A stretch of 30,797 nt of DNA from a virus. The position numbers were made by a program, and so were the translations under genes. Shown here one piece after another: positions 1-30,797 of the stretch; position 1 is the first letter of the stretch, and each line of letters begins with the position of its first letter. The stretch covers positions 1 to 30,797 of the IMG/VR virus record IMGVR_UViG_3300030331_003431; one strand, written 5' to 3'. The notes under the pieces were generated by a model, which searched no databases, was not told the DNA's origin, and saw only the letters and a list, made by a program, of their open reading frames with translations.

Positions 1-77
1 GCGGTGCTGTTAAGAAAACAGGCGCTAAACGTATGATGGGAGGCGGTGCTGTTAAGAAAACAGGCGCTAAACGTATG
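1..77 (+). repeat. Two tandem 42-bp coding repeats (35 bp identical)
   Basis: Bases 1-35 and 43-77 are identical by eye; the period of 42 bp keeps the reading frame (14 codons). More copies may lie left of the window. Perfect nucleotide identity suggests recent expansion by slippage or recombination. Confidence 0.9.
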
Positions 78-122
78 CGTGGTGGTGGCATGGTTAGAAA
101 AAACAGGGGAAGAAAATCTTAA
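1..122 (+). CDS. C-terminal end of a basic, repeat-tailed phage protein (5' cut)
   Basis: Open from the left edge to the TAA at 120-122. The visible 39 residues are a Gly/Lys/Arg-rich tail: the unit GAVKKTGAKRM occurs twice in tandem, 14 codons apart, followed by a third degenerate start (GGGMV) and a basic end (RKNRGRKS). There are no acidic residues. Such tails suit a protein that contacts packaged DNA or is a flexible extension of a head or portal-vertex protein, but the function cannot be read from this fragment. The next gene starts directly after the stop, so it belongs to the structural operon. The body of the protein lies outside the window. Confidence 0.75.
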   Translation, partial: GAVKKTGAKRMMGGGAVKKTGAKRMRGGGMVRKNRGRKS

Positions 123-1010
123 ATGGCTACGTCAAGCTCAAAAGATTTTGAACTTCAGGTTACGGACTATGTTGAAGAGGCTTTTGAACGGTGTGGTTTA
201 GAGGTTCGTACAGGATATGATTTAAAAACAGCTAAAAGATCTTTAAATCTTATGTTAGCTGATTGGGCAAATCGTGGATTAAATCAATGGACCATAAACG
301 AAACCTCTATTACTACAGCAACAGGTATTAGAGATTATCCGGCAGGAATACTAACTATGACTGTTGGATCAAGCACTAGTTTTACGGTAGGAGAAACGAT
401 TACAGGTGGGACTAGTAGTGCAACTACTACACTTACTAACAAACCATCTTCTACTAGTTTTGCTATAACTATACCTTCGGGAACGTTTTCTAGTGGTGAA
501 ACTTTAACGGGTGGTACAAGCGGTGCAACTACTACTTTGTCTGCTTCGGTTGATTTAACCGATTTTAAAGCGACTATAGACATTTTATCTGTTGTTATAC
601 GCAGAGATAATACGGATTTTGCAGCAGATAGGTTAGGTAGAGAAGCGTATTTAAATATTCCATCTAAATCTACTACAGGTAGGCCGTCACAATTTTTTTT
701 AGATAGGCAGATACAGCCTGTTTTAAGAGTGTGGCCTGCGCCTGAAAACGATACGGATGTAATTATTTTTAATCGTTTAAGGCGTATGGATGATGCAGAT
801 GCTTTTACTAATGATTTAGAAATACCTTTTAGATTTTACCCGTGTTTAGCCGCAGGATTAGCTTATTATTTATCTATGAAACGTGCGCCAAATAGAATAC
901 AAATTTTAAAAGCAATTTATGAAGAAGAGTTTGAAAGAGCAATGGTTGAAGATAGGGATAGAGCTTCTTTTAATATTAAACCAAATGTAACAGGAACCGT
1001 TATCGCATGA
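123..1010 (+). CDS. Head-tail adaptor / tail tubular A-like protein with inserted beta-repeat segment
   Basis: 295 aa. The N-terminal helical part (residues about 10-55, with LMLADWANRGLNQW) and the C-terminal part (GRPSQFF, then LRVWPAPEND and FRFYPCLAAGLAYYLSMKRAP) follow the pattern I know from podophage tail tubular/adaptor proteins that connect the portal to the tail. Between DYPAGI and DILSVVIRRD, where relatives normally run straight on, there are about 65 extra residues (about 78-143) rich in Thr, Ser and Gly. They contain a duplicated GETxTGGTSxATTTL motif. The start follows the preceding stop by zero bases, and the end overlaps the next gene as ATGA. The position ahead of the second adaptor and the nozzle gene fits head-tail joining. 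The family call is from memory of the pattern, not a search. Confidence 0.65.
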   Translation: MATSSSKDFELQVTDYVEEAFERCGLEVRTGYDLKTAKRSLNLMLADWANRGLNQWTINETSITTATGIRDYPAGILTMTVGSSTSFTVGETITGGTSSATTTLTNKPSSTSFAITIPSGTFSSGETLTGGTSGATTTLSASVDLTDFKATIDILSVVIRRDNTDFAADRLGREAYLNIPSKSTTGRPSQFFLDRQIQPVLRVWPAPENDTDVIIFNRLRRMDDADAFTNDLEIPFRFYPCLAAGLAYYLSMKRAPNRIQILKAIYEEEFERAMVEDRDRASFNIKPNVTGTVIA

Positions 1011-1312
1011 GTAAGTTTGCATCGGGTAAATATGCTTTAGGTATTTCTGATCGTTCTGGTTTTGCTTATCCTTTAAATCGCATGAGAAAAGAATGGACAG
1101 GTGCTTTAGTTGGTTTTGATGAATGGGAGGCTAAAAGTCCTCAAATAGAACCTTTTCCTAAAGTAGATGATCCACAAGCTTTAAAAGATCCTAGACCAGA
1201 TAAAACAGAGGCAATGGTTGTTTTTGTAGCTACAAGAGATCCCGTAATTAAAAATTTTATACCTATTAAAGCTTCAGGAAACGTGGGAACGGTAACGGTA
1301 ACAACAACATGA
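1007..1312 (+). CDS. Small conserved structural-operon protein ending in GTVTVTTT
   Basis: 101 aa, unknown function. Overlaps its neighbours at both ends by ATGA, so it is translationally coupled within the head-tail block. The body (SGFAYPLNRMRKEWTGALV, then WEAKSPQIEPFPKVDDPQAL) has Trp/Pro-rich segments of the kind seen in small head-completion proteins, but I cannot name a family. The last residues, GNVGTVTVTTT, match the end of the 99-aa product at 8764-9063 (GTGAVGTVTVTTT) and the repeat unit of the 235-aa protein at 2684. This suggests a shared beta-strand tag for virion assembly, which is inference. Confidence 0.7.
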   Translation: MSKFASGKYALGISDRSGFAYPLNRMRKEWTGALVGFDEWEAKSPQIEPFPKVDDPQALKDPRPDKTEAMVVFVATRDPVIKNFIPIKASGNVGTVTVTTT

Positions 1313-1956
1313 GTTATACATTTGGAACTTTAAAAACTGCAATTCAAGATTACACGCAAAATACAGAAACAAGTTTTGTTTCTCATTTAAGCGATTTTAT
1401 TAAAAATGCAGAAGAAAGAATCTTAAAAAATATTCAACTAAGTTATTTTCGTAAAAATGTTTCAGGTTCCATGACCAGTACAAATAGATTTTTAGCTGCT
1501 CCAAGTGATTTTTTAGCACCTTATTCTTTATCTGTTACGAGTAACAGCGAACATATTTTTTTAGAATTTAAAGATCCTGATTTTGTTCAAACATTTAATC
1601 CAAATTCTTCAACAACAGGAACGCCTAAATATTATGCTGTTTTTGATGTTGATAACTTTATTATTGGTCCTACTCCAGATGCTAATTACAGTGCTGAATT
1701 GCATTATTTTTATCGTCCAGCTAGTTTAACAGCGGGTGCGGATAGTGGTACTACTTGGTTGAGTGAAAATGCTACTTTAGCTTTATTATATGGTTCTTTA
1801 GTAGAAGCATACACATTTATGAAGGGAGATCCTTCTTTAATGCAAGAGTATGAAAAACGTTTAGGTGAAGCGATTGTTGCTTTAAAATTATTTGGTGAAT
1901 CTAAAGAAGTTACAGACGAGTATATGACAGGTAAAGTTATTAGGCCAAAACAATAA
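1309..1956 (+). CDS. Phage adaptor protein, SU10-adaptor type
   Basis: 215 aa. The pattern of an N-terminal helical pair (SHLSDFIKNAEERILKNI), a beta region with FLAPYSLSV and FLEFKDPDFVQ, then TGTPKYYAVFDVDNFIIGPTPD, AELHYFYRPASLT and a C-terminal helical bundle (ALLYGSLVEAYTFMKGDPSL) fits phage adaptor proteins of the SU10/tail tubular A class. These form a dodecameric ring below the portal and receive the nozzle. Length is normal for the class. It is coupled to both neighbours (ATGA at its start, TAATG at its end). Together with the product of 123-1010 it gives two adaptor-like proteins in one operon, so one may be a P22 gp4-like accessory ring. Confidence 0.75.
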   Translation: MSYTFGTLKTAIQDYTQNTETSFVSHLSDFIKNAEERILKNIQLSYFRKNVSGSMTSTNRFLAAPSDFLAPYSLSVTSNSEHIFLEFKDPDFVQTFNPNSSTTGTPKYYAVFDVDNFIIGPTPDANYSAELHYFYRPASLTAGADSGTTWLSENATLALLYGSLVEAYTFMKGDPSLMQEYEKRLGEAIVALKLFGESKEVTDEYMTGKVIRPKQ

Positions 1957-2246
1957 TGTTTAATGTAAGCGTAGAATCAAATATTGGAACTCCTACGGTT
2001 GTAACAACAAATAATCGAGGAATGAACGCGGAGGAATGGGCTGAATTAGCGGTTAATCGAATAGTTGCTGTATCGACAAATGCACCACCGCAGGTTAAAG
2101 AACAAGCGTTTGCATACAAAGCTATAATTAAAGCACTATTGATTGATTATTTTAAAAAAGTTGTAAATAGTGAACGATCTACTGTAAAAACTATTTGGAA
2201 AGAGCAGGGTATGGAAGGTTTAATGAAATATTTTGAGGATATGTAA
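1956..2246 (+). CDS. Small conserved phage protein of unknown function
   Basis: 96 aa. The order RGMNAEEWAELAVNRIVAVS, then APPQVKEQAFAYKAIIKALL and DYFKKVVNSERSTV, is one I recognise as widespread in phages at the head-tail gene boundary: a helical protein with invariant-looking NRI, APP and ERSTV elements. No function is known to me. It starts in a TAATG overlap with the adaptor gene, and the following gene starts one base past its stop. Coupling suggests fixed stoichiometry with the adaptor. It could be a head-tail assembly factor; that is inference from place only. Confidence 0.75.
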   Translation: MFNVSVESNIGTPTVVTTNNRGMNAEEWAELAVNRIVAVSTNAPPQVKEQAFAYKAIIKALLIDYFKKVVNSERSTVKTIWKEQGMEGLMKYFEDM

Positions 2247-2678
2247 ATGGCAATAACACAAGCAATGTGTACAAGTTTTAAAAAAGAATTACTTGAAGGG
2301 AAACATAATTTTCTTAATTCGGGTGGTGATACTTTTAAATTAGCTTTATATACAAGTTCAGCTTCTTTAGACGCATCTACTACGGCATATACAACAAGTA
2401 ACGAAGTAAGTGGAACAGGCTATACTGCAAAAGGAAACACGCTTACCCGCGTAGATCCTTCAACTAGTGGAACTACCGCTTTTACTGATTTTGCAGATAC
2501 AACTTTTTCCTCTAGCACAATTACCGCTAGAGGCGCTCTAATATTTAACGAAGATACAAGTGGTGACACTTCTGTATTAGTTTTAAATTTTGGTTCAGAT
2601 AAAGCATCTAGTTCAGGTGATTTTACTATTGCTTTTCCTGCGGCAGATGCTAGTAATGCAATTATAAGGATTGCGTAA
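2247..2678 (+). CDS. Beta-rich virion structural protein
   Basis: 143 aa, small and low in charge. It has Thr/Ser/Ala-rich beta segments: FKLALYTSSASLDASTTAY, EVSGTGYTAKGNTLT, GALIFNEDT, VLVLNFGSDK. I recognise this protein type from many environmental phage genomes, where it sits beside tail-fibre genes and is considered structural; its exact place in the particle is unknown. GAGGAT lies just ahead of the ATG as ribosome site, overlapping the end of the previous gene. A head decoration or tail-tip protein are both possible. Confidence 0.7.
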   Translation: MAITQAMCTSFKKELLEGKHNFLNSGGDTFKLALYTSSASLDASTTAYTTSNEVSGTGYTAKGNTLTRVDPSTSGTTAFTDFADTTFSSSTITARGALIFNEDTSGDTSVLVLNFGSDKASSSGDFTIAFPAADASNAIIRIA

Positions 2679-2683
2679 CTTAA

Positions 2684-3391
2684 ATGTCTATTTTAACGGG
2701 TTATAGTCGAGGTGGTTGGAATAGCGGTCCGTATGGTCAAACAAACACTTCGATTAGTGCTACTGGTGTAGTTGGTACAGGAGCTGTAGGATCGGTTGCT
2801 GTTTCAACCGGTCATGTTATATCTGTTACTGGCGTGGCCGGCACGGGTGCTGTAGGTGACGTAACAACTAAATTTGACTTTTCTGTTAGTGTTACCGGCT
2901 TATCTGGCACAGGTTCTGTAGGTAATGTAACTATTACGGAAGGGGTTGGCATAACGATTAGTGCTACAGGGGTATCTAGCACAGGGGAATTAGGTGGTGT
3001 AACCGTTACCGGGGATGCAAATGTTACAGTAACAGGTATATCAGCTACTGGAGCCACTGATGATGTAACGGTTAAAATTGGAATTACCGAAAATATAACA
3101 GGGGAAAATGGTACAGGTGCTGTAGGAAACGTTAGCGTAACAGGCTCTTCAAATGTTTCAGTAACCGGTCTTACAGCTACTGTTACCACATCGGGTGTAC
3201 AAGTGTGGGGAATTATTTTACCCGATCAAACGTCTAATTTTAATGAAATTACACCTAGTCAGACACCTAGTTTTAGTGAAATTACACCCAGTCAAACACC
3301 TAGTTTTAGTGAAATTACGCCCAGTCAGACACCTAGTTTTAGTGAAATTACATCAGATCAAGAGCCTGATTGGACCAATATTGCAGCATAG
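2684..3391 (+). CDS. Glycine/threonine beta-repeat tail protein with 11-aa C-terminal repeats
   Basis: 235 aa in three parts. A short head (GYSRGGWNSGPYGQ) precedes about seven degenerate units of roughly 25 residues built on VTGVxGTGAVGxVTV (residues 24-171). The tail has five in-frame 11-residue units, of which three are the exact PSQTPSFSEIT; the last, SDQEPDWTNIA, closes the protein. The repeats contain almost no Lys or Arg and alternate beta-branched residues with Gly, as in fibrous beta-structures. It lies between a structural protein and the fibres, so a tail-associated or fibre-attachment role is likely. AAGGA 13 bases ahead of the ATG is a distant ribosome site. Confidence 0.75.
   Translation: MSILTGYSRGGWNSGPYGQTNTSISATGVVGTGAVGSVAVSTGHVISVTGVAGTGAVGDVTTKFDFSVSVTGLSGTGSVGNVTITEGVGITISATGVSSTGELGGVTVTGDANVTVTGISATGATDDVTVKIGITENITGENGTGAVGNVSVTGSSNVSVTGLTATVTTSGVQVWGIILPDQTSNFNEITPSQTPSFSEITPSQTPSFSEITPSQTPSFSEITSDQEPDWTNIAA
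2753..3196 (+). repeat. Degenerate coding repeats, unit about 25 codons (GTGAVG family)
   Basis: About seven units with core GTGAVGxVTV or a variant (GTGSVG, STGELG, ATGATD, GTGAVG) inside the 235-aa gene. Protein similarity is clear while the DNA copies have drifted, so the array is old. Confidence 0.75.
3221..3385 (+). repeat. Five tandem 33-bp coding repeats
   Basis: Units begin at 3221, 3254, 3287, 3320 and 3353. The three middle units encode identical 11-residue peptides with only a few synonymous base changes, while the first and last are degenerate. The period is a multiple of three, so copy number can change without loss of frame. Confidence 0.9.
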
Positions 3392-3400
3392 GAAAAAATT

Positions 3401-5059
3401 ATGACAAGTACATTTACAGCAAATTTAGGTATTGAAAAACCTGCTACAGGTGATCGGTCTGGAACATGGGGAACCATGACAAATACTAATATGGATATTA
3501 TAGATAGAGCGATAGCTGGTGTAGGTGCAATAACCTTAAGTGGAACAACACACACATTAACAACAACAGACGGTTCTTTAACCGACGGTCAATTTAGAGT
3601 TTTGGTTTTAGGTGGAAGTCCTAGTGGTACAAACACAATTACTATAAGTCCAAACGACATGGATAAACTATATTTTGTTGTAAATAACAGCGGTCAGTCT
3701 GTAATTTTTACACAAGGTAGTGGTTCTAATGTAACTATTTTAAATGGTGGTGCAGATATAATTTACGCGGATGGTGGGGGTAGCGGTGCTGCTGTGGCTA
3801 GTTTTTTAGCTAATGATATTACTTTTGGTGACGATGTTAGTTTAAAAAGTGATGGCGCTGTTTTAAGTTTTGGTTCAGATAACGATACTACTTTAACGCA
3901 TACCGATGGCACAGGTTTAACATTAAATAGCACAAATAAAATAACATTTGGAGATGTCGCTAGTTTCATTCAACAAAGCTCGGACGGAGTATTAAGGATG
4001 GACGGTGAAGCAACTATTGATTTAAATGCTTCAACAGCGGTTACGGTAAGTAATGATTTAAAATTAGATAGTGATTCGTCCGTGTTAAGTTTTGGTTCAG
4101 ACAGTGACGTTACTTTTACACATGTTGCAGATTCTGGTGTAACTATGGCTGTTACAGGAAACAACATTCCTATTTTTAAAATATCTGAAGATAGAAATGA
4201 TAGCAGTGGTGGACCACAAGTAATTTTAACAAGAGAATATGCCTCAACGACCCCTGCGGATGACGATCAAGGTGGAACTATCATTTTTCAAATGGAAAAT
4301 GATAATGATGAAACAAATACGATGTGTCAAATTAGCACAATAAATGCGGATGTCACAGATGGGTCAGAAAAAGGTGAGTTTCAATTTTATGTTAAAGATG
4401 GTAGTTCTTTTCCAAATATTTTAAAAATTGGCGTTGGAAATAGTAATGTTCGGGAGGTTCTTCCGGGTGCTGATAGTGCAGCAATTTTAGGTACAGATTC
4501 TAATTACTCAAATACTGGTTCAGGTGTTTTAAAGTGGTTACGAGTACATGCAGATAGGTTAGTAAGTGGCACAGGAACTACTTTTTCTGCATCGGGCACA
4601 GCAGTAGCTTTAGGATTAGCCTCTGGAGAAAGTGGAATTGCAGTTAGAACGGGTGAAACTACCATGTCACCTATGACTTTTGAGGTTGGTTCGTCTACGG
4701 TTGGCTCTATAAGCTGCACTAGTGATGCGACTAGTTATAACACAACATCAGACTATAGGCTTAAAGAAAATATAGTAGATATGTCTGGAGCTATGGACAG
4801 AATAAAAGAATTAAAACCGAAAAGATTTAATTTTAAGACAAATACGGATAAAACTGTAGATGGTTTTTTAGCGCATGAAGCTCAAAAAGTCGTTCCTGAA
4901 GCTGTTACAGGTGAAAAAGACGGTTTACTAAATGGACAAATACTCGCTCAATCTATAGATCAAAGTAAATTAATTCCGTTATTAACAGGAGCATTACAAG
5001 AAGCCCTTGCAGAAATTGATGCTTTAAAAGTTAGAGTGGCTTTTTTAGAAGAAAAATAA
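3401..5059 (+). CDS. Tail fibre with C-terminal S74 intramolecular chaperone
   Basis: 552 aa. N-terminal virion-attachment region (about 1-180) opens FTANLGIEKPATGDRSGTWG and is shared with the next gene. The middle holds shaft repeats (SDGAVLSFGSDNDTTLTH, then SSVLSFGSDSDVTFTH). The C-terminal 103 residues are a Peptidase_S74 endosialidase-type chaperone: SDYRLKENI, MDRIKELKPKRFNF, DGFLAHEAQKVVPEAV. In that family the chaperone trimerises the fibre and then cuts itself off before the Ser, using a Ser-Lys pair five residues apart. Here S450 and K455 keep that spacing, so self-cleavage is expected. TAGGA lies 8 bases before the ATG. It probably recognises the host surface. Confidence 0.85.
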   Translation: MTSTFTANLGIEKPATGDRSGTWGTMTNTNMDIIDRAIAGVGAITLSGTTHTLTTTDGSLTDGQFRVLVLGGSPSGTNTITISPNDMDKLYFVVNNSGQSVIFTQGSGSNVTILNGGADIIYADGGGSGAAVASFLANDITFGDDVSLKSDGAVLSFGSDNDTTLTHTDGTGLTLNSTNKITFGDVASFIQQSSDGVLRMDGEATIDLNASTAVTVSNDLKLDSDSSVLSFGSDSDVTFTHVADSGVTMAVTGNNIPIFKISEDRNDSSGGPQVILTREYASTTPADDDQGGTIIFQMENDNDETNTMCQISTINADVTDGSEKGEFQFYVKDGSSFPNILKIGVGNSNVREVLPGADSAAILGTDSNYSNTGSGVLKWLRVHADRLVSGTGTTFSASGTAVALGLASGESGIAVRTGETTMSPMTFEVGSSTVGSISCTSDATSYNTTSDYRLKENIVDMSGAMDRIKELKPKRFNFKTNTDKTVDGFLAHEAQKVVPEAVTGEKDGLLNGQILAQSIDQSKLIPLLTGALQEALAEIDALKVRVAFLEEK

Positions 5060-6310
5060 ATGACTAGTAGCTTTACAGTAAACAATGGACTTGAAAAACC
5101 TGATTCGGGAGATCAAGAGGGTCAATGGGGTGTTACACTTAATACTAATTTTGACATCATTGACCGGGTATTGTCTGGCGTTGGTTCTGTTTCATTATCT
5201 GGAACTACTCACACTTTAACTACTACAGATGGAACATTATCTGATGGTATGTTTAAAGTTTTAATTTTTGGCGGATCTCCTAGTGGTACTAATACAGTAA
5301 CCATAAGTCCTAATGATCAAGATAAACTTTATTTTATTGTTAATAGTAGCGGTCAATCTATTATTATAAAACAAGGTTCTGGTGCAACAGTTACTATAGC
5401 TAATGGAGCTTTTAATATTGTTTATGCTGATGGCGCAGGAAGTGGCGCAGCAGTTGCTAGTTTGTTAGCTAATGACATAGTTTTTGGTGATGATGTAAGT
5501 CTACAAAGCGATGGCGCAGTGCTTAATTTTGGCGCAGATAATGATGTTACTTTAACGCATGTAGCAGATACAGGTTTAATTTTAGAAACAGCAGCAGATA
5601 GTGTAACTACACTTTTGCAACTTTTATCTGATGATGCTGGTTCAGGTGCGGGGCCTTTTCTAAGACTAAAAAGAACTTCGGGTTCTCCTGCGGACAATGA
5701 CAATGGCGGTATTATTGTTATGGATATGGAGAACGACAATAATCAACAGTTTGATGCAGTTCAAATATTAGCTAAAGCAACAGACGTTTCTGACGGAAGT
5801 GAAGATTCTCAATTATTACTCGCAACTATGGTTGGCGGATCATTAGTTACAGGTGCAACTATTACAGGTGGTGGAATTACATTACCCAAAGGTGCTATGT
5901 CAAATGCTGTTTTGCAAGTTGTAACAGCAAGTAATTCTGGAACAGCAAACACAACTTCAACTAGTTATGAAGATATTGCAAGTGTTACCGCAAATATAAC
6001 GCCTCAAAACAGTGCTAATAAAATATTAGTTTTATATAACTCTGATGCTCTATATTCATTAACTGCCGGGGCTAACGTAACCTATTCACACAAAGTTCTT
6101 CGAGACAGTACTAGTTTAGGTGAAAGATCTATAACAGCGGCTAGTGGCAGTGGTGGTTTGCAAGCGAGAGCACCTATGTCTTTAGCTGTGTTAGATAGCC
6201 CAAGCAGTGCAAGTGAATTAACGTATAAAGCACAACATAAAATATCTAATGCTAGTTCAACAGGAAGCACACTTACTACCCATATAACCTTAGTGGAGAT
6301 TGCAGGATGA
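5060..6310 (+). CDS. Second tail fibre, paralogue with different tip and no S74 chaperone
   Basis: 416 aa. Residues 1-175 are a close paralogue of the preceding fibre (FTVNNGLEKPDSGDQEGQWG, then SLSGTTHTLTTTDGTLSDGM, and FGDDVSLQSDGAVLNFGADN). A further shared block reads SPADNDNGGIIVMDMEND. After about residue 275 it changes to a separate tip domain (LQVVTASNSGTANTTSTSYE, then SANKILVLYNSDALY, ending HITLVEIAG) of the beta-sandwich kind found at distal ends of phage fibres. There is no S74 motif, so it folds without that chaperone; the coupled downstream assembly-chaperone gene may serve it. The gene starts directly after the previous stop. A tandem duplication with tip exchange is the simplest origin. 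Confidence 0.8.
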   Translation: MTSSFTVNNGLEKPDSGDQEGQWGVTLNTNFDIIDRVLSGVGSVSLSGTTHTLTTTDGTLSDGMFKVLIFGGSPSGTNTVTISPNDQDKLYFIVNSSGQSIIIKQGSGATVTIANGAFNIVYADGAGSGAAVASLLANDIVFGDDVSLQSDGAVLNFGADNDVTLTHVADTGLILETAADSVTTLLQLLSDDAGSGAGPFLRLKRTSGSPADNDNGGIIVMDMENDNNQQFDAVQILAKATDVSDGSEDSQLLLATMVGGSLVTGATITGGGITLPKGAMSNAVLQVVTASNSGTANTTSTSYEDIASVTANITPQNSANKILVLYNSDALYSLTAGANVTYSHKVLRDSTSLGERSITAASGSGGLQARAPMSLAVLDSPSSASELTYKAQHKISNASSTGSTLTTHITLVEIAG

Positions 6311-6678
6311 TACCTACTATATGCGATGCCCTACATAAACTCGCTCCAAACGCAGAATGGAGTTGCGGAGATACTTATGATTCTATCGTTTGGCATAACA
6401 TGAATGGAGATAGTGTTCCTTCTGAATCTGATGTTAACAGCAAAATAACAGAAATAAATAATGCAAAACCCATGGTAGAACTGCGAAGAGTTAGAAATGA
6501 GTTGTTAGAAAGTACAGATTGGGTAGTGGCTAAATCATTAGAATCCGGATTAGCGATGGCAGAAGACTGGAAAACTTATCGTCAGGCATTAAGAGATTTA
6601 CCGGCAACTGCGAATCCAAAGTTTGATAGTAACAATAATTTAACAAATGTAACATTTCCTACTAAACCCGTTATTTAA
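6307..6678 (+). CDS. Tail fibre assembly chaperone-like protein
   Basis: 123 aa. The core LRRVRNELLESTDWVVAKSL followed by WKTYRQALRDLPA (residues about 59-100) is the signature of the phage tail assembly chaperone group (Phage_tail_APC / XkdW-like), small proteins encoded next to tail fibres that help fibre folding or attachment. The N-terminal half (WSCGDTYDSIVWHNMNGDSV) resembles the leader domain often found on these chaperones. ATGA overlap with the fibre gene couples it to the fibre at 5060, its likely client. GGAG stands about ten bases ahead of the ATG. Confidence 0.75.
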   Translation: MIPTICDALHKLAPNAEWSCGDTYDSIVWHNMNGDSVPSESDVNSKITEINNAKPMVELRRVRNELLESTDWVVAKSLESGLAMAEDWKTYRQALRDLPATANPKFDSNNNLTNVTFPTKPVI

Positions 6679-6680
6679 TT

Positions 6681-6869
6681 ATGAAAGATACAGAAGAAAA
6701 AATACACGATGTTGCTTCTAAATTAGAAGCGCATGTAGCACGTTCTGAAGAAAGAGATAAAACTGTTTTTAACAGGTTAGATAATATAGAACGTAATATA
6801 CGCCAACATACTTTTGCTTTATTGGGCGGTATGGCAGGTTTAATTATAACTTTGTTAATGAGGTTGTGA
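6681..6869 (+). CDS. Coiled-coil protein with one C-terminal membrane segment (XhlA-like?)
   Basis: 62 aa. Residues 1-40 are charged and helical (EEKIHDVASKLEAHVARSEE, then RLDNIERNIRQ). Residues 43-60 form one hydrophobic segment (FALLGGMAGLIITLLM) ending in a lone Arg. This layout, a coiled coil followed by a single C-terminal TM, is that of hemolysin XhlA-type lysis accessory proteins and some pinholins. No endolysin is visible in the window to confirm a lysis role; a virion membrane-contact protein is an alternative. The next gene begins in its TGATG stop overlap. Confidence 0.65.
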   Translation: MKDTEEKIHDVASKLEAHVARSEERDKTVFNRLDNIERNIRQHTFALLGGMAGLIITLLMRL

Positions 6870-8764
6870 TGCCTTTATTTAAGCTTCAATTTAAACCGGG
6901 AATAAATAAGGAAGTTACGTCTTATAGTAATGAGGGTGGTTGGCGAGATAGTGATAAAATACGTTTCAGATTTGGTGTTCCTGAAAAAATAGGTGGTTGG
7001 ATTAAAGACACGTTAAATACTTTTCTTGGAACATCACGAGCTTTAAAAACGTGGGTTACACTTTCAGGTTTAAAACTATTGGGAGTTGGAACAAATTTAA
7101 AGTATTACATAAACAGAGGGGGTGAATACAAAGATATCACACCTCTTAGAGCTACAATAAACGTTTCAAATAATGGTGTTACAACAGGCTCTGCGGGTTC
7201 TGGAATAGTAACAATACAAACGGCTTCTGCACATGGTGCCGTTCAAAATGATTTTGTAACATTAGCTAGTTTAACGACAACGGATGGAATTACGGCAGCT
7301 CAGTTAAATAAAGAGCATCAAATTATTGATTTAACCAACACTAGTGGAACTATATCTACTACGCATTTTAAAATTGATACAGGTGGATCGGCTACTTCAG
7401 GAAGTACGGCAGGTGGCGGTAGTAGCGGAACAGCGGCTTTTCAAATAAATACAGGATTAGATAGCACTGTTTTTGGTACAGGATGGGGCACGGGAACATG
7501 GGGTAGGGGTACATGGGATTCCGATGGAACGCCAACTCAAAGTGCAATTTTAAGGATATGGTCGCATGATAATTTCGGTGAAGATTTAATTATTAACATT
7601 AGAAATGGAAGCATTTATTATTGGGACACCAGCGCAGATACTTTAGGTAGCTCAAGAGCTACAGAATTAAAAAGTGTCTCTGGAGCAGATTCCACAACAC
7701 CCACTATTGCTACACAAATAATGGTTGATCCTAACGTTCATGTTATTGCTTTTGGTTGTGATGCTGAAACAGCTATAGGAACACAAGATCCCTTGTTAAT
7801 TCGTTTTTCAGATCAAGGCACAGCAACCACTTGGCAGTCTTTAGCGACTAATTCAGCCGGTGATTTGCGGGTAACAAGTGGTTCAGAAATAGTACAAGCT
7901 ATAAAAACTAGGCAACAAATATTAGTTTTTACAGATGTTTCAGTTCACACTTTACAGTTTTTAGGGCCTCCATTTACTTTTGGTTTAAATTTAGTATCTG
8001 AAAACATAACTATTATGGGACCAAACGCAGCAAAAGCTGTTGATGATTTTGTTTTTTGGATGGGTGCAGAAGATTTTTATGCTTATGATGGTCGTGTTCA
8101 AAAACTACCTTGTTCCGTTAAGGCTTTTATTTTTAATGATTTTAACTTAGGTCAAAAAGAAAAAGTTTTTGCGGCATTAAATAGCACTTTTAATGAGGTT
8201 TGGTGGTTTTATCCTACGAGTAGTTCAGAAGAAATTGATAGGTATGTTATATATAATTATGTAGAAAAATCGTGGGCTGTAGGAACTTTAACACGCACAT
8301 CATGGATAGATCGTGGTATTTTTGATTTTCCTTTAGCAACAGATTCTTCAGGTATTTTATATACACATGAAAATGGCCTTAATGATGGTAGCACCACAAC
8401 ACCTTCAGCAATTAGTGCACATATTGAATCAAGTCAAATAGATATTGAGGATGGGGATAATTTTTTATTTTTAGATCGTTTAATTCCAGACATTACTTTT
8501 ACAGGTTCGGAAGATCCTAGTCCAAAAGCTACCTTTACTTTAAAAACACGAAATTTTCCGGGAGGAAATTATTTACAAAGTAACGACAGTGATATTACGC
8601 AATCTGTTGCAGAAACAAGTACTATTGTAGAACAATTTACCGAACAAGCTTTTGTAAGACTAAGGGGTCGAAGTTTTGCTTTAAAAGTTGCCAGTTCACA
8701 AACCGGGGTACAATGGCGATTAGGTTCCTCTAGAGTTCAAATAAGGCCCGATGGAAGAAGATAA
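6869..8764 (+). CDS. Tail nozzle / P22 gp10-like DNA stabilisation protein
   Basis: 631 aa. N-terminus FKPGINKEVTSYSNEGGWRD, then DKIRFRFGVPEKIGGW, is the opening I know from phage nozzle (gp10-type stabilisation) proteins, followed by a beta-propeller-like body with FGTGWGTGTWGRGTW, LRIWSHDNFGEDLI and IMGPNAAKAVDDFVFWMGAE. The end (LFLDRLIPDITFTG, then FVRLRGRSFALKVASS, WRLGSSRVQIRPDGRR) parallels the P22 gp10 C-terminus. In P22 the hexamer closes the portal channel after packaging and carries the tail needle. ATG 6869 is chosen over GTG 6866 because GAGG ends five bases ahead of it. It contains a Gly/Ser-rich loop of unusual length around residues 160-195. Confidence 0.75.
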   Translation: MPLFKLQFKPGINKEVTSYSNEGGWRDSDKIRFRFGVPEKIGGWIKDTLNTFLGTSRALKTWVTLSGLKLLGVGTNLKYYINRGGEYKDITPLRATINVSNNGVTTGSAGSGIVTIQTASAHGAVQNDFVTLASLTTTDGITAAQLNKEHQIIDLTNTSGTISTTHFKIDTGGSATSGSTAGGGSSGTAAFQINTGLDSTVFGTGWGTGTWGRGTWDSDGTPTQSAILRIWSHDNFGEDLIINIRNGSIYYWDTSADTLGSSRATELKSVSGADSTTPTIATQIMVDPNVHVIAFGCDAETAIGTQDPLLIRFSDQGTATTWQSLATNSAGDLRVTSGSEIVQAIKTRQQILVFTDVSVHTLQFLGPPFTFGLNLVSENITIMGPNAAKAVDDFVFWMGAEDFYAYDGRVQKLPCSVKAFIFNDFNLGQKEKVFAALNSTFNEVWWFYPTSSSEEIDRYVIYNYVEKSWAVGTLTRTSWIDRGIFDFPLATDSSGILYTHENGLNDGSTTTPSAISAHIESSQIDIEDGDNFLFLDRLIPDITFTGSEDPSPKATFTLKTRNFPGGNYLQSNDSDITQSVAETSTIVEQFTEQAFVRLRGRSFALKVASSQTGVQWRLGSSRVQIRPDGRR

Positions 8765-9063
8765 TGTCTAGATTTAAAGTTCCTGCACCTTTTTTATCTA
8801 TGCCACCGCAAGAATATCAGTCAACTTATTTTGCAGATTTAGTGCGTAATTTTGCTGTTTTTGTTAATATTTTAAGAAATCCGGGAGAAGAACGTGCAAC
8901 TACCATGACGCTTACTAATTTACCTAGTAGCGATTCCGGTTTAGAAAATGGAGCTTTATTTGAACAAAATGGGTTTGTTTTAATTACAAAGGTTAATACG
9001 CCGCATCCGGCAGGGTTATCTGGAACAGGTGCTGTTGGAACAGTTACCGTGACTACAACGTGA
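8764..9063 (+). CDS. Small structural-operon protein ending in GTGAVGTVTVTTT
   Basis: 99 aa, function unknown. Start in a TAATG overlap with the nozzle gene; GGAAGAAG precedes it. The N-terminal half (RFKVPAPFLSMPPQEYQSTY, then FADLVRNFAVFVNILRNPGE) is aromatic and helical, and the middle (NLPSSDSGLENGALFEQNGF) looks like a beta hairpin. The last 13 residues repeat the beta unit of the 235-aa protein and the end of the 101-aa protein at 1007-1312. Place after the nozzle suggests a tail-tip or needle accessory; that is inference from order only. Confidence 0.7.
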   Translation: MSRFKVPAPFLSMPPQEYQSTYFADLVRNFAVFVNILRNPGEERATTMTLTNLPSSDSGLENGALFEQNGFVLITKVNTPHPAGLSGTGAVGTVTVTTT

Positions 9064-9065
9064 GG

Positions 9066-9093
9066 TTTTGTTATAGTGTTTATAGAATATAAT
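9066..9093 (+). promoter_or_regulatory. Possible internal promoter before the ejection-protein genes
   Basis: This 41-base gap is the widest in the structural operon. It holds a perfect TATAAT (9088-9093) but only a poor -35 (TTTTGT at 16 bp, or TTGTTA at 14 bp). A start from it would give almost no leader before the ATG at 9105, so it is weak evidence. Confidence 0.25.
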
Positions 9094-9104
9094 AGGTGTT
9101 ACGT

Positions 9105-10664
9105 ATGACTCAATTTACACAAAATTCAAGTGGTATATTAGGTTTATCGCAAGTAGCGGATAAATTAGCTGAGTTTGGTAGAAACGAAGATACGTATATC
9201 GTACATGCTTCGGAAGGTGAAACAGTAATTCCAGCAGAAGTTTTTAAAAATAATCCAAATTTAAAACAAAATTTATTTCGTCAAATGGAATCTATAGGTT
9301 TAGATCCTAATAGATATGTAGTAGGGAATCAATTAAATAGTATTAACCCTGTAACAGGACAACCAGAGTTTTTTTTAAAAAAAATATTTTCAGGTGTAAA
9401 AAAAGTAATAAAAAAAGTGGCTCCTACTGTTTTACCCGTAGCGCTTAGTTTAGTTCCCGGTTTAGGACCTATATATGGTGGCGCTTTAGGTACTGGTGTT
9501 GGTACATTATTAAGTGGCGGCAGTGCTAAAGATGCTTTAAAAAATTCTTTAATTGCAGGGGGTATAGGCGGTTTATTTTCAGGTTTACGCGGTGGTTTTA
9601 GAAAAGTGCCGGGTCAAGATTTTATGTCAGGTTTTGAGCAAGGCATTAGTCAAGATTTAATGCGGCCATTTAATGTTGCTCGTGGTTTAAGTGCGGTGCC
9701 TTTACAACAAGGTTCATTAAGAACTACTGAAAGTCAAACAGAAGCTTTAGCAAACGCAGGTGACGCTGCAACTATTTCGGGGCCTGCACTTGAAACAAAT
9801 CAACTCAACCCGGATATTTTAAAACTTGACTTCGAGTCCCAAAAATTCCCGCAGTTTGATCGTGTAAATGTTCAAGGTGGAGAATTACCTTTTAGGTTTA
9901 CTACTCCAGAACAACCTGTAATTGCATCTAATATAGATCTTGATTTAAGTGCACCTGTAGTTTCTGGACAATCTTCAAATTTACCTGTAGGTTCTGGACA
10001 ATCTTCAAGTGCATCGCAGGGTAAGTTTGATCGTGCTAAAGATATTTTGTTTAGGGGTGGGAGAAGCGAGCAAGACATTGTTACGCAAAAAATTAAAGCG
10101 GGTGACGATGCTTTTAATCGAGTTAAACAAGATGTTTTTGCAAGAACTGGTGATGAAAAACTAGCAAACGCCCGTGCTCTGCAAGCTTCTGATCTAGCAC
10201 AAAAAAGCGTTGAGCCGGGTTTATTTCAACGTTTTGGACCTAGTGCAGCGATAGCAACAGGAATAGCGGGTTTAGCGGGAGCCTTTGATACGCCTGAAGA
10301 ACCCGAACAAGCTAATTTTTTTGAACAAAGATATGGTCCAACTGGAACGGTTTCTTCAAATGTAGATCAATTTAGATTTGCAACACCTATACAATATAGG
10401 CCCACTGATTTAATTAGTGATTCTATTTCAATTCCATCAAGATTTGCCGCAAACGGTGGGGAAATAAATGGTCAATATTTTCCGCGTAAAGTTGGTGCTA
10501 TATATGGTCCGGGAACTGAAACTTCTGATGATGTTCCAGCTATGTTATCTAATGGGGAATTTGTTATGACGGCTAAAGCCGTTCGTGGTGCAGGTGACGG
10601 TAGTCGTAAAGAAGGTATGAAAAACATGTATAATATGATGCGTAATTTTGAAGGAGCTGCGTAA
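9105..10664 (+). CDS. Putative internal virion / DNA ejection protein with GE-V-P motifs
   Basis: 519 aa. Conserved-looking N-terminus (EDTYIVHASEGETVIPAEVF, then NLKQNLFRQMESIGLDPNRY) is followed by a basic stretch and a Gly/Ala/Leu hydrophobic region (residues about 90-160, VLPVALSLVPGLGPIYGGAL and a second segment), likely membrane-active. A low-complexity middle comes next. The C-terminal motif YGPGTETSDDVPAMLSNGEF, then VMTAKAVRGAG, is one I know from many marine phage virion proteins. A hydrophobic region inside a helical protein, directly before other Ala-rich proteins, fits an ejected protein that enters the envelope. ATG 9105 is preferred over GTG 9096 because TAGG sits eight bases ahead of it. 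Confidence 0.6.
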   Translation: MTQFTQNSSGILGLSQVADKLAEFGRNEDTYIVHASEGETVIPAEVFKNNPNLKQNLFRQMESIGLDPNRYVVGNQLNSINPVTGQPEFFLKKIFSGVKKVIKKVAPTVLPVALSLVPGLGPIYGGALGTGVGTLLSGGSAKDALKNSLIAGGIGGLFSGLRGGFRKVPGQDFMSGFEQGISQDLMRPFNVARGLSAVPLQQGSLRTTESQTEALANAGDAATISGPALETNQLNPDILKLDFESQKFPQFDRVNVQGGELPFRFTTPEQPVIASNIDLDLSAPVVSGQSSNLPVGSGQSSSASQGKFDRAKDILFRGGRSEQDIVTQKIKAGDDAFNRVKQDVFARTGDEKLANARALQASDLAQKSVEPGLFQRFGPSAAIATGIAGLAGAFDTPEEPEQANFFEQRYGPTGTVSSNVDQFRFATPIQYRPTDLISDSISIPSRFAANGGEINGQYFPRKVGAIYGPGTETSDDVPAMLSNGEFVMTAKAVRGAGDGSRKEGMKNMYNMMRNFEGAA

Positions 10665-10669
10665 GTTTT

Positions 10670-11626
10670 ATGGTTAATGAAACAGTTACACAAATCACGG
10701 CTGAATCTCCAGAAATGGAGGCTAGAAGACTTGCTCTTTTAGATGACGTAAAAGCTGAAATAGATCGAAAATTAGGCTTAACAGCGCCTCAGTATCAAGT
10801 TGCTGGGTTAACTCCCAATCAAATTCAAGCAATGAGGGTTGCGGGGGAAGGTATAGGTTCTTTTGAACCGTTTATACAAGGCGGCGTACAAGCGGTTAGA
10901 AGAGGTACGGACGCTATAGATGATGCTGGAATGGAAGCTTTTTCAAAAGCTTCTGGTTTAGTAGATCCGTCAGCTATTTCGCAATTTTTTAACCCTTTTG
11001 AACAGCAGGTAGTAGATCAAACTCTTGCAGATTTAGCTAGGCAAAGTCAAATTCAAGGTGTTCAAAATAGAGCTAGAGCGGCTGGTTCCGGTGCGTTTGG
11101 TGGAGCTAGAATGGGCGTAGAGGAAGCGGAGAGAGCAGGTCGTTTGTTTGATGCTTCCGCCCGTGCAGCAGGTGAGTTAAGACAACAAGGTTACACACAG
11201 GCAGCACAATTAGCGCAAAATGCAGCACAATTACAAGGAATGATTGGTTCTGGAATAGGTTCTTTAGGGTCATCTTTAGGTGATTTAGGGGTTAAACAGG
11301 CGGGCATAGGGGAACTAACTTCACAACTTAGCACTAGAGATTTAACTAATTTATTAGCTACCGGTGCTACGCAACAAGAACAGGCACAAAAAGAATTAGA
11401 AGCTAAACGTTTAACCGACACCCAAAATTTTTATCAACCTTTAAATTTATTCGGAACATACAGTGATATATTGTCTAAAACACCTTCTGCAATGCAAACA
11501 GTATCTTCTGGAACGGCCCCTAACACGCCTTGGTGGCAAACTTTATTAGGAGCGGGCACGGCTGCGGGAGCAACGGTTGCAGGTTTAAATCAACTTCAAG
11601 GTGGATCTACCGGAGGTATATTATAG
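10670..11626 (+). CDS. Putative DNA ejection / internal virion protein (Ala/Gln-rich)
   Basis: 318 aa. Mostly helical and rich in Ala, Gln and Gly; the core RARAAGSGAFGGARMGVEEA, then ERAGRLFDASARAAGELRQQ and GYTQAAQLAQNAAQLQG, is a block I recognise from podophage ejection-type proteins (functionally like P22 gp7 or T7 gp14). The end is hydrophobic (WWQTLLGAGTAAGATVAGLN). GGAG lies about 13 bases before the ATG, inside the previous gene. It overlaps the next gene by one base. No enzymatic motif is visible. The function is inferred from composition and position. Confidence 0.6.
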   Translation: MVNETVTQITAESPEMEARRLALLDDVKAEIDRKLGLTAPQYQVAGLTPNQIQAMRVAGEGIGSFEPFIQGGVQAVRRGTDAIDDAGMEAFSKASGLVDPSAISQFFNPFEQQVVDQTLADLARQSQIQGVQNRARAAGSGAFGGARMGVEEAERAGRLFDASARAAGELRQQGYTQAAQLAQNAAQLQGMIGSGIGSLGSSLGDLGVKQAGIGELTSQLSTRDLTNLLATGATQQEQAQKELEAKRLTDTQNFYQPLNLFGTYSDILSKTPSAMQTVSSGTAPNTPWWQTLLGAGTAAGATVAGLNQLQGGSTGGIL

Positions 11627-12687
11627 TGGATTTTGTTTTAAACAGACCTTTATTTAAACAAGGTTTTCAAGAAGGCGGCGAAGTTGAAAAAAATGTTTCG
11701 CCCAATATTTTGAGCAACTTAAATGAACGTGAAAAAGAAATAGTTGCAACGTTATTTTTGCAGGGTTTTTCTTTAGAAGATGCTGTTAAACAAGTTGAAG
11801 AAATGAAGTTTGAAAAACGTAAAGAAGATGTTGGAAGTGCCCCACTTGCTGGAGCAGCAATAGGAACGGGAATAGCTGCTTTAGATGCTCAAAAAAGTGG
11901 CTTATTTGATAAAATTAAATCTAGCGAAAGTGCTCAAAAATTAGGGCGTTTTGGAAAAAATTTAGGTAGATTTGCTTTTAGTCCACAAGGTGCTTTAGCT
12001 GCTATAGGCGTAGGAATGTTAACAGGTGAATCTGACTCAGACATTTTAAGAAAGGTTTTAGAAGAAAAACAAATGGATGAATTTTTTACAAATAGGGACA
12101 GTGTTTCTAAATATATGCCACGTTCAGACTCTATAAGTTCTAAAGAAGTTGATATACCTGCTGTTCTTAATCCTAGAAAATTTAATCAAGGGGGCTTGGT
12201 AGAACCTTCAACGTTGGGTATAGGTAGTATGCAAGAACAAGGTGGTATACCTTCTAATTTATTAACCGATGTACAAAGGGATTCGGCTAATGAAATGGAA
12301 AAAGTGGGCACAGAGTATGTCGGTGAAGTATTATCGTCTATTGAAGGCGCTGAAGAACCTGTGGAAATGATTAACGCTATACGCGGTAATGAAAGACCTA
12401 TTGAGGAAAGATATCGCGAATTAGCTAGTATCGTGGGTCCTGAAGATGCAGCCGCGACTCCCGAAACAGTTTTAACTTTGGTTCAACCTACACTTATGAT
12501 GACAGAACAGGGTGCTATAGATAGTGGTATTGGTCAAATGGTACGAGAATTAACGGAAGGTGCTGAAATGATAGGGGAAGCAGGTGAGCCTACAGACATG
12601 GGTATGGGTATGGGCAATTTAATGATGCAGGGAGCCGAGCAACCAGCTATGTTATCTTCCGTACAAAATTATGGAGTAGACTTGTAA
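11626..12687 (+). CDS. Putative virion protein with GGxV motifs, GTG start
   Basis: 353 aa. GTG 11626 is chosen because GGAGG at 11612-11616 lies nine bases ahead; the reading frame is open further upstream but that part overlaps the previous gene and has no ribosome site. N-terminus NRPLFKQGFQEGGEV, and the later RKFNQGGLVEP, are copies of a PLF-QGG motif. A Gly/Ala hydrophobic stretch (APLAGAAIGTGIAALDA) and a conserved-looking block (ERYRELASIVGPEDAAATPE, then TVLTLVQPTLMM) follow. The Met/Gly-rich end reads DMGMGMGNLMMQG. I do not know its function; it belongs to the internal-protein gene block and is coupled to the next gene by TAATG. Confidence 0.6.
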   Translation: MDFVLNRPLFKQGFQEGGEVEKNVSPNILSNLNEREKEIVATLFLQGFSLEDAVKQVEEMKFEKRKEDVGSAPLAGAAIGTGIAALDAQKSGLFDKIKSSESAQKLGRFGKNLGRFAFSPQGALAAIGVGMLTGESDSDILRKVLEEKQMDEFFTNRDSVSKYMPRSDSISSKEVDIPAVLNPRKFNQGGLVEPSTLGIGSMQEQGGIPSNLLTDVQRDSANEMEKVGTEYVGEVLSSIEGAEEPVEMINAIRGNERPIEERYRELASIVGPEDAAATPETVLTLVQPTLMMTEQGAIDSGIGQMVRELTEGAEMIGEAGEPTDMGMGMGNLMMQGAEQPAMLSSVQNYGVDL

Positions 12688-14534
12688 TGAGGGAATATTT
12701 TGGACTTGGAAGTTTTTTTGGGCTGGATCCAACCGACCGAGATGATGTTACGAGGTTGGAAACAAAGCAACTCGATAGAGCTAGGAAAAGGCTTGGCGAA
12801 GACCCTTTAAACGTGCCAAAAAATTTAGGCTTAAATGTTGGCATTGAAACAAAAAAAATAAATGAAACGGACCTAGGAAATATTTTTAGGAATGCAAATC
12901 CAAATATAAATATGGGAACTTCTATAAAGCAATTAAACCCAGCATCTGTAAGACCCATTGAATCGTCTGTTTTAAATGCAGCTGAAGATACGTTTTCTAT
13001 TAAACCTATTCAAGTTGATTCTAAAGGACCGGTACGTTTTAAAGGGGATGCTGTAGGCATGTTAGATAGAGATTACGCAAAGGAAGGTGCGTTACGTGAA
13101 TCTTTAGCACAAAGACGTGATTTATATAGAGATATATTAGGCCCTACAGAAAGTCAAAAAGGTTTTCAAAAAGCACAAAACTATTTTGATATTGCCGCAG
13201 CAGCGGCTAATTTTGCGGCGGGGCGTGATGCAAGCGGTAAAGATGTGCGTGACTTGTCTCCCGCAGCCCAAGCGGCGGCAGCATTTTCAGGAGTTCCTCA
13301 ACGTATAAGCGAACGTTTAGAAGAAGAACGTAAAGCACAACGGACTATAGATTTAGCGGCTTTAGAGGCGGCAGAAAAAGAAGAAACGGCTCGAAGAAGC
13401 CAAACAGGGCGTGAAAGGATAACGGCTGCTGGCATACAAACGCAAGAAGATTTAGCCCAATTTATACGTAATTTTGAACGCGAAGAGAACGAGTCTTTTA
13501 GGGGTTTTAAAGCTAGATTGCAAGCTCAGACTAACGCATTAAACCAATCTTTAAAGAACACAGATATCAAAGCAAATTTACAAAGACTAGGTTACGTTGC
13601 AGAACTTGAAAGGGTGGCACAAAATAACCTTTTCAATTTAAAACGGATAAGTGAAGCAGAAAGAGCCGCAAACAAATTTAAGATTGATATGACTACAAAA
13701 GCAGCAGAAGCAGAAGTAGAGGGAGCATTATTTAATGTTAGACAAGAAAATGAAAATAATAGGTTGGAAGCTGCTCAAAAATTGCGAAACAAACTTGCAG
13801 GAGACCAGTTACGACTTAAATATGGTTTGGCTAATCAGGAATTTAAAAATATAAATGAGGAAAACTATAATAATCTTTTGGATAATGCTTCTCAAAGAAT
13901 ATTTGATGAAGAAAAATTAAAAAACTTTTTAGAAGATAAGGAAAAAGAAAGAGCTAGCGCTGCACGTTTAGCTGAACTTGAGTTTGAAAACGAATTTAAC
14001 TTATTTAAATTAGGTGAAGAAAATAAAAATGAAAGACAAAGACTACGCTTAGAACTTGAAAAATCTTTGGGTGAGGACAAACTAAATATGTTTGACAAAA
14101 ACCTCAAACAAGCTATATCTGAATTTGAAAAAGATTTTGGATTAAGAAAGAATTTAAACAAGATTAAAGAAGATGAGTTAGATCTTAAAAGATTAGAAAT
14201 TTTAATGGGTTTTACTAAAAAAGATCAGTTTTTTGAGGGTACTGGTCCAGAGGCAGTTTATGGCAATGTTGTAACCGATTCTGAGTTGTTAAATCGGTAT
14301 GCACAGGGTAAGACAAGCGCTAGTGAAAATAGTTTAGTAGAACTTACTACGAAATATTATATAACACCACAACTAACCAGAGATGAAAATCAAAATGTTG
14401 TAGAAAGACCGGGTTATTTACCAACTTCGTTAAGAGAGGCTCGTGAAAAACGTGAACAAAAAAACTTTCCTATCCCTTCTTTAAATAAAGAATTTGGATT
14501 AAACAACAATGGTGACGGACCATTAACACAATAA
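12687..14534 (+). CDS. Long coiled-coil internal virion protein candidate
   Basis: 615 aa. A short head (YFGLGSFFGLDPTDRDDVTR) is followed by an Ala-rich segment (FDIAAAAANFAAGRDASGKD, then LSPAAQAAAAFSG) and by some 250 residues of Glu/Lys/Arg/Leu-rich heptads (about 210-500), with several EEERKAQR- and ENKNERQRLRLELEK-type stretches. Such long charged helices occur in the ejection proteins that build the trans-envelope channel of short-tailed phages. No catalytic motif, such as a transglycosylase Glu box, was recognised. The start overlaps the preceding stop; GGAG is ten bases upstream. Confidence 0.6.
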   Translation: MREYFGLGSFFGLDPTDRDDVTRLETKQLDRARKRLGEDPLNVPKNLGLNVGIETKKINETDLGNIFRNANPNINMGTSIKQLNPASVRPIESSVLNAAEDTFSIKPIQVDSKGPVRFKGDAVGMLDRDYAKEGALRESLAQRRDLYRDILGPTESQKGFQKAQNYFDIAAAAANFAAGRDASGKDVRDLSPAAQAAAAFSGVPQRISERLEEERKAQRTIDLAALEAAEKEETARRSQTGRERITAAGIQTQEDLAQFIRNFEREENESFRGFKARLQAQTNALNQSLKNTDIKANLQRLGYVAELERVAQNNLFNLKRISEAERAANKFKIDMTTKAAEAEVEGALFNVRQENENNRLEAAQKLRNKLAGDQLRLKYGLANQEFKNINEENYNNLLDNASQRIFDEEKLKNFLEDKEKERASAARLAELEFENEFNLFKLGEENKNERQRLRLELEKSLGEDKLNMFDKNLKQAISEFEKDFGLRKNLNKIKEDELDLKRLEILMGFTKKDQFFEGTGPEAVYGNVVTDSELLNRYAQGKTSASENSLVELTTKYYITPQLTRDENQNVVERPGYLPTSLREAREKREQKNFPIPSLNKEFGLNNNGDGPLTQ

Positions 14535-14546
14535 AACAATTAAATT

Positions 14547-15245
14547 ATGCAAAAACCAAACATAACCATCGAACAATTTGTTGCACAAAACCCACGTTAC
14601 AAAAAACGTGACAAGGATGAGTTGGCTCGTAAAATATATGAAGATGTGTATTCTGATATGCCTTATGACGAATATTTAAGCATTGTTTTACCGGAACAAA
14701 AAGAAAAAAATAAACCTCAAGTTTTTGCAGATTTACCTCCCGGTACAGATTTAACGGCTGGAACTAGTATTTTTAACCCTATAGCAACCCCTGTAAGAGG
14801 ACTTGCAAATATTGCTACGGATTTAGGTGTTGAATCTTCAAAAGATATATTAAAAGAAAAAGAAGCCGTGGGTAGAAAAATTAAAGCTTTAAATACCTTA
14901 ACAACTGTTACATTATTAGACAGCATATCTGTTCGAGAAAATCAAACGCTTCTTAACATGTTAAGAGATTTAGAAATACCTGTTTTTGCTACAGATTCGC
15001 GTGTTTTATCTCAGTTAGAAGCAACGGAATCAACGATTGACTTTATGGAAAATATTATAGAAAAAAATCTTGAATCGGCTAATTTAAGCGCATCAGATAA
15101 ATCTAATGAACGTGTGCAGTTAAATCGTATTAAGTCTTTAAGGTCTGAATATAAACCTTTGTTAGAAGCATATAGAAGAAAATTAAAAAAAGAATTACCT
15201 CCACAAAATACAGGTGAAGATCCTTTAGACGCTTTTTTTGAGTAA
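14547..15245 (+). CDS. Unknown helical protein of the internal-protein block
   Basis: 232 aa, not recognised. The N-terminus (FVAQNPRYKKRDKDELARKI, then YEDVYSDMPYDEYLSIVLP) reads like a small helical docking domain; a Pro-rich turn (FADLPPGTDLTAGTSIFNPI) follows, then two long helices (residues about 80-225). No ribosome site is seen before the ATG; the 12-base gap is AT-only apart from one C. It sits between the coiled-coil protein and the largest protein of the window, so a minor virion or assembly role is likely. Confidence 0.55.
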   Translation: MQKPNITIEQFVAQNPRYKKRDKDELARKIYEDVYSDMPYDEYLSIVLPEQKEKNKPQVFADLPPGTDLTAGTSIFNPIATPVRGLANIATDLGVESSKDILKEKEAVGRKIKALNTLTTVTLLDSISVRENQTLLNMLRDLEIPVFATDSRVLSQLEATESTIDFMENIIEKNLESANLSASDKSNERVQLNRIKSLRSEYKPLLEAYRRKLKKELPPQNTGEDPLDAFFE

Positions 15246-15249
15246 AAAT

Positions 15250-18200
15250 ATGGATAATTTTGAAGACAATAAACTAAATAAAGTTTCTATAGTTAACACG
15301 CCATCTGGTGGAAAACAAGTTCAAAACTTTAATCTTAATGCTGCTAGATCTGCTTTATATGATTTAGATTATTCTACTGAAGACGCTCAAATGGCTATTG
15401 CACGTAGATTAGCAAAAGAAACGGGTTTTAATATTGACAAAGCTTTTAATGCAGGTTTTAACACAGAAGAAGTTATAAGTAAGCTTACGGGAATAAAGTC
15501 TGAAGGTTTTGTTCCTACAGCAATAGAAAGTTTTTCTGAAAACATACTTCCCGGAACAGCCGCAGGATTTGGTTTTAAAAAAGGTTTTGATGTTACTAAA
15601 CCATTAGGTAAATTAGCTCGTGGAAAATCCTTACCTTTTCAAGCGGGAATTTTTGGTACACGGTTGATAAGTGGGTTAGTGGGAGCAGCTTTATTTGGGG
15701 GAACAACAAAGGCTGGACAAGATATAGTAGGGGAAAAATTAGGGTTAGACATGGACCCACAAAGGTTAGCTTCAGATAGGCCCGCAGAAGTTTTTGGTGA
15801 AACGGCGGCTTATTTTACTGGGGGCATAATACCTACAAACAGATTATTAGCGACTATTGGAGATGACTTTTCTATTTTACCTGCAATTAAATTAGCTGAA
15901 AATGTTTCAGCAGGTGCTAAAACATATAGTGTTCCACCTAGTTCTTTTGGTGCAAAATATGGTGAAGGTATTAGTGCTGCTTTGAGGGATTTAGGTAAAT
16001 TAGCCCGTGAAAAACCTTCAAAACTTGTAATTCCAGAATTAGGTGCTTCAGCGGCGGCATCTGCGGCAGGTGCAGGATCTGAATTTGTTTTTCCAGAAGA
16101 TAATGTTAGTAGATTTTTAGCAGAAACAAGTGCGGCTATAATTTCTCCTTTTCGTATTGTTACATCCGTGGCTGCTAATGCTTCTGGAGGATTTCAAAAA
16201 ATATTAGGTAAATTTTCAAAAGAAAAAAGAGCGGAGTCTGTTGCTAATTATTTAGACGAACAATTAAGTAAATTAGCGGACCCTGAAAGCAAAGTATTTA
16301 CACAATATCAACGAGGCACGGCCGCCGAATCTTTAAGTCAAATTGACGAAGCTGCAAGAACTAACACAGGTTTAATGGGTTTAGAACTTGTAGATGAATT
16401 TGGTAATCCACTACCTTTTACTCCCGGTCAAAGATCTGGAAGCGTTCTTTTACAAATATTAGAAAATTTAATTAGTCAAAGATCCGGTAATGAAGCTTTA
16501 AGACAAAACATAAAATCTTCAGCACAAGAAGGATTAAATTCTATCAATCGTTTAATAGTTGGATTAAACAGAGAAGGTTCAGATGAAGCTTTAATTACTG
16601 CGGCAGATTTAGAAGTACGTGGCATTGAAAGCATATTGCAATTAGAGGCAAACAATGTTGCAGCTAATTATCTTAATTTTATTGAAAAATTATCTAACAT
16701 AGATGAAACAACAATAACCCCTGATAACGTACTTAGAATAAAAGAACGATCTAGTAGAGTTGCAAAGGAACGTTTAGATAATGCTTTAAATAATTCTAAA
16801 AAAGTTGAAAATTCTTTGTATGCGGACATTAAAATGACGGAAACTATTAAACCCGTTGAACTTATGAAAGCAATACAAGACGATATGGCACAGTACAGTG
16901 TTGATGCGGTTTTAGACGGCGTTAAAATTCCTAAAGCTAATTTACCCTTGGCTGAATCTTTAATTAGTTCTAATAAACAAAAACAAGCTAAAGAAATTGA
17001 TCAAAAAATAACGCCTAAAACAAATCGTCTTGAAAATTTAAATTTACGTTCTCAAAATATATTTGAACGGGGCGAGCGAAAAATAACAAAAGAAACCGTT
17101 GATAAAAGATTTGAAATAGGGGTTCGCAAAGATGTAGTGCCCACTAATATATATCAACAAACTTTAAATCAACTTTACGATTTAATAGCTCCAAATAAAT
17201 CTTTTAATGAGTTAAATAGCGAAGATTTTCAAAAGGCTCTTCAGCAATTAGAAAAAACAGATAAAAGAAAAACATCGGGATTTACTTTTGATCCATCTGT
17301 TACAGGTGTAAAAGGTACAAAAGAAGATGTTTTACAAATGTCAGAAATAATTTCTACAAAGCTTAATAAACAACAACGTAATGATGTTATTGGAATTTTA
17401 AAAAATAACATCAAAATAAACAATTTAATTTCTGAAATAGATGGATTACTTGATCAACGTAAAATAATTTTAGATAGACCTGATGAACTTGAACCTATTA
17501 CATTAAACAAGTTAACTAAAACAAGAACACAAATTAGAAAAGATAAAGAAGATGCTTTAGCTAAAAATGAAAAAAATCTAGCTAGACGTTATGGCAATAT
17601 AGAAAAAGCTATTACAAGAGATTTATTAGCTTCTGTAGGTTATCGAACAAGTCCAGACGGTGAAGTAGTGCCGTCAGATACAAAAATAATTTCTGAAGTT
17701 ATGAAATCAGAACAAGGTAAAAAACAGTTACGAGCGTATGTTTTTACTTTTTTAAGGAACGAAGCTTTCGAACGGTCTTTTGCAGGTAAACTTAATAAAA
17801 AACAAAGAGATAAAGTTAATATAGTTGACGCTGATACAGCACTTCATTATTTATTTAGAAACGATGATGATTCTTCCGCTGTTTACTATGAACAGTTAGA
17901 TAATGCAATAAATTTTTTAAATAGAATGACTAAACAAGAGTTAAAAGGTGTTCAAGGAGAAACGGTTCTTGACCCAAAAAACCCTTTACTTAAAGAACTT
18001 TCTACAGATATTTTAGACGATACTGTTACGTTTAATAAATCTGTAACAGATTTTATAAGAGCTTCCTTATTTACAAAACTTCAACCAGATGAAGCACTTC
18101 TTGGAAAAATACAAAAAGGTGTAAGAAGTAGAGAAGATGATACAAGTTTATTTCCTAAATCTTTAACGGAAGAAGCAATACCTACGATTACAAGAAAAAA

Positions 18201-19452
18201 TTTAGATAATTTTTTTAATAGGTATAATCGTGTTTTTGAATTAAACCCGGAAATGGTTGGTTTAAAAGCGGATTTAGAAAATCCAATAACAAGAGAAATA
18301 TTACAAAGAATGTTTAACGTTGATGTTCCTTCTTTTAGAAAAGTAAACATGTTTGAAAGTCCTAATACGTACATAAGTAGTTTACAAAATAATGAACGAT
18401 TTGGTCAACTTATAAAAAATTCACCAACCACAGTTATTCATAATATTTTGACTACAAAAAGTGTTAAAACACCAGAAGCTCAATTAAAAAATTTAATTGA
18501 TTTTGCAAAAAATCCGACTAAAACGGAAAACACGGTTCCTGTAAAAGATAATTTAGAGGCCATTAAATATGCGGTTGTGGATTTTGCATTAAAAAGAACG
18601 GCTTTTAATGCTAGCAAAAATTTAGATAGTGACAACGTTGATATGGCACCTTTTTTTAACACTTTTTTTAAAGAAGGTATTTTAAAAAATAAAAATAAAC
18701 CCAAACAAAATTTAATTGATTTTTTAGTTCAAGAAAATGTTGTAGAAAAAGGCTTTAAAAATCGTTTAATACAATTTCAAAAAGCATCAAAGAATTTAAA
18801 TTTTTCAAGAGATATACAACTTACAGATAAAGATTTAACAGATTTTTTAGAGGGCAATGGTTTGCTCATGCAGTATCTTGTTAAAGTATTTGGCGCATTA
18901 GGTGGAAGAAGTTTAAATACAGGAACACTTCAAGCACCGCAGTTTGGAGCTTCCATAGCCGATAATTTTATTAACAACATGCCTAATTTACTAATCAACG
19001 ATTTAATTGTGTCGGCATTGTCGCCTTCCATAACAAATGATAGTGTCTTTTCGAGTATAGTAAATAAATCTAAAAAAACACAGCAAAAAGTGGATGCGGT
19101 AGAAAATTTAGGCTTTATGGTAGGTAAATTGTTAAGTTTTCCTTTCAATCTTAGCTCAATCCTATCTAGAACTTCTGTTGATGCAGTTTCAAATGAAGAC
19201 GCGGATGAATTGAATACAGAGCCTGATAATCAAACTTCTATTAAACCTTTTATATCAAATGAAACAAATTTGCAGCCTGTAACACAATCCGCATCACCGC
19301 CATCAGCATCATCGGAACCGACTAACATTGTTCAAGCACCTTCACAACCAATAAATCGTGAAGCATACGCCGCTATGTTTCCTGACGATATAACAAGTCC
19401 TTTAATAGAACAACAAAATATTGGAAAAGGAATTGGATCTTTGATAGGTTAA
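15250..19452 (+). CDS. Very large internal virion / ejection protein candidate
   Basis: 1400 aa, the largest gene here. ATG 15250 is preferred to TTG 15238, since GAG lies seven bases ahead and the TTG has no ribosome site. N-terminal helical domain (YDLDYSTEDAQMAIARRLAK), then Gly/Ala-rich potentially membrane-active segments (residues about 90-170 and 255-300), then the block GNPLPFTPGQRSGSVLLQIL. Some 800 residues of Lys/Asn/Glu-rich helix follow, then a Pro/Ser/Gln-rich linker and a conserved-looking end, EAYAAMFPDDITSPLI, near the terminus. Size, composition and last place in the block suggest the T7 gp16-like role of the largest ejected protein. I see no lysozyme, protease or transglycosylase motif. 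Confidence 0.6.
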   Translation: MDNFEDNKLNKVSIVNTPSGGKQVQNFNLNAARSALYDLDYSTEDAQMAIARRLAKETGFNIDKAFNAGFNTEEVISKLTGIKSEGFVPTAIESFSENILPGTAAGFGFKKGFDVTKPLGKLARGKSLPFQAGIFGTRLISGLVGAALFGGTTKAGQDIVGEKLGLDMDPQRLASDRPAEVFGETAAYFTGGIIPTNRLLATIGDDFSILPAIKLAENVSAGAKTYSVPPSSFGAKYGEGISAALRDLGKLAREKPSKLVIPELGASAAASAAGAGSEFVFPEDNVSRFLAETSAAIISPFRIVTSVAANASGGFQKILGKFSKEKRAESVANYLDEQLSKLADPESKVFTQYQRGTAAESLSQIDEAARTNTGLMGLELVDEFGNPLPFTPGQRSGSVLLQILENLISQRSGNEALRQNIKSSAQEGLNSINRLIVGLNREGSDEALITAADLEVRGIESILQLEANNVAANYLNFIEKLSNIDETTITPDNVLRIKERSSRVAKERLDNALNNSKKVENSLYADIKMTETIKPVELMKAIQDDMAQYSVDAVLDGVKIPKANLPLAESLISSNKQKQAKEIDQKITPKTNRLENLNLRSQNIFERGERKITKETVDKRFEIGVRKDVVPTNIYQQTLNQLYDLIAPNKSFNELNSEDFQKALQQLEKTDKRKTSGFTFDPSVTGVKGTKEDVLQMSEIISTKLNKQQRNDVIGILKNNIKINNLISEIDGLLDQRKIILDRPDELEPITLNKLTKTRTQIRKDKEDALAKNEKNLARRYGNIEKAITRDLLASVGYRTSPDGEVVPSDTKIISEVMKSEQGKKQLRAYVFTFLRNEAFERSFAGKLNKKQRDKVNIVDADTALHYLFRNDDDSSAVYYEQLDNAINFLNRMTKQELKGVQGETVLDPKNPLLKELSTDILDDTVTFNKSVTDFIRASLFTKLQPDEALLGKIQKGVRSREDDTSLFPKSLTEEAIPTITRKNLDNFFNRYNRVFELNPEMVGLKADLENPITREILQRMFNVDVPSFRKVNMFESPNTYISSLQNNERFGQLIKNSPTTVIHNILTTKSVKTPEAQLKNLIDFAKNPTKTENTVPVKDNLEAIKYAVVDFALKRTAFNASKNLDSDNVDMAPFFNTFFKEGILKNKNKPKQNLIDFLVQENVVEKGFKNRLIQFQKASKNLNFSRDIQLTDKDLTDFLEGNGLLMQYLVKVFGALGGRSLNTGTLQAPQFGASIADNFINNMPNLLINDLIVSALSPSITNDSVFSSIVNKSKKTQQKVDAVENLGFMVGKLLSFPFNLSSILSRTSVDAVSNEDADELNTEPDNQTSIKPFISNETNLQPVTQSASPPSASSEPTNIVQAPSQPINREAYAAMFPDDITSPLIEQQNIGKGIGSLIG

Positions 19453-19457
19453 ATTAA

Positions 19458-19943
19458 ATGCCTGATCCCTTAACTGTTACAGCAGCAATTACTTTAGCTA
19501 GCAAAGCAGTTAATCAAGTTACTAAGTTAGTTCAAAGTGGTAGAGAATTAGAAGATTGTGTAGGACATATAAGCCGCTGGTTTGAGTGCTGCTCAGATAT
19601 AAATAAAGCTCGTGAACGAGCGGAAAATCCACCATTTTTTAAAAAACTTACAAACGCTAAGTCTGTAGAATCAGAAGCTCTTGATGCTATGATTGCACAA
19701 AAAAAGATGCGTGATCAACGAGCACAGTTACGTGAGCTTATTATGTGGCAATGGGGCAAGGACGAATGGGATAATCTTCTTGCTCAAGAAAAAGAAATAC
19801 GGGAAAGACGGGCTAAAGCCATACATAATCGTATTATTTTAAGACAAAAAATATTTGATTTTGTTATTGGGATATTAGGAATAATTGCAGTTTTAGGAAT
19901 AATTATAGGATTTATTTGGGTTATTTCACTGGGCGGTGAATAA
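19458..19943 (+). CDS. C-terminally membrane-anchored helical protein
   Basis: 161 aa. The soluble part contains RELEDCVGHISRWFECCSDI, with three Cys, and LRELIMWQWGKDEWDNLLAQ. Residues about 133-157 are one hydrophobic segment (FVIGILGIIAVLGIIIGFIW) preceded by Arg/Lys-rich helix. I recall this type from several marine phages as a conserved protein of unknown role. Place at the end of the late operon is where lysis genes often sit, so a holin or spanin-like function is possible, but no family signature proves it. It is coupled by TAATG to the next gene. Confidence 0.65.
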   Translation: MPDPLTVTAAITLASKAVNQVTKLVQSGRELEDCVGHISRWFECCSDINKARERAENPPFFKKLTNAKSVESEALDAMIAQKKMRDQRAQLRELIMWQWGKDEWDNLLAQEKEIRERRAKAIHNRIILRQKIFDFVIGILGIIAVLGIIIGFIWVISLGGE

Positions 19944-20152
19944 TGCTTCTTGTATTTATGCTCACAACCTTTTTAGATGGACGGCCACAACCTGATAAAT
20001 CTTATTGGTACGACATTAACAGATGTCAGTATTTTGCTAAAAGCATCCGGCGACAAAACTATTGGCTGAGTCAAAAATATAACCAACCTGAAATCGGTGC
20101 AACCTGTATGCCCGTTATGGTAAATCCAAATACGACAAAAGTTTGGCGTTAA
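19943..20152 (+). CDS. Small protein with hydrophobic N-terminus
   Basis: 69 aa. The first 11 residues (MLLVFMLTTFL) are hydrophobic but too short for a sure signal or TM segment. The rest is aromatic and polar (DKSYWYDINRCQYFAKSIRR, then QNYWLSQKYNQPEIGATCMP) with two Cys. It starts in the stop codon of the membrane-protein gene, so the pair may act together. I recognise the type as conserved in marine phages, without function. Its stop overlaps the stop of the minus-strand 55-aa gene by four bases. There is no lipobox, so an outer-spanin call is not supported. Confidence 0.65.
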   Translation: MLLVFMLTTFLDGRPQPDKSYWYDINRCQYFAKSIRRQNYWLSQKYNQPEIGATCMPVMVNPNTTKVWR

Positions 20153-20316
20153 AGTTTACTTTCATCTTTTACGGAGGTTTTTAAAATATCTAAAGATTTT
20201 TGTAAGTTTTTCTCTGAGTTTACACTAGGATCTTCAGATAACGTATCTTTCATTGATTTAAAAATAAAATTTAAATCGTCTTTTTTTATATAGTAACAGG
20301 TATATACTTGTGTCAC
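20149..20316 (-). CDS. 55-aa lysine/serine-rich protein behind the SNF2 gene, GTG start
   Basis: Minus-strand reading frame from GTG 20316 to TAA ending at 20149. The product starts VTQVYTCYYIKKDDLNFIFK and ends in KTSVKDESKL. AAAGGA stands about eight bases ahead of the GTG, just after the stop of the helicase gene, and the frame fills the gap exactly to the convergent operon. These points make it a probable real small gene cotranscribed with the helicase. Its function is unknown; it is amphipathic, charged and probably helical. A helicase-associated accessory peptide is only a guess from position. Confidence 0.6.
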   Translation of the reverse strand: MTQVYTCYYIKKDDLNFIFKSMKDTLSEDPSVNSEKNLQKSLDILKTSVKDESKL

Positions 20317-20328
20317 GTAAAATTTCCT

Positions 20329-21783
20329 TTAAATTAACCAATCTCTTGTTTTTTCACCTAAAACTTCTGAACTTATATTTATTTTTGATTTAAGTGCATT
20401 CAATATCTTTTCATCTATGGTTCCAATACTTACTAAATCAATGTATGTAACAGGACTTTCTTGACCTATACGATGCGGTCTATCTTCTGATTGCAACCTA
20501 ATTTCTAAATCATAAGCATTAGAAAAATAAATTACCGTAGTGGCGGCAGTTAACGTTAAACCAAATCCCCCTGTTTTTGGTTGTCCTACAAAAAATCGTA
20601 AAGACGAATTTATATCTTGAAATTGTTCAACTATTTTTTGTCTTTCATTTTGTGGAGTGCCACCATAATAAATTGCCGTCGAATCGTTTCCAAAACGACG
20701 GCGCAAGGCTTCAGCAACTTGTAAAACATCATGCGTCCATGTTGCCCAAATTATTGCTTTTCCTTGTAATTCATCTACTGTTTCTAACAAACTATCCAGT
20801 CTATTATTTTTTATGGGTTGTATTGTGTTTTCGTCTGGCTGTAAATGACCGCAAACAATTTGTTGTAAACGCATAATTTGAGTTAAAACACTTTGGGTAG
20901 TTGATAATTCTCCGTTATCAAATTGAGCTAAAGCAAGACTTTTCATTTGCTTATATAAATTTTTTTGTTCTGTAGTCATTTGAACTTCGCGCAACATATA
21001 AATTTTTTTGGGTAAATCTAAACAATCATCTTTTAAAACACGTTCAGAAAAACAATCTATTTTTGTATTTAATTCATCTAATCGCTGATAACCCGTAATT
21101 TCTCTAAAACTGCGTGGGCCTAACGTTCTTTGACGAACCACGGCATAACGATTTTGAAATGTGAAAAAATTTTTAAAACCGAGTAATTTAGAATTAAGCA
21201 CTTCACATTGACTATATAAATCTAAGGGACTTTTTGTAATCGGACTACCGGTAAGAATGCGTTTAAATTTTGCAATTTTTGATAGTTTAATAACATTTTT
21301 TGTACGCAACGCTTTATAATTTTTTATTGTTGTTGATTCATCTACTATTAAAAAGTTGTCTGGATTTTCTTTAAAATATCTTAATGAGGTCATTACACCC
21401 TTGGTTGTTGACATAGCTTCGATGTTCATAATTAAAATATGCAAAAATCCCGGTTCACGGTTCTTTCTAAAAACTAAATCTCGCATAGTTTCTTGAAACT
21501 TTTTTGTCATGTTAGGTTGCCAACGCACCATTTTAATTTTAATTTTTTCCGACAAATGTTGCGGAATTTCCTTAGAATACCAGTTGTCAAAAACACCTTT
21601 TGGCGCTAAAACCAAAACGGTATCTATTTTATTTTTTTGAAATAAAGTGCCAAAAGTATCTATAGCTACTTTTGTTTTTCCTGTACCCATTTCCATAAAA
21701 AGAGCAAATTCTTTTTTATCCCAACTTTTATCAAAAGCAGTTTGTTGATGTTTATAGGCTTTTGTTTTGCTTTTATATTCCAT
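20329..21783 (-). CDS. SNF2-family DNA-dependent ATPase / helicase
   Basis: 484 aa, both RecA-like lobes. Lobe 1: MGTGKTK (Walker A, residues 32-38), VLAPKGVFDNW (Ia), LIVDES (motif II, DES at 148-150), RILTGSPITKSPLDLYSQ (III). Lobe 2: AIIWATWTHDVLQVAEAL (IV), GGFGLTLTAATTVIYF (V), LQSEDRPHRIGQ (VI, residues 430-441), the SNF2 hallmark. In this superfamily the ATPase translocates on duplex DNA; phage members assist replication, recombination or clearing of bound protein. The length is minimal, without chromatin-binding extras. GGAGG lies six bases ahead of its ATG on the minus strand. It is the only replication-type gene read leftwards here, divergent from the 21880 operon. Confidence 0.85.
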   Translation of the reverse strand: MEYKSKTKAYKHQQTAFDKSWDKKEFALFMEMGTGKTKVAIDTFGTLFQKNKIDTVLVLAPKGVFDNWYSKEIPQHLSEKIKIKMVRWQPNMTKKFQETMRDLVFRKNREPGFLHILIMNIEAMSTTKGVMTSLRYFKENPDNFLIVDESTTIKNYKALRTKNVIKLSKIAKFKRILTGSPITKSPLDLYSQCEVLNSKLLGFKNFFTFQNRYAVVRQRTLGPRSFREITGYQRLDELNTKIDCFSERVLKDDCLDLPKKIYMLREVQMTTEQKNLYKQMKSLALAQFDNGELSTTQSVLTQIMRLQQIVCGHLQPDENTIQPIKNNRLDSLLETVDELQGKAIIWATWTHDVLQVAEALRRRFGNDSTAIYYGGTPQNERQKIVEQFQDINSSLRFFVGQPKTGGFGLTLTAATTVIYFSNAYDLEIRLQSEDRPHRIGQESPVTYIDLVSIGTIDEKILNALKSKINISSEVLGEKTRDWLI

Positions 21784-21796
21784 AAGGATCCTCCAC

Positions 21797-21823
21797 TTGA
21801 CATATACAAGAATATACTATAGT
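21797..21823 (+). promoter_or_regulatory. Promoter candidate for the replication operon (divergent region)
   Basis: TTGACA (21797-21802), 15-bp spacer, TATAGT (21818-21823) in the 96-bp gap between two divergent genes. The -35 is perfect, but the spacer is shorter than the usual 17. The -10 lies in the palindrome ACTATAGT. On the minus strand TTGAAG and TATATT, 15 bp apart, overlap the same bases and could serve the SNF2 gene. The plus-strand gene has a good AAGGAGAG ribosome site. Confidence 0.5.
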
Positions 21824-21879
21824 GTCGATATCTTCAAGGCTTTTAAGTCTTTAACCACGACACAAAAAGGAGAGAAAAC

Positions 21880-22470
21880 ATGTCTAAAGATTTTATGAAA
21901 ATGTTAGAAGAAGACTCCAACGATTCATCTAAGTTAAAAAACTTAGGTAATGAGTTACACACTGTATCTGAAATGGTCAGTGAGTTAGAAAACATTGATA
22001 GTCAAATAGAATTATTTGAACAGAATCTAAAAGAAGCAAAAAACAACCGTTACAAACTTGTAACAGAATCCTTACCGGCCTTACTTGCAGAATTAAATTT
22101 ATCCGAACTCAAGATGGAAGATGGGTCAATGATTTCTGTAAAACAAGTCGTAGCAGGGTCTATTAAAGTAGCAGACAGGCCACAAGCTTTTCAATGGTTA
22201 CGCGATAATGGTCATGGTGATTTAGTCAAACATGTCATTTCCGTTTCTTTTGGTGCAGGGGAGGATGACATAGCACAGAACACAAAAGCTTTGCTATCAG
22301 ATCATTTAAATGCAAATTCAAAAGGCTTGGCCGTAGATGACAAAGAAACGGTGCATAACCAAACACTTAACGCTTTCTTAAGACAACTTAATGAAAACGG
22401 AGAGGAAATTCCTGCGTTTTTTAATCCTTTTATTTCACAAGAAGCAAAACTCAAACGAGGTAAAAAATAA
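21880..22470 (+). CDS. Conserved phage replication-operon protein, unknown function
   Basis: 196 aa. N-terminal coiled coil (ELENIDSQIELFEQNLKEAK), then LPALLAELNLSELKMEDGSM with a small beta domain (ISVKQVVAGSIKV), then FQWLRDNGHGDLVKHVISVS, FGAGEDD and VHNQTLNAFLRQL. I recognise this order from short-tailed phages, where the gene sits in the early/replication block and is annotated hypothetical. No nuclease or nucleotide-binding motif is seen. It is the first gene after the promoter and is coupled by TAATG to the ssDNA-binding candidate, so a role in DNA handling or as its partner is plausible. It was not identified further. Confidence 0.7.
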   Translation: MSKDFMKMLEEDSNDSSKLKNLGNELHTVSEMVSELENIDSQIELFEQNLKEAKNNRYKLVTESLPALLAELNLSELKMEDGSMISVKQVVAGSIKVADRPQAFQWLRDNGHGDLVKHVISVSFGAGEDDIAQNTKALLSDHLNANSKGLAVDDKETVHNQTLNAFLRQLNENGEEIPAFFNPFISQEAKLKRGKK

Positions 22471-23258
22471 TGAATGGTAAACAAGTTACAAAAAAAAGTA
22501 ATTCACAAATGTCTAAAATATCAATGTTCGAAGAAGATGCCGGAGCTGGTGTAGGAAATTTAGGTCAAGAAGATTTAGCCTTGCCTTTCCTTAAATTATT
22601 GCAGAAAAATAACGCAACAGATTTTACAAAATCGGATGGTAACGTTGCTTCTCCCGGAGATATTCTTAACACAGTTTCTAGTGAAATTTACTCTGGAAAA
22701 GATGGGTTAAGAGTAATCCCGTGCGCTTATCAGCGAAGGTGGATTGAATGGTCACCAATGAACGATGGTCAAAAAGGCCCTGTTAATATATTTTTACCGC
22801 ATGAAAAACTGCCAAAATATGAACGGTCTCCAGAAGATAACAAAGAATACATTGTAGATGGTGGGGGTAATTATCTCGAAGATACACACAATCATTTCAT
22901 ATTGGTGGTAGACGATGACAATATTGCAAGCAGTGCTTTAATCGCTATGCGTTCTACTGGATTGAAGAAATCAAAAAAATGGAACAGTCAGATAGCTTCT
23001 TTGGTACTTCAAGGTCAAAACGGGCCGTTTGTACCACCGCGTTATTCTCACATTTATAATTTAAAAACTGTGCTGGAACAGGGTAAAAATAATTATACTT
23101 GGTGGAACTGGGAAATAACTCGTGAGGGTCCTATTCAAAGTGATGAACTTTATGCTCAAGCTAAAATGTTTAGCAAGTCTTGTGATGCGGGAGATGTGGT
23201 GGTCAAACACGAAAAGGACGACATTTCTGAAAATTCTAGTAGCGATGTACCCTTTTAG
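22470..23258 (+). CDS. Probable single-stranded DNA-binding protein with SSB-like acidic tip
   Basis: 262 aa. Aromatic-rich beta protein: LALPFLKLLQ, SPGDILNTVSSEIYSGKDGL, VIPCAYQRRWIEWSP, SHIYNLKTVLEQGKNNYTWW. The last 20 residues are acidic and Ser-rich and end SSSDVPF. Bacterial SSB ends in an acidic tip closing DIPF, which recruits replication enzymes; T7 gp2.5 has an acidic aromatic tail. The terminal DVPF and the place beside primase and polymerase support a phage ssDNA-binding role. I cannot confirm an OB fold by eye. GAGGT stands nine bases ahead of the ATG, coupled to the upstream gene. An alternative is a recombination accessory protein. Confidence 0.6.
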   Translation: MNGKQVTKKSNSQMSKISMFEEDAGAGVGNLGQEDLALPFLKLLQKNNATDFTKSDGNVASPGDILNTVSSEIYSGKDGLRVIPCAYQRRWIEWSPMNDGQKGPVNIFLPHEKLPKYERSPEDNKEYIVDGGGNYLEDTHNHFILVVDDDNIASSALIAMRSTGLKKSKKWNSQIASLVLQGQNGPFVPPRYSHIYNLKTVLEQGKNNYTWWNWEITREGPIQSDELYAQAKMFSKSCDAGDVVVKHEKDDISENSSSDVPF

Positions 23259-23275
23259 TTTGAAAGTACAATTAG

Positions 23276-24811
23276 ATGAACGCAGAAAAATTTGCGGCAA
23301 TTTTCGATGGCCTGAAAAGTGCTTATGGAGTCTATCGTGTAGATCGTAAAAAAGCGAATGGTAAAAGCGTAGGTAAAGCTATGCTTATTCGTGAGGAACG
23401 AACCACGCGGCTTTGGGAAAAGCATTTAATTGGGGGTGGGGATGCGTTAGCAATCATTCCAATTAACGAAAACAATATGGTCAAGTGGGGTTGCTTAGAC
23501 GTAGATGAGTACCCCCTTGATCATAAATTGCTCGTTGAAAAAATTCGTCGTTTAAAAATACCTATGATTGTGTGTCGCTCTAAATCGGGTGGTGCTCATT
23601 GTTATGTTTTTGTGTCCGAATGGATGCCTGCCGGAGAAATGCAAGAAATTTTGCGTCACATGTCTAGTGCTATGGGAACAGGTGATGCTGAAATTTTTCC
23701 TAAACAAACGCAACTTTTTTTAGACCGTGGTGACGTAGGAAATTTTTTAAATGTACCTTACGATGACCATGAAAACGGGTTGCGTTATGCTATAAAAGAT
23801 GATGGGCAATCCGCAACTTTAGATGAATTTTTTGGGCTTTATGACAAGTATGTTCAAACTCCGGAACAACTTCATTCATGGGTGGCTGTTGAAGAAGATA
23901 CTATTGCAATTAAAGATGGTCCCCCTTGTCTTCAACACTTATGTAAACAAAAAATAAGTGAGGGAGGTAGAAACAACGGTCTTTTTAACCTTGGCGTTTA
24001 TTTACGCAAAGCTCATCCGGATAGTTGGGAAACTGAAATACAAAATTATAATATCAATTATCTACAGCCACCGTTACCTTTAAATGAAGTAATGGCCGTG
24101 GCTAAACAATTACAAAAATCCGATTACGCATATAAATGCAAAGACAAACCAATAGTTAATTACTGTAACAATGATTTATGTAGAACTAGAAAATTTGGCA
24201 TAGATGCCGCTGTGAGTGGCGCTACAGTGGCTAATTTAAGAAAATATGATAGTGACCCACCCGTGTGGTTTGTGGATGTAAATGGAGCACCTGTAGAGCT
24301 GGATACTGAAGGTTTAATGAACCAAACAAACTTTCAGCGGGCCTGTATAGATCAATTAAATCACATGCCTCGGTCTATGTCTAAGCAAGCGTGGGAGTCA
24401 CGAATCAATACGCTTCTTTCTGATATGCAAAAAACAGAAGGGAGTGTTGTAGAAGTATCCGAAGATGCTAGCACTAGCGGCGCTTTTTATGAGTTATTAG
24501 AAGAGTGGTGTACGGATATGCAAAAAGCTAAAGATCGAGAAGAAATTTTATTAAAAAGACCGTGGACAGATGAAGATGAAGGAATGATTTATTTTAGAAT
24601 TAGAGATCTTGAATCGCATTTAAAAAGAAATCAGTTTAAAGAATATAAGCCCCATAAAATAGCTCAAAGATTGCGCGACATAAGTGGTGAAGCTACCTCT
24701 ATTTCAATAAAAAATAAAGCTGTGCGTGTCTGGGCAATACCTTCTTTTGAAAATATAGAAGTAGATTTAGAAACACCTGATTTTGGAGAAAATAATGAGG
24801 CTCCCTTTTAA
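23276..24811 (+). CDS. TOTE/AEP-type primase (primase-polymerase)
   Basis: 511 aa. The N-terminal archaeo-eukaryotic primase core has motif I WGCLDVDEYP (metal ligands D75 and D77), motif II CRSKSGGAHCYVFVS (S104-H108), and a third acidic residue in AEIFPKQTQLF (E139), the order of the TOTE-type AEP domain. Such enzymes make primers from NTPs or dNTPs. A second domain (about 210-310) carries PPCLQHLC, RNNGLFNLGVYLRKAHPD, and YKC plus NYCNNDLC, with Cys at 218, 223, 288, 297 and 302, suggesting a metal or Fe-S site. The rest (310-511) is helical and ends GENNEAPF, an acidic Pro-Phe tip like the neighbouring SSB candidate. No helicase domain is fused. The ribosome site is weak. Confidence 0.75.
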   Translation: MNAEKFAAIFDGLKSAYGVYRVDRKKANGKSVGKAMLIREERTTRLWEKHLIGGGDALAIIPINENNMVKWGCLDVDEYPLDHKLLVEKIRRLKIPMIVCRSKSGGAHCYVFVSEWMPAGEMQEILRHMSSAMGTGDAEIFPKQTQLFLDRGDVGNFLNVPYDDHENGLRYAIKDDGQSATLDEFFGLYDKYVQTPEQLHSWVAVEEDTIAIKDGPPCLQHLCKQKISEGGRNNGLFNLGVYLRKAHPDSWETEIQNYNINYLQPPLPLNEVMAVAKQLQKSDYAYKCKDKPIVNYCNNDLCRTRKFGIDAAVSGATVANLRKYDSDPPVWFVDVNGAPVELDTEGLMNQTNFQRACIDQLNHMPRSMSKQAWESRINTLLSDMQKTEGSVVEVSEDASTSGAFYELLEEWCTDMQKAKDREEILLKRPWTDEDEGMIYFRIRDLESHLKRNQFKEYKPHKIAQRLRDISGEATSISIKNKAVRVWAIPSFENIEVDLETPDFGENNEAPF

Positions 24812-24915
24812 TGGCAAAAATTATAATAGAGTTAGATACAACGGAAGATGAAGAAATAGTTAAGTTATTGCAAGATTTAATTACGTTATTAGAGCATGAA
24901 AAAGATAGTAAATAA
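24811..24915 (+). CDS. 34-aa acidic mini-protein
   Basis: ATG 24811 overlaps the primase stop by one base (TAATG), with GAGG ten bases ahead. The product (MAKIIIELDTTEDEEIVKLL, then a short helix to EHEKDSK) reads as one beta strand followed by an amphipathic helix. The coupled start and coding-like composition support it, but it is short and its function is unknown. It overlaps the next mini-gene by 20 bases. Confidence 0.5.
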   Translation: MAKIIIELDTTEDEEIVKLLQDLITLLEHEKDSK

Positions 24916-25015
24916 ACTAAAAACATATTTTATTTTGTGGATTATTTTTATAGTTTTTTTAACATTGTTAAACGGCTATTTGATAGGGCTTTTGATTTGG
25001 CATTTAATGAACTAA
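24896..25015 (+). CDS. 39-aa single-pass membrane mini-protein
   Basis: ATG 24896 to TAA 25013-25015. It has a basic N-terminus (MKKIVNKLKT) followed by YFILWIIFIVFLTLLNGYLI and a further hydrophobic run, GLLIWHLMN. A positively charged head and about 27 hydrophobic residues make a convincing membrane segment; a random AT-rich frame would seldom give this layout, although Phe/Leu/Ile codons are favoured by AT bias. The ribosome site is weak (TTAGAG). The role is unknown; small phage membrane peptides include holins and superinfection or host-takeover factors. Confidence 0.5.
   Translation: MKKIVNKLKTYFILWIIFIVFLTLLNGYLIGLLIWHLMN
24980..25008 (+). promoter_or_regulatory. Promoter candidate ahead of a structured leader
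   Basis: TTGATA (24980-24985), 17-bp spacer, TTTAAT (25003-25008): five of six consensus bases in each box at ideal spacing. It lies inside the end of the 39-aa gene. The expected start near 25015 falls just ahead of the inverted repeat at 25020-25059, so the two features support each other. AT richness raises the chance of coincidence. Confidence 0.45.
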
Positions 25016-25019
25016 AAGA

Positions 25020-25059
25020 GATACTTTTTTAAAAAGCAACCCTTTAGGGTAAAAGTATC
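25020..25059 (+). promoter_or_regulatory. Structured 5' leader: 9-bp stem stacked on a hairpin
   Basis: GATACTTTT (25020-25028) pairs perfectly with AAAAGTATC (25051-25059). Inside, ACCC-TTTA-GGGT (25039-25050) forms a hairpin directly abutting the 3' arm, leaving a 10-base bulge on the 5' side. The ribosome site AAAGGA starts right after the 3' arm. No U-run follows, so it is not a terminator. It may control translation of the 85-aa gene or protect the mRNA end, or at DNA level be an operator. It fills the largest gene-poor spot of the replication module. Confidence 0.5.
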
Positions 25060-25071
25060 AAAGGAAAAAAC

Positions 25072-25329
25072 ATGAAAACAGCAGACGGATTCGACGAAGC
25101 GATTGTTGGAATTGTCCGGCAATTTAACCAACCTACCAAAGTGGTATATGACTACGGTAAGTGCTTGAAAATACTTGAAAAACGCGACGGCATGACATCG
25201 GAAGAAGCGATAGAATATATGGAATTTAACGTGGTTGGCGCTTATGTGGGCGAAGATACCCCAGCTTGGCTGATATCCGGCGACAAAGAGTCGATAAAGT
25301 ATTATGTGGAAGAAGAGGCTGGAGGATAA
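25072..25329 (+). CDS. Conserved 85-aa protein of unknown function
   Basis: 85 aa: FDEAIVGIVRQFNQPTKVVY, then DYGKCLKILEKRDGMTSEEA, EYMEFNVVGAYVGEDTPAWL. I recognise this pattern (bipartite helix, RDGM-EEA, EFNVxGAxVGE-TP) as a widespread small protein of phages and bacterial genomes with no assigned function. A good AAAGGA site follows a structured leader and promoter candidate, suggesting separate control from the primase operon. Base composition is more GC-balanced than the flanking structural genes. It is followed after 14 bases by the methyltransferase gene. Confidence 0.75.
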   Translation: MKTADGFDEAIVGIVRQFNQPTKVVYDYGKCLKILEKRDGMTSEEAIEYMEFNVVGAYVGEDTPAWLISGDKESIKYYVEEEAGG

Positions 25330-25343
25330 AAAGGAGTGGAGAA

Positions 25344-25811
25344 ATGGCAAAAAAATCGGTTCACTTTAGTAGTGAAAAAGATGATTGGGGTACTCCAACA
25401 GTTTTTTTTGATCAAATGGAGCGTCGTTTTCAAGGATTTGATAGGGATGTATGTGCCTCTGACCAAAATGCAAAATGTAAAAATTATTGGACAAAAGAAG
25501 ATGATGCTTTATCGAAAACATGGACTGGATACTGTTGGATGAACCCACCTTACGGTAGACAAATTGGAAAGTGGGTAAAGAAAGCCTACGAGTCGGCGGA
25601 CAGCGGAGAGGCCACAGTAGTGTGTTTATTACCGTCACGAACGGATACTAAATGGTGGCACGATTATGTCATGCGGGCGGACACCGTGTGGTTTATCAAA
25701 GGACGTTTGAAGTTTGAGGGTGCACGAAACTCGGCACCTTTTCCTAGTGCAGTAGCCGTATTTGGAAATTATCCGTGTTATCAGTGGGGTAAATTTAGTT
25801 ACAATGTTTAG
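25344..25811 (+). CDS. dam: Phage-type DNA N6-adenine methyltransferase
   Basis: 155 aa. HFSSEKDDWGTPTVFFDQME, then FDRDVCASDQNAKCKNYWTK, CWMNPPYGRQIGKWVKKAYE and FIKGRLKFEGARNSAPFPSA follow the short phage Dam-like family (pfam Dam). MNPPYG (NPPY at 67-70) is the catalytic motif of adenine-N6 methyltransferases; GRLKF-G is another family mark. The usual role is self-marking of phage DNA against restriction or timing of packaging; the target site cannot be read from sequence. ATG 25344 has AAGGAG seven bases ahead. It overlaps the helicase gene by eight bases. No partner restriction enzyme is seen. Confidence 0.85.
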   Translation: MAKKSVHFSSEKDDWGTPTVFFDQMERRFQGFDRDVCASDQNAKCKNYWTKEDDALSKTWTGYCWMNPPYGRQIGKWVKKAYESADSGEATVVCLLPSRTDTKWWHDYVMRADTVWFIKGRLKFEGARNSAPFPSAVAVFGNYPCYQWGKFSYNV

Positions 25812-27318
25812 GATTTTCGGACCTCCGGGTTGCGGTAAAACAACAACTTTATTAAACATGGTAGATAAATATCTTGCCGATGGAATACAGTCAAATGAAA
25901 TAGGTTTTTTTGCGTTTAGTCGTAAAGCAGCAAAAGAAGCTAAAGAAAGAGCGGCTATCCGCTTTAACTTAGACCCCGACAAAGATTTAATGTATTTTAG
26001 GACTTTACATTCTTTTGCATATCGAATGATTGGGTTAAAAGATAGTCAGTTAATGAAAAACGAACATTTTAGAGATTTATCTAAGCATATAGGTATCAAT
26101 TTAACTACAATAAAACCATCAGGTCAGGTAGAGGATAGTGAATTATCGAGTTCAATTAGTGATCATCCTATTTTATCTTTAATAAATTTATCTCGTTTGA
26201 AAAAAATTTCTTTACGTCAAGAGTATGATAAATCAGAATTGATGCACACTTGGACGGAAGTAAGCTATGCCGATAGATGTTACAAAAAATATAAAGAAGT
26301 TAATGGTTTAGTTGATTATACGGACATGTTGAGTATATTTTCAGAATCTGCCGAAAAGTTTTGCCCTAAATTTAAAGTAGCATTCATGGACGAAGCACAG
26401 GATTTATGTGCATTACAATGGGATATAGCTCACGCTATTGAATTAAAAAGCGATAAAATGTATGTAGCCGGTGACGATGATCAAGCTATTTATAGGTGGT
26501 CTGGGGCAGATCCTGATTATTTAATTCATTTAGAAGGGGGTAGCGAAACATTGTCCCAGTCGTATCGTATTCCAGCACAAGTGCATAATGTAGCGGAAAA
26601 AATAGTAAACCGTATTTCCCACCGATTTTCAAAAAAATATTTGCCTCGAAAAGAAAAGGGATCTGTACAACGTGTGTTTCGTGCAGGGGAATTAGACATG
26701 TCCGAAGGAACTTGGTTGGTTTTAGCACAAGCACGGTACATGCTATACCCCATTGAAGATGAATTAAAAAACTCTGGTTATCTTTTTGAAAAACTTAATG
26801 GTTATCGATCAATACCTGAAAAGTTATCTGAAGCCGTTAATGGTTGGGAACAGTTACGAAAAGGTGAAAGTGTTTCACTTGCCACGGCTCAAACTATATA
26901 TTCGTACATGTCTGGAAATGGTGTCAAAATAGCTCGTGGGTTTAAGAAAATTAAAGGTTTAGAAGAAGAAATGTATACTTTAAATCGTTTGCAAAAAGAA
27001 CATGGCTTGCTTATAGGCGAGGATATTATTTGGCACGAGGCGATGGATAAGTTACCGCAAGCTGACCGCGCGTATGTTGTAGCTTTATTACGACGCGGTG
27101 AAAAGTTTAATGCCAAGCCCCGTATCAAAGTCAGCACGATCCATCAAGCGAAGGGGGGCGAAGCGGATAACGTAGTTTTGCACACAGATCTTTCGGCCGC
27201 CGCCGCACGAATACAAAATGATGATACACATCGTGTATTTTATGTTGCCGTAACACGAACCAGAAAAAATCTGTATCTCGTTGAACCGGAAGACATATCA
27301 AGGAGTTATACTATATGA
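25804..27318 (+). CDS. UvrD/Rep-like superfamily 1 DNA helicase
   Basis: 504 aa. Motifs in order: IFGPPGCGKTTT (Walker A, residues 6-13), FRTLHSFAYR (Ia-like), FMDEAQDL (motif II, DEAQD 196-200), VAGDDDQAIYRWSGAD (III), LSQSYRIP (IV), VSTIHQAKGGEADNVVL (V), HRVFYVAVTRTRKNLYLV (VI). This is the UvrD/PcrA/Rep set, a 3'-5' ssDNA translocase. It is about 200 residues shorter than bacterial UvrD, so accessory subdomains 1B/2B are reduced. The start at 25804 puts Walker A directly at the N-terminus. Lying between Dam and PolA and with no DnaB-type enzyme seen, it could be the fork helicase, which is inference. It overlaps PolA by four bases. Confidence 0.85.
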   Translation: MFRIFGPPGCGKTTTLLNMVDKYLADGIQSNEIGFFAFSRKAAKEAKERAAIRFNLDPDKDLMYFRTLHSFAYRMIGLKDSQLMKNEHFRDLSKHIGINLTTIKPSGQVEDSELSSSISDHPILSLINLSRLKKISLRQEYDKSELMHTWTEVSYADRCYKKYKEVNGLVDYTDMLSIFSESAEKFCPKFKVAFMDEAQDLCALQWDIAHAIELKSDKMYVAGDDDQAIYRWSGADPDYLIHLEGGSETLSQSYRIPAQVHNVAEKIVNRISHRFSKKYLPRKEKGSVQRVFRAGELDMSEGTWLVLAQARYMLYPIEDELKNSGYLFEKLNGYRSIPEKLSEAVNGWEQLRKGESVSLATAQTIYSYMSGNGVKIARGFKKIKGLEEEMYTLNRLQKEHGLLIGEDIIWHEAMDKLPQADRAYVVALLRRGEKFNAKPRIKVSTIHQAKGGEADNVVLHTDLSAAAARIQNDDTHRVFYVAVTRTRKNLYLVEPEDISRSYTI

Positions 27319-29213
27319 CTGGAAAATTACAACTAGCTATGTTTACACCAAGCTCTGAATGGATACCTCCACAGGATTTACCCGATTTATCCGGAGAAAA
27401 AGAAATTGCTATCGATCTTGAAACATGCGACCCGCATCTTAAAACCAAAGGCCCCGGTTGGGCAACTAATAGTGGTGAAGTAGTGGGCTTTGCTGTGCAT
27501 GTCCATAATTGGACAGGGTATGTTCCAATTAGACACTTAGGTGGTGGAAATCTTGATGAGCGAATCGTAAAAAAATGGCTAAAAAAAATATGTAGCGGAT
27601 CTGGCGATAAGATATTCCATAACGCGCAATATGACGTAGGATGGCTTCGTCAATATGGCATCCAAGTGAATGGCCGTATTGTTGATACAATGCTCACCGC
27701 CAGCTTAATTGACGAAAATCGTTTTTCTTATTCTTTAAATGCTCTTTGCTATGATTATTTAGGGCAAACTAAAAGTGAAAAAACTTTAATAGAAGCAGCA
27801 CAGGATTTTGGGGTAGACCCTAAAGCAGAGCTTTGGAAATTGCCTTCTCAATTTGTAGGGCCTTATGCTGAAGCGGACGCAAGGTTAGCTTACGAATTAT
27901 GGCAACATTTTAAAGTAGTTTTAAACAGAGAAGATTTATGGTCAATATGGGAACTTGAAACTAAGCTGTTGCCTTGTTTATTAGAAATGACGTGGCGCGG
28001 CATTCGTGTCGATGTGGATCGTGCGGAAAAAACTAAACAAACGTTACTGAAAAAAGAAAAAGAAGCGTTGAAAAAAATTAAAAAGATTGTCGGTAAGGAC
28101 ATCGAGATTTGGGCCGCACAGTCTTTAGCTGAAGCGTTTGATAAAGTGGGTATTAAATATCCAAAAACTGAAAAAGGTAGTCCTAGTTTTAAGAAGACTT
28201 TCCTGACTGAACATCCACATGAGTTACCTAAACTTATTGTTCGTGCTCGTGCGTTAAATAAAACTCATTCTACTTTTATTACAAATGTTATGAAATTTAT
28301 GAATAAAGGTCGTATTCATTCCCACATCAATCAGATCCGCTCTGACGATGGTGGCACCGTATCAGGAAGAATTTCAATGCAAAACCCTAACCTTCAACAA
28401 GTACCTGCAAGAGATCCCGAACTAGGGCCTATGATTCGTAGTCTATTTTTACCTGAAGAAGATGAACTATGGGCTAGTATTGATTATTCGCAACAGGAAC
28501 CACGAGTCTTGGTACATTACGCTAAAGCTTATGGTGATTCTAAAAATATTCAATTAGCCGGTGTAGAAGAGTTTGTTGAGGGATATCGTAACAACCCTGA
28601 TATGGATTTTCACACAATGGTGGCAGAAATGGCGGACATTCCACGAAAACAGGCCAAGGTAATTAACCTTGCCATGATGTACGGCATGGGTGTGAACAAA
28701 CTAGCTGACCAGTTAGACATCGAAAAAGAAGAAGCCCGTGCCTTAACCAAACAATATCACGAGCGCGTTCCGTTTGTGCGCCAGTTAATGCAAGGCGTGA
28801 GCCGCCGGCTGGACGACCCTCGGAGCAGTGGTTCAATTCGCAGTTTGAAGGGGCGCAAATGCCGCTTCGATCTCTGGGAACCTGATTCATTTGATATGCA
28901 CAAGGCCATGAGTAAAGAAGAAGCTTTGGCAGAATACGGGCCTACTACGCGCTTGAAACGTGCTTACACTTATAAAGCGCTTAATCGACTCATACAATCT
29001 AGTAGCGCGGATATGACAAAAATGGCAATGGTAGAAAGCTTTGAGGCTGGCTTTGTACCGCTGTTACAGGTTCACGATGAATTAGCCTTTAGCGTGAAAG
29101 ATGAAGCACAAGCCTTGGAACACGCTTCACGGATGGAAAAAGCTATCGAATTATCTGTTCCCAATAAATGCGACGTAGAAATAGGTAAATCGTGGGGCGA
29201 AAGTCTATCGTAA
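27315..29213 (+). CDS. polA: Family A DNA polymerase with 3'-5' exonuclease
   Basis: 632 aa. Exonuclease: IAIDLET (D34, E36), HNAQYD (D107), YAEADARL (Y184, D188), all metal ligands present. Polymerase: SGRISMQNPNLQQVPARD, motif A SIDYSQQEPRVL (D390), motif B RKQAKVINLAMMYGMG, motif C QVHDEL (D588). There is no 5' nuclease domain, usual for phage PolA. The residue matching E. coli Phe762 is Leu452; in marine phage PolA this position has been linked to polymerisation speed, fidelity and lifestyle. AAGGAG precedes the ATG, which overlaps the helicase stop. A GC-rich patch covers about 28761-28870. It is the phage replicase. Confidence 0.92.
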   Translation: MTGKLQLAMFTPSSEWIPPQDLPDLSGEKEIAIDLETCDPHLKTKGPGWATNSGEVVGFAVHVHNWTGYVPIRHLGGGNLDERIVKKWLKKICSGSGDKIFHNAQYDVGWLRQYGIQVNGRIVDTMLTASLIDENRFSYSLNALCYDYLGQTKSEKTLIEAAQDFGVDPKAELWKLPSQFVGPYAEADARLAYELWQHFKVVLNREDLWSIWELETKLLPCLLEMTWRGIRVDVDRAEKTKQTLLKKEKEALKKIKKIVGKDIEIWAAQSLAEAFDKVGIKYPKTEKGSPSFKKTFLTEHPHELPKLIVRARALNKTHSTFITNVMKFMNKGRIHSHINQIRSDDGGTVSGRISMQNPNLQQVPARDPELGPMIRSLFLPEEDELWASIDYSQQEPRVLVHYAKAYGDSKNIQLAGVEEFVEGYRNNPDMDFHTMVAEMADIPRKQAKVINLAMMYGMGVNKLADQLDIEKEEARALTKQYHERVPFVRQLMQGVSRRLDDPRSSGSIRSLKGRKCRFDLWEPDSFDMHKAMSKEEALAEYGPTTRLKRAYTYKALNRLIQSSSADMTKMAMVESFEAGFVPLLQVHDELAFSVKDEAQALEHASRMEKAIELSVPNKCDVEIGKSWGESLS

Positions 29214-29215
29214 AG

Positions 29216-29244
29216 TTGCATAACTATGCGATAAACTTTATAAT
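29216..29244 (+). promoter_or_regulatory. Near-consensus sigma70-type promoter before the RHH gene
   Basis: TTGCAT (29216-29221), 17-bp spacer, TATAAT (29239-29244), two bases after the PolA stop. It is one of the strongest promoter matches in the window, ahead of a good AGGAGG ribosome site. Palindromes overlap both boxes. Confidence 0.7.
29218..29229. promoter_or_regulatory. Operator candidate: GCATA-AC-TATGC
   Basis: A perfect 5-bp inverted repeat with a 2-bp centre overlapping the -35 box. A second repeat, AACTT (29234-29238) and AAGTT (29247-29251), brackets the -10. Ribbon-helix-helix dimers bind short symmetric sites, so autoregulation by the gene downstream is a fair inference. Confidence 0.4.
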
Positions 29245-29271
29245 TTAAGTTAATTAAATAGGAGGTTTTTT

Positions 29272-29496
29272 ATGGACACCTTGAGGTGGAAAAGCATACT
29301 GGTTCCGCGAGAAGTTTATGAAGAAATACGAGCAATTTCAAGCATTGAAAATCGTTCCATAGGAGGACAATTACGCACGATTTTTGATTTTTGGAAAAGT
29401 GAAATTTTAAGTGAAGAGGACAAAGTATATGTCAAAGCGAGAATTGAAAAGTTACAAAAACAATATAATCAACAAGCTTCAGAAACAAGCAAATAA
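29272..29496 (+). CDS. Ribbon-helix-helix (Arc/CopG-like) regulator
   Basis: 74 aa. Residues 5-42 fit the RHH fold: a short beta strand (RWKSILVPRE), helix A (EVYEEIRAISSIE), the turn NRSIGGQ, and helix B (LRTIFDFWKSEIL). RHH dimers insert the paired strand into the DNA major groove. The C-terminal 30 residues are a charged helix (EDKVYVKARIEKLQKQYNQQ). AGGAGG stands about eight bases ahead of the ATG. Preceded by a strong promoter with palindromes and followed by an overlapping small gene, it looks like an early phage repressor or the antitoxin-like half of a pair. The partner is uncertain. Confidence 0.65.
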   Translation: MDTLRWKSILVPREVYEEIRAISSIENRSIGGQLRTIFDFWKSEILSEEDKVYVKARIEKLQKQYNQQASETSK

Positions 29497-29635
29497 AGTT
29501 TCGACCAGTCTAGAAAAAAATGGCTCGGTGTACAAAACCGATTTAGAAAAATTAACTTTACTAATTAAACTTTATAGTGAAAAAAAACATAACGACGATG
29601 ACAAATCTTTTTGGGCCTTGCAAAACATTAGTTAA
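29429..29635 (+). CDS. 68-aa basic helical protein overlapping the RHH gene
   Basis: ATG 29429 in the +1 frame, with GAGGA about eight bases ahead, overlaps the RHH gene by 68 bases and runs 139 bases beyond it. The product is Lys-rich (MSKRELKSYKNNIINKLQKQ, then VYKTDLEKLTLLIKLYSEKK) and mostly helical. The internal ribosome site and the continuing open frame support it. The overlap resembles coupled two-gene regulator cassettes. A +1 frameshift fusion to the RHH protein is an alternative. Function unknown. Confidence 0.55.
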   Translation: MSKRELKSYKNNIINKLQKQANKVSTSLEKNGSVYKTDLEKLTLLIKLYSEKKHNDDDKSFWALQNIS

Positions 29636-29774
29636 ACATTTCACTTAATTTTTTTTCAATTTTTTTAATTTCATTTTCTAACAAAATTTTTTCTTTTAAT
29701 TTTTCCTCTAATTTTGTTTTAAGTTGTTTTTCCAAAAGATCAACTTTATTCATAATGTATACATCAACGTCCAT
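29628..29774 (-). CDS. 48-aa coiled-coil mini-protein, minus strand
   Basis: ATG 29774 to TAA ending at 29628, with AAGGGG about eight bases ahead of the ATG. The product starts MDVDVYIMNKVDLLEKQLKT and continues as Leu/Lys/Glu heptads to KKLSEMFN, a near-ideal short coiled coil. Its stop overlaps the plus-strand 68-aa gene by eight bases in convergent order. It follows the 58-aa membrane-protein gene after 39 bases, so the two probably share a transcript. Poly-A/poly-T richness of the DNA could mimic a Lys/Leu coil, so some doubt remains. Confidence 0.5.
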   Translation of the reverse strand: MDVDVYIMNKVDLLEKQLKTKLEEKLKEKILLENEIKKIEKKLSEMFN

Positions 29775-29813
29775 TCGTGTTCCCCTTTTTTAAGGTAAGT
29801 AAATCCTAATCAA

Positions 29814-29990
29814 TTAACAAACATTGTTGTAGGTAAAAATGCTTATGGTAAAAATAAAAATTCCTACGCCAATTAACTGGACTTTAAATTTAGTTTTTTG
29901 ATTGTTGTGAGACCACTCATCCCGAATAAAATCAATGCTGTTTAATTTAGCTGATGGAATAGTTTGATTTATTTTTTTTCTTAACTTCAT
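29814..29990 (-). CDS. 58-aa protein with C-terminal membrane segment, minus strand
   Basis: The frame is open from an ATG at 30086 (90 aa), but the ATG at 29990 is preferred: GGAGA lies seven bases ahead, whereas the upstream ATG has only GGAG 14 bases away. The product: basic head (MKLRKKINQTIPS), middle FIRDEWSHNNQKTKF, then the hydrophobic segment VQLIGVGIFIFTISIF and a short end. It is predicted to insert in a membrane with one pass. It reads opposite to the RHH operon, and the AT-rich region upstream carries promoter-like boxes. Function unknown. Confidence 0.5.
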   Translation of the reverse strand: MKLRKKINQTIPSAKLNSIDFIRDEWSHNNQKTKFKVQLIGVGIFIFTISIFTYNNVC

Positions 29991-30017
29991 TAAACGATCT
30001 CCAAAATAATATAATTT

Positions 30018-30047
30018 AGTATATTCAAAGCTATCAAAAAATGATAA
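30018..30047 (-). promoter_or_regulatory. Promoter candidate for the minus-strand mini-genes
   Basis: On the minus strand TTATCA (30047-30042), 18-bp spacer, TATACT (30023-30018) would start transcripts near 30011, about 20 bases before the ATG at 29990. A second pair, TTGATA (30037-30032) and TATATT (30013-30008), overlaps it but would start inside the ribosome site. Confidence 0.35.
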
Positions 30048-30050
30048 GCT
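30029..30050. promoter_or_regulatory. Imperfect inverted repeat over the minus-strand promoter
   Basis: AGCTATCA (30029-30036) faces TGATAAGCT (30042-30050), complementary except for one extra base, around a run of A. It covers the -35 of the minus-strand promoter and is a possible operator. Confidence 0.4.
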
Positions 30051-30099
30051 GTGCAAACAGTCATTAGACGACTTCGATCCATTCAAAGTGTGATCTCCA

Positions 30100-30146
30100 C
30101 GGTTGATGCAACCGAGTCTAAAGCATCAGTGGGGGTGGTTCCCCAC
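30100..30146 (+). ncRNA. Two hairpins ahead of a terminator: small RNA or leader candidate
   Basis: The gene-free stretch 29991-30264 holds the minus-strand promoter region, this element, a terminator and a plus-strand promoter. Hairpin 1 is CGGTTG-ATG-CAACCG (30100-30114). Hairpin 2 is GTGGGG, a 6-base loop, CCCCAC (30129-30146). GATGC (30105-30109) can pair instead with GCATC (30123-30127), which would break hairpin 1. The terminator follows three bases later. No convincing plus-strand promoter for it was found. Confidence 0.35.
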
Positions 30147-30149
30147 ACT

Positions 30150-30176
30150 AAAACCCCCTTTTTAGGGGGTTTTTTT
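30150..30176 (+). terminator. Strong intrinsic terminator
   Basis: A-run plus five C (30150-30158), loop TTTTTA, five G plus T-run (30165-30173), with T continuing to 30176. A 9-bp stem with a U tail is a textbook Rho-independent terminator on the plus strand. On the minus strand a shorter U-run follows the same stem, so weak action both ways is possible. It insulates the downstream operon. Confidence 0.85.
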
Positions 30177-30196
30177 ATGTCAACCAGTTTACAAAT

Positions 30197-30242
30197 TTGA
30201 CACCTTGTTTTTTTTGTGTTCCTATAAGAGTTATCGCATACT
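30197..30242 (+). promoter_or_regulatory. Promoter region of the right-hand operon
   Basis: TTGACA (30197-30202) and TATAAG (30223-30228) are good boxes but 20 bp apart; alternatively TTGTGT (30214-30219) and CATACT (30237-30242) are 17 bp apart. It lies between a terminator and a gene with a strong ribosome site, so a promoter is expected here; which boxes act is unclear. Confidence 0.5.
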
Positions 30243-30264
30243 AAATGATTAAAGGAGGTGCGTG

Positions 30265-30465
30265 ATGGTTAGGGTTATATCAACAGCAACGATGTATACC
30301 GCTCTAGCGTGGGAAGGCGAAGTACCAGACGATGTTCCCGCAGACGAACGATGGCTTTGGATAAAAGAGAATGTGGACGGCGGGGATTTTTTTGAAATCA
30401 ATAGCTACGACTCCGGAGACTGGGTGTGGGGAACCGATGTTAAAGTGATTAAGGAGGAGAACTAA
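30265..30465 (+). CDS. 66-aa acidic protein, first gene of right-hand operon
   Basis: 66 aa. ATG 30265 is chosen over GTG 30262 since AAAGGAGGTG gives the ribosome site six bases ahead, nearly a perfect anti-Shine-Dalgarno match. The product is acidic and Trp-rich: STATMYTALAWEGEVPDDVP, then DERWLWIKENVDGGDFFEIN and SGDWVWGTDVKVI. I do not recognise a named family. Small acidic early proteins of phages often bind and inhibit host proteins or mimic DNA. First gene after terminator and promoter, so early expression at high level is likely. Confidence 0.7.
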   Translation: MVRVISTATMYTALAWEGEVPDDVPADERWLWIKENVDGGDFFEINSYDSGDWVWGTDVKVIKEEN

Positions 30466-30707
30466 TGGCTTTTGTAACTGAAGACGAGAACGGTAAACCT
30501 TTTATTTCTAACAACTGGCTTCCCGAAGATGTTCATAACTGCGCGGAAGTATTGGGTGAAACTTTGACAGAAGATGAGGTCTACGAGATTTTGCACATTG
30601 TTGCCGATGGCTTTGATGCAAACAGTGGCATCTGTTGGGAAAATTTTTACAGTGCTATTGAGGATGTGAAGAAGAAAAAAGAGGACAAAAATAATGAACC
30701 CAAGTGA
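30465..30707 (+). CDS. 80-aa acidic protein of right-hand operon
   Basis: 80 aa, coupled by TAATG to the gene before it, with AAGGAGG ahead. NWLPEDVHNCAEVLGETLTE, then DEVYEILHIVADGFDANSGI and CWENFYSAIEDVKKKK form a helical, acidic protein with a basic end. The family is not recognised; a helical domain of phage early proteins is the most I can say. It overlaps the next gene by 14 bases. Confidence 0.7.
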   Translation: MAFVTEDENGKPFISNNWLPEDVHNCAEVLGETLTEDEVYEILHIVADGFDANSGICWENFYSAIEDVKKKKEDKNNEPK

Positions 30708-30797
30708 GTGGATTACCGAAGACGAGATAAACCAAGCGAAAGTTGAGGCGAAGGAAATCTGGGAAAATTTTTGTAATGACCTTGAAGCTTGTGATGG
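30694..30797 (+). CDS. Third acidic small protein of right-hand operon (3' cut)
   Basis: ATG 30694 with GAGGA eight bases ahead, inside the end of the previous gene; open to the right edge. The visible 34 residues (MNPSEWITEDEINQAKVEAK, then EIWENFCNDLEACDG) are acidic and helical. It continues beyond the window. Function unknown. Confidence 0.6.
   Translation, partial: MNPSEWITEDEINQAKVEAKEIWENFCNDLEACD

Follow-up and report, generated by a model that had tools for sequence, protein, structure and literature searches.

The window is the whole 30,797-nt stretch of DNA analyzed here, from IMG/VR record IMGVR_UViG_3300030331_003431, an incomplete 36.8-kb scaffold of an aquatic phage. Genes for TerL, the portal and the major capsid protein are absent from the 36.8-kb record. 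Its ends map onto the phage DSL-LC04, so the missing piece is taken to be ~14 kb long and to hold packaging and head genes. The replication module consists of a plus-strand block and a SNF2 gene divergent in orientation from the rest; the Pfam matches of its genes are all above curated cut-offs.

20329–21783, minus strand: SNF2-family SF2 ATPase, 484 aa (SNF2-rel_dom 2e-24, Helicase_C 1e-12; phrog_62)
21880–22470, plus strand: DUF7307 / Pam3 gp33-like protein, 196 aa (Pfam 2e-28)
22470–23258, plus strand: Pam3_Gp34-like protein, probable SSB, 262 aa (Pfam 8e-53)
23276–24811, plus strand: AEP-TOTE primase with PriCT_1 (Pfam 8e-11 and 7e-6)
25072–25329, plus strand: 85-aa ORF, phrog_13182 (PHROGs 5e-23)
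about 25344–25811, plus strand: Dam-type DNA N6-adenine methyltransferase (Pfam Dam 2e-33)
25804–27318, plus strand: UvrD/Rep-family SF1 helicase, 504 aa (UvrD-helicase 2e-30; match ORF 25762–27318)
27315–29213, plus strand: family A DNA polymerase with 3'-5' exonuclease (DNA_pol_A 1e-63, exonuclease 3e-12)

Genes of the module

Five replication genes (SNF2, gp34, AEP-TOTE/PriCT primase, UvrD and PolA) are real, with intact catalytic motifs, and PHROGs annotations agree with Pfam (DNA helicase, primase, DNA helicase, DNA polymerase). The original prediction had placed an SSB candidate, a TOTE-type primase, a UvrD-like helicase, PolA and a SNF2 ATPase in one block at 21880–29213; the genes are as it described, but the SNF2 gene lies outside that interval. 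The gp33-like gene opens the plus-strand block, a position kept in relatives and in IMG/VR loci. A gap of 96 bp separates it from the SNF2 gene; the idea that this gap holds an origin or promoter was dropped, as it has no repeats and a promoter count equal to that of shuffled sequences. About one in four of the 80 closest IMG/VR loci has the phrog_13182 ORF, and in some relatives it sits between the primase and UvrD or PolA. None of the complete relatives examined has Dam annotated between primase and UvrD; it is probably an accessory cargo gene.

The primase motifs are intact (D75xD77, SKSGGAH, EIFPKQ), with D75, D77, S104, H108 and E139 invariant across the alignment, and the protein scores 42 bits against PF22548 (AEP-TOTE; cut-off 27). 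The closest solved structure to its catalytic domain is the CRISPR-associated Prim-Pol CAPP of Marinitoga (profile 7nqd, 3e-15; Foldseek, 4e-10), in support of the AEP primase of the original prediction. Unlike CAPP, the window's primase is not CRISPR-linked and has PriCT-1, a four-Cys site and an acidic tip. The Cys columns C218, C288, C297 and C302 (PPC, then C-x8-C-x4-C) are invariant. A PriL-like iron-sulphur domain was considered here, but the AF2 model is poor in this part and Foldseek with the primase model returned no PriL match, so that the reading is reduced to a likely metal site. The partner genes of TOTE conflict systems are Tet/JBP, helicase and HNH genes; the neighbors of this primase are phage replication genes, a context that excludes membership in such a system, only the AEP domain being common to both.

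UvrD probably starts at the ATG at 25804, where its relatives begin. Its motifs (GPPGCGKT, DEAQD, GDDDQAIYRW, VTR) are intact, and with SF1 motifs and a PF00580 match above cut-off it belongs to the UvrD/Rep SF1A group, as a relative of Rep and PcrA. Its 2B region is about 75–90 residues shorter than theirs, at about 90 aa vs. about 170 in Rep. This subdomain varies in size within the UvrD/Rep family and is not strictly defining.

The SNF2 protein, also with intact motifs (GTGKT, DES, RIGQ), has as its closest solved relative the SNF2/Rad54-family helicase 1z63 (2e-29), and probably translocates on dsDNA without separating its strands. PolA retains its exonuclease motifs (DLET, NAQYD) and its polymerase motifs (DYSQQE, RKQAKVINLAMMYG, VHDE). 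When RKQAKVINLAMMYG is aligned with Klenow RRSAKAINFGLIYG, a Leu stands opposite F762 (E. coli numbering), as it does in 165 of 165 relatives whose PolA motif was located.

Ring helicases and the primase-UvrD linkage

The original prediction saw no DnaB or gp4 helicase, and this is right for the window's own record. Because that record is incomplete, the absence was tested in complete relatives, with the same outcome: PF03796 had no match in the complete genomes of DSL-LC04, 023Pt_psg01, HTVC027P and HTVC023P, nor in nine more AEP-primase phage records, with T7, HTVC011P and HMO-2011 positive. The check proposed at the outset, for a hexameric helicase encoded at another locus, thus finds none in the four closest complete genomes, and 39 further long IMG/VR records were negative as well. 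Searches for SF3 DUF5906/VapE and for Toprim gave nothing above cut-off in the module phages and were positive in controls (T7, HTVC011P, HMO-2011, M6 and phiVC8 across searches); the Toprim result in complete relatives agrees with the predicted lack of a DnaG-type primase. PF08706 (D5_N) matched nowhere, SF3-bearing controls included, and is therefore uninformative. Weak DUF5906/DnaB matches in G001, Pan1 and R26L proved not to be helicases: one protein is kinase-like, one a clamp loader resembling DnaX, and one a BCS1-like AAA protein. SNF2 apart, only UvrD gave a convincing Walker A match in the four complete relatives, by a strict pattern that did not pick up TerL, and no phage AAA+ loader was found in them.

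UvrD accompanies this primase closely. Among IMG/VR loci with the primase, 301 of 310 have UvrD nearby (78/80, 78/80, 79/80, 58/58 and 7/11 in five clades), and when phage records are ranked as carriers of this UvrD, the top 24 are exactly those whose primase match is substantial. HTVC023P-type pelagiphages, 023Pt_psg01 and DSL-LC04 have the same gene order, SNF2 (minus strand), gp33, gp34, AEP primase, UvrD and PolA, with DSL-LC04 identities to the window of 50% (primase), 41% (UvrD) and 56% (PolA). Unlike the HTVC023P-type relatives and DSL-LC04, the window has Dam between primase and UvrD, and most of its head genes are not on the record. Yuavirus M6, phiVC8 and Wifcevirus ECML-117 share Pam3-gp34, SNF2, a family A polymerase and AEP-type priming with the window, but the AEP is a different one (RepB_primase / Prim-Pol), fused to or beside a DUF5906/VapE (SF3-type) helicase, and no UvrD is above cut-off. 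Since the primase and UvrD go together in 24 of 24 records, while phages sharing gp34, SNF2 and PolA pair another AEP with an SF3-type helicase, the slot of the ring helicase appears to be filled by UvrD. Primase-UvrD and SF3/DnaB show an apparent mutual exclusion in the phages examined. Among more distant cases, MW202803 (a distant AEP-TOTE) encodes a DnaB-like helicase, and Meiothermus phage MMP7 has another AEP (Prim-Pol) near UvrD. Pan1 and R26L have an additional UvrD as well as further AAA proteins, so that replisomes of the larger Nanhaivirus type may be built differently.

The replisome had been called unusual, which does not hold: it occurs widely, in IMG/VR as well as in isolates, and its outline, a Leu762 PolA with SNF2-like and UvrD-like helicases and no ring helicase, was published by Nasko et al. 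in 2018 (PMC6302109). That paper gives this module, Leu762 Group II, 16.4% of reads on PolA contigs in one virome, as the second most abundant PolA module. The window has the Leu762 and the SNF2-like and UvrD-like neighbors of that group; the lack of a ring helicase is seen in complete relatives, its own genome being only partly available. In the text consulted (PMC6302109) the Group II primase is not identified, whereas here it is AEP-TOTE and tied to UvrD; nor are a link to SF3 replacement or C-terminal tips mentioned there, both of which are proposed here. New in the present comparison are the primase-UvrD co-occurrence and the SF3-type helicase found in its place in phages sharing SNF2, gp34 and PolA.

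Shared C-terminal tips of gp34 and primase

The gp34 protein is a probable single-stranded DNA-binding protein. Its AF2 model has a pLDDT of 87, with a disordered tail (252–262). A fold search against the PDB gave nothing at E<=0.001; its weak, non-significant OB-fold matches include several to RPA, SSB or the MCM N-domain. One viral SSB was matched at 6.5e-4. The disordered C-terminus is acidic and SSB-like (SSSDVPF), and that of the primase is also acidic (GENNEAPF). A P[FW] ending is found in 67 of 72 gp34 relatives and 76 of 79 primase relatives, and in none of the SNF2, gp33, UvrD or PolA proteins of the relatives; UvrD C-termini and some SNF2 C-termini are likewise hydrophobic-ended. In HTVC027P-like pelagiphages both gp34 and primase end in -IV (66 of 66 pairs). 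Tips differ in the 023Pt clade (gp34 -TPY, primase mostly -ENF/-EHF/-EDF), and the R5C primase is without an acidic, hydrophobic-ended tip. Within the MW202510 clade the covariation of gp34 and primase tips is suggestive (permutation p = 0.005, a value that still includes shared ancestry).

The acidic, hydrophobic-ended tip common to the primase and the SSB-like protein is the other new observation, and as a shared sequence feature it suggests one common docking partner for the two. The T7 replisome (gp4, gp5, gp2.5) is comparably small, with a family A polymerase and acidic C-terminal tails, that of gp2.5 serving as a docking device. T7 differs in joining its Toprim primase and ring helicase in one protein, where the window encodes the primase, an AEP, apart from the SF1 motor. 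The acidic tails of T7 gp4 dock on gp5 (PMC8472574, PMC12593628), and tip docking is modeled on this here. The exceptions in the 023Pt clade and R5C and the hydrophobic ends of UvrD and some SNF2 proteins count against a common phage partner, and an SSB-like tip could also reach host factors.

A candidate fork motor and its alternatives

There is perhaps an even chance that the window carries the replication module of a podovirus-like phage, related to DSL-LC04 and the HTVC023P-type pelagiphages, in which UvrD is the fork motor, the AEP primes, PolA copies and gp34 coats single-stranded DNA. From gene content and motifs we infer the following roles. The AEP primase would lay primers, PolA (Leu762, proofreading) would copy both strands, and gp34 would coat the exposed single strands. 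The fork would be opened by the UvrD-type SF1 helicase, a candidate by its sequence, in the slot held by the SF3 or DnaB ring of sister phages. It would travel 3'→5' on the leading-strand template, like PcrA with RepD on rolling-circle plasmids, with PolA assisting from behind, and the shortened 2B possibly frees it from auto-inhibition. The gp34 and primase tips would dock on the same protein, PolA or a different member of the module being the likeliest, and SNF2, as a dsDNA translocase, would clear proteins or move junctions, and would not be the main fork helicase.

There is precedent in the PcrA-RepD plasmids for a UvrD-family motor as main fork helicase, such motors unwinding plasmid lengths with RepD, and the Rep monomer is activated by 2B deletion (PMC13238157); unlike that system, no Rep-type relaxase was recognized in the window's module. 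On their own, enzymes of the UvrD family have low processivity and mostly play accessory parts, and a 3'→5' polarity would put UvrD on the opposite strand from DnaB; both count against UvrD as the motor. The fuller proposal, of a self-contained ringless replisome with an SF1A motor of reduced 2B ahead of a leading-strand PolA and a shared dock for the primase and SSB tips, replacing an AEP + SF3-ring design, is offered tentatively.

Some Leu762 viral PolAs displace strands alone (PMC9069017), and a fork helicase may therefore be unnecessary. PolA would then separate the strands itself and the AEP start them, leaving UvrD and SNF2 to clear obstacles, rescue forks or serve recombination-dependent replication. 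The same idea was proposed by Keown (2022) from expressed viral PolAs, where two of five primer-extending Leu762 enzymes displaced strands and were associated with SNF2 genes (PMC9069017); this PolA has Leu762, and phi29 replicates without a helicase (PMC8472574). The phi29 enzyme is family B, however, and most of the primer-extending Leu762 enzymes assayed did not displace strands. Displacement by PolA would leave unexplained both the tie between UvrD and primase in 24 of 24 phage records and the SF3-type helicases of related phages without this primase, and we consider it somewhat unlikely.

Many tailed phages use host DnaB, and the C-terminus of bacterial SSB binds PriA and other host proteins. 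Host DnaB could be the fork helicase here, recruited by the gp34 and primase tips via PriA/PriC or some other host protein that binds SSB tips, with UvrD accessory like Rep; the tips DDVPF, DDIPF and EEIPF match the bacterial SSB C-terminus, and no phage-encoded ring helicase was found. This is doubtful, given that the four complete relatives have no phage AAA+ loader, that the phages encode their own polymerase and primase, and that where SF3 is absent UvrD is present rather than an empty slot. Tips in the HTVC027P clade (-IV) are unlike the usual bacterial SSB tip, so a phage partner fits better than a host one. Moreover, nearly all dsDNA viruses with a primase encode a replicative helicase, with about 2% exceptions (PMC5862659). 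A divergent ring helicase, in the missing part of the 36.8-kb record (without TerL, portal and major capsid) or in an unrecognized protein, is highly improbable: proteins that have diverged far can escape pattern and HMM searches, as TerL escaped the strict Walker A pattern, but the missing ~14 kb are packaging and head genes by the DSL-LC04 mapping, and searches for DnaB, SF3 and VapE whose controls worked were negative in four complete relatives and in many long records.

How DNA is unwound in AEP-primase mobile elements without a recognized replicative helicase was flagged as open in 2018 (PMC5862659), and no report of reconstitution of the SNF2, UvrD and Leu762 PolA combination was found in the literature. 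For phages with this module the question is now testable: the primase-UvrD linkage, the apparent SF3/DnaB exclusion and the common tips define a small system with four or five protein components, several of which are available in isolates, from Acinetobacter, Klebsiella, Dinoroseobacter and Pelagibacter phages.

The record and its replication genes

The window's record is incomplete at 36,839 bases, of which the window is the leading 30,797. The SSB candidate, primase, UvrD, PolA and SNF2 genes named in the original prediction are real and intact, and all lie within the block it had drawn at 21880-29213 except SNF2, which falls outside. The genes are, in 5' to 3' order:

20329-21783, minus strand: divergent SNF2 ATPase
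21880-22470: DUF7307/Pam3-gp33 protein
following gene: Pam3-gp34 protein, the SSB candidate
23276-24811: AEP-TOTE primase with PriCT-1
following ORF: 85 aa
25344-25811: Dam methyltransferase, between primase and UvrD
following gene: UvrD-family helicase
last of the block: family A polymerase (PolA)

The gp33-like protein, here and in relatives, is a constant first module gene with a basic C-terminus. No Dam-type adenine methyltransferase is annotated at the matching position in the complete relatives read. Just past 30797 two contigs are joined by ten Ns (from 13799 of L001, a stretch of the same record reaching beyond the window), and the ~100-200 bp stretches flanking this run are near-duplicates of each other. 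The right-hand 6 kb of the record may have been attached by scaffolding; the genes there for the terminase small subunit and a DUF932 protein match DSL-LC04 in order. A small ORF 3' of the terminase small subunit (L001 16533-16967) has a weak match to Hjc, a Holliday junction resolvase.

Ring helicases and the primase-UvrD pair

No DnaB/gp4 ring helicase was found in the window's own record, a weak negative because the record is a fragment. With its ends placed by protein matches on the complete DSL-LC04 genome, ~14 kb is missing; the DSL-LC04 counterpart carries TerL, portal, GroES and capsid genes. The full-genome search set beforehand as the test for a hexameric helicase was therefore run on complete relatives, and was negative: DSL-LC04, 023Pt_psg01, HTVC027P and HTVC023P have the same module and no DnaB_C match, so the predicted lack of DnaB/gp4 holds on the record and in these four. 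In all four, UvrD was the sole convincing match besides SNF2 to a strict Walker A pattern, one that missed TerL, so that divergent P-loops can escape it. In a search that detected the positive controls T7, HTVC011P and HMO-2011, a further nine phage records with an AEP primase, one of which carries the label of a partial genome, gave no ring helicase over the cut-off; nor did 20 records from IMG/VR, and another 39 from IMG/VR were negative as well. Three weak matches in module phages were rejected, having been traced to non-helicase ATPases or kinases. Toprim_2 matched the three controls only, in agreement with the predicted lack of a DnaG-type primase.

A 2018 study (PMC6302109) reported that ring helicases are absent beside Leu762 PolA (E. 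coli numbering), which goes with SNF2 and UvrD; the same absence was discussed in 2022 (PMC9069017), and primase, helicase and PolA are listed among the conserved genes of HTVC023P-type genomes (PMC9599517). Given this published outline, the module is of a known kind. Some of its regularities look new: no paper joining AEP-TOTE, UvrD and the C-terminal tips described below was found in the part of the literature searched.

Originally called unusual, the module is not rare in IMG/VR. Scans starting from several clades found UvrD in 301 of 310 primase loci (78/80, 78/80, 79/80, 7/11, 1/1 and 58/58); clades differ in gene order, and many contigs stop near the primase, nine loci being without UvrD. 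In the best 80 of at least 600 rows from the first primase scan, the order SNF2 (minus), gp33, gp34, primase, (85-aa ORF), UvrD, PolA is kept as far as contigs reach, with few exceptions. Among 50,697 phage records, the 24 with a substantial primase match are also the 24 best-matching carriers of the module's UvrD, while relatives of PolA (2841 records), SNF2 (1836) and gp34 (486) are far commoner. The primase and this UvrD thus move as one pair. The AEP-UvrD-PolA module also occurs in Klebsiella and Pseudomonas relatives beside a PurZ-like (2-aminooxy) adenylosuccinate synthetase (stretches L014, 17499 onward, and L016, 17483 onward), and these are likely 2-aminoadenine (Z) genomes.

Protein features, shared tips and fork opening

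The primase domain is nearest the CRISPR-associated Prim-Pol CAPP (profile 3e-15, fold 4e-10), with DxD, SxGxH and E residues invariant among aligned relatives. Four cysteines, C218 and C288-x8-C297-x4-C302, are likewise unchanged across the relatives compared (11 diverse, 40 closer) and likely form a metal or Fe-S site. The region is poorly defined in the predicted structure. The window's PolA has Leu762, and so does every one of the 165 relatives whose motif could be located. UvrD can be aligned with Rep and PcrA, and its 2B region is about half the size of Rep's; the 2B of Rep has a regulatory role, and a Rep monomer becomes active when 2B is deleted (PMC13238157). The gp34 model is confident (pLDDT 87) and beta-rich, with no significant PDB match in a structure search; several of the weak matches, below significance, are OB-fold ssDNA-binding proteins.

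In the window's clade, 67/72 gp34 and 76/79 primases have a proline-aromatic end, mostly preceded by acidic residues (DVPF, DIPF, EAPF, EIPF), and SNF2, gp33, UvrD and PolA of that clade never do. In the HTVC027P clade both proteins end in -IV (gp34 68/68, primase 78/79), and the last two residues are identical in 66/66 gp34-primase pairs. The 023Pt clade has -PY in gp34 and mostly -ENF, -EHF or -EDF in primase; in the MW202510 clade the last residue of both is mostly aromatic. Such tips resemble the C-terminus of bacterial SSB. They also resemble the acidic tails of T7 gp4, which dock on gp5 (PMC8472574, PMC12593628). The joint shift to -IV, in counts uncorrected for shared ancestry, suggests a common, phage-encoded partner for the two tips.

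In the most likely mechanism, given about even odds, UvrD would open the fork in front of PolA, with the AEP laying primers, gp34 serving as coat, and the tips anchoring both gp34 and the primase on one shared hub. Strand displacement by PolA itself, already proposed for SNF2-associated viral PolAs (PMC9069017), is a tentative alternative. Host DnaB as fork helicase would have to be recruited, via the tips or otherwise, and seems rather unlikely. A hidden ring helicase is very improbable.

Probable unwinding partners in other phages

Yuavirus M6, phiVC8 and Wifcevirus ECML-117 resemble the module phages in carrying gp34, SNF2 and a DNA polymerase, but their AEP is another one (RepB_primase or Prim-Pol), fused to or beside an SF3-type helicase. 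SF3-type DUF5906 and VapE are present in these three, which have no UvrD over the cut-off; neither domain scored over the cut-off in any module phage searched. MW202803, the sole record that combines a distant AEP-TOTE primase with the lack of an annotated UvrD nearby, has a DnaB-like helicase, a DnaB-like/KaiC-like ATPase with which the primase is paired (stretch L110, 6021-9870). The simplest reading, by inspection of a handful of comparison genomes, would be one unwinding partner per AEP replisome here: SF3, DnaB-like or UvrD.

In Thermus phage Riverbug an annotated primase adjoins a UvrD, and in Meiothermus phage MMP7 a Prim-Pol AEP is a few genes away from one (stretches L111, 6376-8692, and L112, 7090-10596). 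Both are without the module, and the pairing is possibly of independent origin. The larger phages Pan1 and R26L each encode a second UvrD; Pan1 also has a DnaX-like clamp loader, and R26L a BCS1-like AAA protein (stretches L107, 785-1744; L109, 481-2001; L108, 513-1895); their replisomes may be more elaborate.
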